A stretch of 64,000 bases of DNA from Sphingobacteriaceae bacterium. GTDB lineage: Bacteria; Bacteroidota; Bacteroidia; B-17B0; Aurantibacillaceae. The translations under genes were made by a program, and so were the position numbers. This document shows positions 1 to 64,000 of the stretch, piece after piece. Position 1 is the stretch's first letter, and the number at the start of each line of letters is the position of its first letter. The stretch is taken from positions 5,518,001-5,582,000 of the forward strand of contig NVQB01000001.1 in NCBI GenBank assembly GCA_002319075.1. Direction: 5' to 3'. Below the pieces are notes generated by a model, which had not been told where the DNA came from, did not search any database, and saw only the letters and a list, made by a program, of their open reading frames with translations.

Positions 1-1
1 G

Positions 2-112
2 AATGGAGAAGACCTCAAAAGAGCCTATTTAACGCATGCAGAAATTGTATCGGGAGGCAAGGTGCTTTTTATAATGGGTGGAAAACCGAACAAGAAGTTG
101 TTTTTGAATTAA
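2..112 (+). CDS. Glycoside hydrolase family 92, C-terminal end only
   Basis: Frame 2 is open from the window edge to a TAA at 110-112 and reads a 36-residue tail containing RAYLTHAEIVSGGK and then MGGKPNKK. This matches the end of family 92 exo-alpha-mannosidases, which close with a conserved Y-[IL]-T-H-x-[DE]-I-x-x-GG block followed by a 'KPN' motif. Such enzymes trim alpha-mannosides and are usually exported in Bacteroidota. The gene is cut by the window edge, so the catalytic part cannot be judged. The accessory array begins directly behind it, making this the probable last backbone gene on the left side. Confidence 0.75.
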   Translation, partial: NGEDLKRAYLTHAEIVSGGKVLFIMGGKPNKKLFLN

Positions 113-187
113 GATCTAGTGGTAAAGAAAAATTTGCGAGGAACACTTTTACACAGTTTTGTTATACAAAGTGGTGTTTAAAAAGCC

Positions 188-352
188 ATGAGTAAGAAAA
201 ATTCTATTATATTTGATTTACCGCCAACATTACAAAAGGTAATGCAATCGTGTAAAATTCGCCAGATTGGAGGAAGAAAGGTAATGGTATAAGGTAATTA
301 TGGGAAAGCCGTTGGACGACTACTGGAAAAACTTAAAGAACAAAAACATTAG
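188..352 (+). pseudogene. Short interrupted ORF ahead of the HNH gene
   Basis: An ATG at 188 opens a frame of 34 codons ending in TAA at 290-292. The same frame continues without a shift for 19 more codons (GNYGKAVGRLLEKLKEQKH) to a TAG at 350-352. Read through the stop, it would be a basic, helix-rich protein of about 54 residues. It may be a small gene with one nonsense change, or chance. I recognise no family. An alternative 24-residue frame at 300-374 overlaps the next ATG as TAATG. Confidence 0.25.
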
Positions 353-373
353 GACAACAATACATAAAATCTA

Positions 374-1393
374 ATGAAAGGTAATTCTGCTCTTTTCACT
401 CTTGTAATTATTGTTGCAATAATCGCATTCATAATAAAGGTCGTTATATCGGTAGTAAGTTCTCTATTGCTTCCAATTGGCATCACTGTATTAGTGGCCG
501 GTGTGTTGACGTTATCGTATATAGTTTATAGACACTTCTATTTCAATAGTAGCAAATTTTTAAATCTCAAAAGTGACATTCAAAAATATATTAAGAATTG
601 CAACGACCTGAACAGTCATATTAATGAATTAAAAAGTTCTTTCGTTGACATAAATACATACGACTATGGACAAGGGGAACTCAATGACAACAGTAATTTC
701 AAATTCAAACGCAAGGAGTGGCAAAATAACATTAAGAATCATCAGATTTATAACTGTTCTGCAGCCGTATGTAAAAGCGCAAGTAATCAACCAATCAAAT
801 ACCTCTGTAAATATTTCAATATCGAGACAAATGAAGGTACATTAATGAGTTTTGAAACTGTGCTTAATGACTTTGCTGCGGCAGAACAAGGAAAAGAACT
901 ACTAAGGAATGAAAGAGATTCAATTCTAAGCAACATCAGCGAATCTATTCCGAAATTAATTATGTACTTCAACAAGAACATGGTTATTCGGAAGCTTGGC
1001 TTTGAAAGTTACGATTTTAGCGATTTGTACTTACCTGTCTACACTTTTCAGTATGTGTCTGCGGGTGGCAACAGCTCGACAAAATGTGACATAAAATTAA
1101 ACATCGACAACTTAGAGAACTTGATTTCATATTTAAATGATTTAATTAAATTTAAAAAGAGCGTTCAGGGACAAAGGGCCTTAATGACATCCGCTCTAAG
1201 AGAAAAAATAAAATCAAGAGATAACTTTTGTTGCAAAAAATGCTGCTTATCAATTAGAGATGAAAAGAATTTATTGCTAGAGATTGACCATGTTATTCCG
1301 CTTTCAAAAGGCGGTATTACATCTGAAGACAATTTGCAAACTCTTTGTTGGAAATGCAATCGGACTAAAGGTTCAAAAATTGAAAACACATAA
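374..1393 (+). CDS. Membrane-anchored HNH endonuclease
   Basis: This 339-residue protein has two parts. Residues about 7-57 form two hydrophobic helices that should anchor it in the inner membrane, and residues about 275-335 form an HNH nuclease domain. The domain shows the paired cysteines CKKC and CWKC for a structural zinc, the IDHVIPLSKGG core with Asp-His, and the later N in 'EDNLQTLC'. The middle (about 60-270) is charged, helical and unknown to me. HNH domains cut DNA. A membrane tether on one suggests a defence or DNA-entry role, but that is inference. It is the only gene of the first array unit, and attC-like site 1 follows its stop by about 55 bases. Confidence 0.75.
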   Translation: MKGNSALFTLVIIVAIIAFIIKVVISVVSSLLLPIGITVLVAGVLTLSYIVYRHFYFNSSKFLNLKSDIQKYIKNCNDLNSHINELKSSFVDINTYDYGQGELNDNSNFKFKRKEWQNNIKNHQIYNCSAAVCKSASNQPIKYLCKYFNIETNEGTLMSFETVLNDFAAAEQGKELLRNERDSILSNISESIPKLIMYFNKNMVIRKLGFESYDFSDLYLPVYTFQYVSAGGNSSTKCDIKLNIDNLENLISYLNDLIKFKKSVQGQRALMTSALREKIKSRDNFCCKKCCLSIRDEKNLLLEIDHVIPLSKGGITSEDNLQTLCWKCNRTKGSKIENT

Positions 1394-1446
1394 TAAATGT
1401 TTATGCGGACACTTAATCAGACTGAAAACTGTGTGCAACGGCCAAC

Positions 1447-1566
1447 CCATAACGGCAGTCTTGCGTCCATGCCGGGTCTTTTTTGTTTTGGCATTTCGGC
1501 GGACATTAGTACATTTATAACATTGCGGAAGCCGGCACGGCGCAAGGCTGCCATACGTTAGTACCA
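1447..1566 (+). repeat. attC-like recombination site 1
   Basis: Outer boxes are TAAC at 1450-1453 and GTTA at 1557-1560. Inside them GGCAGTCTTGCG pairs with CGCAAGGCTGCC (one G-T pair), and a second arm pairs GCCGG with CCGGC. The roughly 50-base loop holds a segment (GCGGACATTAGTACATTT and on) shared with sites 4 and 5. Size and nested, slightly mismatched stems fit attC sites of chromosomal integrons; the box sequences are not a perfect RYYYAAC/GTTRRRY match. The predicted cassette joint is G^TT at 1557/1558. Confidence 0.6.
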
Positions 1567-1619
1567 ATTGAGGCGGACATATAACACGACTTGAAGTTTG
1601 ATGAAATTATAAATATACA

Positions 1620-2000
1620 ATGACAAGTCCCAACTGGAAAATTTATAATTGGGTTATTTTATCTTTTCAGGTTTTAATCCTGGTAGTTGGACTTCTCTTT
1701 GGAAAAATCGCGTTCGGTTGGGGCTTAGGTGACTTGTTTTGGTACGGACTCATTATAGTTTCAATTTTGACACAATTAATTTTGACACTGATCTTTAAAA
1801 ATAACTTTAATCGACTTCGCATTTTGACAATTATATTTCTTCTCTTTCTATTCTTCATCTCCCTGAGAGCGACAATATGGCGAGGATCTGAGTATAAATG
1901 GAATGGAAATATATTTTATTCAACTTCTTACGAAACAACTTTCGGGACAATTCCAATCGACTCACGGGACTATTACATTAACCGAGACGGAAAAAAATAG
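1620..2000 (+). CDS. Small membrane protein, unknown function
   Basis: This 126-residue protein has about three transmembrane helices (residues about 10-28, 36-58 and 66-84), then a short polar C-terminal tail with a 'YKWNGNIFYST' stretch that should sit outside the membrane. I recognise no family. Small membrane proteins without homologues are common cargo of integron cassettes. It is the sole gene of a 627-base unit between sites 1 and 2, reads in the array direction, and stops only 18 bases before the TAAC box of site 2. The ATG at 1620 is the only sensible start. Confidence 0.6.
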   Translation: MTSPNWKIYNWVILSFQVLILVVGLLFGKIAFGWGLGDLFWYGLIIVSILTQLILTLIFKNNFNRLRILTIIFLLFLFFISLRATIWRGSEYKWNGNIFYSTSYETTFGTIPIDSRDYYINRDGKK

Positions 2001-2003
2001 GTG

Positions 2004-2199
2004 AACGCAACTGGTACTAACAGCAACTAAGCGCCAGCGGACGACTGTACAGGCAAAAGCAAATTTACGGGCAGACAATTTATAGTTTTTGCTTTTGCTC
2101 GGTTTATTGTAAATTCGTTCAGACATCGGAGGCTCTTAAAAACCGGAAAGCATTCTGTTTTCGCCGGCGCTTAGTCGCAATCCGTTAGTACCAATTGCC
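2004..2199 (+). repeat. attC-like recombination site 2
   Basis: The outer stem is long: GCAACTGGTACTAAC (2007-2021) faces GTTAGTACCAATTGC (2184-2198) with one mismatch. Inside it CAACTAAGCGCC pairs with GGCGCTTAGTCG. The loop is about 120 bases and includes a GCAAAAGC / GCTTTTGC arm. Pairing continues roughly 11 bases outside the TAAC/GTTA boxes, which classical attC sites do not show. The predicted joint is at 2184/2185. Confidence 0.6.
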
Positions 2200-2583
2200 G
2201 CGGTGGACATTTCCAAAGACAATTTCGGCGGACAAAAGAACTTTCGTTTTCAAAAACTTCTGGCATTCCGGTCGACAGCTTCCGGGCGGACATCCGGACA
2301 TTAAACAAATTTTTCCCGGGACAATTTTAATTTTTTTTCGACGCTCTAACACACAAGCTCGCTCAAATGCCCGCAAGGCATTTGCCGTGTGCCGGGACGC
2401 GGCACATATTGGCTATCGCTATTGCAGCACATTTGTTTGGCCTCGGAGGACATATGGTAAAGCCAAACAAATAAGCTGCAATGCCCACGCTCAGACAAAT
2501 TGGTTTCTTGCCGACGGGCAAGCGGCTTGACACAAGCTCGCTCAAAAGTCCACCGGACTTTTGCCGTGCATCCCCTCCGGCCA
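2185..2583 (+). repeat. Cassette-start module B, copy 1 (gene-free)
   Basis: This stretch begins in the right half of site 2 and is repeated, with gaps, at 7369-7690: the same TTTTCAAAAACTTCTGGCAT, GGACAATTTTAATTTTTTT and TTGGCTATCGC blocks occur in order in both. It holds a CAAATG / CATTTG hairpin at 2365-2384, a GTGCCG / CGGCAC hairpin at 2389-2405 followed by CTATCGC, a long hairpin at 2421-2482 (ATTGCAGCAC arm against AAGCTGCAAT), and a second CAAAAGTCC / GGACTTTTG hairpin at 2546-2567. Open frames here exist on both strands but follow the palindromes, so I do not call a gene. Confidence 0.7.
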
Positions 2584-2584
2584 G

Positions 2585-2806
2585 TCAAAGGCGCAAGCCT
2601 GCGGCAGCATGGCTGACAGGTTTTTGTTCGTTGACGATGGTGATGGTTAATTTATTTTTTTGTTGTTTAATCTTAATGGTCTGACCTCTTTTAAAGCCAA
2701 GACTTTCAAGCCATTTGCCTTCGAGACGGATTTCAGGAATTTTGGTTTCATCGTATTTTCTGGTACGGTATTTTGTAAGGATTTTAAGTTTTCTAAATTG
2801 TATCAT
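2585..2806 (-). CDS. SymE-family toxin-like protein, copy 1
   Basis: The 73-residue protein reads K-Y-R-T-R-K-Y-D-E-T-K-IPEIRLEGKWLESLGF, then G-Q-T-I-K-I and K-L-T-I. This is the SymE pattern (PF08845): a tyrosine-rich strand, 'IPxIxLxGxWLxxxGF', then a swapped-hairpin AbrB-like core. In E. coli SymE is an SOS-induced toxin held down by the antisense RNA SymR. I place the start at 2806 because the second copy (7697-7918) aligns from that Met; the longer frame to 2896 has an unrelated AT-rich extension. The C-terminal AAAGLRL lies in repeat DNA shared by both copies. It is divergent from the Xre gene at 2986. Confidence 0.75.
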   Translation of the reverse strand: MIQFRKLKILTKYRTRKYDETKIPEIRLEGKWLESLGFKRGQTIKIKQQKNKLTITIVNEQKPVSHAAAGLRL

Positions 2807-2855
2807 TGACGTTGAATTATTTAATATCGATGTTGAATTCCGCTTAAAAATATTC

Positions 2856-2985
2856 ATTTTATGCTTTATAAGCAATATATTCATATAATTAAGCATTAAA
2901 ATATGCTTTATAGACTGAAAATGAGTAAAATAGAATTTTTAGATTATGCTTATTTTGCAGAATAATTAATGTATAAAACTTCTTT
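2856..2985. promoter_or_regulatory. Divergent control region of SymE-like 1 and Xre 1
   Basis: The AT-rich spacer carries TATGCTTTATA twice (2860-2870 and 2902-2912) and an inverted AAGCAT / ATGCTT pair at 2891-2908. Direct plus inverted copies of one word between two divergent genes, one encoding a Cro/C1-type regulator, suggest the binding site of that regulator. No binding evidence can be read from sequence. Confidence 0.4.
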
Positions 2986-3198
2986 ATGAAGAAAAAAAGA
3001 GCTAGTAATAGAATTAAGGCTGTTTTAGCGGAACAAGGAAAAACGAACAATTGGCTTGCTGAACAATTGGATAAAAACAGAACAACTGTTTCCAAGTGGT
3101 GTACAAATCAAATGCAACCAACAATGGAAACTCTATTTGAAATAGCATTTGTTTTAGATGTAGATGTGAGAGAATTATTGGTTCCAACAAAAAAATAA
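2986..3198 (+). CDS. Xre/Cro-C1 family regulator 1
   Basis: This 70-residue single-domain protein has a five-helix HTH_3 fold: 'NRIKAVLAEQGKTNNWLAEQL' (helices 1-2), the recognition helix 'NRTTVSKWCTNQ', then 'PTMETLFEIAFVLDVDVRELL'. Such one-domain regulators repress their own and neighbouring promoters. It lies between the SymE-like gene (divergent) and the methyltransferase gene 116 bases downstream on the same strand. It could therefore be a controller (C) protein for the restriction-modification pair as well as a repressor of the toxin. Both roles are inference from position. Confidence 0.8.
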   Translation: MKKKRASNRIKAVLAEQGKTNNWLAEQLDKNRTTVSKWCTNQMQPTMETLFEIAFVLDVDVRELLVPTKK

Positions 3199-3314
3199 AA
3201 GAGTGAATTTTGAATGCTATAAAATATAGCAAACGTCAACTACATTTTATCGTAATTTAGTTGTGTGAAATTGAAGTATTTAGACTAAGGATTTTATAGA
3301 CGGGCAAATTAGTA

Positions 3315-6300
3315 ATGACAGGACAAGAGGTTATAGAATTAATTGGATTAGACAGAGCTAAATCTATAAATTCTAAGAGTAAAAAACTCTTAGAAAGCGA
3401 GTCTATTGTATTTGATCATGTTCGTGAATTTGGAGTTGATTCGGTTTATTTTAACACAGATGAAAACGGAAATAGTTTTCCTGCCGTATTTTTAAAAAAG
3501 GTAAAAAGTTTTGACGTGGAAACATTGCAAGTAATAGCTGATACCCACAGAAAAATATGGAATTATAAAAAAGTACTATTCTTATATGTTTATTCCGAAA
3601 TAGAAATTCGTATATATAATTGTTCTGAAAAACCTCTTATTAAAACCCAAGAGAATTTTGATTATCAAAAAGAACTTCAAAGCATCGAAATAGAAAGTTA
3701 TTCTTTTTCAGACAAAAAACAACTTGAAGAACTCAATAAACTTTTTTCAAGAATAGCCATTGATTCCGGAGTTATTTGGACATTAGAAGAAGCTCAATTT
3801 ATTAGAGATAAAATAAATTTACAACGTAGAGTTGATAAATACTTAGTAGAAAGCTTAGTTAACACTGCCCAACAACTAGAACAGGAAGGTCTAAAAGTTG
3901 ATTTTATTCATAAAATCATTCTTCGTTCCCTTTTCTTATTGTATCTTGAAGATAGAGGAGCTACGGACCATAAATTGTACTCTCAAATTAAAAAAGGGAC
4001 AAAATCTTATTTTGATATTTTAGACGATACGAAGTCTACATACCTGTTATTCGACCGCTTGGAAGAAGATTTTAATGGGAACGTTTTTACTTTAGAAAAG
4101 GGAGAAAAAATATCTGCAGAACAACTTCAACTAATAAAAAAATGTTTCATAAGTGGTAATGATAACACACCTCAATCAAAATTGTTTGAAGAATGGAGAT
4201 TGTTTGATTTCAGTATTATACAAATTGAGTTGTTAAGTGAAATTTACGAAAACTTTTTATTCAAAACCGATCCTGATTTAAAGAAAAAAACAGGAACATA
4301 TTATACGCCTCCTGCACTGGTAGAATTTATATTAAATGAGAAGTTACCGATTAGAAAAAATGAAAAAAACTATAATATAAAAGTATTAGACCCAAGTTGT
4401 GGTTCTGGAATTTTTTTAGTTGAAAGTTTCAACCGTTTGGTAAAACGTTATGAAAACCAGCACAAGGAGAAGCTAACGGATTTTGATAGGTTAAATAAAT
4501 TATTAACTGATAATATTTTCGGTATTGAACTACACCCTCAAGCTATAAAAGTAGCGGCATTTAGCTTATACTTGGCATTAGTTGATAAATTAGATCCTAA
4601 AAATTTATGGCAAAAGAAAAAACATCGTTTGCCTAATCTTATCAATAATCCTAATGATAAATCATTAAAAGCACAAGGCAAAAATCTATTTTGTAGAGAT
4701 ACCATTCTGCAAAATATAGAAATTGAAAATATTGAATTCAATTTGGTAGTTGGTAATCCGCCATTTGGAACAACTGATTTATCAAAATCAGTCATTAAAT
4801 ATTGTGAGAAATATGGTTTTGCCAAAGAAATGGTTCTACCATTTCTTCACAAAGCGACAAATTTTGCACCAAATGGCGAGATAGCTTTGATCTTTAATAC
4901 TAAAGTTTTGACGAACACAGGTGGAACATATCAAAATTTTAGGAAGTGGCTGTTTCAAGAATGTTATGTAGATAAAATATATAACTTTTCCATTCTTCGG
5001 AATGCAAAGAAAAATTTTGGAGGACAATTATTTGGCGATGCGACAGGTCCGATAAGTATTCTATTCTATCAAAAAGAACAACCAAAAAATCCAAAAGATA
5101 AAATTGCATACTATGCTCCAAAAACATTTATTAAATCCAATATAATTGATGGATTAAGTATTGACTTTTCAGATTTAAAATTTCTGCCTAGAAATGAATG
5201 TGAGAAGCCTGATACCAATATCTGGAAAATTGCAATGTGGGGGGGAATGAATGATTGGGATTTAATACAAAGGCTGAATAAAGAATTCACTTCAATTAAT
5301 AGCTTTTTAAAAAACGAAAATATTGATTATGGTGTAGGTTATCAACTGGGTAATCCTAGAAATATTGAAAATTTAGAAATCAAAAAATTACCAATTCACA
5401 CTCCTAATAATATATTAAAATATTATACTCCGAAACCTACCCAAAGAATAAACATAGATAAATTCCATAGATTAGGTAAACTTGAAGCGTATCAAAACCC
5501 ACATATATTACTAAACGAAGGCATTAAAGTTGATAATGGCAAGTTGACTTTGTTAGCTTCTTTTGTTGATTATAAAAGTGCTTATTCAAAAGGTATAGTT
5601 GGTATTTACTCAAAAAAAGGCGATACAAATCTGTTAAAATTATTGACGGTTTATTTGAATTCTGATTTCATCCGGTATTATTCGTTCTTAATGACATCTA
5701 GTTGGGGAATCGAAAGAGATGTAGTTAAACATAAGGAATTATTTGAAGTTCCTTTTTTATTGGAACAACTGGATGAAAAACAGAAAAAACACATTATCAA
5801 ACTGTTTGATGAGGATCTTTATAATAAAGAATTTCAGACAATCAACAAGTCAATAGAAAATCAAATAAACGACATAATCTTAAACTGTTTGCTACAAAAT
5901 GAAAAGTTTATTGTGCAACATTTGCTGGACAATATTGAACTATTTCACAAACAAGAAAAATCAACTGCTCTATATCCTTTACTCCAACAGCAAACGCAAG
6001 AATACGGAAAAATCATTAGTTCTGAACTCAATGATTTCCTTAATGGCCAGGATTTATTTGCAAATCCTACAGTTTATAACATTAGCAGACTTTCACCCTT
6101 GATCATTATAAAACTTTCTTTTGATAAAAAACAAAAAGAAATTATTACTTCAAATGAGTTTGTTGAAGATGAGCTAAAAAAAATAGATCAACATTTATGG
6201 GAGGAAAAATCAAGTAATATCTATTTTAGAAAAAAACTAAATTATAAAACAGAAAACGACATTTATATTATTCGACCGAATCAGCGTAGATTTTGGTCGA

Positions 6301-6359
6301 AGTCAATGGCATTGGAAGATGCTTCAGAATTAATTCTAGAAATCTTAAACAGGAATTAA
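3315..6359 (+). CDS. Eco57I-like N6-adenine DNA methyltransferase (type II RM)
   Basis: The 1014-residue protein contains a gamma-class N6-adenine methyltransferase core. The AdoMet motif I, LDPSCGSG, lies at about 358-365 and the catalytic NPPF at 481-484. An N-terminal arm of about 330 residues precedes the core, with KTGTYYTPPALVEFIL (motif X) just ahead of it. The segment after 600 looks like a target-recognition domain (HxxLGKLEAYQNPHILLNEG). I see no clear PD-(D/E)XK in the N-terminal arm, unlike one-chain type IIG enzymes. The nuclease is probably the next gene, 2 bases downstream. The role would be to methylate host sites while the partner cuts unmethylated DNA. Codon use is AT-rich compared with the right half of the window. 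Confidence 0.85.
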   Translation: MTGQEVIELIGLDRAKSINSKSKKLLESESIVFDHVREFGVDSVYFNTDENGNSFPAVFLKKVKSFDVETLQVIADTHRKIWNYKKVLFLYVYSEIEIRIYNCSEKPLIKTQENFDYQKELQSIEIESYSFSDKKQLEELNKLFSRIAIDSGVIWTLEEAQFIRDKINLQRRVDKYLVESLVNTAQQLEQEGLKVDFIHKIILRSLFLLYLEDRGATDHKLYSQIKKGTKSYFDILDDTKSTYLLFDRLEEDFNGNVFTLEKGEKISAEQLQLIKKCFISGNDNTPQSKLFEEWRLFDFSIIQIELLSEIYENFLFKTDPDLKKKTGTYYTPPALVEFILNEKLPIRKNEKNYNIKVLDPSCGSGIFLVESFNRLVKRYENQHKEKLTDFDRLNKLLTDNIFGIELHPQAIKVAAFSLYLALVDKLDPKNLWQKKKHRLPNLINNPNDKSLKAQGKNLFCRDTILQNIEIENIEFNLVVGNPPFGTTDLSKSVIKYCEKYGFAKEMVLPFLHKATNFAPNGEIALIFNTKVLTNTGGTYQNFRKWLFQECYVDKIYNFSILRNAKKNFGGQLFGDATGPISILFYQKEQPKNPKDKIAYYAPKTFIKSNIIDGLSIDFSDLKFLPRNECEKPDTNIWKIAMWGGMNDWDLIQRLNKEFTSINSFLKNENIDYGVGYQLGNPRNIENLEIKKLPIHTPNNILKYYTPKPTQRINIDKFHRLGKLEAYQNPHILLNEGIKVDNGKLTLLASFVDYKSAYSKGIVGIYSKKGDTNLLKLLTVYLNSDFIRYYSFLMTSSWGIERDVVKHKELFEVPFLLEQLDEKQKKHIIKLFDEDLYNKEFQTINKSIENQINDIILNCLLQNEKFIVQHLLDNIELFHKQEKSTALYPLLQQQTQEYGKIISSELNDFLNGQDLFANPTVYNISRLSPLIIIKLSFDKKQKEIITSNEFVEDELKKIDQHLWEEKSSNIYFRKKLNYKTENDIYIIRPNQRRFWSKSMALEDASELILEILNRN

Positions 6360-6361
6360 GG

Positions 6362-6976
6362 ATGGCATTGAATACTACTATTTACGAAAAATTCAGGAAT
6401 GCTTTTGAGCATAAATGTTGTCAGCTAATAGTTGATGCGTATCAAACTTCAATAGTAGAGAAAGTTATAAAACTAGACTGGAATGAAAACGATATTTCTT
6501 CCGAATTACACCAGCATATAAAAAAAAATCCACAAAGACTGAAGTGGAAAGTTTCAACCAATGTAGAAGCTGATATTCCTAAAAACATTCCGAAAGAGAA
6601 AGGGTTTTCTGATAAATTTCCAAGGATAGATTTTAGACTGACTTCGTTTGTATCAACTTATGAGTTTGAATATTTCTTTGAAGCTAAAAATCTGAAACAA
6701 AACGATTCAGGATTAAAACGTAGATATATTGATACAGGAATTAACAACTTCGTCTCCAAAAAATACGAAAATGGTAGTTTGATCGGATATCTTCTGGAAG
6801 GCCAAACCAATGACGCGATAAACGGTATTAACTCATTATTAAAAAAAGACAAAAGAAATACGGAAACATTAATTTTGAAATCGAATAAGCTAATAAAAAC
6901 CTATTACGAATCTAACCATTCTGACATTGGAGTATTGAAACACTTAATTTTTGATTTTACAAATATCTCCAGTTAA
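6362..6976 (+). CDS. PD-(D/E)XK nuclease, partner of the methyltransferase
   Basis: This 204-residue protein has the core of a restriction-type nuclease: IDFRL with D90, then FEYFFEAKNL with E107-A-K109, separated by a hydrophobic strand. An N-terminal helical part (1-60) and a C-terminal helical part follow no family I know. I start at ATG 6362, which follows the methyltransferase stop by 2 bases, rather than the longer frame from 6293 that runs back into that gene. The tight spacing argues for translational coupling. I read it as the cutting subunit of a two-gene restriction-modification system; the site cut cannot be read. Confidence 0.7.
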   Translation: MALNTTIYEKFRNAFEHKCCQLIVDAYQTSIVEKVIKLDWNENDISSELHQHIKKNPQRLKWKVSTNVEADIPKNIPKEKGFSDKFPRIDFRLTSFVSTYEFEYFFEAKNLKQNDSGLKRRYIDTGINNFVSKKYENGSLIGYLLEGQTNDAINGINSLLKKDKRNTETLILKSNKLIKTYYESNHSDIGVLKHLIFDFTNISS

Positions 6977-7040
6977 CAATAGCTATTTTTACTCAATTCC
7001 AGTCTCTATTAGATCGCATGTCCTGATTTTTTTATAATCC

Positions 7041-7267
7041 ACAGCACATTTTACAAGCACATTTGCCGCGTCTTTCAAAGGCAAATATTTTTAGTGGCGC
7101 CAAATAAGCTTGTAAAATTTCCTTCCCGCCTGTGTGGACATTAGAACGAGCAATTTTTTAAATTGCATTCCTATCGCACAAAAAAAATAAAAAGTTCGGA
7201 CGGAAAAAAATGGTTTGACATCTTAAAATTTAGCGGCGGACACATGACCAGAAGTTAAACTGTGTGG
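7041..7267 (+). repeat. Cassette-end module A, copy 1 (gene-free)
   Basis: This stretch recurs at 9888-10120 and, less closely, at 14430-14680, each time directly in front of an attC-like site. It contains a 70-base hairpin (7048-7118; ATTTTACAAGCACATTTG arm against CAAATAAGCTTGTAAAAT), then GCAATTT / AAATTGC (7150-7166) followed by CTATCGC, and ends with GACCAGAAGTTAAACTGTGT. I see no coding frame. Bases 6977-7040 show nothing distinct. Confidence 0.75.
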
Positions 7268-7380
7268 CGGCAACTGGGTACTAACAGCACGCGTAGCGCC
7301 ATTTTTGCGCATTAGCGCCTAAATGCATAACTTGGACTTAGCAAAAACGGACGCCAGCGTGCCATCCGTTAGTACCAATT
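7268..7380 (+). repeat. attC-like recombination site 3
   Basis: Outer boxes are TAAC at 7282-7285 and GTTA at 7368-7371. Outside them GGCAACTGGGTAC faces GTACCAATTGCC. Inside, GCACGCGTAGCGCC and TTTTTGC face GCAAAAA and GACGCCAGCGTGC with bulges. It is the shortest site (about 105 bases) and lacks the shared loop segment of sites 1, 4 and 5. The joint is at 7368/7369. Confidence 0.6.
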
Positions 7381-7696
7381 GCCGCGGACATCTCCAATGA
7401 CAATTTTACGGCAGACAACAGAGTTTTCGTTTTCAAAAACTTCTGGCATTCCGGTCGACAGCTTTTGGGCGGACATCCGAACATTAAACAAATTTTCCCA
7501 GGACAATTTTAATTTTTTTCCTACGCTTCTTTCTGCCCCGTGACGCGGGGCAAATTGGCTATCGCAATTGCAGCACATTTGTTTGGCATCGGAGGACATT
7601 TAGTAAAGCCAAACAAATAAGCTGCAATGCCTACGCGCAAAACAAATTGGTTGCTTGCCGACGGGCAAGCGTGTTTGCGCGTCTCGCTCCGCTTAG
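7369..7696 (+). repeat. Cassette-start module B, copy 2 (gene-free)
   Basis: This is a diverged copy of 2185-2583. It keeps the TTTTCAAAAACTTCTGGCAT block, a GCCCCG / CGGGGC hairpin (7535-7551) followed by TTGGCTATCGC, and the long hairpin at 7567-7628 whose arms ATTGCAGCAC and AAGCTGCAAT equal copy 1. The GC arm of the small hairpin differs from copy 1 on both sides, so pairing is kept while sequence is not. Frames across it follow the palindromes and are not called. Confidence 0.7.
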
Positions 7697-7918
7697 TCAA
7701 AGGCGCAAGCCTGCGGCAGCATGGCGGACAGGTTTTTGTTCGTTGACAACTGTAATAGTTAATTTATTTTTTTGCTGTTTAATCTTGACAGTCTGACCTT
7801 GCTTAAAGCCCAGTGCTTCCAGCCATTTGCCTTCGAGACGGATTTCAGGAATTTTAGTTTCATCATACTTTCGTGTACGGTATTTTGTGTGAATTTTGAG
7901 TTTTCTGAAATTAATCAT
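7697..7918 (-). CDS. SymE-family toxin-like protein, copy 2
   Basis: This 73-residue protein is nearly identical to the product at 2585-2806: only about eight positions differ, such as H for L in KIHTKY and V for I in the last strands. The SymE signature IPEIRLEGKWLEALGF is intact. Most differences are conservative, which suggests both copies are or were functional. I start at the Met aligned with copy 1. It is divergent from an Xre gene (8014), as is copy 1, but that regulator is a different Xre lineage. Confidence 0.75.
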   Translation of the reverse strand: MINFRKLKIHTKYRTRKYDETKIPEIRLEGKWLEALGFKQGQTVKIKQQKNKLTITVVNEQKPVRHAAAGLRL

Positions 7919-7933
7919 CGTCATATAACTGTA

Positions 7934-8008
7934 TGACAAATATAACATGAGAATTTCATTTGTCAACTTTTAATATGACAAACTTGTCAACAAATTAGCT
8001 GACATTTG
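7934..8008. promoter_or_regulatory. Operator-like TGACAA repeats between SymE-like 2 and Xre 2
   Basis: Half-sites are arranged as TGACAAAT (7934-7941) against ATTTGTCA (7958-7965), the compact inverted repeat TGACAAACTTGTCA (7976-7989), and TGACATTTG (8000-8008). Four TGACA words in 75 bases between divergent genes look like a cooperative operator for the Xre protein. The last one resembles the TAnnTTTG -7 element of Bacteroidota and lies right before the GTG start. Confidence 0.5.
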
Positions 8009-8013
8009 TTTTA

Positions 8014-8232
8014 GTGACACGCGATAAACTCAAAAAGAAAATCGGACAACGGATCATCGAATTCCGGGAACAAAAAGGTTGGAGTCAAGCCGATCTGGCG
8101 AGAGCTTGTAGTAAAGACAGACAAGCTATTGAAAAACTTGAGAATGGGAAGGTGAATCCAACGCTCTATACTTTGCTTGAAGTTGCGAATGCTTTGGAAA
8201 TTTCATTAGCTAAATTAGTTGATTTAAGTTAG
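8014..8232 (+). CDS. Xre/Cro-C1 family regulator 2
   Basis: This 72-residue HTH_3 protein reads 'IGQRIIEFREQKGWSQADLARACSKDRQAIEKLENGKVNPTLYTLLEVANALEISLAKLVDL', a textbook Cro/C1 domain. The start is a GTG at 8014 (gtgacacgcg); no ATG precedes it in frame. It probably represses its own promoter and the divergent SymE-like gene through the TGACAA half-sites in the 95-base spacer. It shares only the fold with regulator 1, so the two SymE copies seem to be under different control. Confidence 0.85.
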   Translation: MTRDKLKKKIGQRIIEFREQKGWSQADLARACSKDRQAIEKLENGKVNPTLYTLLEVANALEISLAKLVDLS

Positions 8233-8259
8233 TTATATTACATTATAAACTCAATTCAT

Positions 8260-8871
8260 ATGTACAAATTTATATTCGTTATCATACTTTGTGTTATGGA
8301 ATGTAAGTCCCAGCGGCTGCCTTCTCCAGAAGAGTTATTAGGAAAGCAAGACAATGCAAAACTTAAGAAACCTAAGTTTAATCCAAAGGCGAAATATAAA
8401 TCTGTTAGTACAATATTTGAAACGAAAGATAATCGACTAGAGTACATGATATCAAATATGGCTACATATTGTAAAGATGGACCAATATATTATAGTGGCT
8501 TCAAAAACATTTATTATAACACAGACCTCGCTGTGATTGATACGAATAAAGCCTCAAGCGGCCTACTAATCACGGTAAAAATGTCTGACAATAATTTGCT
8601 TGTATTTATGTTTCACTTTTTATGCGATTTTAATAATAAAGAAACCGGACTTGTAAATGTTACGTATTTTAATTATAAGTATGGAGAAGTAGATCGATCA
8701 ACTGCGAAGACCTTCAACATTAGAAGAAAAAGACTATATCCCAAAAATAATATATATACAGAAGAGTTAATTTGCGGAAAAGTCAGCTTTATTCTCGAAA
8801 ACAGTAATAACAATAAAGTTAAAATGATATTTTCAGGAAAAGAAATTGAACTTGAACCACAAGTTTTATAG
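8260..8871 (+). CDS. Exported protein of unknown function
   Basis: This 203-residue protein has an N-terminal hydrophobic segment (YKFIFVIILCVMEC) that works as a signal peptide. The Cys at 15 may be a lipobox (weak). The rest is a polar, beta-rich domain with 'YYSGFKNIYYNTDLAVIDTNK' and 'GLLITVKMSDNNLLVFMFHFLCDF'. I recognise no family. It follows regulator 2 by 27 bases on the same strand and could share its promoter. Confidence 0.55.
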   Translation: MYKFIFVIILCVMECKSQRLPSPEELLGKQDNAKLKKPKFNPKAKYKSVSTIFETKDNRLEYMISNMATYCKDGPIYYSGFKNIYYNTDLAVIDTNKASSGLLITVKMSDNNLLVFMFHFLCDFNNKETGLVNVTYFNYKYGEVDRSTAKTFNIRRKRLYPKNNIYTEELICGKVSFILENSNNNKVKMIFSGKEIELEPQVL

Positions 8872-8898
8872 TGATTCTTAATTCAATATTTTCATGCG

Positions 8899-9789
8899 TT
8901 AATTTTGCCTATCGTCTGGGTAAGGAATGAAATTTGAATGCTCTATATTTGAAATTAAAAAACTCCAGATTTCTTTTAGCAAATCTAATTTACTCAGAAA
9001 TAATTCACTTGCAGGAACATTCAAATTGTTATATCCTACAATTTTTTGATTTTCAAAAGTGTAAGTTCCATTATAAAAGGAATAAGTTAAAGACTTTGTG
9101 TTTTTTTTAGCGAAGTAAATATAATTCGTATGCATTGTATTTCTAAAACGCCCAAAGAACAGCAAAAACTCTTTATCCTCTTTCACCCTGTCTTTTGGAT
9201 ATTTTTCGGCCTTCTTAAATAATAAGTCCGTCTTACGTGTGATCGGAACGTGCGTTAAATGAATGTCGATTGAACTTTCTTTAAAAGCACCTAAGTCAAT
9301 TTCATTGAGAGCTGATCGTTTAAATTTGTTTATAATATCCTTACAAGAAGAGCTTAATAATTTTTCTTTTTCATCAGGTGAAGCGACAGCATCACACAAT
9401 AGCGTTACACAAAGTTCAAATGTCGACCAAGCACCAATAAATAAATTTCGATTTAACGAATTTAAATATGTTTTAATCAACGCCTCTTTTTCAGTTAGTT
9501 CATACAATTTTAGAATATGAGGTTCAAGGTTTGACATTTCATGATCAAAGTGAACTTTCCCCATACGACCCATATCAGATATTTCGAAAGCTAAATTTCC
9601 CATATAGTAGCAGTATCCTATATCATATAAAAAATTATAAAAATCTTTTCTTATATCACCATCAGTGAATTTAACTACGCCTGCTTCTTTTTTTAAACCC
9701 TCAATCCAATTAAGTATGTAATCCGAATTGCGTTTGGATTTGTATTTTTCCTTTCCCAGCTGAAAGTCTTCTGTGTTAATTTTATTCAT
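8899..9789 (-). CDS. HEPN-like protein, unknown function
   Basis: This 296-residue, mostly helical protein carries the motif GRFRNTMHTNYIYF at about 224-237. An Arg-Asn-x-x-His-x-Asn-x-x-Tyr pattern late in a helical bundle is typical of HEPN-superfamily RNases and of their inactive relatives. Here the spacing is Rx3H from the near Arg, or Rx5H from the earlier one. 'NRNLFIGAWSTFELCVTLLCDAV' at about 113-136 fits the first long HEPN helix. HEPN proteins act as RNases in toxin and abortive-infection systems. No nucleotidyltransferase partner is beside it. It runs against the array direction and lies 27 bases from the end of the convergent exported-protein gene. Confidence 0.5.
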   Translation of the reverse strand: MNKINTEDFQLGKEKYKSKRNSDYILNWIEGLKKEAGVVKFTDGDIRKDFYNFLYDIGYCYYMGNLAFEISDMGRMGKVHFDHEMSNLEPHILKLYELTEKEALIKTYLNSLNRNLFIGAWSTFELCVTLLCDAVASPDEKEKLLSSSCKDIINKFKRSALNEIDLGAFKESSIDIHLTHVPITRKTDLLFKKAEKYPKDRVKEDKEFLLFFGRFRNTMHTNYIYFAKKNTKSLTYSFYNGTYTFENQKIVGYNNLNVPASELFLSKLDLLKEIWSFLISNIEHSNFIPYPDDRQN

Positions 9790-9887
9790 GTTATCAGTTT
9801 TTTAAATAAAGGTAGCCATGATCATAACCTTGTCTTGCTACAAAATATAGTTTTCTTAAAATTAAATTTCATTTTTCTCAACATTTC

Positions 9888-10120
9888 AGCAGCACATTTC
9901 ACAAGCACATTTGGCGCTTCTATCCAAGGAAAATATTTTTGTGGCGCCAAATAAGCTTGCAAAATTTCCTCCCCGCCTGTGTGGACATTAGAACGGGCAA
10001 TTTTCCAAATTGCATACCTATCGCACAAAAAATTAAAAGTTCGGACGTAAAAAATTGGGTTGACACTTCTAAAAATTTATCGGCGGACGCGTGACCAGAA
10101 GTTAAACTGTGTGGCGGCAA
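9888..10120 (+). repeat. Cassette-end module A, copy 2 (gene-free)
   Basis: This copy is close to 7041-7267. It has the long hairpin at 9896-9965 (ATTTCACAAGCACATTTGGC arm against GCCAAATAAGCTTGCAAAAT), GCAATTT / AAATTGC at 9997-10013 followed by CTATCGC, and GACCAGAAGTTAAACTGTGT at the right end. Together with the flanking attC-like site and 10249-10589 it fills an 800-base stretch without a convincing gene. Confidence 0.75.
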
Positions 10121-10250
10121 CAAGGTACTAACAGCATGCAAATGCCTCATGCCGGGTTCTTTTTATTTTAAAATCTCAGCGGACATCCGTACATTTATAA
10201 CATTGCGGAAGCCGGCACGAAGGCATGCATGCAATACGTTATGTTCAATG
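10121..10250 (+). repeat. attC-like recombination site 4
   Basis: Outer boxes are TAAC at 10129-10132 and GTTA at 10238-10241. Inside, GCATGC-AAATGCC faces GGCATGCATGC, and TGCCGG faces CCGGCA. The loop carries the segment shared with sites 1 and 5 (GCGGACATCCGTACATTTAT). Its left flank (GGTAC) belongs to the GTTAGTACC type and its right flank (GTTATGTTC) to another, as expected if cassettes of two lineages meet here. The joint is at 10238/10239. Confidence 0.6.
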
Positions 10251-10589
10251 CGCCCGGTGGACGAATTAACATTTCGGCTTGACAAGAACAATAGCATCTC
10301 GGCTGACAATTATTTCTTCATCACGGCTTGACAAGTACATTAGCATTCTCCCTGACAATTGACCTCGTTTCGGACGTTCTTTAATTAATTTTCGCTACGA
10401 CAACCAAGGACAGGTTTTGGACTTTGGTTCGTTAACTGTAAAATCTCGGTGTGTTTATTTTGTTGCTTGCTGACGCTTTTTTCGGCTCCTTCGGAAGCCG
10501 TAGGAACAGCTATCGCTAATTTAGTACATTTGTTTTTGCAAGAGACAGGCAAAAAGCAAATAAGCTAAATTCCAGATTTAATGAAATGT
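10249..10589 (+). repeat. Gene-free cassette start with a 37-base direct repeat
   Basis: Two 37-base units (10275-10311 and 10324-10360) begin CGGCTTGACAAG and end CTGACAATT, with 12 bases between them. Further right are a CGGCTCC / GGAAGCCG hairpin (10483-10500) followed by CTATCGC, and a long hairpin at 10518-10571 with arms AATTTAGTACATTTG and CAAATAAGCTAAATT. The last two are the same two elements as in module B but with different arms. Confidence 0.65.
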
Positions 10590-13229
10590 TCAACTCTTTT
10601 TTATAATAACGTCGTACTTTTTATGTTCAGCCTTAAAAGCTTTAATAATTCCAGTTATTTCATCACCGAGTTTATAAACATCATCAAAATCAGCTGGTAA
10701 TTTACTACTGTGAATATAACCCGCTACTGGAGAGCCAGGAATTTCAACGAATACACCGTACGATTGAATATTTACTATTTTCATTTTATGCTCGCTACCT
10801 TTCTCTAGTTCCAAGTGCTCTTTACTTATAAAATTTGATCCAAAGTCTTCCAATTCTTTAATTGCAGCGCCAAAATTCATCGGTACACTATTATCCTTGT
10901 CAGCAATTATATCGTAGTTGAAAGCAAAATGATCCTGAAAGTATGTGTCCAAATATTTAATGAGTAATTCCGAATGGCGCAGGCTGTTTTGTATTGCTAA
11001 ATGTGAGAAATGACCAACACCCGCCATGTTATTTCCAATTTCCTCAGCAACTGAAACTGTTTTGTACCAAACGTTTTCTGAACAACTTGACAAATAATCT
11101 ATATTCTTTAATAAATCCAAATGAATTATTCCTGAGGTTGAAATAGATACCAAATCGTCAAGATTTACTTTAGTTGTGTCTTGGGATTCGCTTAATATCA
11201 GAGTATTTCGGATCAAAAATAAAAGTTCTTCTTCGATTCTATAGTCTGCGTGGCCATGTGAACTCAAAGTCTGTAGAATAAAAGATGTTTTATGAAAACC
11301 TAAAATTCCCCCTGATCCTTTAGAGTTTTTCAGGTCATTTAATAATTTAAGTATTGCTAATCTAACAAACGGATCCGGTAAATCATCAGAAGGGTCTGAA
11401 TGAAACAAGTTTTTAACGCGTGAATTAGCGTCAGAATAATATACCAAATTACCCCGTAAAAAAACGCGACTTATAATATGATTTGGAATGCGGAATTCTC
11501 CTTTAGTTTGCTTCATTTTTAGTATTTCCTTATCCGTAATATGGCCGCTTTTGCAAAAATCTAAAAATATTTCAATTCCCCTTCTTATATCCCTTCCAGC
11601 CAGACCAGAAATTAATCTCTTAAAAAAATTACTTTGAAATAGGGAAGTAAGAATGCTTTTCAAATAATGAAGTTCATCCGAAGATGGGTAACTAACTTTA
11701 AAACCATTAGAAAGTGTATAAAATTTTTCAGGTGATTTCTCAGCTAGACGGTTTGCATATTTTATTCTACTGTAAATTACCTTTTCAAGTGAAGGAGGAT
11801 TAATACGGAAAATTAAATCTTTAATAACTGTGTCAAGCGGTTTCTCATTTCTATAGTGGTCAAAGGTTGTATCACGAATTGGCAAGAAAACAATGGCTTT
11901 AATGTTATCCTTAATCCAATTGGCAACTTCGAACATCAAAAGCTGCTCCTCTAAATTTCTTTTATCGCAGTTATCTAAAACAATAATTAGTTCCTTACCG
12001 GCATCATGAACAACTTTTCTTATAAAACAGTTTAGAGTGAGATCAATATCAGCTTGAAATTCCAAAATTCTTTCAACTAGAAGACTTTTGTATTTTTCGC
12101 TTTCAGGATCTAGTAATTTTAATGCTCCTTTTTTTACAGATGCTATTTCTTGCTCGTATAATTGCTCAATAAATTCAAGACTATCGTAATCGGCTTTGAT
12201 AGCTGATTTTATTTGCTTAATTAAATTTTGTTTTATCCAGCGATAAATTTCGCTTGCCGTCACGGGAGCATCATTTAAATTCAGGTTTACCCAAAAAGTA
12301 CGGGCGGTAATACTAGCATCCAACGCTACTTCACGTAAATATGTTAGAAAAGTTGATTTCCCAGAACCCACGCTTCCAATTAATAATAAAACTTGGTTAT
12401 TATAATTTTGAGCATTTTCAAGTTTTTTTAAAATTTCGCGAGGTTTAACTTGGTCCTCAATCTCTACAGACGTTTCATTAAGAGGTTTAACTTTTTTGCG
12501 GATTAATTTATCTATGGGCTGCACGTGTGACTCATGCTTTGATACATGCACATAAGCATTTTTAACTATATCTCTCCGCTCAGTCTCTTCATTTGGATTA
12601 AATAGATGTCTGTATTGAATTGAAATAGATTCACCGAATGTATTTCTGGTATTTTGATTCTGAATATGCTTTCCACCTAATAGATTTAGTGGATTCTTAA
12701 ATGCGACATCTGTTCTAATTGACTTGCGAAAATCACTTGCGAATTTATTTAGTTTGCTTTGAGTAAAACAGGATATAAATGAGGAAAAATGAATCTCCGT
12801 TGCTATCCAATTTTTAACTTCAATTTCGAACTCAGGTTTGTCGGAATCCCAAGTGCCTGCAAGAAGTCGGATTCCATCACACGCTAAGACTAACTCGCAT
12901 GGGTTTTGTTTAGAAGGAAATAACCTATTAATTTCTCCAGCGTATAAGCTAGCTTGTCTAAAAGCCTCCTGTAAGTCTTCCTTAGGTTTTTTTGCCTCTA
13001 TCACGACTACTGGAACGCCCCTTATATTCAAGACAAAATCTGGGTAATATAACTGTGCTTTATCTCCCTTTCCTATTAATAATTTTCTTAAACTTTGCTT
13101 TGTTTGAATTTGAGTATTATTAAAACCTAAACCTAATGGTTCCGGATTAGTAACAAGGGGCAAAATCACTTTCATTTCAACGTCACTCTCAGTGACTAGT
13201 TGTTTTGAATCTAGAATATATTCACTCAT
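10590..13229 (-). CDS. HsdR-N nuclease / P-loop NTPase / S1 fusion, likely defence protein
   Basis: The 879-residue protein has three recognisable parts. Residues about 20-140 match the HsdR N-terminal nuclease fold: YYPDFVLNI with D64, then VVIEAKKP with E78 and K80. About 275-600 is a P-loop NTPase of the STAND/KAP sort, with Walker A GSVGSGKST at 285-293, Walker B LIIVLDNCD at 414-422, and a winged-helix-like region behind it. About 806-879 is an S1 RNA-binding domain (VNIQSYGVFVEIPG, GYIHSSKL, GDEITGIIKAF). A nuclease, an NTPase switch and an RNA-binding end in one chain suggest a sensor-effector triggered by RNA or a translation-related ligand; that is inference. The gene runs against the array and lies 32 bases behind the small gene at 13262. 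Confidence 0.75.
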   Translation of the reverse strand: MSEYILDSKQLVTESDVEMKVILPLVTNPEPLGLGFNNTQIQTKQSLRKLLIGKGDKAQLYYPDFVLNIRGVPVVVIEAKKPKEDLQEAFRQASLYAGEINRLFPSKQNPCELVLACDGIRLLAGTWDSDKPEFEIEVKNWIATEIHFSSFISCFTQSKLNKFASDFRKSIRTDVAFKNPLNLLGGKHIQNQNTRNTFGESISIQYRHLFNPNEETERRDIVKNAYVHVSKHESHVQPIDKLIRKKVKPLNETSVEIEDQVKPREILKKLENAQNYNNQVLLLIGSVGSGKSTFLTYLREVALDASITARTFWVNLNLNDAPVTASEIYRWIKQNLIKQIKSAIKADYDSLEFIEQLYEQEIASVKKGALKLLDPESEKYKSLLVERILEFQADIDLTLNCFIRKVVHDAGKELIIVLDNCDKRNLEEQLLMFEVANWIKDNIKAIVFLPIRDTTFDHYRNEKPLDTVIKDLIFRINPPSLEKVIYSRIKYANRLAEKSPEKFYTLSNGFKVSYPSSDELHYLKSILTSLFQSNFFKRLISGLAGRDIRRGIEIFLDFCKSGHITDKEILKMKQTKGEFRIPNHIISRVFLRGNLVYYSDANSRVKNLFHSDPSDDLPDPFVRLAILKLLNDLKNSKGSGGILGFHKTSFILQTLSSHGHADYRIEEELLFLIRNTLILSESQDTTKVNLDDLVSISTSGIIHLDLLKNIDYLSSCSENVWYKTVSVAEEIGNNMAGVGHFSHLAIQNSLRHSELLIKYLDTYFQDHFAFNYDIIADKDNSVPMNFGAAIKELEDFGSNFISKEHLELEKGSEHKMKIVNIQSYGVFVEIPGSPVAGYIHSSKLPADFDDVYKLGDEITGIIKAFKAEHKKYDVIIKKS

Positions 13230-13261
13230 ACTTTCTTGTCTTACAGCTAAGGTACGAAAAT

Positions 13262-13567
13262 CTAATCCTTCAACTGTTTTTTCCTTTCTATCAAGTCGTC
13301 ATATATCTCCAAAGCCAATCCTTCGAGCTTTTCATAAGATTTTATAAGATCAACTCTTTCCACTTTTTGGCGCAGTTCAAGATAGTGCTCAAACAGAGCT
13401 TCTCCCCGCTCATTATCTTTAATGCCAAGCAATATAAAAACTGTATCGCTTAATCCAAGCAAATAAAGTTCCGGCTGCAGACCGAGTTTGTCAAGACCAA
13501 TATTGAGTTTGGAATTAATTAAGTCGTCTTTAATTAAAGAAAGAATAAGTTTTTTGTTATTTTTCAT
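13262..13567 (-). CDS. Small helical protein, probable partner of the HsdR-N/NTPase/S1 protein
   Basis: This 101-residue, charged, all-helical protein (KKLILSLIKDDLINSKLNIGLDKLGL ... EKLEGLALEIYDDLIERKKQLKD) has no family I recognise. It is transcribed ahead of the large nuclease/NTPase gene with 32 bases between them, so the two form a likely operon. Divergent to it is a 71-residue Xre regulator. It could be an adaptor, an inhibitor or a small toxin; the sequence does not decide. Confidence 0.55.
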   Translation of the reverse strand: MKNNKKLILSLIKDDLINSKLNIGLDKLGLQPELYLLGLSDTVFILLGIKDNERGEALFEHYLELRQKVERVDLIKSYEKLEGLALEIYDDLIERKKQLKD

Positions 13568-13575
13568 AGATTTAA

Positions 13576-13709
13576 ATATTTGGAAAGTAAATAGTATTAT
13601 GTAGATATTCGGGACAATATTATTTATATTCTACTTAAATTCCAAATATGTATGTAGAATTTCTCAACAAAAGACTAATAAGTCGATATTTATATCCTGA
13701 TAATCAGGA
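13576..13709. promoter_or_regulatory. Divergent control region with two inverted repeats
   Basis: ATATTTGGAA (13576-13585) faces TTCCAAATAT (13640-13649), and a perfect TCCTGAT-A-ATCAGGA palindrome lies at 13695-13709, six bases before the start of the Xre gene. The arrangement fits autoregulation of the Xre gene and control of the divergent operon. Confidence 0.45.
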
Positions 13710-13714
13710 CAATT

Positions 13715-13930
13715 ATGACAAAACTCGGTTTATTTTTGGCTAAAAAATCAATCAATAAAGCGGAGGTTTCCCGGAGAACAGGAATCAGTACTTCCCGTTT
13801 AAGTCAGTTGACTTTAAATGAAACTACAAAATTACAAGCTGACGAATTATATCTAATCGCTAAAGCAATTCACATAGACCCTTGTGAAGTTCTCAATGAA
13901 GTTTGCGGACATCTAAAACTCGCAAAATAA
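13715..13930 (+). CDS. Xre/Cro-C1 family regulator 3
   Basis: This 71-residue HTH protein reads 'TKLGLFLAKKSINKAEVSRRTGISTSRLSQLTLNETTKLQADELYLIAKAIHIDPCEVLNEVCG'. The turn 'SRRTGISTSRLSQL' is the recognition helix. It starts 148 bases from the divergent small gene at 13567, with a palindrome directly upstream of its ATG. The most likely job is to set expression of the 13567-10590 operon and its own. It is unlike regulators 1 and 2 beyond the fold. Confidence 0.8.
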   Translation: MTKLGLFLAKKSINKAEVSRRTGISTSRLSQLTLNETTKLQADELYLIAKAIHIDPCEVLNEVCGHLKLAK

Positions 13931-13934
13931 ATCA

Positions 13935-13997
13935 ACCATTACCCGCTGACCTGGGTGTATCGACCTAAACCCGTCAACCATACTCGTTGACCTGTGT
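13935..13997 (+). repeat. Direct repeat D, left copy
   Basis: About 63 bases containing GACCTGGGTGTATCGACC, TAAACCCGT and CTCGTTGACCTGTGT recur at 14352-14417 with few changes, flanking the 14031-14339 gene. Inside each copy TGACCTG-[GT]-GTGT occurs twice. Confidence 0.85.
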
Positions 13998-14030
13998 ATA
14001 ATGCGTAAGAAAATTTCTAAAAAATAAAAT

Positions 14031-14339
14031 ATGAAAAATAAATGGAAATTGAGTTTCTGGATTCTTATGGTCATATTTATATCCACGACAACTTTTCTTG
14101 TTTATCAAATAGTTGACCAAGCCGTCACGTTAACCTACTTGCGCGACAGCGATGATGGAACAGAATCAGATTTAAAAGAACTTTCGCAAATTATAAAGGG
14201 AAAACTTGATTTTCACGACTTCAAGCAAATATCGGATCGATACCCCGACTTAACAGACTCCACTTATCTTGGTATGCATAATCTAAAGATCACATTTGGA
14301 CCAGACTTGAAAATAACTTCTATAACAACGCAATGGTAA
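14031..14339 (+). CDS. Single-pass membrane protein, Imm58-like
   Basis: This 102-residue protein has a basic start, one transmembrane helix (WKLSFWILMVIFISTTTFLVYQI), then 'VDQAVTLTYLRDSDDGTESDLKELSQIIKG' and a small soluble domain outside the membrane. The helix followed by '[IV]VDQ[AG]VTxTY' resembles proteins grouped as immunity protein 58 of polymorphic toxin systems. I am not certain of that family name. No toxin gene is beside it. It is framed by two copies of a 63-base direct repeat, so it may have arrived or duplicated as one small unit. Confidence 0.5.
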   Translation: MKNKWKLSFWILMVIFISTTTFLVYQIVDQAVTLTYLRDSDDGTESDLKELSQIIKGKLDFHDFKQISDRYPDLTDSTYLGMHNLKITFGPDLKITSITTQW

Positions 14340-14351
14340 CACAACTCAAAA

Positions 14352-14417
14352 TTACCAATAACCGTTGACCTGGGTGTATCGACCTAAACCCGTTACCCAT
14401 TACTCGTTGACCTGTGT
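14352..14417 (+). repeat. Direct repeat D, right copy
   Basis: This is the second copy of the element at 13935-13997. It keeps GTTGACCTGGGTGTATCGAC, the CTAAACCCGTTACCC segment and TACTCGTTGACCTGTGT. The two copies are about 355 bases apart and head in the same direction. Confidence 0.85.
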
Positions 14418-14429
14418 GAAAGCCAGCCC

Positions 14430-14680
14430 GCATTTTACAAGTACATTTGGCGTTTTCTTTTACTGGCAAATAATTTTTTGTGCGCCAAATAAACTTGTAA
14501 AATCTCCAACAGCCTAAACCCCTATTAGGACGGGCGCTTTTCCAAAGCGCTTTCCTATCGCTCGCAAAAAAATAAACCAGTGCATTTTAAAATCCCCTAG
14601 ACAAGTATTCCGTTCGACATCGTTTCAAAACAAATTTTCGGAACAGTTTCTCGTGGACATCCGGACATACTGTGTAGGGC
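14430..14680 (+). repeat. Cassette-end module A, copy 3 (gene-free, diverged)
   Basis: The long hairpin at 14432-14503 keeps the family core (AAGTACATTTGGCG against CGCCAAATAAACTT). GCGCTTT / AAAGCGC at 14534-14550 followed by CTATCGC replaces the GCAATTT / AAATTGC arms of copies 1 and 2 on both sides. The right part (14565-14680) has drifted from the other copies. No gene is seen. Confidence 0.7.
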
Positions 14681-14800
14681 GCACTAAACATAACAGCAAG
14701 CGTAGCGTTATGCCGGGCATCTTTTTATTTTAATATATCGGCGGACATTTGTACTTTTATAAAAATGCGGACGCCGGCACGAACGCCAGCTTGCGGTCCG
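14681..14800 (+). repeat. attC-like recombination site 5, split by the IS110 element
   Basis: TAAC lies at 14691-14694. GCAAGCGTAGCG faces CGCCAGCTTGC, TGCCGG faces GCCGGCA, and the shared loop segment (GCGGACATTTGTACTTTTAT) is present. The site runs to GGTCCG at 14800 and should continue GTTA; instead the IS begins. The missing right box, GTTACC, is found at 16060-16065, immediately behind the IS. Confidence 0.6.
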
Positions 14801-14804
14801 ATAT

Positions 14805-15833
14805 CTATGATAATTCCAAATTAATTTTGGAATAGTTTTCCTGATAAGGAGTTCCTCTTTTTACAACAGCCATAACGCGTTTTATTAGTTTATTTCGAAT
14901 GGAGTTAATTACCGTCATTTTGTGTTTTCCTTCCGTTACTTTTCTTTCATAATATTGTTTAATGTCTGGGACGTATCTTAATGCCGATATCGCAGCCATG
15001 TGCAACGTGGATTTAAGGTGCATATTTGCAAAGTTAGACGTGCCGGTTCTACCGCGCACACTTGTTCCGGAGGAATGTTCAAACGGCGCTACTCCGCAGT
15101 AACAAGCTAACTGCCTTACATTTTCCATTCTTGTAAAGGCATTCGTATAGATTAACAATTCTGTCGCCAATACTTTACCCACACACTTAACAGAGGAAAT
15201 AAGACTGTACAATCTTTTTAATTCTTCATCCTGATTTATTAATTCCTCCATTCTGCCCTCAACTTTTTTCTTGCATGTCAGTAAACCTTTAAGGGCAGTT
15301 GAATTTAATTTTTCAAGTTCTTTACCCATACTTAAATCTACAAGTTTTAATTCCTGAATTGAAATACGGATGGATTGGTAAGCTTTTGAAAGTCTTTCGC
15401 GATTACTCAACAGATCTTTAAGCTTTTGAAGTGTTGTACCGCTCAATTTAACTAAAACGGCCCTGTCATTGTTAGTCATTGCATAGCGGGCAATTCTGTA
15501 TGAATCGACTTTGTCGGTTTTACCCCTGGTCATTCCCATACTTCTTTTTAAGTGAAGAGCCGACTCCATCCAAACCTTGCATTGCTTTTGTAATAACTCT
15601 GATATTAACTGCCGCGTATATAATCCTGTATGCTCCAGACAAAACAAACAGCGTTCCACTGTGAAAAAATTCTTGTCTTTAAGCCATTTAAACAGGGTTT
15701 TAAATCCTGAATTATTATTCTCAAACTGGTGATAATCTTGGTATCCAGTTGCTGTAATAACACTGACATCCAGCGTTAGTTTTGAAACGTCGATTCCGAC
15801 ATAACAGTCTTGAATTTGGTCTGTTTTTTTCAT
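14805..15833 (-). CDS. IS110-family transposase (DEDD / serine recombinase)
   Basis: This 342-residue protein has the two IS110 domains. The N-terminal RuvC-like DEDD domain shows YVGIDVSKLTLDV at about 12-24, the second acid in LFCLEHTG, and TDKVDSYRIARYA. The C-terminal Transposase_20 domain shows VGKVLATELLIYTN, LACYCGVAPFEHSSGTSVRG with the candidate catalytic serine, and HLKSTLHMAAISAL. Length is usual for the family. IS110 enzymes work with a bridge RNA from the leader and recombine at a short core without target duplication. The frame is intact and the leader is conserved in structure, so the element may be active. Confidence 0.95.
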   Translation of the reverse strand: MKKTDQIQDCYVGIDVSKLTLDVSVITATGYQDYHQFENNNSGFKTLFKWLKDKNFFTVERCLFCLEHTGLYTRQLISELLQKQCKVWMESALHLKRSMGMTRGKTDKVDSYRIARYAMTNNDRAVLVKLSGTTLQKLKDLLSNRERLSKAYQSIRISIQELKLVDLSMGKELEKLNSTALKGLLTCKKKVEGRMEELINQDEELKRLYSLISSVKCVGKVLATELLIYTNAFTRMENVRQLACYCGVAPFEHSSGTSVRGRTGTSNFANMHLKSTLHMAAISALRYVPDIKQYYERKVTEGKHKMTVINSIRNKLIKRVMAVVKRGTPYQENYSKINLELS

Positions 15834-16059
15834 AGATTTAATTTATGTTTAAATTAACCACGGTTATGATACGTCTCGAAACCTTAATAATAGGCCGCAC
15901 TGCCTTAATATCTATTTGAGGCTTTCATAACCAGAAGACAGGGTCCGCAATCGGACTATAGGCCGTGAACCTTGTTAGCGCATTGGTCGCCCTGTCTTCG
16001 GTTAATTTGATTAATATCATTAAATTTAAATTCAAAATCTTTAGATTACAAGTCTAAAG
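15834..16059 (-). ncRNA. Candidate bridge RNA of the IS110 element
   Basis: Read on the minus strand the leader gives two stem-loops in order. The first (15999-15934) has a 10-bp stem GAAGACAGGG / CCCTGTCTTC; its loop holds GCGCTAAC and then TTGCGGACC, similar to the two sides of the attC-like target. The second (15932-15862) has an 8-bp stem GGTTATGA / TCATAACC; its loop holds ATAGATAT, an exact copy of the last 8 bases of the IS (14801-14808, read on the minus strand). Target loop first, donor loop second, is the order described for IS110 bridge RNAs. The RNA ends are not known. Confidence 0.6.
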
Positions 16060-16119
16060 GTTACCTGCAAGTGGCGGTCGGACTTCCGTTCAAATAAAAA
16101 CGTTCAAATAAAATTTCTC

Positions 16120-16467
16120 ATGGCCCTGGACATAACAAAATCAGTTGACATCATTGAGACGATGGAAAATTATATATCCAAAATTAGACCTGCACAAGAA
16201 ATTAGAAATAAACTTGACTTTGGCTATGAAATCGACGGACAGAGTGTTATTCTCCAGGAAATTCGACCTAATTGGCGGGACCCTAGCGTCATTCAACGGT
16301 CTGGTTATGCCAAGACAACTTTCGTTCAGAAAAAAAATATCTGGAAAGTTTTTTGGTTACGTTCTGACTTGAAATGGTATTCGTACGATCCCAAGCCTAC
16401 GGTTAAAAAACTTACCGACTTTTTAAAACTTGTCGACGAAGATAAACATCATTGTTTTAAAGGCTGA
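16120..16467 (+). CDS. DUF3024 family protein
   Basis: This 115-residue protein reads 'EIDGQSVILQEIRPNWRDPS', 'YAKTTFVQKKNIWKVFWLRSDLKWYSYDP' and 'LKLVDEDKHHCFKG', the full signature of DUF3024 (PF11225). Its function is unknown. DUF3024 proteins turn up repeatedly as single-gene integron cassettes, which agrees with the setting. The unit is about 720 bases, from the joint behind the IS to site 6. The ATG at 16120 is preceded by a tandem CGTTCAAATAAAA. Confidence 0.85.
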   Translation: MALDITKSVDIIETMENYISKIRPAQEIRNKLDFGYEIDGQSVILQEIRPNWRDPSVIQRSGYAKTTFVQKKNIWKVFWLRSDLKWYSYDPKPTVKKLTDFLKLVDEDKHHCFKG

Positions 16468-16482
16468 CGTCTCTTCAATCGC

Positions 16483-16790
16483 CACAAGACGGGTAACAGT
16501 AAACGTGGCGCCACCGCGGACAAGAGACAGCTTGCTTTTGCACAGGCTCCGCTCAAATGTCCACAGGACATTTGCCGTATGCAAAACCAATTATAATTTG
16601 GTGCCTTCAGCGCGACGCCTCGACAAGTTCAGCGTAAGCTATAGTTTTGCTTTTGCTTAAAATATTTTAACTTCAATCCCGATAGCTACACGGATTAGCA
16701 TCGGCGGTAGTGAATCCCAATAAAAATCAGAAGCTGCTGTGCCAGTTCGCAAAACATCCGTACATTTAAAAAAGCCAGCGTTACCGGGAA
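16483..16790 (+). repeat. attC-like recombination site 6 (long or degenerate)
   Basis: GGGTAAC ends at 16497 and GTTACC begins at 16780. The last part before it (CATCCGTACATTTAAAAAAG) resembles the shared loop segment of sites 1, 4 and 5. At about 300 bases it is too long for one simple site. It contains a CAAATGTCC / GGACATTTG hairpin (16552-16571) of the same kind as at 2365-2384 and 2546-2567. It may be a site with an inserted hairpin module, or the decayed end of the array. No gene is seen between 16468 and 16823. Confidence 0.4.
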
Positions 16791-16823
16791 ATGCCCCGAA
16801 AACATTCCTGACAGTATCCCACC

Positions 16824-18134
16824 ATGACTCTACCACTAAAATATTTGGGATCTTTGTATCTGTTGCTACGCTTCCGATGCAATGGACAAGGTTATACAGG
16901 CTTTTTCTTGTTGTGTATTTTGTTTTTTTGTCATAATATAATTTTGGCGCAGCAAATGGTTTGGATGCAGCAAAACTCAGATGGGCAGGTAGTTGCCAAT
17001 TTACATCCCAGGTTCAAGATTGATCCATTGCAACCCGTTTTTATGAGTAATTTTGATTATGTTGACAGGGTTCTCTGTGGAGACACCTTTTTCTCTCATC
17101 TGGACTTCCACTCCCCTCGCTGGGGAGATATGAAGGAGGATAAAACTTTTTCGATTTGTAACAGATCTCTTGATTTTAGTTTTCAATTTATTTTCTGCAA
17201 TCATCATGGCTGGATAGGCAGTAGCGATCTTTATGAGCTACTTCGACTTCCCACCGGAAGTATGTCATGGTTTCCCGAAGAAAAAAACAGCTATAGAATG
17301 ACCAGCTACCGTCATGACTATGTTTGCAGCAACGATTCACATGGCTACGACTCATACGACGATCAGGTCTGGCAGGTTGATAAGGATGGCCGTGTTGAGA
17401 GTATTTTTATCTATTCAAAAGACAGTGATGATTCAGTAGGAAAATTGTTGGAACGCGTAGATCTTGACTATACTTCCTTTGGAAAGATCCAGAAGATAAC
17501 CTATAGAGAATTTTATGGTACGAAGACAGCCTGCACAAATCAGTGGCAGCGAGAGTGGTATTACGATGAGCAGCACCGCGAGGCAATGATGATAAATTAT
17601 TCGGGTTCGCCACGCAAATTTAATAGCAACGAAATCAACAGCTATAATTACCTTTTAAATCAGGCAATCACATCACAGAGCACTGTATTTAAGGCTAAGC
17701 TTGACTCGAATAACATTGACAATATGGTGCTATACACTTATGGAACATTTGGTATTGAGCAGGTAAACGGTTATTACGCTCCAGCAGATTACACAAACAT
17801 TCGACACTATTACACCGACAGTATTTTTTATAACCCGGAAGGAAAAATTGTGCGTTATGTGGGTGGGTACGATATGATGGGAAGTTCAGGAGAAATGCTT
17901 TACTGTTATGATAACGAAAGCTCACGCTTAATGAGCGTAACAGGCCGTAGTAAAGGCTGTATCTATAAAAAAGTTCAACAATGGTTTTCATACACCGATA
18001 ATAAAGTAAGCTCTTTACGAGAAAAAATTTATGATTTACAGCCTGTTTACATGGCGGAAAAACAAAGTGATCCTGTTGAGAAACTACAGGAAGAAAGGCT
18101 CTACACCTACCGTTATAAATCAGCGAAAAAATAA
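16824..18134 (+). CDS. Exported protein of unknown function
   Basis: This 436-residue protein has a signal peptide at residues about 27-43 (FFLLCILFFCHNIILAQQ), unusually far from the first Met. The real start may be a TTG near 16903, or the 5' end may have been replaced by array DNA ending only 44 bases upstream. The mature part is rich in Tyr, Trp and Asp, with repeated 'YYTDSIFYNPEGKIVRYVGGYD'-like beta strands that recall short RHS/YD-type or toxin-antitoxin wall repeats; I do not assign a family. Confidence 0.55.
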   Translation: MTLPLKYLGSLYLLLRFRCNGQGYTGFFLLCILFFCHNIILAQQMVWMQQNSDGQVVANLHPRFKIDPLQPVFMSNFDYVDRVLCGDTFFSHLDFHSPRWGDMKEDKTFSICNRSLDFSFQFIFCNHHGWIGSSDLYELLRLPTGSMSWFPEEKNSYRMTSYRHDYVCSNDSHGYDSYDDQVWQVDKDGRVESIFIYSKDSDDSVGKLLERVDLDYTSFGKIQKITYREFYGTKTACTNQWQREWYYDEQHREAMMINYSGSPRKFNSNEINSYNYLLNQAITSQSTVFKAKLDSNNIDNMVLYTYGTFGIEQVNGYYAPADYTNIRHYYTDSIFYNPEGKIVRYVGGYDMMGSSGEMLYCYDNESSRLMSVTGRSKGCIYKKVQQWFSYTDNKVSSLREKIYDLQPVYMAEKQSDPVEKLQEERLYTYRYKSAKK

Positions 18135-18216
18135 AAATTATAAGACTACCAATTTTCTTCCTTTTTGACATTTATCAAAAAGCGCAGGCTTGAGTTGGGA
18201 GAGAGTCTTGTTTTTC

Positions 18217-18224
18217 TACATTTG
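18217..18224 (+). promoter_or_regulatory. Candidate -7 element (TACATTTG)
   Basis: TACATTTG matches the Bacteroidota TAnnTTTG -7 consensus. It lies 20 bases before the ATG at 18244, and a TTGAG at 18190-18194 is in range for the -33 element. It probably serves the 18244 gene. Confidence 0.4.
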
Positions 18225-18243
18225 AATTACAAACCCTAGGCAA

Positions 18244-18993
18244 ATGAAAAAAACGTCTTCTGCATTTATTCTGATTCTTGCGCTGATTTTAATAAGCAAA
18301 TTTTCATTCGCTCAGATTGTTGATCCGCCCCTTCGCTATCCCCGCACTACTACTAAACCCGAAAACAGACAAGACAAATTTTCTCTAGCACTACGGGGAA
18401 AAGCCATAAGTTTTTTTGTGATCGAAGACGCCTATTTTTCTACTGCAACACTTGGAACTGAATTGTCTTTTAAAGGCGGACATAGCTTCGGCCTTGACCT
18501 TTCCTTTTTTTACTGGCGGTTCGAATCGGACGATGAAAATGATGTAGCTCAGTACGAAACCTACGAAAAGCGAAACTACCTTTACGTGGATTACAAATAC
18601 AGACTTCTTGCTTTAAAAACATGCGATTTTTATTTGAATGCTTATGATAAGATTGGATCCTACCGATCATGGGCGGAGGGTGTTGCCGAAGGGTATAACG
18701 AATGGGAAACCCCATTTTTATCGGATAAAACAAAAGGTGTTTTTAACCAAGCCGGATTTGGCTTAGGTCTTAAAAAATTTTACAGCGATCGCTTTTATCT
18801 CGACTTAAGCGCAAACGCCGGCAAGGTTTTCACAAAGAATAACAGTATTACCTATGACGCCAATTCCAAAGTACTTATTAAAACAAACAATGAAAAAGCC
18901 AGTAAGCCGGTTTTTTACATCCGTGTTAATTTTGGCTATATATTAAGAGGAAATTATTCAAAAAAGAGACCAGAGCATTTTGATAAGAATTAA
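18244..18993 (+). CDS. Predicted outer-membrane beta-barrel protein
   Basis: This 249-residue protein has a clean signal peptide (AFILILALILISKFSFAQ). Alternating aromatic and polar strands follow, for example GHSFGLDLSFFYWRFE, RNYLYVDYKYRLLALK, KFYSDRFYLDLSANAGKVF and PVFYIRVNFGYILRGNY. The last strand near the C-terminus is typical of small outer-membrane barrels, although 14 polar residues follow it. The ligand or role is unknown. It is separately promoted and followed by a 200-base spacer with nothing distinct. Confidence 0.55.
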   Translation: MKKTSSAFILILALILISKFSFAQIVDPPLRYPRTTTKPENRQDKFSLALRGKAISFFVIEDAYFSTATLGTELSFKGGHSFGLDLSFFYWRFESDDENDVAQYETYEKRNYLYVDYKYRLLALKTCDFYLNAYDKIGSYRSWAEGVAEGYNEWETPFLSDKTKGVFNQAGFGLGLKKFYSDRFYLDLSANAGKVFTKNNSITYDANSKVLIKTNNEKASKPVFYIRVNFGYILRGNYSKKRPEHFDKN

Positions 18994-19197
18994 TTTTTGA
19001 GCGTTGATAGACTATTGCTGTTGATTCAGATAAAAAAACAGTCTCCAAAATTTTAAGTTTCGCCATTGAAGCACTAAGTTTTTTTAGATGCGTTAACAAC
19101 GTGCTACCACTCCCATTTTCTCTGTGCTAATTCAATTGTTACATGTGTAAGATGAAAAGATTCAGGTAAAATTTTTATCTTTATCTAAATTCTATTT

Positions 19198-20175
19198 ATG
19201 AAAATGAACACCCAAATTCTTTTTCACACGGTTCTTTTGTTAGCCGGGGTAAAAAGTTACTCGCAAACCCTTACCTGCACTTCTACTTGTCCAAAGATTG
19301 GTGAAATTTTCAGCATTAAAACTTCTTCTCCTGTGCTACATACAAACGGCAAAAACCAGGTTTGGAATTTTTCGCAGGTCTATTATCTTCAGGGTTCGAC
19401 AAAAGTAAGCTATGCAGATGCTGCTTCCATTCCCTCGTCGAGCTTGTATCCTCTTGCCAATCTTGTCTGCCTGCAAGGAAATTCTGAAAAATTTCTCGAG
19501 GTGAGTGATGATGGAATTTTATTAGCGAATTCTACAACAGTGTCTGTAACTAATCAATCTGTATTACTTCCTCTGCCCTTCTCGTATGGCAGCATTCATA
19601 CTGAAACACTAGTAACTACATCGCTTAGTGGTTTAGATACTTTAAAAATGACAGCCATCAAAAACATACAGGCAGTTGGTACCGGAACGCTAATACTTCC
19701 AACAGCCACCTATACAGACGTACTTAGAATAACAGGAACTTTAAGCGAATCGCAAACAGTAAACGGAACGTCTGACGGTTACACCTTAAACACTACAATA
19801 CACTACTACTACTCTGAGAAAATTTCACATCCTTTATTATACTCCGATCAGAGATCGTCAAGTGGTGGTACTGATTACGGTCCTAACACCTGGTTTTTAT
19901 CAGAAATTACAACAGGTATTAAAAGAGAAAACCTGGATGAGCAAAACACCTTGGTTGTAAGTCCAAATCCAGCATCAGACTTCCTTCATGTTACCACTGT
20001 TCGCTATGAAGAAGGGCAGCTTCGTTTATTTAATGCTTTGGGTGACCTGGTGCTAAGCAAGACGTTTTCAGAGACGGAAAGGCTGGATGTTAGTAAACTG
20101 TCTGAAGGTTTCTACACGCTGTGCATCCTGCAAAATGGAAAACTACAAAGTAAAAAAATTGTAATAGCACGCTGA
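19198..20175 (+). CDS. Secreted protein with type IX sorting tail
   Basis: This 325-residue protein has a signal peptide (TQILFHTVLLLAGVKSYSQ). A beta-rich body of about 220 residues without a known catalytic motif follows. The final 70 residues are a type IX secretion C-terminal domain: 'VSPNPASDFLHV', 'LRLFNALGDLVLSKTF', 'LDVSKLSEGFYTLCILQNGKLQSKKIVI'. Export across the outer membrane through the Por system, perhaps with surface anchoring, follows from that tail. porQ lies at 41796-42851. Confidence 0.8.
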   Translation: MKMNTQILFHTVLLLAGVKSYSQTLTCTSTCPKIGEIFSIKTSSPVLHTNGKNQVWNFSQVYYLQGSTKVSYADAASIPSSSLYPLANLVCLQGNSEKFLEVSDDGILLANSTTVSVTNQSVLLPLPFSYGSIHTETLVTTSLSGLDTLKMTAIKNIQAVGTGTLILPTATYTDVLRITGTLSESQTVNGTSDGYTLNTTIHYYYSEKISHPLLYSDQRSSSGGTDYGPNTWFLSEITTGIKRENLDEQNTLVVSPNPASDFLHVTTVRYEEGQLRLFNALGDLVLSKTFSETERLDVSKLSEGFYTLCILQNGKLQSKKIVIAR

Positions 20176-20213
20176 TTTTTTTACATTCGGTGTACTTAAA
20201 TTCAATGCCAATC

Positions 20214-20834
20214 ATGAAAAACAGAATCGTGCTTTTCTGCCTTTTAATAATTCCCTTTTCTGGAAGTTCGCAGAATTACATATTTTATTTACATGGAAAA
20301 ATTGTGGAGAATCAAGGTCCCGAAGCGGTTGACAAGGTTAACGGTTATGGTGAGTACCGCTACTATGACATCCTGGATTCTTTGAAAAAAAATTCTACCA
20401 GGGTAATAAGCGAAGTAAGAGCAAAGGACACAGATTTAAGAGTTTATGCTCAGAAGATAAAAAGGGAAATAGACAGTCTTATAAAGATGGGCATCCCTCC
20501 TTCTAAGATAACGGTTATTGGCGCCTCCAAAGGTGCTTTAATTGCCATGTATGTTTCTGCCTTTGTAAAAAACAAAGCAGTGAACTATGTTTTTATGGCT
20601 GCTTGTTACAACAATGAAACTGAAACGGATCTTTACTTCTACGGAAACATCTTATCCATTTATGAAAAAAGCGACCTGGCAGGATCTTGCCAGGCTTACA
20701 GAACGAAATCATCCGGCATTACGCATTATAAAGAAATTCAAATTAACACAGGATTAAAACATGGATTCCTTTATCGCCCCATTTCCGAATGGATAAATCC
20801 TGCGAGGAACTGGGCAGCCGGAACATATAATTAA
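20214..20834 (+). CDS. Exported alpha/beta-hydrolase-like protein
   Basis: From the Met at 20214 this 206-residue protein begins with a signal peptide (KNRIVLFCLLIIPFSGSSQ). The upstream GTG (20190) and ATG (20205) would add a polar start. The hydrolase hallmarks are 'NYIFYLHGKIVE' (oxyanion strand with His-Gly), 'KITVIGASKGALIAMYVSA' with the nucleophile elbow G-A-S-K-G, and a late His in 'GLKHGFLYRP'. These are the Ser and His of the usual triad. The substrate is unknown. It follows the sorted protein by 38 bases and may be co-transcribed. Confidence 0.7.
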   Translation: MKNRIVLFCLLIIPFSGSSQNYIFYLHGKIVENQGPEAVDKVNGYGEYRYYDILDSLKKNSTRVISEVRAKDTDLRVYAQKIKREIDSLIKMGIPPSKITVIGASKGALIAMYVSAFVKNKAVNYVFMAACYNNETETDLYFYGNILSIYEKSDLAGSCQAYRTKSSGITHYKEIQINTGLKHGFLYRPISEWINPARNWAAGTYN

Positions 20835-20849
20835 TTACATTTGCTTTCT

Positions 20850-21188
20850 ATGAAGTATCTATTTTCTCTTTGCCTTTTAATTTTGGTAAGTTGTCACAGC
20901 CATAAAACTGCTGAAAAAAAGTCTGACATTCCTGCCTGCGTGCAAAAAGCTGTAGAGAACTTTAAAAAAAATCCCTGTGAGAAAGGGCTAAGTGTGAAAG
21001 AATATACTTTCCAGGGAAAGGAAGTTTTTGTGTTTGGTCAGGATGGCTGCGGTAACGACATGACTTCTGAAGTAATGGACAGCAATTGCAAAAGTCTGGG
21101 TTTGTTAGGAGGTTTTGTGGGAAATGTAAAAATTAATGGTGAAGATTTTTCGAATGCCGTGTTTGTAAAAACGCTTTGGGAGAAGTAA
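20850..21188 (+). CDS. Small lipoprotein, DUF6970-like
   Basis: This 112-residue protein has a lipobox LILVSC near residue 15. A compact domain of about 90 residues follows with 'ACVQKAVENFKKNPCEKGLSVKEYTFQGKEVFVFGQDGCGNDMTSEVMDSNCKSLGLLGGF', including four Cys that could pair. The pattern resembles the small DUF6970 lipoproteins of Bacteroidota. The Met at 20850 is chosen because the in-frame TTG upstream adds only three residues. It lies 15 bases after the hydrolase gene. Confidence 0.6.
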   Translation: MKYLFSLCLLILVSCHSHKTAEKKSDIPACVQKAVENFKKNPCEKGLSVKEYTFQGKEVFVFGQDGCGNDMTSEVMDSNCKSLGLLGGFVGNVKINGEDFSNAVFVKTLWEK

Positions 21189-21280
21189 TAGCGTTATAAA
21201 AAACAGCGTCTTAATAACTGTAACAGGCAAAGCCCTAAAACCACCCAATTTTTAATACCTTTAAGTTTATATATTTTTTC

Positions 21281-22321
21281 GTGAGACCCATACACCTAAT
21301 AATTTTAATTGCAGCTTTAACAGTTAGTGCCTGTAAAAAAAAGGATAAACCCCTTGAAGAGGAAACAGGTTCTACTCTGACAACCACAACGGGTTCAACA
21401 AACCCCAACCCCGAACCTCAGCCAGAATCTGATTGCAAGGACCTGCCTGAACCTCCAAAACCTTTTGGCTGGTATGACTCCACCGAAAATAAAGCAAAGA
21501 CAGTAACCTCTTTTTTATTTGATCCCGTAAATCCGGATAGAATTATTTACGTAATTAACGGAGATGAATCGGGCTATAACAAACTCTTCTTTTACACCGT
21601 GCCTACAAAGCAATCTAAATACATATGTACGCTGGGAAGTTATTTGCCGGATGTAAACAAAAACGGATGGATTACTTTTAGTGATGTGGATAATAATATT
21701 TTTGTGGTAAAGAATAATTCGGACAGCGTGTACCAGTTAACTACCTATCAACATGGTAAAAATCCGAAATGGGATAATAGCGGAAGTTATATTTATTATT
21801 TCCAGGAAGCTTTTGCAGCATTTAATTCATCGATGATAAGAATAGATGTTTTGGGAAACCAGGCCGGCGTGTTCGACATGGATCTGCCTTATTTTACCAG
21901 CTTCAGAAATAGTTTTAAAACGTTGCTGGTAGAAAATAAAAACAATGCAGCCAATGTAAAAATCAGAGACTTTACAAACCTCGGCGATGAGAGGATACTT
22001 TTAAGTGGCCCGATGTACAGCAATGGAACACACTTCAATTTTAATAATCTTACTCTTGATAAGACGGATGAGAATTTTTTCTGGTCCAACTCGTATGGTA
22101 TTTTTCGCTGCAACATAAGTTCTTTAAAGGTAGACACGCTTTTAAAAAATTGTCCCAACCAGATTTATAGAAATCCGGTAATTTCGTTTAAAAATAATGA
22201 GTTGACGTACACGCGTGAGTACATTACAGTATTAAGCTCATATCGTCTTTACCATGAGTTTAAATGCATGGAAATGAACCTTACTACGAAAGTATCATCG
22301 GAGGTTAAGATCTATCCTTAA
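21281..22321 (+). CDS. Lipoprotein with TolB-like beta-propeller features
   Basis: This 346-residue protein starts at a GTG. Its signal ends in a lipobox (LTVSAC at about 17) followed by a Lys/Thr/Pro-rich linker. The body has repeated strands such as 'FLFDPVNPDRIIYVINGDE', 'NGWITFSDVDNNIFVVKNNSDSVYQLTTYQHGKNPKWDNSGSYIYY', the W-x-x-x-G-x-x-[IL] turn seen in WD40-like/TolB propellers. It is probably periplasmic or surface-exposed. No enzyme motif is seen. Confidence 0.6.
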   Translation: MRPIHLIILIAALTVSACKKKDKPLEEETGSTLTTTTGSTNPNPEPQPESDCKDLPEPPKPFGWYDSTENKAKTVTSFLFDPVNPDRIIYVINGDESGYNKLFFYTVPTKQSKYICTLGSYLPDVNKNGWITFSDVDNNIFVVKNNSDSVYQLTTYQHGKNPKWDNSGSYIYYFQEAFAAFNSSMIRIDVLGNQAGVFDMDLPYFTSFRNSFKTLLVENKNNAANVKIRDFTNLGDERILLSGPMYSNGTHFNFNNLTLDKTDENFFWSNSYGIFRCNISSLKVDTLLKNCPNQIYRNPVISFKNNELTYTREYITVLSSYRLYHEFKCMEMNLTTKVSSEVKIYP

Positions 22322-22363
22322 GATAGTCATTTAAAATTTAATTAGTTTTTTTGAATTTGAATA

Positions 22364-22424
22364 AGATCAGACTTATTCTTTAATTAGTTATACTATTTTC
22401 TGGTGACCTTTTGGCCGGGAAATC
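22364..22424 (-). pseudogene. Remnant of a type IX sorting tail
   Basis: On the minus strand this stretch reads GQKVTRKIV-stop-LIKE-stop, close to the GQKKTAKLIKE-stop end of the gene at 22905. ACTTATTCTTT is identical in both. It seems to be the last codons of a lost or moved sorting-tail gene. Evidence is short. Confidence 0.3.
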
Positions 22425-22770
22425 CGCAGAAACCGCATCCGAACCTATGTGTTCTACTGTTTGCATACTACCATTTTGCAATGAGCCCCGCATTAAGTAT
22501 CTGACTAAACAAGAGTTTTCTAAAAGTGATTGAGACTATTATTTGTAAGTGATTTCATTTAAACCAGATTAGCGGTATGGCCTTAAAGTTACTGCGCACT
22601 GATAAAATCTGATTGAAAATGAGTAGCTGACTGAATCTACCCGGTAAATTCCCAACATGGCCTACACCGTATCCAACTCAAAGACTTAGAACCGTAAGTT
22701 TGTTTACATTAATTTTAAGCGGATTTATTAAAGGAGTTCTTACACCCAATGAGAATTACGGATCATTTGG

Positions 22771-22800
22771 CTAGAAGTCTTTACAGAGAAAGACTTCTAG
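22771..22800. terminator. Perfect 12-bp hairpin in a 580-base gene-free stretch
   Basis: CTAGAAGTCTTT and AAAGACTTCTAG form a 12-bp perfect stem with a 6-base loop. No U tract follows closely. It may end transcripts from either side or be a structured repeat. Apart from this and the tail remnant, 22322-22904 shows nothing I can name. Confidence 0.4.
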
Positions 22801-22904
22801 CTCCTGATTTTTTGGGCAAATATGATTTTGGTGTTAACAATTCTTTTAGTCGTAAGTATTTTGAAATAAACAAAATCAATTTAGTGTTTCAATGAAGATC
22901 AAAC

Positions 22905-24167
22905 TTATTCTTTGATCAACTTTGCCGTTTTCTTCTGGCCATTATCCATTTTTACCGTTACAAAATATACTCCTGATTTCAGATTGCTGACATTTACCTG
23001 CGTTTCGCCACTAAATTTCTCATCCAGAATTATCTGCCCTGTCACACTGGTAATACTAACTACTGACAAGGCTTTGCTTCCTGATTTAATACTTACAAAA
23101 TCATGCGCAGGATTAGGATATATAGTGAGATTTAAGTCCTTATTACTTCGTGATTCTATGCCTGTAATCGACATATCAATAGTTTCATCTTCAGACATAT
23201 TTTTTCCACACCTTCTTACATAAACCATTTGACTGGCTATTGGTAAAATATTACCACATGAAGTAAGAATGGATACAGTTATTAACTGTGGGCCTAAACC
23301 ATATCCTGTTGTCACTGTAATTACATTGGTAGAAGAATTTCCTGTCCAGCCTACCGGTAAAGTCCAGTTAAATGTTGCGCCTGTTATTGGAGGTACGGAA
23401 TAGGTATATTCGCTTCCTGCACATGGCTCAATTTCTCCTGTTAATGGAATAGTGCATGCAGTGAAAAGTTGATATATTTCCTGCGGTGTTAAAACTCTGT
23501 CATAAAGATAATAATCATCCAAACTTCCCTCGAACCAGCGGATAGGATTTGGGAAGTTACTATCGTTACCGATCACAATAGGGGTTTGACCACCGGTATT
23601 TAGAATCTGGGTGCCGTTTCCAACGCCACAGGCTTGCGAAGAAACTAACAGAGCATCCACGTAAAAATCTACGCTGTTTAATTGCTGATTTCCTGAACCG
23701 TCATAAACGAGAGCAATGTGATGCCAGTTATTGTCAGTAATACAGGAATTACCCTTGGTTATTTGCTGTACGGCAATATCAAGGCCTAACCCCGCACATC
23801 CATAATTATATTGTGCCTGAAAAGCTTCGGCAATACCACCCGAACCATAAGTAAATAGCGCCATGGTACCGTTATTATTTGTTTTAGCCCAGAAAGCCAC
23901 AGACCGTGAACTATTGCCCTGTGGACCCGGAGCTAGCATTTTAATGTAATCAGTGATCCCGTTAAAGTAATAAGCGCTATTGGCATTATTACAACGGTCA
24001 GATACTAAAGTTGCACCGAATACAGTGCCATCATTCCCGCTTGAAGAAAGATCGTTGGCATTGCCTGAAAACTCCCATCTGCCAATAAGACCGGCAGTTG
24101 GTATTTGGGCGTACAACAAGCTGTTAAAAACTATAGCAGCGGCTAGAAAAATTGGTTTTGTTTTCAT
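22905..24167 (-). CDS. Secreted LamG-domain protein with type IX sorting tail
   Basis: This 420-residue protein has a signal peptide (residues 1-20). A LamG/concanavalin-A-like domain spans about 25-230 (LIGRWEFSGNANDLSSSGNDGTVFGA, NWHHIALVYDGSG, WFEGSLDDYYLYDRVLTPQEI). An Ig/PKD-like domain follows at about 240-320, then a sorting tail (LTIYPNPAHDFVSI ... VSNLKSGVYFVTVKMDNGQKKTAKLIKE). LamG domains bind glycans or calcium. The N-terminal LamG is of the same kind as the one in the sensor kinase at 25086-26630. Confidence 0.85.
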   Translation of the reverse strand: MKTKPIFLAAAIVFNSLLYAQIPTAGLIGRWEFSGNANDLSSSGNDGTVFGATLVSDRCNNANSAYYFNGITDYIKMLAPGPQGNSSRSVAFWAKTNNNGTMALFTYGSGGIAEAFQAQYNYGCAGLGLDIAVQQITKGNSCITDNNWHHIALVYDGSGNQQLNSVDFYVDALLVSSQACGVGNGTQILNTGGQTPIVIGNDSNFPNPIRWFEGSLDDYYLYDRVLTPQEIYQLFTACTIPLTGEIEPCAGSEYTYSVPPITGATFNWTLPVGWTGNSSTNVITVTTGYGLGPQLITVSILTSCGNILPIASQMVYVRRCGKNMSEDETIDMSITGIESRSNKDLNLTIYPNPAHDFVSIKSGSKALSVVSITSVTGQIILDEKFSGETQVNVSNLKSGVYFVTVKMDNGQKKTAKLIKE

Positions 24168-24368
24168 TTTAAATTAATATTAGTGGGTTTGTTGCACGAA
24201 ATTAATGCAGGTAAGCCGAAGTGTATCAGTGAAATGATTAGTTCACAGGATCTAATGAGTAATTCACATTAAATTTTATTGAGACTGCGGATTATTTCCT
24301 TTAATTTTATAAAGTTTTCGATAACAACTGGTATATTTTTTTTACTGTAAGATGAGTAGTAAGTAAGT

Positions 24369-25109
24369 ATGAACGCGATAATTATTGATGATGAAAAAAT
24401 TGGTGCTAACACCCTGCAGACACTACTCACTAAGCATTGCGGACACGTTAACCTGCTGGCTATAAAACATTCAGCGCCAGAGGGAATAAAAAGTATTTTG
24501 GATCTTAAGCCTGACCTTGTTTTTTTAGATATAGAAATATCTCCGGATACCGGCTTTGATGTAATAGATGCTACCAATCATCTCAATTACAAAGTGATCT
24601 TTACCACAGCGTATGATAATTATGCTTTAAAGGCCTTTAAAATACAGGCTATTGATTACCTCTTAAAACCTATTGACACAGAAGAACTTATACAAGCTGT
24701 GCAACATGCGCATTTAAGGATCAAGGAAAACGATAAGAGAACTAATGAACAATTAGAGACTTTTTTTAAAAGTATTAAGAATCCAGCTAAAAAAATATCA
24801 CTTCCTACCGGTAAAGGGTTAACGCTGGTAGCGCCCGGCGAGATTATTTACCTCGAGTCTGATTCAAACTACACTAAAGTATTTTTAAAAACGGGTGAAA
24901 AAATTTTAATTTCCAAAACACTAAAGGACCTGGCCGAAAAATTCAGCGGTACTATTTTTTGTAGAGTTCATGCTGCTTACACGGTTAATCTAGATGAAAT
25001 CGATCAATACATAAAAGGTGATGGTGGCTACCTGATCCTTAAAAATAAAGCATCCATTCCTGTTTCCAGAGCCTATAAACAAGAGCTACTTAACAAGATC
25101 GGACTTTAG
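24369..25109 (+). CDS. LytTR-family response regulator
   Basis: This 246-residue protein has a receiver domain at about 1-120 (AIIIDDEKIGA with the acid pair, PDLVFLDIEIS with phospho-Asp near 54, FTTAYDNYALKAF, DYLLKPI). A LytTR DNA-binding domain follows at about 140-245 (IIYLESDSNYTKVFLKTGEKILISKTL, FCRVHAAYTVNLDEIDQYIKGDGGYLILK). Its likely kinase is the gene converging on it, whose 3' end overlaps its own by 24 bases. Confidence 0.92.
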   Translation: MNAIIIDDEKIGANTLQTLLTKHCGHVNLLAIKHSAPEGIKSILDLKPDLVFLDIEISPDTGFDVIDATNHLNYKVIFTTAYDNYALKAFKIQAIDYLLKPIDTEELIQAVQHAHLRIKENDKRTNEQLETFFKSIKNPAKKISLPTGKGLTLVAPGEIIYLESDSNYTKVFLKTGEKILISKTLKDLAEKFSGTIFCRVHAAYTVNLDEIDQYIKGDGGYLILKNKASIPVSRAYKQELLNKIGL

Positions 25110-26630
25110 AAATTTTTCGTTCCCAAAAAGAGGTATTTTTATTTTTATTGTCGTTCCAGAATTTTCAGGTTTGTCAATGATGGTGAGATTACAATCGAGA
25201 GAATAAATTTTATTTACAAGTACTAGACGCGCCCTGATAAAATCAATAGCAAGAGATTTATTCCCTTCCAGTTGGTAGTTTTTTTTCCTGCGGCCTGTGC
25301 CATTGTCATCAATTGTACACTCTACATATTTTTCGTTAATGGATTTAAATAAAATAGTAATTTGTTTATCCCCCTGTTTATTTTTAAGTCCATGCCAGAT
25401 GGCATTTTCAACAAAAGGTTGTACCATAAGTATTGGAATATGACAATCTACCAAGGACGAAAAGCCTTCGGTTTTTACAGAACTTTGTATTTGGCCTTCA
25501 AATTTCAAATTCTCTATTTCGATAAATTGTTTGAGAAGCTCGATCTCAGATTCAAGTGAAATAGTGTCTGATAAATTACTTTCTAACGTTTTGCGGAGCA
25601 GGCGTGAAAATTTCACGAGATAAACATTAGCTTGTTCAATTTCCTCATTTAAAATGAGACTTTGGATCGAATACAATGAATTATAAACAAAATGAGGATT
25701 CATTAAAGCCCTGTTCACGCGCAGTTCCATTTCGAGCAATTTATTCATTAATTCAAGTCTTTCTTTTTCTTTTTTCTGTTTTTTACGAAGCCTGTATCTA
25801 ATAAAAAAATAAAAGAGCATAAGTAGTGCCAGTACAGCATTTACTATTAACGCTCCTTTTAAAATGACTCTGTTTGAATTAGGATTTGGTGCATCGTACA
25901 AGACTTGCACTTCCTCATCAGTAAGCACCTTATCATAGAATTCCACATCATCTAAACTTCCCATGAGGAAGCGACTGTTTCTTTTATTAGCCGTAACACC
26001 CATCAGAACTGAATCGGACTCCAGGTAAATGTTCCCGAAATTTTTCACCAGCTTTCCCTGGAGCTCCCCGTCCAGATAAAAAGCAATAAATGTATCATCG
26101 AACGTTAAAACTGTATGATGCCATTCCTGAATCGGCATTTCATGTTTACTGGTTATAACCATCTGTTTTAAAGAATCTTTTGCACAGTTTACCGACAGAA
26201 TACCGGTTTCGTAGTTATAATAAATACTATAGGACTCGTAAAAATCATCGCATGTGGTATATTTTGTAAGGATAATGGGGTTTATCTTACTCCCTGCGCC
26301 CGACGATACTTTACTTATAAGATTTACCCATAAAGAAATACTTCCAACCCTTGGCTTCAGTAATTTGTTCTTACCCAGATTAATGTAACTATTTTCGTTT
26401 CCGTATAAATAAATGGCGCTATTTGGATTGCCAAATCTATCTTCCGTATATCTCACTCCTACTAACTTAGCTTCAATGCCCCCTAAATTATCTCTGTTGC
26501 TTTTATTATTAAAAGAAAAATTCGCGACCGGGTAAGGTGAAATTTCAGACTGAGAGCAAAGCAAAGTATGCAGTGCCACAAAAAAAAGCAGGTATAATTT
26601 CTTAGATCTCAAAAAATCTTTTGTCTGCAA
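25086..26630 (-). CDS. LamG-fused LytS-type sensor histidine kinase
   Basis: This 514-residue protein has a signal/anchor at about 8-25. A periplasmic LamG domain spans about 35-245 (SLWVNLIS, EWHHTVLTFDDTFIAFYLDGELQG, MGSLDDVEFYDKVLTDEEVQVLY). One transmembrane helix lies at about 257-277, followed by a short coiled coil. The His_kinase domain (PF06580) shows NPHFVYNSLYSIQSL with the phospho-His near 315. The ATP-binding region has FVENAIWHGLKNK and DNGTGR. It is tail-to-tail with the LytTR gene. A lectin-like sensor suggests it reads a surface glycan or a LamG ligand. Confidence 0.9.
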   Translation of the reverse strand: MQTKDFLRSKKLYLLFFVALHTLLCSQSEISPYPVANFSFNNKSNRDNLGGIEAKLVGVRYTEDRFGNPNSAIYLYGNENSYINLGKNKLLKPRVGSISLWVNLISKVSSGAGSKINPIILTKYTTCDDFYESYSIYYNYETGILSVNCAKDSLKQMVITSKHEMPIQEWHHTVLTFDDTFIAFYLDGELQGKLVKNFGNIYLESDSVLMGVTANKRNSRFLMGSLDDVEFYDKVLTDEEVQVLYDAPNPNSNRVILKGALIVNAVLALLMLFYFFIRYRLRKKQKKEKERLELMNKLLEMELRVNRALMNPHFVYNSLYSIQSLILNEEIEQANVYLVKFSRLLRKTLESNLSDTISLESEIELLKQFIEIENLKFEGQIQSSVKTEGFSSLVDCHIPILMVQPFVENAIWHGLKNKQGDKQITILFKSINEKYVECTIDDNGTGRRKKNYQLEGNKSLAIDFIRARLVLVNKIYSLDCNLTIIDKPENSGTTIKIKIPLFGNEKFLKSDLVK

Positions 26631-26679
26631 TAATAGTTAATTAATTTTAGAAAGAAAGAAGCTTATAAATTAGCGCCTG

Positions 26680-28650
26680 TTACCTTCCAAGATAGTAAAT
26701 GTCTTCATCCACTAAAATTACACCGTCGTCAATAAGCTCGTTAAAAGCTTTGATCCAGGTTTCACTGTTATTGCTTTTCATTTTTTCTTTCAGATCTTCC
26801 AGCGAATGCTGAGAAGTTTGCAGAATGGTGAGGATTTTATTTTTTACAGTTTCGTAGTCTTTCGGACGTTTTGAGATACACACATCGCAATGTCCACAAT
26901 CGCTGTAATTAAATTCATTAAAATACATGAGCAACTGTACTTGCCTGCAAAGCTGATCATTGTTAGTATAATCGATAACTGAACTGATTTTTGAGCGGTA
27001 ATTTTCTTTTAGCTTATGGTAGTTCTCCGGATTAAATTCCAAAAATTTAGTAGTTATCCGATCCTGCATAAAAACGAGTTTAGGCAAAGAAGATTGGGGA
27101 ACGTAAGAAATAATTTCCTGCTTATCTAAATAAGCCAAATGTTCTGCGATGGTTGCAGCGCTAATCTTTACGCGATAAGCCAGGTCTTTTTCGTTGATGT
27201 GTACGTAATTTTCAAAAAGGCCGCCATAACTTCGCAGCAAGGTTTTTACAAGGGGTTCAAATTTTGGATAGAGTAATTCGAAATGGTAAATATCTTCTTT
27301 GTTAGCTGTAAACAATACCTTAGAAGGCTCGAAACCTCCGTCAAGGAAGGAAACATAATTTTCTTTCTCTAAAAACTTTATGCTGTTGTAAACTAAAATC
27401 GGAGAGAGATTATAGCTCTTGCATATTTTATCAATATCAAATTCCACGCTGGTTCCTTGCCCCGCGCCAATAGCCACCTGAAAATAATTGCAAATAGCCT
27501 GGTAGGTAGTTCTGATAAAATCCAGTTCAGGAAAAGCGAATTGAAAATTATCGAGTAATTTTTGCTGATCGGCTTTGGTGAAAAAAATAGTAGAATAAGC
27601 AATCTTTCCATCACGGCCTCCCCTGCCCGCTTCCTGAAAGTAAGCTTCGAGGCTTTCGGGCAGATCGAGATGCACTACGAAACGCACATCCGGCTTATCG
27701 ATGCCCATGCCGAAAGCATTGGTAGCGCAAATAACCTGTACTTTATTATCGATCCACTGCTGCTGAACATTTTGGCGTTCCTCGTATTTTAGTCCGGCAT
27801 GGTAAGCCATAGCGGAAATCTTATTGCGTTTTAAAAAACCAGCCAGCTCTACCGTCTTCTTCCGGTTACGCACGTAAACCAAACCTGATCCACCAATGTT
27901 ATTTATTAGCTTAAAGAGCCGGTTAATTTTATCTTCTTCGAGTTGCACAACGTAGCGCAGATTTTTGCGAACGAATGATTGCCGAAAAACAGCTTGATCT
28001 TTAAACTCGAGTTGTTTCTGAATATCCTCTACCACGTGTTTGGTGGCACTAGCGGTAAGGGCAATGATTTTAACGTCTGGAAAGTAAGTGCGCAGCACGG
28101 AAATGTTAAGATAACTGGGACGAAAATCGTAACCCCACTGAGAGATGCAGTGCGCCTCATCTACGGCAACCAGTGTAATTGGTAAATAGGAAATTTTCTG
28201 AACGAAAGTTTCATTCTGCAAACGTTCGGGAGAAATATAAATAAACTGAACATGCCCCCTTGCCGCGTTATTCAGGGCAACATCTATCTCTTTAAAATTC
28301 ATGGCGGCACTTATTGCAACCGCTGAAATACCCCGTTTTTGAAGATTTTGCACCTGGTCGTTCATCAGAGCAATCAATGGGGAAATTACCAGGGTGGTTC
28401 CACCGAGCACTAGTCCTGGTACCTGGAAACACAAGGATTTTCCACCCCCTGTAGGAAGCAGTGCCAGCGTGTCGTGTTTATTTAGAACAGAAAGAATAAT
28501 ATCCTCCTGCAAAGGCCGGAAACTGTCAAATCCCCAGTACTTTTTTAACAGGCTATGAATATCTTCTTTTATATTTGCGCTCAAAACTTCGCTAATTTCA
28601 GTAATTTTCAGAAATAATCGCGATTTAATTTCCTGAAAAGCAGGGTCCAA
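26680..28650 (-). CDS. recQ: ATP-dependent DNA helicase RecQ
   Basis: This 656-residue protein has RecQ motifs in order: FRPLQEDII (motif 0), LLPTGGGKSLCFQ (Walker A), VDEAHCISQWGYDFR (DEAH), LTASAT, GLVYVRNRKKT, and QEAGRGGRDG. RecQ-C zinc cysteines (CRQ ... CGHCDVC) lie near 585-610 and a final winged-helix-like part follows; I see no HRDC domain. It unwinds DNA during recombination and fork repair. The start used is a TTG at 28650, as no in-frame ATG exists before the helicase core. Confidence 0.93.
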   Translation of the reverse strand: MDPAFQEIKSRLFLKITEISEVLSANIKEDIHSLLKKYWGFDSFRPLQEDIILSVLNKHDTLALLPTGGGKSLCFQVPGLVLGGTTLVISPLIALMNDQVQNLQKRGISAVAISAAMNFKEIDVALNNAARGHVQFIYISPERLQNETFVQKISYLPITLVAVDEAHCISQWGYDFRPSYLNISVLRTYFPDVKIIALTASATKHVVEDIQKQLEFKDQAVFRQSFVRKNLRYVVQLEEDKINRLFKLINNIGGSGLVYVRNRKKTVELAGFLKRNKISAMAYHAGLKYEERQNVQQQWIDNKVQVICATNAFGMGIDKPDVRFVVHLDLPESLEAYFQEAGRGGRDGKIAYSTIFFTKADQQKLLDNFQFAFPELDFIRTTYQAICNYFQVAIGAGQGTSVEFDIDKICKSYNLSPILVYNSIKFLEKENYVSFLDGGFEPSKVLFTANKEDIYHFELLYPKFEPLVKTLLRSYGGLFENYVHINEKDLAYRVKISAATIAEHLAYLDKQEIISYVPQSSLPKLVFMQDRITTKFLEFNPENYHKLKENYRSKISSVIDYTNNDQLCRQVQLLMYFNEFNYSDCGHCDVCISKRPKDYETVKNKILTILQTSQHSLEDLKEKMKSNNSETWIKAFNELIDDGVILVDEDIYYLGR

Positions 28651-28672
28651 CTAACAAGAAAATAAAACTGAA

Positions 28673-30565
28673 GTGATTTCCACCTATTTAAACCAAGTAC
28701 TTCTGCTCATAAAGCGTTTATTGATTTGTTACCTGGCATATTTTATTTGCCGCCTGCTTTTTTATTTCGCCAACATGAGTTATTTCCGCAGTGCCGGATT
28801 TTGGGACATTGCCAAAGATTGTTTTTATGGATTGCGTACAGACTCCTTTAGTATAGTTATATCCAACAGCCTGTTTATCTTACTCTCCCTTCTTCCTTTA
28901 AATATCTTTTGGAATAAGGCTTACCAGAAACTGCTCAAATACGTTTTTGTTATTTTCAATACCATTTTTATTGCTGTTAACTGTATCGATATAGGTTATT
29001 TTCCTTACATCCGTAAGCGTTCAAGCGCTGATCTTCTGAAACAGGTGGGTGGTCAGAGTGACGTGATGAACCTGATTCCCCAATTTCTGAAAGATTTCTG
29101 GTATGTGCTTTTGTTTTTCATAGTGCTGATTCTACTCCTTAATTGGCTTTACAAACGCATAGAAGTTTTTTCAGAAAAGAAGTACACGTTTTCCCATATT
29201 GGACAATGGCTTGTAATTTTTCTTGTTTTTTTAGGCAGTACCACCTTAGCCGTAATTGCCGCGCGTGGAGGTTTGCAAAGAGTTCCTATAACCATTGTAG
29301 ATGCAGGCGCAGCGACCAATTCTGAAGAAGTTCCCATTGTTTTGAATACCCCTTTCACCATTATAAAATCGATGGAAGATAAAGCTGTAGAAGAATACAT
29401 TTTTTATACAGAAGCCGAATTAAAAGCAAAATACAATCCTATTCATGAATACAAAGATTCTGTTTTTAAGAAACAAAATGTGGTCATTCTTATTCTTGAA
29501 AGTTTTGCTAAAGAATATACAAAGCTCGGACGCCACAGTTATACGCCTTTTTTAGATAGTTTAATGGACAAATCGCTGGTTTGCAGCAATGCTTTTTCAA
29601 ATGGATCAAAGTCTATTGAAGGTATTCCTGCTATCTTATCAAGCATGCCATCGTTAATGGAAAATCCTTTTATTAATTCGCTTTATTCTTTAAATGACCA
29701 AACCTCGCTGGCAACAGTATTGGGAGCGGAAGGCTACCAGACTGCTTTTTTTCACGGCGGCATTAATGGTACAATGAATTTTGATGCCTGGGCTTCTTTA
29801 GCGGGCTACCAGGCTTACTACGGAAGAAACGAGTATGGTAATGACGATGACTTTGATAATTTCTGGGGAATATGGGATGAACCCTTTTTACAGTACTCTG
29901 TAAGAAAAATGAGTGAATTCAAACAACCTTTTCACAGCTCTATTTTCACTTTAAGCTCACACCATCCCTACATGATACCGGTTCAGTACAAAAATAAATT
30001 TCCTAAAGGAGATCTTGAAAACTCAGAATCTGTTGGGTATGCAGACTATGCCCTGCGTAAATTTTTTAGTGCCGCACAAAAAACCAGCTGGTACAAAAAT
30101 ACCCTTTTTGTATTAACAGCAGATCATGGGAGTCTTTCGGATGATCCCTTTTACAGCAATGTTGTGGGTAACCAAACCATCCCTATTTTATTTTTTAAAC
30201 CCGATAATTCTTTAACTGGAATTCACAAAGAGGTTTTTTCACAGGTAGATATATTACCAAGCGCATTGCATCTGCTGGGATACAATAAACCCTTCTTTAG
30301 TTTTGGTGAATCTTTTGCTGAGAAAAAACATGGGAACGATTATTTTTATGCAAATGCTACTCATCATCTCTACAAGGACTCGGCCCTTTATTGTTTTAAA
30401 GTTCCAGACCTGTTTCAGGTGTATTATTACAAACATGACAGTACACTGTCGCAACAACTTTTAAACAAGCTACCTGCTCTTGATTCAGCGGCAACTGTTG
30501 ATTTCAGAGCTTTTATTCAGGCTTACAACCATACGTTGCTTCACAATACAGGACGGGTAAAATAA
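28673..30565 (+). CDS. LtaS-like membrane sulfatase/phosphotransferase
   Basis: This 630-residue protein has about five transmembrane helices in residues 1-215. An alkaline-phosphatase-fold domain follows at about 265-560: NVVILILESFAKEY (first metal acid), SNGSKSIEGIPAILSSMPSL (nucleophile region), FFHGG, TLSSHHPY and VLTADHGS (metal Asp-His). This is the LTA-synthase/sulfatase layout, with the active site outside the inner membrane. In Gram-negative bacteria such enzymes modify lipids or glycans with phosphoglycerol or similar groups; the substrate here is unknown. It starts at a GTG, 22 bases from the divergent recQ start. Confidence 0.85.
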   Translation: MISTYLNQVLLLIKRLLICYLAYFICRLLFYFANMSYFRSAGFWDIAKDCFYGLRTDSFSIVISNSLFILLSLLPLNIFWNKAYQKLLKYVFVIFNTIFIAVNCIDIGYFPYIRKRSSADLLKQVGGQSDVMNLIPQFLKDFWYVLLFFIVLILLLNWLYKRIEVFSEKKYTFSHIGQWLVIFLVFLGSTTLAVIAARGGLQRVPITIVDAGAATNSEEVPIVLNTPFTIIKSMEDKAVEEYIFYTEAELKAKYNPIHEYKDSVFKKQNVVILILESFAKEYTKLGRHSYTPFLDSLMDKSLVCSNAFSNGSKSIEGIPAILSSMPSLMENPFINSLYSLNDQTSLATVLGAEGYQTAFFHGGINGTMNFDAWASLAGYQAYYGRNEYGNDDDFDNFWGIWDEPFLQYSVRKMSEFKQPFHSSIFTLSSHHPYMIPVQYKNKFPKGDLENSESVGYADYALRKFFSAAQKTSWYKNTLFVLTADHGSLSDDPFYSNVVGNQTIPILFFKPDNSLTGIHKEVFSQVDILPSALHLLGYNKPFFSFGESFAEKKHGNDYFYANATHHLYKDSALYCFKVPDLFQVYYYKHDSTLSQQLLNKLPALDSAATVDFRAFIQAYNHTLLHNTGRVK

Positions 30566-30616
30566 ATGCTTCCCTAAATAATAATATCTCCCTATATTCG
30601 TTATCTTAATAAATTT

Positions 30617-33124
30617 CTGAAAGCACTTAGACCACATATCCTCTTTATTTTTATTTGTTTTGTTTCGCTGGCGAAGGCACAAACGGCTACTATATCCGGA
30701 ATTGTGAGAGGTACGGATAACGAGGCTATTACGGGCGTAGTAGTAGGTGTAAAAGAGAACCCGAAAATTTCGACTACTAGTGATGAAACCGGACTTTATT
30801 CGCTTGAGATTGAGGCAGGAAAATTAATCACACTGGTATTTATAAATATCAGCTACGAGCAGCGCACTCACACTGTTATAGCTAAAGCCGGTGAAAACAT
30901 TAGTTATTCACCCACACTGAATTTTAAAAACACTTTTACAACCGTTGAAATTACTTCCGGGGCGCGCTATGAAGAAGTTGTGCGACTAAATCCTCAAATT
31001 ATATCTGCCATTCCTGGTCGCGACGATGTTGAAAGTATGATTAAAACCCAGGCAGGGGTGAGCAGTAACAACGAGCTAAGCAGCGGTTACAGTGTGCGTG
31101 GCGGTAACTTCGATGAAAACCTGGTTTACGTAAACGACATTGAAGTGTACCGTCCTTTTCTTGTTCGCAGTGGGCAACAAGAAGGTTTAAGTTTCGCGAA
31201 TCCGAATATGGTGTCCAACATTAATTTTTCTGCGGGAGGATTTGATGCAAAGTATGGAGATAAACTCAGTAGCGTTTTGGATATTACTTATCGCAAGCCT
31301 TTAAAATTTGCAGGAAATGCCTCAGGTAGTTTTTTAGGAGGAAATGTGCAGTTGGAAGGCATCTCAAAAAATCGCCTCGTTGCCTGGAACGTAGGTGCAA
31401 GGTACCGTACCAACAGCTATTTATTACAAAGCCTTGACACAAAGTTAAATACCACGGGCGGCTACAGGCCAAGTGCTATGGATGTACAAAGCTTCCTGAC
31501 CTTTGATGTGAATCCTAAATTAAGGATTGAATTTCTGGGCAACATTGCGAACAATAAATATCTGGTAAAGCCTGTAAATCGTCAAACCGATTTCGGAACC
31601 GTGAGTGAAGCCATTCGTGTTACCATGTATTTCGACGGACAGGAATTGATGCAGTATTCTACTTACATGGGAGGACTCTCTGCAACATTCCGCCCCAATA
31701 CATTAACAAAATTAAAGCTCATTGCCTCGGCTTACAGAGCTAATGAGCAGGAAGTTTACACCATTCAGGGGCAGTATTATATTGACCAGTTAGAAGCTGA
31801 TCTTGGTAAACCAAACTTTGGTCAGGTGGCATTTAACCGTGGTGTTGGTACGTTTTTAAACAATGGCAGAAATTATCTGACGGCGAATGTTTACAACCTT
31901 GAACACAAGGGCACGCGCACTATTAATAGCAACAATGAGTTATTATGGGGAGTACGCGAACAATTTGAAAAAATTGAGGATAAACTGGGAGAGTGGCGCA
32001 CGGTAGATTCTGCCGGGTTTAATGTGCCTTACAGTCCAACCGAAATAAATCTTACCGATGTTTACAAAACCACTATTACGCTTCCCAGTTGGAGATCACA
32101 AGCCTATCTTCAGTTCAATCATTCTTCTACTTTAAAAGGAGGGGCTGTTTTTAGGGCCAGCGGAGGCGTTCGTGCCAATCACTGGACGGTAAATAATCAA
32201 ACGGTTTTTTCACCGCGTGTAAGCTTTGCACTAAAACCAGACTGGAAGCGCGATTGGCTGTTTAAGCTCAGCGGCGGATTTTATTATCAACCCCCGTTTT
32301 ACCGTGAACTCAGAAATATAGACGGCACAATTAATAAAAATGTAAAAGCACAACGGTCAATCCATGCCGTGTTTACGAGTGATTACGTCTTCCGCATGTG
32401 GAACCGCCCTTTTAAATTAATGATGTCTGCTTATTTTAAACAACTTAACGCTATTGTTCCTTATGAAATTGACAATGTAAGGATCCGTTATTTCGCGAAC
32501 AACAATACCAAAGGGTATGCAACCGGAGCCGATGTAAGGATTAACGGTGAATTTGTGAAGGGGGTTGAAAGTTGGGCTACCATTGGTGTTTTAAGAACTT
32601 ACGAATATTCAAAAGACAACATTCACTATGTTTATTATAACAAAGATGGTGAGAAAATCATAAGAGGTTCTACTTTTGACCAGGTGCGTGCGGATAGTCA
32701 GAGAGTTGATCCGGGTTATATCCCCCGTCCCACTGATCAGCTTATTACTTTTGGATTATTTTTCCAGGATAATTTGCCGCGGTATCCTTCTATCAAGTTT
32801 AACCTCAATCTTCAATTTGGAAGTGGTCTGCCTACAGGACCTCCCACACATTTACGCTGGCAGCAAACACGGCGTATGCCACCTTACCGTCGTGCCGATG
32901 CAGGATTGGCTTATAATGTATTGAAGGCGGATCGCGAAATGAAACGTAAAAACTACTTTAATAATCTGAAAGAGATGTGGATCTTTTTAGAAGTGCTCAA
33001 TTTGCTTCAGATTCAAAATACGGTGTCGTACACCTGGATCACCGATGTAACAGGCAACCAGTATGCGGTTCCTAATTACCTTACTAACCGCCAGGTAAAC
33101 GTTAAGTTGCAGATTCGCTTTTAG
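30617..33124 (+). CDS. TonB-dependent receptor with regulatory-like N-terminal domain
   Basis: The first ordinary start (GTG 30704) gives 806 residues and no signal peptide. In the same frame upstream lies LRPHILFIFICFVSLAKA-Q, a clear signal peptide, open back to a stop at 30575-30577 with no ATG, GTG or TTG. I set the start at a CTG (30617); ATT at 30596 is another choice. After the signal come a CarboxypepD_reg domain (ATISGIVRGTDNEAITGVVVGV), a plug (AIPGRDDVESMIKTQAGV, VRGGNFDENLVYVNDIEVY) and the 22-strand barrel ending VNVKLQIRF. It imports an unknown ligand using TonB energy. Confidence 0.85.
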   Translation: MKALRPHILFIFICFVSLAKAQTATISGIVRGTDNEAITGVVVGVKENPKISTTSDETGLYSLEIEAGKLITLVFINISYEQRTHTVIAKAGENISYSPTLNFKNTFTTVEITSGARYEEVVRLNPQIISAIPGRDDVESMIKTQAGVSSNNELSSGYSVRGGNFDENLVYVNDIEVYRPFLVRSGQQEGLSFANPNMVSNINFSAGGFDAKYGDKLSSVLDITYRKPLKFAGNASGSFLGGNVQLEGISKNRLVAWNVGARYRTNSYLLQSLDTKLNTTGGYRPSAMDVQSFLTFDVNPKLRIEFLGNIANNKYLVKPVNRQTDFGTVSEAIRVTMYFDGQELMQYSTYMGGLSATFRPNTLTKLKLIASAYRANEQEVYTIQGQYYIDQLEADLGKPNFGQVAFNRGVGTFLNNGRNYLTANVYNLEHKGTRTINSNNELLWGVREQFEKIEDKLGEWRTVDSAGFNVPYSPTEINLTDVYKTTITLPSWRSQAYLQFNHSSTLKGGAVFRASGGVRANHWTVNNQTVFSPRVSFALKPDWKRDWLFKLSGGFYYQPPFYRELRNIDGTINKNVKAQRSIHAVFTSDYVFRMWNRPFKLMMSAYFKQLNAIVPYEIDNVRIRYFANNNTKGYATGADVRINGEFVKGVESWATIGVLRTYEYSKDNIHYVYYNKDGEKIIRGSTFDQVRADSQRVDPGYIPRPTDQLITFGLFFQDNLPRYPSIKFNLNLQFGSGLPTGPPTHLRWQQTRRMPPYRRADAGLAYNVLKADREMKRKNYFNNLKEMWIFLEVLNLLQIQNTVSYTWITDVTGNQYAVPNYLTNRQVNVKLQIRF

Positions 33125-33195
33125 CGAAAATTCATTTCCTAATAATTCTCAAAATCACTTTCAGATTCTTGGCTTTTTTGTAATTTTGAAGGCTT

Positions 33196-34047
33196 ATGTT
33201 AACACTAAATCCTAAAGAATTAGCCATTCCTGTTTTGCAAAAATACCTGCAAAACGCGGTAGCTCCACGTCCTATTTGCTTCGCAAGCACTGTGAACAAA
33301 GACGGTGAACCCAACCTGGCTCCTTTTAGCTTCTTTAATATTTTCTCATCCAATCCCCCCATTGCAGTTTTTTCGCCGGCTTACAGCGGACGTACAGGCG
33401 CTGCCAAAGACACTTTGTTGAATATTCTTGAAGTGCCTGAAGTAGTAATTAATGTGGTAACTTATAATATGGTTCAGCAGACCAGCCTGGCCAGCAGTCC
33501 TTTTGCAAAGGGTGTGAATGAATTTATCAAAGCAGGATTTACCCCACTTGCATCTGACCTGATTAAACCTTTTCGTGTGAAAGAGAGTCCGGTTCAACTG
33601 GAGTGTAAGGTGGTGGAGATAAAAGAACTTGGAAAAGCAGGAGGTGCCGGTAACCTTGTTATCTGCGAAATTATAAGAATTCATATTGAAGACTCTGTTC
33701 TTAATGACGACAACCAGATAGATACCCGCAAGATTGACCTCGTAGCCCGTATGGGCGACAATTGGTATTGCAGAGCCAGCGGAGATGCATTATTTGAAGT
33801 AAAGAAGCCTATTACAACTATTGGAATTGGCTTAGATCAGATTCCATTTGCCATTCGTAACAGCACTGTGTTAAGTGGAAATAATCTTGGACTTTTGGGA
33901 AGTGTGGAGGAATTACCAGGTGCAGAAGAAATTGCAGAATTTAAAAAAACCATAAGCTCATTTTCCACTACCGAAGAGCAGCATCTGTTTGCAAAAACAT
34001 TACTGGAAGCCCACAAGGTGAAAGAAGCCTGGATGGTGTTACTTTAA
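33196..34047 (+). CDS. Flavin-reductase-like FMN-binding protein
   Basis: This 283-residue protein has the flavin reductase-like split-barrel domain at about 15-190: 'NAVAPRPICFASTVNKDGEPNLAPFSFFNIFSSNPPIAVFSP' is the FMN-binding signature, and 'AKDTLLNILEVPEVVINV' follows. Members of this DIM6/NTAB group bind FMN and reduce flavin or act as oxygenase partners. The substrate is unknown. The C-terminal 70 residues are helical. It starts 72 bases behind the TonB receptor. Confidence 0.85.
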   Translation: MLTLNPKELAIPVLQKYLQNAVAPRPICFASTVNKDGEPNLAPFSFFNIFSSNPPIAVFSPAYSGRTGAAKDTLLNILEVPEVVINVVTYNMVQQTSLASSPFAKGVNEFIKAGFTPLASDLIKPFRVKESPVQLECKVVEIKELGKAGGAGNLVICEIIRIHIEDSVLNDDNQIDTRKIDLVARMGDNWYCRASGDALFEVKKPITTIGIGLDQIPFAIRNSTVLSGNNLGLLGSVEELPGAEEIAEFKKTISSFSTTEEQHLFAKTLLEAHKVKEAWMVLL

Positions 34048-34144
34048 TTTGATAATTTCCCGATTTGTTAATTGAGAAATTTCTTTAAATTAGTCATGTC
34101 AACAAAGTTGACCCTTATAGCGTAAACAATAAAATAAATATATC

Positions 34145-34546
34145 ATGGAAGTAATCGGAACACTAAAAACGAAATTCGAAACGCAGAAAGTAAGCGATCG
34201 TTTTCAAAAACGCGAATTTGTATTAACTACTGAAGCTAACACACCTTACCCTCAACACGTTAGTTTTCAGGTAACACAAGATAAATGCACGATCTTAGAT
34301 CAATTTAACGATGGAGAAGAAATAAAAGTGCAGTTTAACTTACGTGGCCGCGAATGGAATGGTCCACAAGGGATTAAATACTTTAACACGCTTGAAGCAT
34401 GGAGAATTGAACGTGTATCAGGAAGCAATACAGCGTCACAATCTACTCAAAACACAAATCAAGGCTCGAATACAAGTATGGGAACCAACTCCTCTGCACC
34501 AGTATTTACAAGCAATCCGGGAGATAACGACGATCTTCCTTTCTAA
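34145..34546 (+). CDS. DUF3127 family protein
   Basis: This 133-residue protein has residues 1-95 matching DUF3127 (MEVIGTLKTKFETQKVSDRFQKREFVLTT, INFNLRGREWN-type strand, KYFNTLEAWRIE). It is an OB-fold-like domain found mainly in Bacteroidota. The tail is low-complexity Ser/Thr/Asn/Gln and ends DNDDLPF, like the acidic tail of single-stranded DNA-binding proteins (DDDIPF). A role on single-stranded DNA is an inference from fold and tail. Confidence 0.85.
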   Translation: MEVIGTLKTKFETQKVSDRFQKREFVLTTEANTPYPQHVSFQVTQDKCTILDQFNDGEEIKVQFNLRGREWNGPQGIKYFNTLEAWRIERVSGSNTASQSTQNTNQGSNTSMGTNSSAPVFTSNPGDNDDLPF

Positions 34547-34570
34547 TCAGAAAACAAAAAATTATAATGG

Positions 34571-34610
34571 AGATGCAAGACAAATTGTCTTGCATCTTGC
34601 TTTAAAAGCA
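34571..34610 (+). terminator. Terminator behind the DUF3127 gene
   Basis: AGATGCAAGACAA (34571-34583) and TTGTCTTGCATCT (34585-34597) form a perfect 13-bp stem with almost no loop, followed by TGCTTTAAAAG. It lies 25 bases after the stop codon and ends the transcript before the asparaginase gene. The U tract is weak. Confidence 0.6.
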
Positions 34611-34628
34611 ATCTAAAAATCAAAAATT

Positions 34629-35657
34629 ATGGCTAAAAAATCATCTGTACTTTTAATTTATACCGGTGGAACTATAGGTATGATGCAGGATGCCAGAACA
34701 GGAGAACTAAAGCCTTTTGATTTTAAGTCGCTCACCGAACAAATTCCAGAACTCACAAAGTTCGATATTGACCTTTCTTCTATCTCCTTTAAAAATCCGA
34801 TTGACTCTTCGAATATGCACCCGGAAGTATGGATAGAGCTGGCAAAAATCATTGAAAAAAATTACAGCAAATACGATGGCTTTGTAGTGTTGCATGGCAG
34901 CGATACCATGAGTTTTACGGCCAGCGCGCTGAGCTTTATGCTCGAAAATCTGAATAAACCTGTAGTGCTCACTGGTTCACAATTACCAATCGGCATTATA
35001 AGAACAGATGGTAAAGAAAACCTGATAACTGCCATTGAGATTGCGGGAACCAAAGAAAAAGGAAAATCTATTGTAACAGAAGTGTGCGTGTATTTTGAAT
35101 ACAAACTTTACCGTGGTAACAGGACATTCAAATATAACAGCGCGCATTTTGACGCTTTTAAATCGCCCAATTATCCTGCCCTTGCCGAGGCCGGTGTAAC
35201 TATCAGCTATAACAAACCAGCGCTCTTAAAATCAGCGTCGAAGCCCTTAAAAATTCACACAACTTTAGATAATGATATTGCGGTACTAAAATTATTTCCG
35301 GGTATCAGTAAAAAAATAACCTCGGCTATATTAAATACAAAAGGCATTAAGGCTATTATTTTAGAGACATTTGGAGCAGGTAATGCTACCACGCAAGACT
35401 GGTTTGTAGAAGAGTTAGAGAAAGCCATTGCCCGAGGCATCATCATCTTAAACATTACCCAGTGCAGCGAAGGGCGCGTTATACAGGGGATGTACGAGAC
35501 CAGTTCACAACTTAAAAAACTAGGGGTGATTGGAGGTTCAGACCTTACTTTTGAAAGTGCGGTTACCAAACTTATGTTTTTACTGGGTCAAAAATTAAAA
35601 CCTGCTCAACTAAAGAAGATGCTGCAGGCAGATCTCCGCGGGGAGTTGAGCAAGTAA
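34629..35657 (+). CDS. ansA: Type I L-asparaginase
   Basis: This 342-residue protein has the nucleophile Thr in LLIYTGGTIGMMQD (about 8-21) and the second catalytic Thr in VVLHGSDTMSFTASALSFM (about 85-103). The 'VTEVCVYFEYKLYRGNR' segment is of the cytoplasmic type I class. No signal peptide is present. It hydrolyses asparagine to aspartate and ammonia. Length is normal for the family. Confidence 0.92.
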   Translation: MAKKSSVLLIYTGGTIGMMQDARTGELKPFDFKSLTEQIPELTKFDIDLSSISFKNPIDSSNMHPEVWIELAKIIEKNYSKYDGFVVLHGSDTMSFTASALSFMLENLNKPVVLTGSQLPIGIIRTDGKENLITAIEIAGTKEKGKSIVTEVCVYFEYKLYRGNRTFKYNSAHFDAFKSPNYPALAEAGVTISYNKPALLKSASKPLKIHTTLDNDIAVLKLFPGISKKITSAILNTKGIKAIILETFGAGNATTQDWFVEELEKAIARGIIILNITQCSEGRVIQGMYETSSQLKKLGVIGGSDLTFESAVTKLMFLLGQKLKPAQLKKMLQADLRGELSK

Positions 35658-35788
35658 AGCTCTTATTTCTTTGATCACGTTGAAGGCGGCCACGAGGGCA
35701 TTATAAATGTTAAAAAGTAAAATATTTCTTTGTAAAAAATAACTATTTCAAGCCAGCCAAAGCCCTTATCTTTAACATTTACACGACT

Positions 35789-37159
35789 ATGAAAATTTGC
35801 AAGACAATACTTGAAACTATTGGGAATACCCCGATGGTGAAACTCAATAAAATCACAAAAGATCTTCCCTGCGATGTTTACGCTAAAGTGGAAACTTTTA
35901 ACCCGGGAAATTCCATTAAAGACCGTATGGCACTTAAAATGGTAGAAGATGCCGAGTTGGATGGCCGCTTAAAACCAGGCGGAACTATTATTGAAGGCAC
36001 GAGTGGAAACACAGGGATGGGTCTTGCCATTGCCGCTGTTATTAAAGGCTACAAATGTATTTTTACAACTACAGATAAACAAAGTAAAGAGAAAGTAGAT
36101 GCTTTGCGTGCTTTCGGTGCCGAAGTCATTGTTTGTCCTACTGACGTTGAACCTGAAGATCCGCGTTCGTATTATTCTGTTTCTTCACGTCTGGTACAAG
36201 AAATTCCGAATGCCTGGAAACCTAATCAATACGACAATTTAAGCAATAGCCAGGCGCACTACGAACAAACAGGGCCAGAGATCTGGGATCAAACAGACGG
36301 CAAAATCACTCACCTGGTTGTAGGAGTTGGAACCGGTGGAACTATTTGCGGAACAGGAAAATATCTAAAAGAAAAAAATCCGAATATTAAAATATTAGGA
36401 ATTGATACCTACGGTTCAGTATTTAAAAAATACAAAGAGACCGGCATCTTCGATAAAAATGAAATTTACTCTTACATCACAGAAGGCATTGGAGAAGACT
36501 TTTTGCCAGCTAATGTGGATTTTAATGTGATCGATCATTTTGAAAAAGTTACCGATAAAGATGCGGCAGTAATGACGCGCCGTATTCCCCGTGAAGAAGG
36601 CATCTTTGCTGGAAACAGCGCAGGATCGGCTATGGCAGGACTTTTACAAATGAAAGGCATGTTTAAAAAAGGCGATGTGGTAGTTGTTATTTTTCACGAT
36701 CATGGCACCCGTTATTTAGGAAAAATGTTTAACGATGACTGGATGCGCGAACGTCATTTCTTAGAGATGAGTAAACCAAAAGCCATTGACCTTGTTGCTA
36801 ATCACAAGAACCAAAAATTATTGACCGTGGACGTTGAAGCGACTGTAAGTGATGCTTTGGCCATACTAAACAAATATGATATCTCACAAATTCCGGTAAC
36901 CGAAAAAGGTCACTATGTGGGGTCGTTAAACGAAAGTTATTTATTTACACGTTTGATCGAAGACAGTGAAGTGAAAAACAAGTCTGTGAAATACCTTATG
37001 CAGGCGGCTTTTCCTATTGTTGGCGAAAAAGCGCCCATTGAAGAAGTAAGTAAACTGATTACAAAAGATAACAATGCGGTTTTATTACGCGACATGGGAG
37101 GTAACATGCATATCATTACCAAACACGATATTATTCAGGCCGTGGCGCAAATGGCTTAA
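35789..37159 (+). CDS. Cystathionine beta-synthase-type PLP enzyme with CBS pair
   Basis: This 456-residue protein has a fold-type II PLP domain at about 1-325, with the Schiff-base Lys in NPGNSIKDRMAL (about 47), the substrate loop EGTSGNTGMGLA, and the phosphate loop VGTGGTICGTGKYL. Two CBS domains follow at about 340-455 (VDVEATVSDALAILNKYDISQIPVTEKG; KAPIEEVSKLITKDNNAVLLRDMGGNMHIITKHDII). It condenses serine and homocysteine, or works as a cysteine synthase; the CBS pair favours the former and allosteric control by nucleotide or AdoMet. No N-terminal haem segment is present, as usual in bacteria. Confidence 0.9.
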   Translation: MKICKTILETIGNTPMVKLNKITKDLPCDVYAKVETFNPGNSIKDRMALKMVEDAELDGRLKPGGTIIEGTSGNTGMGLAIAAVIKGYKCIFTTTDKQSKEKVDALRAFGAEVIVCPTDVEPEDPRSYYSVSSRLVQEIPNAWKPNQYDNLSNSQAHYEQTGPEIWDQTDGKITHLVVGVGTGGTICGTGKYLKEKNPNIKILGIDTYGSVFKKYKETGIFDKNEIYSYITEGIGEDFLPANVDFNVIDHFEKVTDKDAAVMTRRIPREEGIFAGNSAGSAMAGLLQMKGMFKKGDVVVVIFHDHGTRYLGKMFNDDWMRERHFLEMSKPKAIDLVANHKNQKLLTVDVEATVSDALAILNKYDISQIPVTEKGHYVGSLNESYLFTRLIEDSEVKNKSVKYLMQAAFPIVGEKAPIEEVSKLITKDNNAVLLRDMGGNMHIITKHDIIQAVAQMA

Positions 37160-37180
37160 AACTGTAATTGATTTTTAGAA

Positions 37181-37215
37181 AAGAGCAAGTAAACAAATTA
37201 CTTGCTCTTTATTTT
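37181..37215. terminator. Bidirectional terminator between convergent genes
   Basis: AAGAGCAAGTAA (37181-37192) faces TTACTTGCTCTT (37198-37209) and is followed by TATTTTTT. The right arm overlaps the last codons of the minus-strand peptidase gene, so one hairpin serves both transcripts. Confidence 0.75.
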
Positions 37216-38892
37216 TTCAAGCCTTTTAAATCCGTCTTCCAGGTAGCTTTCGCGCATATTCATCTTTACAGGAGATGTCACTCCTTCAGGGAGTGTGTAA
37301 AACTGAATTTCGTTAGTAGGATAAATAAAAAATTTATGTGACCCCTGCTCTACTTCTATGGGTGTGGTAAAATCGTGATTTACGCGATCAAATTGAAAAA
37401 TAAGCTGATCTTTTTCTAAAGTAAAATCATAATCAAAATTCCAGAGAAGCAGAGGAGAACTTCGGTGATAGAGGTAGTGATCAAAGAAATAGGTTTGGTC
37501 TTTAGCACTCATTTTATTTACCAGGTTTATAAAATCTTTGGTACTTGTAGTTTTGTAACACTGTTCTTTAAAAAATGTTTTTAAAATGGCGAAGAATAAA
37601 GTATCGTTTTGCAAATGATTACGAAGCGTGTGGAGCATGGCAGCTCCTTTTACATAAGGATCTCCATCCTTGTAGTTCCAGTAATACACTCCCGAAGGAC
37701 CAATAACCGGTTTTTTATTTGCCACCGTAATACTATTCCAGTTGACATAATTTAAGTAAGCCTCATAGCCTTTTGTTTTTTCAACGTACAGCGCTTCAGC
37801 ATAAGTGGCCATGCCTTCGTGGATCCATACATCAGAAAAATCTGCCACAGAAACAGCATTGCCCCACCATTCGTGAGCTGTTTCATGAAGGATAATGTAA
37901 TCGTAACTCTCGTTTCTTTCATTTTTATACCCGTTGCCGTAAGCTATTGCCGTTTGATGCTCCATGCCGGCAAACGGACTCTCCACCAACTTATAACCAT
38001 CTTTAGTCCAGGGATAGTTGCCGAATAACGCTTCATAGACTTTCAGAATCTTCTCCGTCTGTAAGAAATGCGTTTCCGCTTTTGTGAAATTTTCAGAAAG
38101 CGCATAAAATTTTAAGGTCATTTTTTCACCATCCATACAAGTGTAGGGTTGCTCCATAAGTTTATAATCTCCCACATAAAATGTTATGTTGTAAGGATTT
38201 ATCATGTAAGAGGTTTGCCAGGTATAAACTTTCACAGTTTCCTTTCCTTCTACAGAAATTAAATTGCCATTTGAAACGCCCACAAGCTCTTTGGGAATAC
38301 TGAGGTGCATCGTCATGCTATCGGGTTCATCACCCAACCAGGCTTTTACAGGCAACCAGGTCTGTGCCCCCGCCCCCTCGCAGGCTACCGATACAAAAGG
38401 CTTTCCATTCTTATCCTTTTTCCAAACAAAACCGCCTTCCCAGGGTGGACGTTTTGCAGAGACGGGTTTTCCCTGGTAATAAACAGTAACAAGCTGTGAT
38501 ACCTCTTTAGAAGGCAGCGTTATTGTAATAGCAGTGGCTTTGCGTGTGAAGGAAAGTCTTTGTGCGCCCTGTTTTATAGAATCAATCTTGAATTGCGGAT
38601 CAAGGTCTATTTGTATTTTATCAGAAGGTTTAATTAAGTCGAAACGTGTAGTGACCTTACCGGAAATACTTTTTTTGTCTGTATCGATAGAGATATGAAT
38701 ATCATAGTGTTTCACATCGAAGCAGCTTCTGTTCGCATTATTAAATCCAAGTAGGGAATCTTTTTGGGTAAAATCTGGAAGACGCGCCGGTTTTTTTGGT
38801 GTTTTATGTTTGAAGTTTAAACCCAGGCTCATGCAGGAGGCCAGGAACAAAAATAAAGGTACACTCAGTAGTCTGTAAGAAAATCTATTCAT
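37198..38892 (-). CDS. M1-family zinc aminopeptidase
   Basis: This 564-residue protein has a lipobox-like LASC near 20, so it may be lipid-anchored. An M1 N-terminal beta domain follows. The exopeptidase motif appears as GMEHQ, and the zinc site is HETAHEWWGNAVSVADFSDVWIHEG (HExxH, Glu 18 residues on). The Tyr proton donor is likely in 'YVKGAAMLHTLR'. It lacks the long C-terminal helical domain, so it is a short, secreted form. It trims N-terminal residues from peptides outside the cytoplasm. Confidence 0.9.
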   Translation of the reverse strand: MNRFSYRLLSVPLFLFLASCMSLGLNFKHKTPKKPARLPDFTQKDSLLGFNNANRSCFDVKHYDIHISIDTDKKSISGKVTTRFDLIKPSDKIQIDLDPQFKIDSIKQGAQRLSFTRKATAITITLPSKEVSQLVTVYYQGKPVSAKRPPWEGGFVWKKDKNGKPFVSVACEGAGAQTWLPVKAWLGDEPDSMTMHLSIPKELVGVSNGNLISVEGKETVKVYTWQTSYMINPYNITFYVGDYKLMEQPYTCMDGEKMTLKFYALSENFTKAETHFLQTEKILKVYEALFGNYPWTKDGYKLVESPFAGMEHQTAIAYGNGYKNERNESYDYIILHETAHEWWGNAVSVADFSDVWIHEGMATYAEALYVEKTKGYEAYLNYVNWNSITVANKKPVIGPSGVYYWNYKDGDPYVKGAAMLHTLRNHLQNDTLFFAILKTFFKEQCYKTTSTKDFINLVNKMSAKDQTYFFDHYLYHRSSPLLLWNFDYDFTLEKDQLIFQFDRVNHDFTTPIEVEQGSHKFFIYPTNEIQFYTLPEGVTSPVKMNMRESYLEDGFKRLEKIKSK

Positions 38893-38944
38893 CCTCTCAA
38901 AAATATTAATTCAGAATGAAATAGGCTGTAAAAAAGAAAATTAT

Positions 38945-41683
38945 TTAGCGAAGGACATTCACAAAGCCGCGCAGGACATGTTCTTTTTGAAGATTATCAG
39001 TTACTACAACCCGCCAGCTATAAATATCATTGGGATCTGTTCGAACAGCGTCGGGTACTGCTGCATCTGGTTCTATGCCTCCATCCCAGCCTTTGTAAAC
39101 ATCTGTGGTGGAAAAAATTTTATGTCCCCAGCGGTTATATATGTTCAGTGAATAATTTTCGTAGAGCCACCCTGTACCTTTAGGAAGAAACACATCGTTG
39201 ATTCCATCGTTATTTGGTGTAAAAGCATTGGGCATATAAAAATTAAACCCTTCAAACACACAAATACTTCTTATGGTAGAGTCTTTGCAACCATTCGCAT
39301 TTTCTGTAAGCAAACGAATATCATAACACCCTGTATCTCTAAACGAATAGGAGATATTTTCAGTCGTTCCAAAATAGACACCATCCACATACCATTTGTA
39401 GGAAGATGCATTGCTGGTTATATTTTTAATTTGCACATTTTCTGCGTCGTTAAGCGTTATAGTGCCAGGCTCTGTAACAAACCCTGCCTGGGGCTTAACA
39501 AGCACGTGCACAGCATTTGTATAGGTATAAGAAGCCTTGCAGGAATTTGCATCGGTAACGCTTAAACGTAAATTAAAATCACCTGCTTTTTCGTAGCAGT
39601 AAAACGTTGTATCGCCTCTTTGCTCAAAAGGTTTATCGCCATAATTCCAGATGGCATTTTTCGAATCGGGTGTGATATTGATAAAGCTAGTGCAATAAGG
39701 CGTGCAACCGCCTTTACCTTCTTGTTTAAAGAGCGGTTGAATAACAGGATGGATTTTGATAGTAATTTCTTTATAGGCCGTTGGGGTTCCACAGGCATCA
39801 TTCACTACTACCGTATAAGTGGGAATTTTAATATTCTCTACAAAAATTGATGCGCCTTTAGACTCTCCCGGAAGCCATAAAAAAGAATAGTTGCCGTCGC
39901 CACCAGTAACCGTGGGCGTAATTTGCGCCGTGGTGCCCGGACAAATGCCTGCGTTTGAATTACTGATATCTATAGTTAATTTCGGGTTTACATTCACTGT
40001 CACGGCATACGGGTCAAGTGTACACCCTTTTGAGTCGTAGACATTCAAGCTATAAGTTGTTGTAACTACAGGTTCAACATTTACTGTTTGCCCCGACAAA
40101 GAACCCGGATTCCAGAGGTAACTCAAAACTCCGGTTCCGCCACCGGCGGAAGCTTTCAGTTGCGCATACCTTCCTATACAAATAGCTGCAGGCGACGCCG
40201 CTGAATAAGAAAAAGCGGCAGGCTGAGGAAAATTAAGCGTATCAAAAGCAGGACAACCATTTGCATCTAAGGCTTTTACCATGTAAAACCCAGCGCATAA
40301 ATTAGAGAGCACACTGTTTGTGGTTACCGGCAAACCCGTTATACTGTAGCTTACCGGCTGCACAGCATTCTGTGTATTCAGTAAAACACTTCCATTGCAC
40401 ATGTTGTAACATTGCACCGGGGTAACCGTTAGAATATGCAGGCTAACGGTGCTAAGGTTGCCGACATAAATCAAAGAGGAGTCTATGCAGCCTTTTGCAT
40501 CTTCAATAATGGTTGTATAAGTTCCTGTGGTTAGCCCGCTGGCAGTGTTTCCCGGAAGATTACCGGGCAAGGTGGTGTAAGTATAAGGGGCCATACCACC
40601 TGTAGCGTTTAAAGTATAAGAACCATCAGCAGCGCTGCAATTCTCTTTCGTAATGGTCGCAGCGGGGACAATTGCTGGTGCAGGAGGCACGGTAATCACG
40701 CTCCGTGTTATACAATTACTCAGGTCCAAAACATCCAGCGTGTAGTTTCCGGCAGCAAGGTTTTGAAAAATGGATCCGCTAGCCGAACCGGGCGTCCAGG
40801 AATAAGTATAACCCGCTACGGGTCCATTTACAATAACGGAGATTGCGCCGTTCGCGTCTCCCGGGCAATTTGGCTGAGTAATGGTTGGTGTTATAATTTG
40901 CTGTGCGGCCTGGCTAAGAGTAAAAACATTGCTTTGTAAACAGCCCTTACTGTCTTTGGTGATTATGGTTTGTGTTCCTGCTACTATACCAGTAGCAATG
41001 CTTCCCGACGAAGAGGACACAGGATTTCCATTAACCGTATAGGAATAAGGAGCTACGCCACCTGTTGTAGTGACGACACTATTGATTGTGCCTCCATAGC
41101 AAGGAATAAGCGTGCTGCTCAACTGGCTATCTATTTGAGGTGGCTGATTTATTGTAAAACTTCGTCCTGCGCTGCATCCCGACGTGGTGGTCATAACTAC
41201 GGAATATACTCCGGCTGATAATCCTCCAATAGAAGAACTTGTTGCCCCTGTAGACCACTGGTGGGTATCGGTAGGATACAGATAAGTAGCTGATGCACCA
41301 CCATTTGTTCCTCCATAACAATCCACATTATTTGTTGAGAGCGATATGTTTATAGAAGCAGTAGGATTAGGAAAACTCCCCTGTACATATCCATACGTGC
41401 AAGTTCCGGCGCTGTAAATATTAACGGTATAAAATCCTGCCGCAGGAAGATTGGCAAATGTTACGTATGTATTGGTAACCACTGTATTAATACCGAGAGC
41501 AACGGAGGTTAAGGTGTACGGAGGCGCTATCCCGGTTCCTATTATACTAATCGTTAATTCGCCCGTTGCTGAGCCGCAGTTGTATGAAGGTGAAGGGACT
41601 GGATACATACATTGTGTCTTTGCTCTTTGGGTAAAACACATAATGAGCAAGAGAACCAAGCTATGTCGGAGCAATTTTAACAT
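38945..41683 (-). CDS. Giant adhesin-like protein with CHU_C gliding-type C-terminus
   Basis: This 912-residue protein has a signal peptide. Roughly eight SprB-like or Ig/PKD-like repeats follow, each with a 'C-x-G-x-x-[NG]-G' and 'GGxxPYxYT' pattern, for example TTGGVAPYSYTVNG, NATGGMAPYTYT and ASAGGGTGVLSYLWNPG. A PKD-like domain lies near 700. The C-terminal CHU_C domain (FYMPNAFTPNNDGINDVFLP ... YNRWGHKIFSTTDVYKGWDG) is a type B type IX secretion signal. Such proteins sit on the cell surface and act in adhesion or gliding. Confidence 0.88.
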   Translation of the reverse strand: MLKLLRHSLVLLLIMCFTQRAKTQCMYPVPSPSYNCGSATGELTISIIGTGIAPPYTLTSVALGINTVVTNTYVTFANLPAAGFYTVNIYSAGTCTYGYVQGSFPNPTASINISLSTNNVDCYGGTNGGASATYLYPTDTHQWSTGATSSSIGGLSAGVYSVVMTTTSGCSAGRSFTINQPPQIDSQLSSTLIPCYGGTINSVVTTTGGVAPYSYTVNGNPVSSSSGSIATGIVAGTQTIITKDSKGCLQSNVFTLSQAAQQIITPTITQPNCPGDANGAISVIVNGPVAGYTYSWTPGSASGSIFQNLAAGNYTLDVLDLSNCITRSVITVPPAPAIVPAATITKENCSAADGSYTLNATGGMAPYTYTTLPGNLPGNTASGLTTGTYTTIIEDAKGCIDSSLIYVGNLSTVSLHILTVTPVQCYNMCNGSVLLNTQNAVQPVSYSITGLPVTTNSVLSNLCAGFYMVKALDANGCPAFDTLNFPQPAAFSYSAASPAAICIGRYAQLKASAGGGTGVLSYLWNPGSLSGQTVNVEPVVTTTYSLNVYDSKGCTLDPYAVTVNVNPKLTIDISNSNAGICPGTTAQITPTVTGGDGNYSFLWLPGESKGASIFVENIKIPTYTVVVNDACGTPTAYKEITIKIHPVIQPLFKQEGKGGCTPYCTSFINITPDSKNAIWNYGDKPFEQRGDTTFYCYEKAGDFNLRLSVTDANSCKASYTYTNAVHVLVKPQAGFVTEPGTITLNDAENVQIKNITSNASSYKWYVDGVYFGTTENISYSFRDTGCYDIRLLTENANGCKDSTIRSICVFEGFNFYMPNAFTPNNDGINDVFLPKGTGWLYENYSLNIYNRWGHKIFSTTDVYKGWDGGIEPDAAVPDAVRTDPNDIYSWRVVVTDNLQKEHVLRGFVNVLR

Positions 41684-41795
41684 ATTTAGTACCCTAAAAG
41701 TACTCTACCAAAGATAAAAATCTTTAGCGTATTAGTAATTGGCAGCATTCGCCCGATAAGTGGATTATGGCTAATTAATGCAAAAAAGAAGACTG

Positions 41796-42851
41796 TTACC
41801 AGGCAAAGTTTAAACCCAGGATATTGGAATTGCCGGGGAAGGCCATTTTTGAAAAGGAATAAGAAAAACCAAAACGTTTGATACGTAACCCTACACCAAA
41901 ACTCAAACCGTTAGCGCCTCTGCGCTCCGGTAAGGTCATTTCTTTCTGACGGCGGTAATTATAAGCCACCTGCAGATAAAAGTTTTTTCCAAAAGAAATT
42001 TCTGTTCCTATTACCAGGTGACGCATAAAATTATCGCCCACATTTCCTGCACGTACTTTAAAGCGTTGAAAACCTGTGGAATCTGTTGTTTTATCACTCA
42101 GGTTCAACGAACTGGATTTGCCAGTTGTATCTACGGGACTAATATATTTTAAATCCCATTTCAGTAATTGATCATAAACTACAAACAAGCGAAAAGGCGC
42201 TTTTGCCACCTTTTTACTCCAACCTAACTGAACATTTTGAGGCAAAGTTTCATTCACCCCATTGTTGGAATAACTCTTCCAGATAAAGCCTACGTTTTTA
42301 ACCAAAAGGCTTACTGTCATGTTCTTTCTATTGTGGTAGGTCACCCCAAAATCAATAGCATTACCGAATGACTGGTAAACATCGTATTGAGAAATGATTG
42401 TTTTCAATGCGATTCCAATGTTAAACATAGAATCTGCCATGGGTTTGGCGTAATTGAGAGTAATGAGGTTATCGTTTGCTTTAAAAGTGTTTGTTTTTTG
42501 CCCGAGCTCATCATAGCCCTGGAACTTTCCGTAATTGTATGTCTGCAGGCTTATAGCCCCGGTGCCGTAAGATTTAAGACTATGGGCGTAGGCGGCCTGG
42601 TAGAAATTTATATCCCCCACGTAATTGCAGTAATTAAACGCCACCTGCTTGGTCATAGCAGGATTTAACAAAGAAGGATTACTGTTTATGAGGTTAATAT
42701 CATCACCCCAAATGCTCATGGCCGAACCACCATTACCGGCAGCCCTGGCCGTCATTGGAATATCGAGGAAACGATAAGTGCGGGTACCTCCTATTTGCGA
42801 AAAGCTTTCGAGGACTATAAAAACGGATATAAAGAGTACTAAATTTCTCAA
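41796..42851 (-). CDS. porQ: Type IX secretion system protein PorQ
   Basis: This 351-residue outer-membrane barrel protein has a signal peptide. The PorQ opening 'GGTRTYRFLDIPMTARAAGNGGSAMSIWGDDINLINSNPSLLNPAM' is followed by repeated barrel strands and the last strand 'SNILGLNFAW' ending in an aromatic. PorQ belongs to the Por attachment complex (PorU-PorV-PorQ-PorZ) that processes type IX cargo at the surface. It follows the CHU_C adhesin gene on the same strand with 112 bases between, and cargo genes lie at 19198, 22905 and 38945. Confidence 0.88.
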   Translation of the reverse strand: MRNLVLFISVFIVLESFSQIGGTRTYRFLDIPMTARAAGNGGSAMSIWGDDINLINSNPSLLNPAMTKQVAFNYCNYVGDINFYQAAYAHSLKSYGTGAISLQTYNYGKFQGYDELGQKTNTFKANDNLITLNYAKPMADSMFNIGIALKTIISQYDVYQSFGNAIDFGVTYHNRKNMTVSLLVKNVGFIWKSYSNNGVNETLPQNVQLGWSKKVAKAPFRLFVVYDQLLKWDLKYISPVDTTGKSSSLNLSDKTTDSTGFQRFKVRAGNVGDNFMRHLVIGTEISFGKNFYLQVAYNYRRQKEMTLPERRGANGLSFGVGLRIKRFGFSYSFSKMAFPGNSNILGLNFAW

Positions 42852-42902
42852 CTCGGTAATAACGGCTAATTTATAAATTTAGTGTGAGAAAACGGAACAA
42901 AT

Positions 42903-43616
42903 TTACAAACTCATCATGTCCTTCAATTTAACAGCCTGGCGACGGGAGATTTCAATATCCTTACCGTCTTTTAGTTTTACATTTAAACCACCGTTAAACC
43001 AGGTTTCAACGCTGGCTATATAACTCATGTTGATCATGTGTTTACGAGAGGCCCTAAAGAACTGTTTTTCGTTTAAGCGTGTTTCTAAACTATTTAAGCT
43101 GCGCAGAATAAGCGGTCTGAAATTTTCGAAATACACACGCACATAATTACCCTCCGATTCAAACAATCGAATGTCAGAGAGCCGCACGAACCAGCATTTT
43201 TCACCGTCTTTAATAAAAACCATGTCTTTTTCAGTAAGAGGTGTATTGTTATCGGTGCGGGTGGCGGTTTCTTTAATGGATAATTTTTTTATAGTTTCAG
43301 CAAGACGCTCTGCCTGCACCGGTTTTAAAAGATAATCGAAAGCGTTGAGTTCAAAAGCTTTAATAGCGTGCTCATCATGCGCCGTTACAAATACTACATC
43401 AATAGCTCCTGAAATTTCCTCAGCAAGCTCAAGGCCCGATTTTCCGGGCATATTAATATCACAAAAAATAATGTCCGGTTTTAATTCATTGATTTTCTCC
43501 CTGGCCTGTTGAGCGTCAGAACACTCTGCAATAATTTCGACTTCTTTGTAGGCGGCTAATAAATTTTTTAATTCCTGGCGGGCCAGGCGTTCATCGTCAA
43601 TGATTATAGCTTTCAT
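42903..43616 (-). CDS. LytTR-family response regulator (second pair)
   Basis: This 237-residue protein has a receiver domain (IIIDDERLARQELKNLL; PDIIFCDINMPGKSG with phospho-Asp near 54; VTAHDEHAIKAF; DYLLKPV). A LytTR domain follows at about 135-235 (DIRLFESEGNYVRVYFENFRPLILRSL; FFRASRKHMINMSYIASVETWFNGGLNVKLKDG). It lies 25 bases behind its kinase gene and 51 bases before porQ, all minus strand. Confidence 0.93.
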   Translation of the reverse strand: MKAIIIDDERLARQELKNLLAAYKEVEIIAECSDAQQAREKINELKPDIIFCDINMPGKSGLELAEEISGAIDVVFVTAHDEHAIKAFELNAFDYLLKPVQAERLAETIKKLSIKETATRTDNNTPLTEKDMVFIKDGEKCWFVRLSDIRLFESEGNYVRVYFENFRPLILRSLNSLETRLNEKQFFRASRKHMINMSYIASVETWFNGGLNVKLKDGKDIEISRRQAVKLKDMMSL

Positions 43617-43641
43617 GGTCTGATTAAAGTTTATTCTATTT

Positions 43642-44664
43642 TTATTTCAAAGGTATAGTTATCTCTACAACTACCAAATCGTTTGCTTCGTGTATTGAAA
43701 TTTTTCCGGCGGAACCATAAAGTAATTCTAACCGTAAGATAGAATTTTTAAATCCTACACCGGTTAAGGGTGTTTCAGAATTGATTTTCCCGCTGTTCGA
43801 CACCTGGATTTTAAGTTTCTGTTCCTCCTTAAAAGCTTCTATGAGTATTTGTCCGCCACCCGGCAGGCGTGATATTCCGTGCTTAATAGCATTCTCTACC
43901 TGCGATTGAATAATAAAAGGTGGAATAAAGGCACTGCTTATATTTTCTTCAATTTTAAACGTGTAATTCAAACGTTCTTCGTAACGGATCTGTTCAAGGT
44001 TTAAATAGTCTTTTACCAGAGCAATTTCGTCCTTCAAAAAAATTTCTTTGCTTTTATCCATCAGTAAAGTGTTACGCAAAATATTGGATAATTGTGTGAC
44101 CGCTGTTTTGGCATTCGTAGGATTTTCGTCAATTAAAGCGCGAATACTGTTCATACAATTAAAAATAAAATGGGGATTTAACTGGGCTTTTAAACTGTTA
44201 AGTTCCGACTCTCTGCTTGCAGCCAAATAACGTAAAGAATTAATCTCTGCACGTTTGTAGTTTTGAAAATACTGGAATCCAAAATAAATAATATTCCATA
44301 AACTGAAAACCACTGTAAAATCAGTAATAGATGTCGATATGGAAAGAAAATCGGGCCAGGAATCGAGGAGGCCGAATAAAACGAATAAGGTAGAAAAAAT
44401 TAAAAAGAAGATAACCGCTTTGACGAGGCTGAACAAAACGATGCAGATTAACTGGAGGGAAATGCGAAGTTCCAGAATTTTCTGACGGATAATAAAATTC
44501 CGGTAAAAATGCGAAATGGCAATGCCAATAGGCAGCATTAAGAAATAAATGAGGTATTCTTTAAAACTGGACTGGTAGCTTAATCCGAAAAAAACGGAAT
44601 TAACGATGATATAAAAAGACCAGCCGAAAATCTGGCAGTACCAATAAATTGAAGACTTTTTCAT
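43642..44664 (-). CDS. LytS-type sensor histidine kinase (second pair)
   Basis: This 340-residue protein has four predicted membrane helices in residues about 10-140 without an extracytoplasmic domain. The His_kinase domain has LNPHFIFNCMNSIRALI (phospho-His near 180), and the ATP lid region has FIIQSQVENAIKHGISRLPGGGQ and 'TGVGFKNSILRLELLYG'. Without a large sensor domain it probably senses a membrane state or a partner protein. It is transcribed ahead of the LytTR gene. Confidence 0.92.
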   Translation of the reverse strand: MKKSSIYWYCQIFGWSFYIIVNSVFFGLSYQSSFKEYLIYFLMLPIGIAISHFYRNFIIRQKILELRISLQLICIVLFSLVKAVIFFLIFSTLFVLFGLLDSWPDFLSISTSITDFTVVFSLWNIIYFGFQYFQNYKRAEINSLRYLAASRESELNSLKAQLNPHFIFNCMNSIRALIDENPTNAKTAVTQLSNILRNTLLMDKSKEIFLKDEIALVKDYLNLEQIRYEERLNYTFKIEENISSAFIPPFIIQSQVENAIKHGISRLPGGGQILIEAFKEEQKLKIQVSNSGKINSETPLTGVGFKNSILRLELLYGSAGKISIHEANDLVVVEITIPLK

Positions 44665-44696
44665 TCAGCTAATTAACAGCTCAATGTACTAATAAA

Positions 44697-46034
44697 TCAG
44701 TTAGCAGAAATTACCCAGTCGTTTTCAAATTTACAAAGATATTCCTGGTCGAGTTTTATGTAAGTGATTTTAGACCGTTTTTTAATCCACTCTTTTACAA
44801 TTTCCTGTTTCTTAACCTGGTTTGCCATTGCTGAAATTCTTTGGTAATCGTCTTTCATATTAGCTCTGTGCGGATCAATTCTGTTTTTAAGCTTTAAGAT
44901 CCTATACCCTGCTCTTCCATCCTGGGTTGAAAATTGCATCGGGTTACTAAACTCACCAATTTGCATGCTATTAAAAGTCGCGATCAGATTTTTATCGATC
45001 TGGCTTAAAGTTTCGTTATCAAACTTGGTAGAAGCATTTGAAGGGTTGATCATTAAACCGGCGTTTTGTTTTGTCTCCTCGTCATCACTGAATTTTTTTA
45101 CAGCATCTTCAAAACTAATGGTTCCGGCCTTTATAGCATCGTGTATAGAGTCTAACTGCTTTTTACACTTGAAAAAATCTTCATTGCTCATCTTTGGCAT
45201 CACAAGTACGTGACGCACCGATACCATTTCTCCCTTACGTTGTTCGAGTTGAATAAAATGGTAACCATAAGCTGTTTCAAAAACATTGGAGATCTCCCCT
45301 TTCTTTAAACGAAAAGCAACAGCTTCAAAAGCAGGATCCATTACCCCACGTCCAAATTCATAGTGCCCGCCGTCCTTTGCTGAACCCGGATCTTCGCTGT
45401 ATAAACGCGCAATGGTGCTGATACTAACTTCACCTTTAACCACACGTTGACGGTAAGATTCAAGGCTTTCACGCGCATCCAGTCTGGCTTCAGAACTAAA
45501 AGTAGGACGCTTAACGAGTTGCTGAAGTTCCACTTCCGACTCAATTAGGGGCAGGCTATCTATAGGAATGGTATTAAAAAATAAACGTACTTCGGCTGGT
45601 GTTAATTTCGCATCGCCGGTAATTTTGCCATTCATTTTCTCGGCAACCAATTGTTCCTGGATATCCGGTTTTAACTCGTCACGCATTACATTGGTACGCT
45701 TGCCATAAAAAGCCTCCATTTTTTCTTCACTGCCAAACTGTTGAACAAAATAATTCATACGGCGCGTTAATTCTGTTTCCACTTCGGCATCCGACACTAC
45801 CACACTATCTCTGTCTGCCTGGGCAACCAGGAGTTTTTGAAAAACCAACATCTCGAAAGCATTGCATTTATCAAGCGGTGCGCCCTGGTTTTCGCGCTCC
45901 ACCATACTGTTCTGAAGATCACTCAAAAGAATAGGGTATTTGGCAACAACGCCTATAACTTTATCAATAGGTTGCTGAGCTTTGAAAATTAAAGCTGACA
46001 AGGCGAGCAGGAGGGTGAATCTGAATTTTAACAT
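44697..46034 (-). CDS. SurA-like periplasmic peptidyl-prolyl isomerase
   Basis: This 445-residue protein has a signal peptide and a SurA N-terminal helical domain (KVIGVVAKYPILLSDLQNSM). A first PpiC parvulin domain lies at about 175-275 (LYSEDPGSAKDGGHYEFGRGVMDPAFEAVAFRLKKGEISNVFETAYGYHFIQL), and a second, weaker one at about 280-390 (VSVRHVLVMPKM). SurA-type chaperones fold outer-membrane barrels on their way to BAM. Its neighbourhood with porQ and TolC/RND genes agrees with envelope work. Confidence 0.9.
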   Translation of the reverse strand: MLKFRFTLLLALSALIFKAQQPIDKVIGVVAKYPILLSDLQNSMVERENQGAPLDKCNAFEMLVFQKLLVAQADRDSVVVSDAEVETELTRRMNYFVQQFGSEEKMEAFYGKRTNVMRDELKPDIQEQLVAEKMNGKITGDAKLTPAEVRLFFNTIPIDSLPLIESEVELQQLVKRPTFSSEARLDARESLESYRQRVVKGEVSISTIARLYSEDPGSAKDGGHYEFGRGVMDPAFEAVAFRLKKGEISNVFETAYGYHFIQLEQRKGEMVSVRHVLVMPKMSNEDFFKCKKQLDSIHDAIKAGTISFEDAVKKFSDDEETKQNAGLMINPSNASTKFDNETLSQIDKNLIATFNSMQIGEFSNPMQFSTQDGRAGYRILKLKNRIDPHRANMKDDYQRISAMANQVKKQEIVKEWIKKRSKITYIKLDQEYLCKFENDWVISAN

Positions 46035-46248
46035 GCGTGGTAAATTTACTTAAAATATAAGAGCTTTAGAGCTGCGTTTTCTTAAAATTTTATAAGTTTT
46101 AAGGCTAAGACGGGCGGAAGAACTGAAAAGTTACAGGAACTTACAACTTAACAGGTGTGCTGAAAAAACCGCCGGGATCATCTGAACTCTTGACTAGCTT
46201 TCTGCAATGCCGAGACACTGTATATTAAAAATAATCCATCATTTGAAA

Positions 46249-47577
46249 TTACTTCACCAGACTTCCATTGACCCGCAGCAACTCGGCCTCGGCTACCTTA
46301 ATAGCATAGAGAGCGTTGATATAACGAACCTGTGCGTCTTCGAGATTTTTTTGCGTTTCGATGGTTTCTAACAGATTAGCCTTACCCACTTTATAGCGTT
46401 CTAAGGAAATAGTTTGCACTTCTTTTGAATCGGCAAGATTCTGTCTTTCCATGCTTACAATTTGCTGATTCAATAAATAGGAACGGTAACTCACGTAAAC
46501 AAGTCCATCTATCTGCAATTGTGTTTGCTCGGTAAAATAACGCTGATTTAATGCTTGTATACTGCGTTCTTTCACGAGCCTGTTATTTTTGTTACCATTA
46601 AAAATTAACCAGCTGGCACTAATACCGCCGTTTAAACCATTCTGACGGTTTAAGAATACGATACCGGCCTGACTTTGGTTTCGTGTAAAAACATAAGCTC
46701 CATTTACCTGGATTAAAGGAATGTTTGCTGAGCGTGCTTCTCTTATGGTTTGGCCGAATATGAGTTCATTTTGTTTGGAAATAAGAACAGAGGAGTTGCT
46801 TTGTGTAACGTTTTTCTTCAGATCATCAAGATTCGGATTGTAATTTACACTTATAGAATCTGTGGTTTGATAATCAGTGTCGGCCGGACGGGCTATAAGC
46901 GTATTCAATTGAACTTTGGCATTCAACAGCTCCAGTTCTAACTGAATAATTTCGCTCTTCGCTTTATTTTCGTCAGATCGGGAGAGTAAAACATCTACTT
47001 TAGAATCAGAACCGATCTCTAGCTTTAACTCTGCAATTTTGCGGCGTTCCTGGTAAATCTCTAAATTTTGTTTTGCGGCTTTCAGCAACTCTTTTGTTTT
47101 TACGATATTAAAATAAGTAACGATCACATCGTAAACAGTATTCTCCATTTGTTGTTTTAGCTGGATAGCTGAAAGTCCTTCGTTTAATTCGAGGCGTTTT
47201 TTAATGGCGAACATTTTAAATCCGTCAAACACATTCCAGGCAGCGTTGATAGAGGCGCCCGTTGCATTGGTCTGGGCCCCTGTTCTATCCTGCACTACGC
47301 CTGTATTAAATACCTGGTGTGAATTCAGAGTGGCGAGATTTAAATTCGCTAAAGCGGTAACGGTTGGCGACATGCCGGCATTACCCAAATTGTTTTGTGC
47401 TTTTGCAATTTCCTGGTTGCCTTTTACAATAAGCACAGAGTAGTTTTTTTCGAGAGCTAATTTAATCGCTTCATCTACCGTGAGTTTATCTTGTGCTTGT
47501 GAAGCAAATGCAAACAAAAAACAAACGCATACCAGTGTTATCGTTCGTTTTGTAGTATGTAAACAACTCTTAAGCAT
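46249..47577 (-). CDS. TolC-family outer-membrane efflux channel (system 1)
   Basis: This 442-residue protein has a signal peptide and two OEP repeats of long coiled-coil helices (KLTVDEAIKLALEKNYSVLIVKGNQEIAKAQ; LVKERSIQALNQRYFTEQTQLQIDGLVYVSYRSYLLNQQI; ETIETQKNLEDAQVRYINALY). It forms the outer-membrane tunnel of a tripartite pump. It overlaps the end of the pump gene by 8 bases and closes the MarR-adaptor-pump-TolC operon. The 214 bases before the SurA gene show nothing distinct. Confidence 0.93.
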   Translation of the reverse strand: MLKSCLHTTKRTITLVCVCFLFAFASQAQDKLTVDEAIKLALEKNYSVLIVKGNQEIAKAQNNLGNAGMSPTVTALANLNLATLNSHQVFNTGVVQDRTGAQTNATGASINAAWNVFDGFKMFAIKKRLELNEGLSAIQLKQQMENTVYDVIVTYFNIVKTKELLKAAKQNLEIYQERRKIAELKLEIGSDSKVDVLLSRSDENKAKSEIIQLELELLNAKVQLNTLIARPADTDYQTTDSISVNYNPNLDDLKKNVTQSNSSVLISKQNELIFGQTIREARSANIPLIQVNGAYVFTRNQSQAGIVFLNRQNGLNGGISASWLIFNGNKNNRLVKERSIQALNQRYFTEQTQLQIDGLVYVSYRSYLLNQQIVSMERQNLADSKEVQTISLERYKVGKANLLETIETQKNLEDAQVRYINALYAIKVAEAELLRVNGSLVK

Positions 47578-50500
47578 GTGGTTTAATTTCTTCGTTATTC
47601 TTCGGTTTGTCTTTTATCATAAAGGAATAGATAGCTGGAATCACAAACAGTGTGAGGATCATTGATAACAACAAACCGCCAATGATCACAATCCCCATGC
47701 CCATTCTACTCTTTGAACCCGCACCCAAAGCCATAGCAATGGGCAAGGCACCGAGGATGGTAGCAAGACTGGTCATTAAAATCGGACGCATACGGGCAGT
47801 GGAAGCCTCAATAAGAGCTTCTCCCACGGGCATACCTCTTTCTCTTAACTGATTTGTAAATTCAATAATTAAAATCCCATTCTTTGTTACCAGTCCGATT
47901 AGCATGATCATTCCAATCTGGCTAAAAATATTTAAGGTTTGATTAAAATACCACAATGAAAAAACAGCTCCTGAAAGGGCCATGGGTACAGTGATCATAA
48001 TAATTAAAGGCTCTACAAAACTTTCAAATTGTGCAGCCAGTAATAAATAAATTAAAACCAATGCTAAAGCAAAGGCAAAGAAAATATTAGAAGAACTTTC
48101 TGCATAGTCACGTGAAGCGCCTGTTAAGGAGGTTGTGAAACTATCATCCAACACCTGGGCTGCAATTTTATTCATCTCGTCAATTCCATCTCCAATAGTT
48201 TTACCAGGAGCCAAACCTGCAGTAATGGTAGCAGACTGGTACCTGTTGTAGTGATACAATTGAGGTGGACTACTGCGCTCAACAACGGTAACAACATTAT
48301 CCAGTTGAATCATTTCTCCACTGGCATTACGCACGAAAAGATCCTGGATATCGCGTGGATCGTCTCTGCTCTCGCGGGTTACCTGACCTAAAACCTGGTA
48401 TTGTTTATCTCCTTTTATATAGTATCCGAAACGCTGGCCACTTAAAGCGAGCTGAATGGTTTGTGCCACATCAGCAATGGAAACACCCATTGTTCTTGCT
48501 TTATCGCGGTTGATCTCAATTACCAACTCGGGCTTATTAAATTTTAAATTAACGTCTACCTGACCACCAAATACAGGGTTTTTGCTGGCCAGCTCCATAA
48601 ATTGCGGAAGTTTTTCACGCAGTTTCCCGAAGTTTTGTGTTTGCAATACAAATGCTACAGGTAAAGTACCGCGGGGTCCGCCGCCGGAAGTAATAGATTG
48701 TTCCTGGATAACAAAGACGCGACCTTCAGGAAATTGTCCTACGTTTTTATTAATGGCGGCAGCTATTTGCGCCTGCGATCTTTCTCTATGATCAGACTCT
48801 GTTAAAGCGAGACGTACAAATCCTGTGTTTACCGCACCTGAACCGGCAAAGCCCGGTGCAGTAACAGTTAAGGCTACTGCTTTTTCAGGAACAGAATCGG
48901 AAATAAATCCCGAGATCCTGTCTATTAAAGCGTCGGTAGCTTCGAAGGAAGTTCCTTCGGGGGCTGTTACTTGCAGTCTGAGCCAGTTGCGGTCTTCCAA
49001 GGGAGAAAGCTCCGACTGTAATTGAGACCCGAAAAAGAAGATCGCGCCAAAAGAAGCTGCAATGATAATTATAGCCCACCATCTTTTTTGAAGAAAATTG
49101 GTAACTGTTTTTTTAAACCAGGCATCCAGACCAACAAAGAAAGGTTCGGTCATATGATAAAACTTACTTTTTTTAGTCGGGTCTTTTTTAACCAGCTTTG
49201 CATTCAGCATGGGTGTTAGGGTAAGTGAAACAAAAGCAGAAATAATAACGGCTCCCGCAATTACCACACCAAACTCACGAAAGAGACGTCCAACAAATCC
49301 TTCTAAAAAGATAACCGGCATAAATACTGCTGCCAGCGTTAAGGAAGTAATAATAACTGCCATGTAAATCTCCCTTGTGCCTTCAATTGCCGCCTCTGTG
49401 GGCTTCATACCTTTTTCAATTTTTTTGAAAATATTTTCGGTTACAACTATTCCATCATCCACTACCAAACCAGTTGCAAGCACAATTGCTAAAAGCGTCA
49501 ATACATTTATAGAGTAATCCATAATGTACATAATAAAAAAAGCGCCAATCAAAGAAACCGGAATATCTATTAAAGGACGAAAAGCAATTAACCAATCCCT
49601 GAAAAATAAAAAGATGATGAGGATTACCAATATCAAAGCGATGATGAGTGTTTCCTGAACTTCTACAATGGATTTCTTAATAAACCTTGTATTGTCCAGA
49701 GCAATGTTCACATGGTAATCTTTCGGCAACTCCTTTTTAAGCAATTCGTAACGTTTGTAAAACTCTTTTGAAATATCGATGTAATTAGCTCCGGGCTGCG
49801 GCACAAGTCCAAGTCCCACCATGGGAACTCCAGAGTCTTTTAAAATCGTCTCTTCATTTTCTGCCCCCTGCTCTACCAGTGCCACATCTCTTAAACGCAC
49901 AATGTTGCTGGCATCTTCTTTAATGATCATGGCCTCAAACTCCGGCACTGTTGACAATCTACCGATTGTATTTACCGTAAGCTCTGTGGCGTTACCAGCA
50001 ATTTTACCTGATGGAAGATCCACGTTTTCGCGATCTAATGCCAGTTTCACATCGAGTGGCGTTAAATTATAAGCCGCAAGTTTATCGGGATGCAGGCGGA
50101 TGCGCATCGAAAAGCGGCGTTGTCCCCAGATCTGCACCAAGCTTACCCCTGAAATTGTCTGAAGATTTTGAGCGATCACATTTTCGGCATAATCACTCAC
50201 TTCTAATAACGAACGGGAATCGCTCAACAATGTCATGGAAATAATGGCATCTGAGTTAGCGTCTGCTTTAGATACAACGGGCGGTGCATCGATATCCTGT
50301 GGCAATTGTCGTAAGGCTTGCGAAACCTTATCCCTCACATCGTTGGCAGCAGCTTCAAGATTGGCTCCTAAATTAAATTCTACGGTTATAATACTCGACC
50401 CCTGGTTTGAGGAAGCTGAGATAGAACGTATCCCGTCGATACCATTGATGGCTTTTTCAAGAGGTTCGGTGATCTGCGACTGTATAACGTCGGCATTGGC

Positions 50501-50659
50501 CCCGGTATAATTGGTGCGAACTGTAATAACAGGTGGATCGATGGATGGGAATTCGCGCACGCCGAGGTAATTGTAACCAATAGCACCAAAGAGCACAATG
50601 ATTACTGACATTACTACTGCTAAAACCGGGCGCTTTACGCTTAACGAAGCTATATCCAT
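47570..50659 (-). CDS. RND efflux pump permease, HAE1 type (system 1)
   Basis: This 1029-residue protein has the AcrB/MexB layout: 12 transmembrane helices, two large periplasmic loops, and the proton-relay pair Asp-Asp in GLVVDDGIVVTENIF of TM4. The N-terminus SLSVKRPVLAVVMSVIIVLFGAIGY and the C-terminal TSLATILGALPIAMALGAGSKSRMGMGIVIIGG are typical HAE1. It exports hydrophobic compounds using the proton gradient. It overlaps the adaptor stop by one base and the TolC start by 8, so translation is coupled. Confidence 0.95.
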   Translation of the reverse strand: MDIASLSVKRPVLAVVMSVIIVLFGAIGYNYLGVREFPSIDPPVITVRTNYTGANADVIQSQITEPLEKAINGIDGIRSISASSNQGSSIITVEFNLGANLEAAANDVRDKVSQALRQLPQDIDAPPVVSKADANSDAIISMTLLSDSRSLLEVSDYAENVIAQNLQTISGVSLVQIWGQRRFSMRIRLHPDKLAAYNLTPLDVKLALDRENVDLPSGKIAGNATELTVNTIGRLSTVPEFEAMIIKEDASNIVRLRDVALVEQGAENEETILKDSGVPMVGLGLVPQPGANYIDISKEFYKRYELLKKELPKDYHVNIALDNTRFIKKSIVEVQETLIIALILVILIIFLFFRDWLIAFRPLIDIPVSLIGAFFIMYIMDYSINVLTLLAIVLATGLVVDDGIVVTENIFKKIEKGMKPTEAAIEGTREIYMAVIITSLTLAAVFMPVIFLEGFVGRLFREFGVVIAGAVIISAFVSLTLTPMLNAKLVKKDPTKKSKFYHMTEPFFVGLDAWFKKTVTNFLQKRWWAIIIIAASFGAIFFFGSQLQSELSPLEDRNWLRLQVTAPEGTSFEATDALIDRISGFISDSVPEKAVALTVTAPGFAGSGAVNTGFVRLALTESDHRERSQAQIAAAINKNVGQFPEGRVFVIQEQSITSGGGPRGTLPVAFVLQTQNFGKLREKLPQFMELASKNPVFGGQVDVNLKFNKPELVIEINRDKARTMGVSIADVAQTIQLALSGQRFGYYIKGDKQYQVLGQVTRESRDDPRDIQDLFVRNASGEMIQLDNVVTVVERSSPPQLYHYNRYQSATITAGLAPGKTIGDGIDEMNKIAAQVLDDSFTTSLTGASRDYAESSSNIFFAFALALVLIYLLLAAQFESFVEPLIIMITVPMALSGAVFSLWYFNQTLNIFSQIGMIMLIGLVTKNGILIIEFTNQLRERGMPVGEALIEASTARMRPILMTSLATILGALPIAMALGAGSKSRMGMGIVIIGGLLLSMILTLFVIPAIYSFMIKDKPKNNEEIKPHA

Positions 50660-51726
50660 TAGTTAACCGCTTTTAGTAATTTAAGTTTAGAATCTTTTTT
50701 TACAGAGAGTAAACCCGTTGTAATAACGGTGTCTCCCGGTGCAAGGCCCTTAACTATTTCGATCTTATCATCGGTTCTAACACCAATGTCTACAAGCACT
50801 TCGGTAGCCACACCACCCCGGCTTACGAAAACTTTTTGTCCTTTTAAAATAGCTATCACCGCCTGGGTTGGAACCATTAAAGCATTGTTGGTTTGCCCCA
50901 TATTTACAAAAACTTTTACAAAGCTTCCTGGATAAAAAGTTTCTGAACCATTGTACATGGCCCTGGCTTTTATTGTTTTGGTTATTTCGTCAACACGTGG
51001 CTCTATAGCATAGATTGTTGCAGAAAATGTTTTTTGAGAGTTTAAATTGTCGTTAGAAAAATTAACATGAATTCCTTTTTTAAAAAGCGCATTGTATTTT
51101 TCAGGAATAGAAAATTCGACATAAAGCGGCTGCAGTTGAATAAGAGAAGCTATGGGAGTAGTAAGACTTACAAAGGACCCGGGACTAATATTTTTAAGTC
51201 CAATTACACCGCTAAAGGGAGCCGTAATGTTTGTTTTTGCAAGCTGGGCTTCTATGTATGCCTGGTCAGCTTTAAAACCTGCCAGTTCGTTTTCCTGCAT
51301 ATCAAATTCTTCCTGGCTGATGCCATTAATACCTAAAAGCTTTTTAAGGCGCTCTAATTTTTGCTCAGATAATTTTAATTGCGTTTTTGTTTTTAAAAGT
51401 TGAGCTTCCAAATCAGAACTATTAAGTTTCACCAGGAGATCTCCTTTATTTACAGATTCACCTTCTTTAAAATTTACAGAGATTATTTTACCGTTTACTT
51501 CCGGCAGAATATCGATCTGGTTAAAAGCGCCTATTTTACCGGTTGTATAGATATCGTTATTAAAAGATGTAGCTTTTGTAACGTAATAATTTACGGCTAT
51601 AGGAATATTTTTTCTTTCCTGTGGTGTTAAAACTTTCTCTTGTTTTTTTGAGAAGAAAAGAAATTTGGATCCTATGAGCAGTGCTATAACAACAACAATA
51701 ATGAGCCAGTTAGGTATTTTTTTCAT
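50659..51726 (-). CDS. RND efflux periplasmic adaptor (system 1)
   Basis: This 355-residue membrane-fusion protein has an N-terminal membrane anchor (LIIVVVIALLIGSKFLFF) and a lipoyl/barrel-sandwich half (GKIISVNFKEGESVNKGDLLVKLNSSDLE). A short coiled coil follows, then the second lipoyl half (TNITAPFSGVIGLKNISPGSFV), a beta-barrel and a membrane-proximal domain. It joins the pump to TolC. It starts 10 bases behind the MarR stop. Confidence 0.93.
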   Translation of the reverse strand: MKKIPNWLIIVVVIALLIGSKFLFFSKKQEKVLTPQERKNIPIAVNYYVTKATSFNNDIYTTGKIGAFNQIDILPEVNGKIISVNFKEGESVNKGDLLVKLNSSDLEAQLLKTKTQLKLSEQKLERLKKLLGINGISQEEFDMQENELAGFKADQAYIEAQLAKTNITAPFSGVIGLKNISPGSFVSLTTPIASLIQLQPLYVEFSIPEKYNALFKKGIHVNFSNDNLNSQKTFSATIYAIEPRVDEITKTIKARAMYNGSETFYPGSFVKVFVNMGQTNNALMVPTQAVIAILKGQKVFVSRGGVATEVLVDIGVRTDDKIEIVKGLAPGDTVITTGLLSVKKDSKLKLLKAVN

Positions 51727-51736
51727 GAGGGAAAAC

Positions 51737-52285
51737 TTAATTTTTGTGCGTGCTTTTTTGTGCTTTCAATTTTGTTATCGAAAGACTGCGGTTATTTTTT
51801 GAGAGCGTTCTTGTTTTTTTATAATTAAACTGCAGATCATTTCCGGGTAATAATTTTAAATTTTCCGACAATGTAGACAGTACTCTTGTGAAAGCTATCC
51901 TGTCCTGTTTGGTAATAGTAGAAAAGATTTGCTCGTCAATTTCATCGAAAGACTTAACGATTTCAGCCGTATACTTTTGTCCTTTTTTCGTTAAAATAAC
52001 AATGTGTTCTCGGCGGTCTTCAGTATTTATTTCCCGCAAAACATAGCCTGCTTTAATGAGGTAATCCAGCACCTTCACCATGGCCGTTTTATCAATTGCC
52101 AGATGATTGCAAATAAATTGCTGACTGCAACCGTTGTTTTCGTTTAAAAAATAAAGAACGGAGAAATACCTCTCTATTTCAAGATCCTCAAGACTTTTAC
52201 TTAAAACACCAAAATAAAGCTTTGAAAGAATCAGCGCCCTTGTACCCACGGGAATATCTTTATTTTTTCTCAGTTTAGAGTGCAC
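51737..52285 (-). CDS. MarR-family regulator of efflux system 1
   Basis: This 182-residue winged-helix protein has 'SLEDLEIERYFSVLYFLNENNGCSQQFICNHLAIDKTAMVKVLDYLIKAGYVLREINTEDRREHIVILTKKGQKYTAEI', the MarR recognition helix and wing, with 'D-R-R' at the wing tip. A basic tail of about 30 residues extends past the fold. It starts at a GTG (52285). As first gene of the efflux operon it most likely represses the operon until a drug-like ligand binds. Confidence 0.9.
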   Translation of the reverse strand: MHSKLRKNKDIPVGTRALILSKLYFGVLSKSLEDLEIERYFSVLYFLNENNGCSQQFICNHLAIDKTAMVKVLDYLIKAGYVLREINTEDRREHIVILTKKGQKYTAEIVKSFDEIDEQIFSTITKQDRIAFTRVLSTLSENLKLLPGNDLQFNYKKTRTLSKNNRSLSITKLKAQKSTHKN

Positions 52286-52463
52286 CGTTTCATCTTAAAA
52301 TAGTTTGTAAATGTAACCAATATTAAAAGCCAGGGGCTTGATTTAAGGCTTTTTAACGCTAGTACGGATTATTATTTTACATTGAATCTTTAATTTACAA
52401 AACATGCCTTTTTACATTTTTTATTTCGATTTAATTTTATAATAACTGTTCGTTTACGGGCAT

Positions 52464-52493
52464 AAAAAAACCTCAGGATGAGAAACCCTGAGG
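52464..52493 (-). terminator. Terminator of the small His-rich protein gene
   Basis: CCTCAGG and CCCTGAGG form a GC-rich stem. Read on the minus strand it is followed by a run of seven T. It lies 20 bases after the stop of the 58-residue gene. Confidence 0.8.
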
Positions 52494-52512
52494 AGTGATA
52501 GTTTAATTTAAA

Positions 52513-52689
52513 CTAGTTTTGTGAAGCGCCTACTTTATGCATTTCGCTGCATGCCGCCCCTGTTCTGTGATCTTGCCAATGGTTGTGCATGCCTCTGCCG
52601 CAGTGGCGCGGACCAATAAAAGCCATTAAACTTCCGAAAGTCAGTGCCATACTGGCCACAAACACTGCTATTTTTGTTCCTCTTTTCAT
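52513..52689 (-). CDS. 58-residue exported His/Cys-containing peptide
   Basis: The ATG at 52689 opens 58 codons: an N-terminal hydrophobic signal (KIAVFVASMALTFGSLMAFIG), then 'PRHCGRGMHNHWQDHRTGAACSEMHK'. It has five His, two Cys and three Met in the last 30 residues, a metal-binding look. It lies 16 bases behind the next upstream gene (52706) and has its own terminator, which supports it being real. No family is recognised. Confidence 0.65.
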   Translation of the reverse strand: MKRGTKIAVFVASMALTFGSLMAFIGPRHCGRGMHNHWQDHRTGAACSEMHKVGASQN

Positions 52690-52705
52690 TGTTCAATTTT
52701 TAAAA

Positions 52706-53059
52706 TTAAAAATTTGTTGTTTTATTTTTTTCTTCTGTTCCAAAGTTTTCCGAACCACCTTTGTAGTGTGGGCCGCAACGGTGTCCGTACTTTTCCATGA
52801 AGGCCTTACGATCATCTTCACTCATGTTATTGAATTTCTGAGCATAGGCATAACGCCATTGGTGACGGTGCCTGCCTCCTCCCATAAGACGGAAAATAGA
52901 TTTAAGAAGGAAAAGAACTACCAGCACTTTTAAAATTATAAAAGGCATCATAAAAAGTAGTACTCCCGCAAGAATACCGGCTAACACTGTTTTTAAAATT
53001 TGTTTTGTACTCATAACTTTTGTTTTTAGACTATTGTCTTCGTGAATCTGCGATTTCAT
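52706..53059 (-). CDS. Small membrane protein with His-rich 'NMSEDDR' tail
   Basis: This 117-residue protein (or 102 from the inner Met at 53014) has a hydrophobic stretch 'LKTVLAGILAGVLLFMMPFIILKVLVVLFLLKSIF', then 'GGGRHRHQWRYAYAQKFNNMSEDDRKAFMEKYGHRCGPHYKGG'. The tail shares its pattern (N-M-S-E-[DE]-[DE]-R-x-x-[FA]) with the product at 53195, so the two are paralogues or co-evolved parts. The His and Cys content suggests metal sensing or resistance; that is inference. It forms a transcription unit with the 58-residue gene. Confidence 0.6.
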   Translation of the reverse strand: MKSQIHEDNSLKTKVMSTKQILKTVLAGILAGVLLFMMPFIILKVLVVLFLLKSIFRLMGGGRHRHQWRYAYAQKFNNMSEDDRKAFMEKYGHRCGPHYKGGSENFGTEEKNKTTNF

Positions 53060-53163
53060 TTTATTTGTTTTTTTAGTTTGGGAAGGTTTACTGAAGCGCT
53101 TCAGAAGGCCTTCTATAATAGGAAGACGAGCAAGATGTATTTTTACTTTAATTATTTGAAAAT

Positions 53164-53190
53164 AAAAAAGCCAGTCCTAAAACTGGCTTA
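53164..53190 (-). terminator. Terminator behind the sigma-factor pair
   Basis: Read on the minus strand AAGCCAGT and ACTGGCTT form a stem followed by TTTTTTATT. It lies just after the stop of the 53195 gene, so the 53059-52513 genes probably have their own promoter or depend on read-through. Confidence 0.75.
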
Positions 53191-53194
53191 TCAT

Positions 53195-53518
53195 TTATTT
53201 CCTTGAGCAACGCTCTTTCCATTGCTCACGGAATTTCTCACGCTCCTCTTCGCTCATGTTCATCATTTTTTGTCTCCAGGGCGGTCCACCTCTATGCCCC
53301 GGTCCGGTCCGCCCTCTTCGAAAACCGCCGAATAAGATCCGGCAAAGGATCAACAGCCCTGCTGCCTGCAAATAAGTAAGAGTACCTACTCCACTTACTA
53401 CCGGTGGCAAAATGGCGTTCCACAAAAACATAACCGCTAAGCCGCCGGCAGCCACAAAGGCCAGTCCGAAGAGTGGAAACATAAAAAATCTTCTTTGTTT
53501 AAATCCTCTGTTTATCAT
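53195..53518 (-). CDS. Small membrane protein downstream of the ECF sigma factor
   Basis: This 107-residue protein has two hydrophobic helices (FMFPLFGLAFVAAGGLAVMFLW; LTYLQAAGLLILCRILFGGF). A basic linker 'RRGRTGPGHRGGPPWRQKMMNMSEEEREKFREQWKERCSRK' follows. It starts 4 bases behind the sigma gene, which is where anti-sigma factors usually lie. It has the membrane helices but no recognised anti-sigma (ZAS) motif. It may be the regulator of that sigma factor or its main output. Confidence 0.65.
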   Translation of the reverse strand: MINRGFKQRRFFMFPLFGLAFVAAGGLAVMFLWNAILPPVVSGVGTLTYLQAAGLLILCRILFGGFRRGRTGPGHRGGPPWRQKMMNMSEEEREKFREQWKERCSRK

Positions 53519-53522
53519 TTTA

Positions 53523-54095
53523 TTAGTAGTCTAAAAATTCGTTATATAAATCGTTTAATCTTTCTCTTAAAAATTTTACTGCATACCCTTTGCGGGAAAT
53601 GATTGTCTTAATGCTTTCTCCACTTTGATCGGCAATCTCCTGCAGACTTTTTTCTTCCAGCTCATTCTGTATAAAAACACTTCTTTGTTTTTCAGGAAGT
53701 TCTTCCAACGCAGACATCAGCTCTTCCCAGAAAATCTTTTTAAAAAACTCGTCCTCCGAATTTTGCGGGTCTGCTAAAAGAATTTCTTTAAAATTAATTT
53801 CACCGCTTTCGTTCTCAAAAGCAAAATCTTCAAGGCGTTCTGGTTTTTTCCTGCGGAAACGGTCTGTTATTTTATTTTTCGCAACCCTGTACAGCCATCC
53901 GCTAACACTTTCAATGGCATCCACTTCATCCAGGTTGCTGTACTGGTACCATACATCCTGTAAAATATCTTCGGCATCTTCATCGCTATTTACTTTGCCA
54001 CGAATAAAACCCAATAGCTGTTTGCCATAGAGCGCAACCGTTTGAACAATAGTTTGTTTTTTTTCAGCCATGAATACGTTACTATCTACCTGCAT
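53523..54095 (-). CDS. ECF-type RNA polymerase sigma factor
   Basis: This 190-residue protein has region 2 'LLGFIRGKVNSDEDAEDILQDVWYQYSNLDEVDAIESVSGWLYRVAKNKITDRFRRKK' and region 4 'ALEELPEKQRSVFIQNELEEKSLQEIADQSGESIKTIISRKGYAVKFLRERL'. The Met at 54071 (MAEKKQ) may be the true start. It directs polymerase to a small stress regulon, probably including its own operon. Confidence 0.92.
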   Translation of the reverse strand: MQVDSNVFMAEKKQTIVQTVALYGKQLLGFIRGKVNSDEDAEDILQDVWYQYSNLDEVDAIESVSGWLYRVAKNKITDRFRRKKPERLEDFAFENESGEINFKEILLADPQNSEDEFFKKIFWEELMSALEELPEKQRSVFIQNELEEKSLQEIADQSGESIKTIISRKGYAVKFLRERLNDLYNEFLDY

Positions 54096-54228
54096 TATTA
54101 CTGTAGACGGATGAGATTTAAAATTACTTTAAAATAGTTGAAAAAGTTCTAACCAGGCAACAATTCAAGTAGAACGCCGGTTTTTTTAAAACTATCTTCC
54201 ACAAATAACACTAACTTTACGGTTCAAA

Positions 54229-55116
54229 ATGACAGAACTTACACCTCATAAATCCGGCTTCGTAAACATCATTGGATGTCCGAATGTTGGAAAATCTACC
54301 CTAATGAATGCCTTAGTAGGCGAACGTTTAAGCATTATCACTTCTAAAGCACAGACAACGCGTCACCGTATAATGGGCATTGTTAGTGGCGACGATTATC
54401 AGATCGTATTCAGCGATACTCCCGGCATTATAAAACCGCTCTACAAACTGCAAGAGAAAATGATGCAGTTTGTTATTACGGCTTTAACAGACGCAGATCT
54501 GTTTTTATACATCACCGATGTTTTTGAGGACATTCAACTGGAAGAATCTTATTTAGCAAAACTTCAGAAAACACAAACACCTATCCTGCTCCTGATAAAT
54601 AAGATAGATATCGCCACACAGGCCCAGTTGGAAGAATCTCTGGTAAAATGGCGTGAGAGATTACCAATGGCTGAGATCATGGCTATTTCTGCACTTGAAA
54701 AATTCAACATCGATAAGATCATGAACCGCATCATCGAATTACTTCCTACCGGAGATGCCTATTATAACAAAGAAGAATTCACTGACAAATCGGAACGCTT
54801 TTTTGTGAGTGAAATCGTAAGAGAAAAAATTCTACTGAATTATAAAAAAGAAATCCCTTACAGCGTTGAAGTGATCGTCAACTCCTTTAAAGAAGAAGAA
54901 AAGATCATTAAAATTCAGGTGGATATTTTGGTGGAACGGGATAGTCAGAAAGGCATTATTATTGGCGACAAAGGCTCTGCTCTCAAACGTGTGGGGACAG
55001 CTGCCCGTAAAGACATGGAAATCTTTTTTAAGAAACAGGTGTTTTTAGAATTGTTCGTAAAGGTAGATAAGGATTGGCGGAGCAATGATACCCGGTTGAA
55101 GAACTTCGGGTATTGA
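54229..55116 (+). CDS. era: GTPase Era
   Basis: This 295-residue protein has G1 GCPNVGKSTL, the Era switch 'ERLSIITSKAQTTRHRIMGI', G3 SDTPGI, G4 NKID, G5 SALE, and a C-terminal KH domain (VEVIVNSFKEEEKIIKIQVDILVERDSQKGIIIGDKGSALKRVG). Era binds the 3' end of 16S rRNA and acts in 30S maturation. Length is normal for the family. It is preceded by a 130-base spacer from the divergent sigma gene. Confidence 0.95.
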   Translation: MTELTPHKSGFVNIIGCPNVGKSTLMNALVGERLSIITSKAQTTRHRIMGIVSGDDYQIVFSDTPGIIKPLYKLQEKMMQFVITALTDADLFLYITDVFEDIQLEESYLAKLQKTQTPILLLINKIDIATQAQLEESLVKWRERLPMAEIMAISALEKFNIDKIMNRIIELLPTGDAYYNKEEFTDKSERFFVSEIVREKILLNYKKEIPYSVEVIVNSFKEEEKIIKIQVDILVERDSQKGIIIGDKGSALKRVGTAARKDMEIFFKKQVFLELFVKVDKDWRSNDTRLKNFGY

Positions 55117-55327
55117 TTTTGCGGAGTCTGACGCTGATTTCGCAGATCGCACAGATTGAAATAAAATAAAACCTCTAAGTTTACCAGGAACGTTCCTGGA
55201 TGACTCACGATCAACTTATAATTTTAAATTGTTAAGCCACTAGTTGTAGAAGGCTAAATAACTCTGATTACATTTATAGTCATTCAGATCAGTGTTATCT
55301 GAGCAATCTGCGTCAAAAAAAGAGAAC
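55117..55327. repeat. Inverted-repeat pair with inner palindrome
   Basis: CTGACGCTGATTTCGCAGAT (from 55129) faces TCAGTGTTATCTGAGCAATC / TGCGTCAAAAAAAG (to about 55320) as an imperfect inverted repeat. Both arms contain CAGAT words of the kind scattered through Bacteroidota intergenic DNA. In between, CCAGGAACGTTCCTGG (55184-55199) is a perfect palindrome. The stretch separates era from the next gene and holds no frame. Confidence 0.55.
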
Positions 55328-55648
55328 ATGAGACTGGAAATAGAAAAAACAACATCCACTCAAGGCTGGTCAAATAAAGATTTCAGTCCAAAGTTTTTAG
55401 AGTTAATTCTAAAAAACGAAAGTGAAAGACCTTCTGAAATCAAGATCTATTTTGCAGACAAGGAACTGATCTTCGAAAAAAAATTGTTTGAGGGACTCCC
55501 CTATCTTACTTTTAAGGCCGACGCTAAAGCTGCGTTCAACAAATTCAAATTAATGCCAAGTATAGCATTAGAGCGCAGATATGCCTTTTATTATTTACGA
55601 TGTAACGAGGCAGAACTTGTTGAATCTATTGAATTATTGCATTTGTGA
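55328..55648 (+). CDS. Small protein of unknown function
   Basis: The 106-residue reading from ATG 55328 is preferred over the GTG at 55292, whose first codons lie in the repeat arm. The protein is soluble, mixed alpha/beta, with 'SNKDFSPKFLELILKNESERPSEIKIYFADKELIFEKKLF' and 'ALERRYAFYYLRCNEAELVESIELL'. I recognise no family. It stands alone between era and the AraC gene. Confidence 0.45.
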   Translation: MRLEIEKTTSTQGWSNKDFSPKFLELILKNESERPSEIKIYFADKELIFEKKLFEGLPYLTFKADAKAAFNKFKLMPSIALERRYAFYYLRCNEAELVESIELLHL

Positions 55649-55695
55649 TTACATTTTTTAAGATTTGTATTGTTTGAAATCCATAACTTTGCAAT

Positions 55696-56604
55696 ATGAA
55701 TAAGACGCTTACCTTACAGGAATTTTACACGGAGTATTTGCCGAAGAAAGATAACCCTTTGGTATTACTGCCACAGATGGGACATTTTAATGTTTTTCAA
55801 AGAGGAATTTTCTGTAAACGTCTGACACAAATTCACCGTACGGACTTTTATAAAATTGCTTTGGTGATTGGTACCGGTATTTTACACCTGGAAGATAAAA
55901 AGATTGAAGTTAAAGGCAGAGCATTGATCTTCTATAACCCTATGACGCCGCACATGTGGGAGCCCATCTCCGAAAAGCAGGAAGGTTATTTTTGTCTTTT
56001 TAATAATACTTTCATTGCTCCGGCTATGAATGACAATAATTTCAGAAACTCTCCGCTCTACAATACAAATCTTAATCCGGTTTACGATCTTACGAAAGAT
56101 CAGGCGAAAGAACTTGACATGCTTTTCAAAAAAATGATGCAGGAAGTAGATGGCGACTATGTAAAAAAATATGAATTATTGAGCCATTACCTGCATATCC
56201 TTATTCATGAGGCTCACAAGATGCAGCCCTCCAGCTCGTCCAGTGATAAGTACTCCAGCGCTTCATCACGCATTTCTTCACTTTTTATCGAAATGCTCGA
56301 ACGCCAATTTCCGGTGGATTCTACAGAACAATCCTTAAAATTAAAAACACCACATGACTTTGCCGACTTACTTTCTGTACATGTCAATCATCTGAACAGA
56401 GCGGTTAAAGAAGTAACAGGCAGAAGCACCACCGAAATTATTTCCGCAAGAATTGCAAACGAAGCTAAAGCCCTGTTAAAACACAGCGACAACAGCGTTG
56501 CTCAAATAGCCTACAGTCTTGGATTTGAACACCCTTCCAACTTCAACATTTTTTTCAAAAAACAAACCAGTAAAACTCCGGGGATGCTGAGATCACGGGC
56601 GTAA
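55696..56604 (+). CDS. AraC-family regulator, probably of efflux system 2
   Basis: This 302-residue protein has an N-terminal cupin-like sensor (ALVIGTGILHLEDKKIEVKGRALIFYNPMTPHMWEP) and a C-terminal HTH_18 domain (FADLLSVHVNHLNRAVKEVTGRSTTEIISARIANEAKALLKHSDNSVAQIAYSLGFEHPSNFNIFFKKQTSKTPGMLR). It lies 192 bases ahead of the TolC-pump-adaptor genes on the same strand, the usual place for an activator of an efflux operon. Confidence 0.9.
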   Translation: MNKTLTLQEFYTEYLPKKDNPLVLLPQMGHFNVFQRGIFCKRLTQIHRTDFYKIALVIGTGILHLEDKKIEVKGRALIFYNPMTPHMWEPISEKQEGYFCLFNNTFIAPAMNDNNFRNSPLYNTNLNPVYDLTKDQAKELDMLFKKMMQEVDGDYVKKYELLSHYLHILIHEAHKMQPSSSSSDKYSSASSRISSLFIEMLERQFPVDSTEQSLKLKTPHDFADLLSVHVNHLNRAVKEVTGRSTTEIISARIANEAKALLKHSDNSVAQIAYSLGFEHPSNFNIFFKKQTSKTPGMLRSRA

Positions 56605-56796
56605 ACGTTTGCGTAGAATATTCCAGCATACAATTCCCGATTCCTCAAAAAACCGTTAACATTCTTTCACAGAGCTAAATTAGCATTGTTTGATTTGCAT
56701 AGTTAATCGTTTGAAATCCATAATTTTTATTTTTATTCTATTCTGAAATTTGTGAACTGAAATTTTATTTTTTTTCCAATTTCATTTATACGAACC

Positions 56797-58185
56797 ATGA
56801 TCAGAAACAGTTTTGTTTCCTTACTCTTAAGCCTCTTGTTTTTTTCTCCTGCCCTGGCCCAGAAACAAACGCTTACATTAAAAGACGCTTTACAAAAAGG
56901 ACTTGAAAATTACGGAAGCGTAAAAGCAAAAGAAAATTACGCACAGGCGTCAAAAGCTTCCGTGCAACAAAGTAAAAGAGATTACCTTCCAAACCTTGTT
57001 CTCTCTGCACAACAAGATTACGGAACTATCAATGGTCAAAACGGTCCGCTCTATGGTTTTGGCGGTTTTGGCGTTGCCTCATCAGGGCTTCCACTCGCCA
57101 CTCAAAACTGGAATGCCGCATATGGTGCGCTTTATCTTGCCAACGTTAACTGGGAATTTTTCACTTTCGGAAGAACACGTCAAAGGATTAAAATTTCTGA
57201 AGAAGCTTTAAGACGCGATGAGAACGACCTTGCGCAAGAACAATTTCAGCACCAGGTGCGGGTAGCTTCAGCTTATTTGAATTTAATAGCCGCCCAAAGA
57301 ATCACCCGCTCGCAGCAAAAAAATTTAGAACGCGCCATAGTCTTTAAAAACAATGCCGTAACCCGCGCCAAAAACGGATTGATTGCAGGTGTAGACTCTT
57401 CTTTAGCGGCCGCAGAAGTTTCAAGTGCAAGAATAGCGTTAACCCGCGCTAAAGATGCTGAACAAGAACAAGCGGGCAGACTCGCTGTATTAACCGGACT
57501 GACATTTTCGGATTTTGTTTTGGATACCAATCTTGTAAGCCGCGTGCCGTCGGGTGCTGCAGCTTCGGGCTCAAAACAGCATCCTGTTTTAAATTTTTAT
57601 CAAAGTCGTATTGACCTGGGAAACACACAAGCCAGCTATTACCGCAGGTTTTATTTTCCAACATTTTCTTTATTCGGCGTTGTTCAAGAGAGAGGTTCAG
57701 GCTTCGAAGCAGGATATACCACCAATCAAACTGCTTTTACCAAAGACTATGCCAGCGGTGTAAAACCTGTGCGTGGAAATTATTTATTAGGAGTTGGCCT
57801 CAACTGGAACCTGACCACTATTGTTCGCAACAGCGCGCAGGTAAAATCTCAAAAATTTATGGTCGAAGCTTTACAAAACGAATACGATTTAGCCAATCAA
57901 CAATTAAAAATGCAGGACGCTTTGTCAGATGCAAAAATGAAGAACGCGCTCGACAATTACGCAGAAGCACCTGTGCAAGTAAAAGCTGCGTCGGATGCTT
58001 ATCTCCAGAAAACAACTTTATATAAAAACGGATTAGCAACCATGGTAGAAGTCACTCAAACACTTTACACACTTAACCGCGCCGAAACCGACCGCGACAT
58101 AGCTTTTACAAATGTCTGGCAGGCTTTGGTATTAAAGGCTGCTGCTACCGGAGACATTACATTATTAACTAACGAACTACATTAA
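56797..58185 (+). CDS. TolC-family outer-membrane channel (system 2)
   Basis: This 462-residue protein has a signal peptide (VSLLLSLLFFSPALAQ). Two OEP repeats follow (LTLKDALQKGLENYGSVKAKENYAQASKASVQQSKRDYLPNLVLSAQQDYG; ALDNYAEAPVQVKAASDAYLQKTTLYKNGLATMVEVTQTLYTLNRAETD). It is first in its operon, two bases ahead of the pump start. Sequence is clearly different from the system 1 channel. Confidence 0.92.
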   Translation: MIRNSFVSLLLSLLFFSPALAQKQTLTLKDALQKGLENYGSVKAKENYAQASKASVQQSKRDYLPNLVLSAQQDYGTINGQNGPLYGFGGFGVASSGLPLATQNWNAAYGALYLANVNWEFFTFGRTRQRIKISEEALRRDENDLAQEQFQHQVRVASAYLNLIAAQRITRSQQKNLERAIVFKNNAVTRAKNGLIAGVDSSLAAAEVSSARIALTRAKDAEQEQAGRLAVLTGLTFSDFVLDTNLVSRVPSGAAASGSKQHPVLNFYQSRIDLGNTQASYYRRFYFPTFSLFGVVQERGSGFEAGYTTNQTAFTKDYASGVKPVRGNYLLGVGLNWNLTTIVRNSAQVKSQKFMVEALQNEYDLANQQLKMQDALSDAKMKNALDNYAEAPVQVKAASDAYLQKTTLYKNGLATMVEVTQTLYTLNRAETDRDIAFTNVWQALVLKAAATGDITLLTNELH

Positions 58186-58187
58186 CC

Positions 58188-61100
58188 ATGATCCGTTTCG
58201 CCCTTCGCAAACCCATATCCATTTTAGTACTGGTGGCAGGTTTATTTTTCTTCGGTATAAATGCTACGCGCGATATCAAGATAGACATTCTGCCAAACAT
58301 GAATTTACCGGTAATTTATATTGCCCATCCTTTCGGTGGCTATTCACCTACACAAATGGAAACCTATTTTGGTAAATCCTATATCAATATTCTTTTGTTC
58401 GCTAACGGTGTAAAAAGTATTGAAACAAAAAACATACAGGGCTTAACCTTGATGAAATTAACCTATTACCAGGGAACAAACATGGCGCAGGCGGCGGCTG
58501 AGATCAGTGCGCTCTCTAACCGTGTGCAGGCTATTTTTCCGCCGGGATCAAATCCCCCATTTGTTATTCGTTTTGATGCTTCTTCTCTGCCGGTAGGACA
58601 ATTGGTACTGAGCAGCAAGATCAGAAGCAATAACGAACTGCAGGATTTAGCCAATGTTTATGTACGTGCTTCTTTTACGTCTATTCCCGGCCTTCTTGCT
58701 CCTGCTCCTTTTGGGGGCAATGTGCGGACAGTGGAAGTAAACGTAGATCCGGAATTATTAAGATCGCATAATTTAAGTGTAGATCAAATTGTAGAAGCCA
58801 TCCGGTTAAATAATCAAACAGCTCCTGCCGGAAATGTGCGTATAGGCGATAAAAATTATTTAACTCCCACCAACAATACCATTAAAGAAGTGAAAGACTT
58901 TGAAACCATTCCACTTTTTAAAGGCGTGCAGAATTTATACTTACGCGACGTTGCTACCGTAAAAGATGGTGCTGACGTGGCTGCGGGCTATGCATTAATT
59001 GACGGGAAACGTTCTGTTTATATCAGCATTGCAAAGTCAGGCGACGCTTCTACCTGGGAAGTGGTAAATAATTTAAAAAAGAATCTGCCAAAAATTCAGA
59101 GCACACTTCCTGAAGACGTGACTTTAACTTACGAATTCGATCAATCTGTATACGTGATTAACGCCGTAAAAAGTTTGGTGAGTGAAGGTATTATCGGTGC
59201 TATCCTTACAGGCTTAATGGTGCTTTTATTTTTAGGAGACCGCAGAGCTGCGCTGATCGTGATCATGACCATTCCAACCTCTATTATTTCAGGGATATTG
59301 TTTCTAAAACTTTTCGGACAGACGATCAATATCATGTCTTTAAGTGGATTGGCTTTAGCCATTGGAATTCTTGTAGATGAGAGTACCGTAACGATAGAAA
59401 ATATTCACCAACACTTAGATATGGGCAAACCCAAAGCCAAAGCTATTTGGGATGCCTGCCGGGAAATCGCACTTCCTAAATTATTAATTCTCTTGTGTAT
59501 TCTTGCCGTGTTCGCTCCGGCCTTTACCATGGTGGGAATTCCGGGCGCTTTATTTTTACCATTGGCCCTGGCAATTGGCTTCTCGATGGTGGTTTCGTTT
59601 TTATTGTCACAAACATTTGTTCCGGTATTAGCTAACTGGATGATGAAAGAACATAAACACGCCCACAAAGAAGGTGAACGCGATGCTTCAGAATTAACCT
59701 TTGATACCGCAGAACAAAAACGCATTATGGCACAGCGCATGGATAGCAATAACGACGGCAAAATCGGGCGCTTCGAAAAATTCAGAATGCGGTTTATGCG
59801 GTTCTTAGACCGTTTATTAAAACGCCGTAAGCTGGTAACCGTTATGTACTTGCTTGTGATTTCGCTTCTCGCCGTTTTATTTTTGGCGACTATCGGACGT
59901 GACGTACTTCCGAAAGTAAATTCCAGTCAATTTCAATTAAGACTCAGAGCCCCCGATGGCACACGAATTGAGCGTACCGAAGAAAAAGTAAGAACGGTTC
60001 TTGCAGCACTGGATTCGATGGTTGGCAAAGAGCATGTGAATATTACTTCTGTATACGTGGGGCAACACCCTTCTTTATTTTCAGTGAATCCAATTTATTT
60101 GTTTATGTCTGGCCCGCAGGAAGCTGTTTTCCAGGTGAGTTTGAAAGACTACCATGCAGACATGGATATTTTTAAAGACGAATTCAGAGAGCGTATTGCC
60201 AAAGTCTTGCCTGATGTAAAATTATCTTTTGAACCTATAGAACTTATCGATAAAGTATTAAGCCAGGGATCTCCTACCCCAGTAGAAGTAAGGATTGCGG
60301 GTAAAAACAAAAAGGTGAATGAAGACTACGCAAACAAAATAATTGCCAAACTGAAAGCAATAAATTACCTGCGTGATATTCAAATTGCTCAACCTATTAA
60401 ATATCCTTCTCTGAACATTAACATCGACAGAACAAGAGCATCGCAATTGGGAGTGGACATGAATGATATTTCCCGTTCACTTATAGCTTCTACCTCTTCT
60501 TCCCGTTATACCGAAAAAAATATCTGGGTAGACGAAAAACAAGGCCTATCGTACAATGTACAGGTACAGGTGCCTCTTAACAAGATGCAAAGTTTAGACG
60601 ATATCAATGAAATACCTTTGTTGAAAAATGCTATTCGTCCCGTATTAAGCGACGTAGCCAGTATTACAAAGGGTGTTACCTATGGTGAAAATGATAATCT
60701 TGGTGCAACACCTTATTTATCGGTAACCGCCAATCTTTACAAAACAGACCTGGGAACTGCTTCTGAAGATGTAAAAAAGGCCATTAAGGATCTGGGAGAA
60801 TTGCCACGCGGTTTATTTATTGAACCCATTGGCCTTGGAACTGTGTTAGATGAAACTTTGAGCAGTCTGCAATCAGGATTACTTGTTGCGATAGTTGTGA
60901 TCTTTTTAATGCTATCCGCTAACTTCCAATCGTTCCGTGTTTCCTTTGTGATCTTAACCACTGTACCTGCCGTGGTTTTAGGGTCATTACTTTTACTAAA
61001 ACTCACCGGTTCTACTTTAAATCTTCAATCCTATATGGGCATTATTATGTCGGTGGGTGTATCGATTGCTAATGCCGTTTTACTAATTACAAATGCCGAA

Positions 61101-61418
61101 CAATTAAGGCGCATTTCCGGCAATGCCCTGGAGTCAGCCAGGGAGGCAGCTTCTCTAAGGCTACGTCCGATCATTATGACCAGTGTGGCCATGATTGCGG
61201 GTATGTTACCCATGGCTATCGGTCATGGGGAAGGCGGCGACCAGGTATCACCTCTGGGACGCGCTGTAATTGGAGGTTTACTTTTTTCAACCTTTGCCGT
61301 ATTAATTATTCTTCCTAACATTTTTGCCTGGGTGCAGGAAAAAACAAGTATCAAGTCTGTATCCCTTGACCCGGAAGACCAGGAGAGCGAACATTACATT
61401 CAAACAGGTGGCATTTAA
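58188..61418 (+). CDS. RND efflux pump permease (system 2) with an EF-hand-like loop
   Basis: This 1076-residue protein has 12 transmembrane helices and two periplasmic loops. The TM4 motif is LAIGILVDESTVTIENI, with one Asp and Glu instead of the HAE1 Asp-Asp. The cytoplasmic segment between the halves is long and contains DSNNDGKIGRFE at 519-530, which fits the 12-residue EF-hand calcium loop (D-x-N-x-D-G-x-I-x-x-x-E). The substrate is unknown; motif differences place it outside the classical drug pumps. It is coupled to the TolC gene (2-base gap) and followed after 21 bases by the adaptor. Confidence 0.92.
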   Translation: MIRFALRKPISILVLVAGLFFFGINATRDIKIDILPNMNLPVIYIAHPFGGYSPTQMETYFGKSYINILLFANGVKSIETKNIQGLTLMKLTYYQGTNMAQAAAEISALSNRVQAIFPPGSNPPFVIRFDASSLPVGQLVLSSKIRSNNELQDLANVYVRASFTSIPGLLAPAPFGGNVRTVEVNVDPELLRSHNLSVDQIVEAIRLNNQTAPAGNVRIGDKNYLTPTNNTIKEVKDFETIPLFKGVQNLYLRDVATVKDGADVAAGYALIDGKRSVYISIAKSGDASTWEVVNNLKKNLPKIQSTLPEDVTLTYEFDQSVYVINAVKSLVSEGIIGAILTGLMVLLFLGDRRAALIVIMTIPTSIISGILFLKLFGQTINIMSLSGLALAIGILVDESTVTIENIHQHLDMGKPKAKAIWDACREIALPKLLILLCILAVFAPAFTMVGIPGALFLPLALAIGFSMVVSFLLSQTFVPVLANWMMKEHKHAHKEGERDASELTFDTAEQKRIMAQRMDSNNDGKIGRFEKFRMRFMRFLDRLLKRRKLVTVMYLLVISLLAVLFLATIGRDVLPKVNSSQFQLRLRAPDGTRIERTEEKVRTVLAALDSMVGKEHVNITSVYVGQHPSLFSVNPIYLFMSGPQEAVFQVSLKDYHADMDIFKDEFRERIAKVLPDVKLSFEPIELIDKVLSQGSPTPVEVRIAGKNKKVNEDYANKIIAKLKAINYLRDIQIAQPIKYPSLNINIDRTRASQLGVDMNDISRSLIASTSSSRYTEKNIWVDEKQGLSYNVQVQVPLNKMQSLDDINEIPLLKNAIRPVLSDVASITKGVTYGENDNLGATPYLSVTANLYKTDLGTASEDVKKAIKDLGELPRGLFIEPIGLGTVLDETLSSLQSGLLVAIVVIFLMLSANFQSFRVSFVILTTVPAVVLGSLLLLKLTGSTLNLQSYMGIIMSVGVSIANAVLLITNAEQLRRISGNALESAREAASLRLRPIIMTSVAMIAGMLPMAIGHGEGGDQVSPLGRAVIGGLLFSTFAVLIILPNIFAWVQEKTSIKSVSLDPEDQESEHYIQTGGI

Positions 61419-61439
61419 TTATTTTGAAAAACAGATAGT

Positions 61440-62519
61440 ATGATAAAAAATAAAATTATAGTTGGACTTTTTGCTTTGGTTAGTTTGCAAAGTTGTTCTT
61501 CCTCAGAAAAAAAAGAAGAAAAAAAAGAACTGGCAACCCACCCGGAAACATTTTTACTGCAAAAAAACAAATTCTCCACACGTCTTGTTTTACCGGGAGA
61601 ATTGATAGCGTATCAACAGGTAGATCTTTATGCAAAAGTGACCAGTTTTGTAAAAGAACTGCATGTTGACATTGGCTCTGAAGTAAGCGCCGGTGAGCTT
61701 TTGATGACCCTGGAAGCTCCAGAACTGTTATCGCAACTGGCAGCAGCAGAATCGCGTTTAAAATCACTGGAAGCAAATTACACCGCCAGCAGTGCTAATT
61801 ACAACCGTTTAGTAGAAGCCGGTAAAATTCCCGGCACTGTTTCGCAAAATGATTTAGACCAGGCCAATGCCAAAAAAAATGCTGACTTCTCTAACCTCGA
61901 AGGCGCCAAAGCTTCGTACAAAGAAGTAGGTGTTATAAAAAGTTATTTAGAAATCCGCGCGCCTTTTAACGGGATCATCACCTCGCGGAATGTAAATCCC
62001 GGTGCCTACGTGGGTCCCAGCGGCAAAGGATCTGAATTTCCCCTGCTAACTTTACAGGAACAAAAACATCTGAGACTTGCTGTTTCTATTCCCGAAGCTT
62101 ACACCGGACTACTAAATCAAAACGATGCGGTGACCTTTAAAGTTAAATCAATGCCTTCTGAAACTTTTACAGCGACCATAAAACGGATGGCCGGGGCATT
62201 AGATCTGCGATTAAGATCAGAACGTATAGAAATGGATATAGAAAATGAAGCAAAAAAATTATTACCCGGAACAGTGGCGGAAGTTTTTATACCCTTGGCT
62301 TCCAAAGACAGCAGCTTTGTGGTTCCAAAAACGGCGCTGGTAAACTCAAACGAAGGAACTTATGTAATTGCTGTAGTAGACAACAAAGCAAAACAAATTC
62401 CTGTAAAAAAAGGACGTGACGTAGAAGACAAAACAGAAGTTTTCGGGGATCTAAAAATAAATGAGGAGCTACTAAACAAAGCCAACGAAGAAATTAAGGA
62501 CGGGACACCGATCAGGTAA
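61440..62519 (+). CDS. RND periplasmic adaptor, lipoprotein type (system 2)
   Basis: This 359-residue protein has a lipobox LVSLQSC (Cys near 19) and a Lys/Glu-rich linker. The two lipoyl halves follow (VTSFVKELHVDIGSEVSAGELLMTLEAPEL; LEIRAPFNGIITSRNVNPGAYVG) around a coiled coil, then the beta-barrel and membrane-proximal parts. It is anchored by lipid rather than by a helix as in system 1. It is last gene of the operon and is followed by a strong terminator. Confidence 0.92.
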   Translation: MIKNKIIVGLFALVSLQSCSSSEKKEEKKELATHPETFLLQKNKFSTRLVLPGELIAYQQVDLYAKVTSFVKELHVDIGSEVSAGELLMTLEAPELLSQLAAAESRLKSLEANYTASSANYNRLVEAGKIPGTVSQNDLDQANAKKNADFSNLEGAKASYKEVGVIKSYLEIRAPFNGIITSRNVNPGAYVGPSGKGSEFPLLTLQEQKHLRLAVSIPEAYTGLLNQNDAVTFKVKSMPSETFTATIKRMAGALDLRLRSERIEMDIENEAKKLLPGTVAEVFIPLASKDSSFVVPKTALVNSNEGTYVIAVVDNKAKQIPVKKGRDVEDKTEVFGDLKINEELLNKANEEIKDGTPIR

Positions 62520-62649
62520 AAGCATCTATCTAAGAAATAAAACCGATTATTTACATTTGTAAGATTTTCGCAGAACTTGTAACCTATAGCGTTTATGCTA
62601 TATGTAATTTTATACCAGAGTTTTTCTTTTGTTGGGTAAGGAAAAACAG

Positions 62650-62690
62650 CCCCGCCAGATGTAATAGCATCTGACGGGGTTTTTCTTTTT
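62650..62690 (+). terminator. Terminator of efflux operon 2
   Basis: CCCCG-C-CAGATG and CATCTG-A-CGGGG form a GC-rich stem with a 6-base loop, followed by TTTTTCTTTTT. Elsewhere in the 430-base spacer to the arginase-family gene I see only a TACATTTG at about 62552 and no gene. Confidence 0.85.
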
Positions 62691-62948
62691 ACTATTGGCT
62701 TGGACCAGGAATAAAAGTTTTTACATAAGTGATCGCCGGGCGCAAAAATCATTTCAACTGCGAACTTACAACAAGGCTGGGACGAGGCTTTTAAAGAGGC
62801 GGGCTTGTAAAATGGACGTATACGTTTGGAAGATTATTTTATCTTCTGTGAACGGAAAAATGAAAACGCTTAGTAAACATGTGACGCTAAGCCGGCAAGT
62901 TCTTCGTTTGCGGGTGCGGGTCTTGTGCCTGGCGAATGCAGATTGCAG

Positions 62949-63986
62949 CTACTTGTTTTGGCTAAAACTGGCTTTTATAAAATCCGTCATCAAATAAGCA
63001 ATGAGTTTACCAGTTTTGTTATCTGCTTTAATGTGAGAAAGAACAGGCGCTCCTTCAGCAATGTGAAAATAAAGACATTTTAAATTCCTTGCGCAATGGT
63101 CAACATACTGCCTGGCCTGCGTTGGCGAAATTCCACTGCTGGTTTTGGCACTTGACGGCACATTGGTAATAGCGTCCAAATCTATTTCCAAACCACATAG
63201 TTCTTCTTTCACAAAACCAATACATTGATTCAAAGCGGTTTTGAAATTTAGTTCTTCTCTTACGAAAACGGATTCGTAAGTTGTATAAAATAAATGAACA
63301 GGGTGTTCTTTAAATTTTTGAATGGACCCCTGGTTGTTATATTGTTCATGCATGGCAAGCACTGCGTACCTGTTCAAAAAATTATTTTCATACGCATAAG
63401 AAAAACCATTTCCACTGTGTCGGCCTTCGAGTGGACGAAAATCTAAGTGCGGATCGCAATTGATAACGTTTATTTTCCTGCCCAGCGCCTGCGAAGCACC
63501 TTTAATATTTCCGTAAGAATTATTATGCCCTCCGCCAATAACCACCGGAACTTTATTTAACGTCACGACTAGTTTTATTACTTCCGATACGCGTTCATCT
63601 AATAATGAAACAAGCTCTCTCAACTTTACAAGCTCATTTTTATTTTTCATATCCAGATTTTCAGCCTCATGCATCAGGTCGTCCACTAAAATCTCTCCAA
63701 GTATAAAAACACTTTCGGCTTTTAAGAAATCATTATTTTGCTGATTTAAAAAACTATCAAGGGCTGGTCTGAAAGCAGTGGCCGCTCCTGCCCTTCCATA
63801 ATTTGCGCGAACACCTATATCTTCAGCGATTCCAATAACTACAAATTTGGCGTCCGTGTTTTCAAGATCTTTTTTCCAATCCGAAGAAACGTATTGCACG
63901 GCTTCTCCTATCTTATCTTCTCCGCTGCGTTTACGGGTTAATTTTTCTATGTCTCCCTTTGTGTAAGGCTTTAGTATGTTTGTCAT
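62949..63986 (-). CDS. Arginase-family hydrolase, probably formimidoylglutamase
   Basis: This 345-residue protein has the arginase-fold metal motifs VVIGGGHNNSYG, NVINCDPHLDFRPLEGRHSGNGF and GLEIDLDAITNVPSSAKTSSGIS. 'GGGHNNS' and 'DPHxDFR' in place of GGDHS and DAHxDxR is the form seen in Bacteroidota HutG-like proteins. It would release formamide from N-formimidoyl-glutamate in histidine breakdown, but no other hut gene is in the window, so agmatinase-like activity stays open. Confidence 0.82.
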   Translation of the reverse strand: MTNILKPYTKGDIEKLTRKRSGEDKIGEAVQYVSSDWKKDLENTDAKFVVIGIAEDIGVRANYGRAGAATAFRPALDSFLNQQNNDFLKAESVFILGEILVDDLMHEAENLDMKNKNELVKLRELVSLLDERVSEVIKLVVTLNKVPVVIGGGHNNSYGNIKGASQALGRKINVINCDPHLDFRPLEGRHSGNGFSYAYENNFLNRYAVLAMHEQYNNQGSIQKFKEHPVHLFYTTYESVFVREELNFKTALNQCIGFVKEELCGLEIDLDAITNVPSSAKTSSGISPTQARQYVDHCARNLKCLYFHIAEGAPVLSHIKADNKTGKLIAYLMTDFIKASFSQNK

Positions 63987-64000
63987 GCAGCCGCGAAATT

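Follow-up and report, generated by a model that had tools for sequence, protein, structure and literature searches.

The locus described here raised the question of how an insertion sequence came to lie inside an attC site, and whether the non-coding leader in front of its transposase gene is an RNA that chooses such sites. The window, i.e. the whole stretch of 64,000 nucleotides that was analysed, carries the IS110-type element at positions 14801-16059 on the minus strand, with CTTTAGACTTG as its left end and TCATAGATAT as its right end. The ends were defined by the left-end and right-end motifs kept in relatives and by the attC halves outside, and a single C at either boundary (16060 and 14800, minus strand) is common to target and donor. 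The element is present as a single copy in the host genome. Its 342-aa transposase (14805-15833, minus strand), whose stop codon lies inside the right end, matched the NCBIfam model NF033542 (IS110 family RNA-guided transposase) with 164.3 bits at a cut-off of 140, both IS110 domains of Pfam (PF02371 and PF01548) and, in the PDB, IS621 (6e-24, 88.3 bits) and ISCro4 (5.8e-23). Residues D15, E67, D107, D110 and S255 were invariant in a nine-row transposase alignment and aligned with D11, E60, D102, D105 and S241 of IS621, as counted by eye with the constant two-residue offset of the PDB chain; the roles of the IS621 residues are those given in the available part of PMC11208158. The protein has the DEDD RuvC domain and the Tnp domain with a conserved serine that mark the IS110 group, and the layout is also that of the group, with 226 nt of non-coding DNA before the start codon and the right end only 4 nt past the stop codon.

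The surrounding array was delimited by a palindrome scan, which found four intact attC sites on the plus strand of the window (attC 1, 1446-1564; attC 2, 2014-2191; attC 3, 7278-7375; attC 4, 10125-10245), compared with zero or one in each of ten shuffled windows. These sites have R''/R' boxes and imperfect inverted L boxes and are repeated as an array. The element splits a further site on the same strand. The 5' part (14688-14800) consists of R'' (ACATAAC), L'', a variable middle, L' and the spacer GGTCC (14795-14799), with a palindrome score of 23 against a maximum of 19 in 100 shuffles and a partner followed by GTT, and the 3' part (16060-16066) is the R' box GTTACCT at the start of the next cassette (ORF 16120-16467). 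The possibility that the attC sites were chance palindromes was ruled out by the shuffled windows together with the flank palindrome test given below. The word GTACTAACAGC occurs in three intact attC sites and is absent from the rest of the 5.65-Mb genome; since its backward control word occurs four times, the count of three is no evidence alone, and it is the clustering that is notable. With a looser threshold, 12 plus-strand and 11 minus-strand matches were obtained in 184 kb, compared with 3-6 in six one-strand shuffles, and because these matches included the target-binding stem of the leader as well as a tandem repeat close to window position 87,000, only sites of the stricter scan were counted. 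No match to the integron integrase model TIGR02249 exceeded the cut-off in the host genome, a search for which the 14 control genomes gave no positive control, none of them having a match above the cut-off; four partial matches were located at two other loci of the host genome. The array reads as an attC cluster without its integrase.

Several further features were noted in and around the array. Four stretches of 25-85 nt are 78-88% alike between 9895-10242 and 14431-14804, about 4.54-4.56 kb apart, so that the similarity of neighbouring attC sites extends beyond the boxes, and a 22-nt sequence around CGTTGACCTGGGTG occurs four times at 13936-14418 (73-100% identity), in two pairs about 41 nt apart. 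The cassette behind the split attC (16120-16467) encodes a DUF3024 protein (PF11225) with a full-length match (6.9e-43) to the PADLOC candidate defence family PDC-S43. A type IIG restriction enzyme-methyltransferase (PADLOC 7.1e-53; Eco57I in Pfam) is encoded at 3315-6359 within the array, followed by an ORF (6293-6976) with neither a Pfam nor a PADLOC match. An 879-aa protein (10590-13229, minus strand) with an HSDR_N stretch, a C-terminal S1 domain and weak AAA matches below the cut-off is oriented against the attC direction and is possibly the product of a defence gene.

Leader fold and putative target guides

The initial annotation had proposed the minus-strand leader as a bridge-RNA candidate. 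The 226-nt leader was predicted to fold with -59.3 kcal/mol (z = -3.91), and none of 200 shuffles was equally stable. The fold consists of a hairpin, then a target-type stem-loop and then a donor-type stem-loop, and the putative bridge RNA core (closing stem, target-binding loop and donor-binding loop) was placed by the consensus fold at 15853-16006 on the minus strand. In the consensus fold of five close relatives (the window element, here WIN, and L002, L004, L014 and L046), 11 of the 49 pairs had at least one both-side compensatory change each, spread over both stem-loops, within this close clade of five sequences. The Rfam search of the window yielded no match.

The target-binding stem-loop (15934-15999, minus strand) has a perfect 10-bp stem, GAAGACAGGG (15999-15990) with CCCTGTCTTC (15943-15934), exactly as the initial annotation had read it, and a 46-nt loop containing GCGCTAAC (15981-15974) and TTGCGGACC. 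Stems were scanned with loops limited to 41-70 nt (target) and 47-83 nt (donor), and 40 shuffles per leader served as control. The target stem of the window scored 10 against 6.8 in shuffles, with one of the 40 shuffles as high. For 30 leaders the mean was 10.51 compared with 6.68 in shuffles, at most two of 40 shuffles were as high in 22 leaders, and the loop measured 41-54 nt in 29; the stems picked for L033, L041 and L053 were taken as wrong picks. The donor-binding stem-loop (15862-15932, minus strand), delimited by the fold and by compensatory pairs in the close clade, has the stem GGTTATGA/TCATAACC, which encloses ATAGATAT. Its mean score in the 30 leaders was 7.33 against 6.56, and at most two of 40 shuffles were as high in only five of them. 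The target stem is therefore backed family-wide, and backing for the donor stem comes from its guides and from the close clade. The target-binding stem-loop (15931-16001) also scores as an attC-like hairpin between AAC and GTT, which is probably a coincidence.

The putative left target guide is GCGCTAAC (15974-15981, minus strand), assigned by the left-flank permutation test. It has the same sense as the left target, i.e. it is the reverse complement of the attC right box GTTAG. The attC right box had already been named as the target of CTAAC in the initial annotation, and this part stands; the occupied box, which had been given as GTTAG, is actually GTTACCT, GTTAG being the right box in three of the four intact sites of the window. 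The putative right target guide is UAGUCCG (15952-15958, minus strand), assigned by the register shared with relatives and by the right-flank permutation test. Its GUCCG (15952-15956) pairs with CGGAC of the occupied site, where the right flank reads CGGACCG. This register is the same as that of AAAACG/CGTTTT in L002 and L003 and of UCAAACG/CGTTTGA in L014 and L046, and the right guide lies at leader position 101 in WIN as in L002.

The match between guides and flanks was examined in 27 elements including the window element by seeking the reverse complement of the first 7 flank bases in every leader. Own right flanks matched own leaders at 6.26 of 7 bases, compared with 5.08 for permuted flanks (0 of 20,000 permutations), and when the test was confined to the target-loop region the values were 6.11 and 4.66 (0 of 20,000). 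The eight attC-targeting elements alone gave 6.12 against 5.27 (1 of 20,000). The own score was 6 or 7 in 23 of the 27 elements, and in 22 no foreign flank was better; the exceptions were WIN, L015, L020 and L037 with 5 of 7, and L007, which was outdone by one foreign flank. In L015 the guide UCAAACG misfits the flank CGGTTTG. The best or tied-best match was located 142 to 105 nt upstream of the start codon in 23 of 27 elements, a region chosen after the guide places of close relatives were seen, and outside it in L020, L033, L053 and L054. Excluded from the right-flank test were L003 and L046 (guides as in L002 and L014), L042 and L057 (copies of L036 and L055), L004 (group II intron after the right end), L030 (shortened frame; the right-end motif found belongs elsewhere), and L006, L023, L026, L032, L038, L039, L040 and L048, which had no left-end motif by rule. 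The right flanks of L021, L027, L028, L031, L035 and L047 were placed by hand, so the right-flank test was not blind.

Left flanks also matched their own leaders (6.10 against 5.05 permuted, 0 of 20,000, 21 elements), in a test which additionally omitted L004, L008, L015, L027, L031, L035, L043 and L054 as rows with a short, missing or badly set flank or as duplicates of another row. The best left-flank match was not always at the left guide; for WIN (5 of 7) and L014, for example, it was elsewhere in the leader. Co-variation of guides with flanks, which the initial annotation had raised as a question, was thus found on the left and on the right, with none of 20,000 permutations reaching the observed value on either side.

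Elements with the same guide in different sites were also found. L002 and L003 have 99%-identical leaders and occupy two different attC sites, where their right flanks read CGTTTTGCAGC and CGTTTTCGCGC (for L003, the contig end leaves only 4 bases of left flank). These right flanks agree in exactly CGTTTT, which is complementary to the common guide AAAACG, and then differ. Close relatives with the same loop in other targets had been expected to speak against guidance, yet this pair favours it. Outside the attC clades, G456 gave five matches, and at four loci with identical leaders in different sites every left flank ended in CACTC and every right flank was CGAACTGACA.

The specificity of the window guides was estimated by a site scan, in which the left and right guides were summed with half weight for G-U pairs at 71,280 sites with a crossover C in 184 kb. 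Only two sites scored above attC 2 (others tied), which is the best predicted target of the window bridge RNA among the attC sites, 14 scored above attC 3, 88 above attC 1 and likewise above the occupied site, and 562 above attC 4. When the right guide of L002 was swapped into the scan, 49, 49, 302 and 302 sites scored above attC 1-4, so that it ranked attC 1 and attC 4 better than the true window guide does. Among six shuffled right guides none was better on attC 2 or attC 3, and one was better on attC 1 (27 sites) and attC 4 (514). The window guide suits the GTACTAAC|GGATTG class of the array, and it is short and not unique. The occupied site fits it moderately: the right flank has 5 of 7 matches in its own leader, tied with two further leader places, and 5 of 26 foreign right flanks fit the window leader better. 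This mediocre match and the non-unique guide weigh against claims made from the window element alone.

attC-targeting clades and alternative readings

The target of the relatives was assessed by requiring that the palindrome at the right flank exceed the best of 100 shuffles and have GTT by its partner. This combination was found in eight of nine attC-clade elements and in none of 18 others; L014 had a palindrome of 29 against a null maximum of 28 and lacked the GTT. L046 (too short), L004, L030 and L054 were excluded, and the labels attC_A and attC_B had been assigned by eye ahead of the palindrome test. In a tree of 33 transposases, attC_A (the window element, L002, L003, L004, L014, L046 and L015) had a support of 100/97 and attC_B (L007, L008, L009 and L047) of 100/100. 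They were not sisters, and the forks between them were weaker. Two separate IS110 clades of 7 and 4 elements thus appear to target attC, the alternative being one origin with losses, and attC as the target of the clade of the window element is well supported. The order-level sample of relatives comprised the same 87 genomes as the family-level sample. Sampling the class once more added no further element, and in viral contigs a first search found no relative and a second found one distant relative, L048, which was used for the tree only.

The crossover differs between the clades. In clade A it lies between the right box and the spacer (TAAC|G), and in clade B it follows the spacer, e.g. CGTTTTGC, and there the right guides read the L' box (UAGCUGC with GCAGCTA in L008). 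The last base before the element was C in 21 of 21 left flanks and the preceding base varied, so that one C may be all that donor and target have in common. In L004, the end of a group II intron (RF00029, 58.6 bits; 3533-3608, minus strand) lies directly at the right end of the element, and two RNA-based mobile elements may have met there at one attC.

A different reading, which we consider unlikely, is that the folded attC hairpin is recognised or that the transposase reads the attC boxes directly, the RNA matches being by-products. Elements of both attC-targeting clades do occupy palindromic sites, and group IIC introns also favour attC, as this reading would lead one to expect. The same preference is described for IS1111-attC elements in the available part of PMC11187229. 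However, the guide-flank match was equally strong among the 19 tested elements that lie outside the attC clades (6.32 against 5.11), none of the 18 other elements passed the attC test, and the right guide changes along with the spacer among WIN, L002 and L014. We therefore return to guidance by the leader RNA, in which the target stem, the guide-flank co-variation and attC as the clade target are each supported by comparison.

Even if a bridge RNA is accepted, the working right guide of the window element might be TTGCGG (15945-15950, minus strand), as the initial annotation had proposed. This segment is a true, perfect 6-nt complement to CCGCAA in the right flank. Nevertheless, it is not next to the crossover, the homologous segment of four relatives keeps only 3-4 of the 6 bases, and by simple arithmetic chance alone would give a 6-mer match of a 46-nt loop to a 12-nt flank in about 7% of cases, whereas GUCCG sits in the register conserved in 23 of 27 elements. 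TTGCGG is thus very unlikely to be the guide, and the segment that co-varies with the flank is the adjoining UAGUCCG, just 5' of it.

Putative donor guides and the proposed cycle

The putative left donor guide AUAGAUAU (15908-15915, minus strand) was assigned by comparing right ends with leaders. It is a copy of the right end, the DNA word ATAGATAT (15915-15908) being identical to the last 8 bases of the element before the crossover C (14808-14801). Across 26 elements, own right ends matched own leaders at 7.38 of 8 bases against 6.46 when permuted (0 of 20,000), and an exact 7-nt copy was present in 25, the exception being L047. The identity between the second loop and the element end pointed out in the initial annotation is therefore confirmed and is beyond chance in the family. 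The putative right donor guide AAGG (15882-15885, minus strand), the complement of CCTT at the left end, was assigned by a leader count; in 25 of 26 leaders it occurs within the last 100 nt, at an expected value of about 0.30.

The leader thus has the two loops, one matching the target and one the donor, that characterise the IS110 group, with a donor stem that was weak in the family-wide scan. Flank matching, compensatory pairs and donor copies agree with the bridge RNA proposed at the outset. This reading is well supported by comparison, and the leader very probably represents a genuine bridge RNA of the IS110 type. We hold with high confidence that the insertion sequence is of IS110 type with a bridge-RNA leader whose target loop would bind attC and whose donor loop would bind the joined ends. 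It is scarcely credible that the strongly folded 5' leader is instead a regulatory RNA of the transposase (attenuator or translation control) with no targeting role, since its loops match target flanks and right ends in most relatives tested and its layout is that described for IS621-type bridge RNAs in the available part of PMC11208160.

Joining of the ends is likely to form a Bacteroidota-type promoter. The right end carries TTTG (14817-14820, minus strand), a -33-like element that would be effective only with joined ends, and the left end carries TAGACTTG (16049-16056, minus strand). The Bacteroidota -7 promoter motif is TAnnTTTG, and we take TAGACTTG to be a -7-like match to it; by this motif the putative promoter elements look Bacteroidota-type, not sigma-70, in contrast to IS621. 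The joined window ends read TTTG, 20 nt, TAGACTTG, in a row that had no shuffle control. In the junction scan, 17 of 21 rows scored best with a spacing of 20, and the rows averaged 8.81 of 10, compared with 7.60 when right ends were shuffled. The p values of single rows were 0.013-0.33, with 0.73 for L007, and the p of 0.80 for the window row was obtained with a mis-set right end (TTGGAAT inside the gene).

These features can be arranged in a cycle, for which we infer transcription, a circular form and transposition. The element would excise as a circle, and the right end joined to the left end would build the promoter TTTG-N20-TAGACTTG, from which the leader would be transcribed. The donor loop would then bind the joined ends, AUAGAUAU with the right end and AAGG with the left end, and the target loop would bind both attC strands, where GCGCUAAC would read the right box and UAGUCCG the spacer between the right box and L'. 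The DEDD/serine recombinase would swap strands right after the single C common to both sites, leaving the element between spacer and right box with its gene oriented against the attC direction. Hopping of the element between cassette arrays may fairly be inferred from these matches. We regard it as improbable that the element is active in the cassette traffic of this array without a recognisable integrase, in such a way that the guide tracks the spacer class of the host and copies could excise, invert or move cassettes. If true, RNA-guided recombination between successive attC copies would be a second, RNA-programmed route of cassette shuffling.

Relation to known systems

Tetu and Holmes (2008) and Post and Hall (2009) are said to be references on the IS1111-attC group. 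Bridge or seek RNAs have been described in both IS110 and IS1111 types, according to the available parts of PMC11187229, PMC11208160 and PMC11208158. As far as the accessible text of PMC11208160 and PMC11208158 goes, IS621 resembles the window element in transposase family and catalytic residues, in a long left end that carries the bridge RNA upstream of the gene, with the target loop followed by the donor loop, in a left guide on the bottom strand and a right guide on the top strand, in a promoter expected at the joined ends and in a crossover 3' of the core. However, the core of IS621 is CT, whereas the window set may share one C only (clade A attC targets end in AAC, the right end in ATC), and IS621 targets REP elements, whereas the window clade appears to target attC. 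Short ATA/TAT sub-terminal repeats around the donor are also described for IS110-group donors in the part of PMC11208160 consulted. ISEc21, an IS110-type element with a seekRNA, shares the upstream non-coding RNA, the guide order and the circle-junction promoter that is predicted for the window element, but it targets a conserved stretch of certain IS3-family transposase genes and not attC (PMC11187229, available part).

Among the open-literature papers listed, none reported, as judged by title and beginning of abstract, an IS110-type element with upstream RNA on attC, or such an element in Bacteroidota. The mechanism is a known one, and an IS110-type element with an upstream RNA on attC would be a new variation. 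If two separate Bacteroidota clades enter attC at two different places, attC would be a convergence point of RNA-guided elements. The pair L002/L003, the guides of WIN, L002 and L014 and the shifted register of clade B may serve as natural guide-target pairs for bridge-RNA reprogramming, and they bear on whether a single shared C can replace a two-base core.

The closest precedent for the target is the IS1111-attC group. In the accessible part of PMC11187229, the IS1111-type elements ISKpn4, ISPst6 and ISPa25 are described as targeting one end of attC, which is chosen by an RNA of the non-coding region with two short target matches. The window element is likewise inserted in attC, but in the IS1111-attC group the RNA is downstream of the gene with the reverse guide order, and in the window element, in which only 4 nt of right end come after the stop codon, the RNA is upstream and the guides are in IS110 order. 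Thus, attC targeting, known from the IS1111 type, appears here in an IS110-type element with the RNA at the opposite end and the guides in the opposite order.
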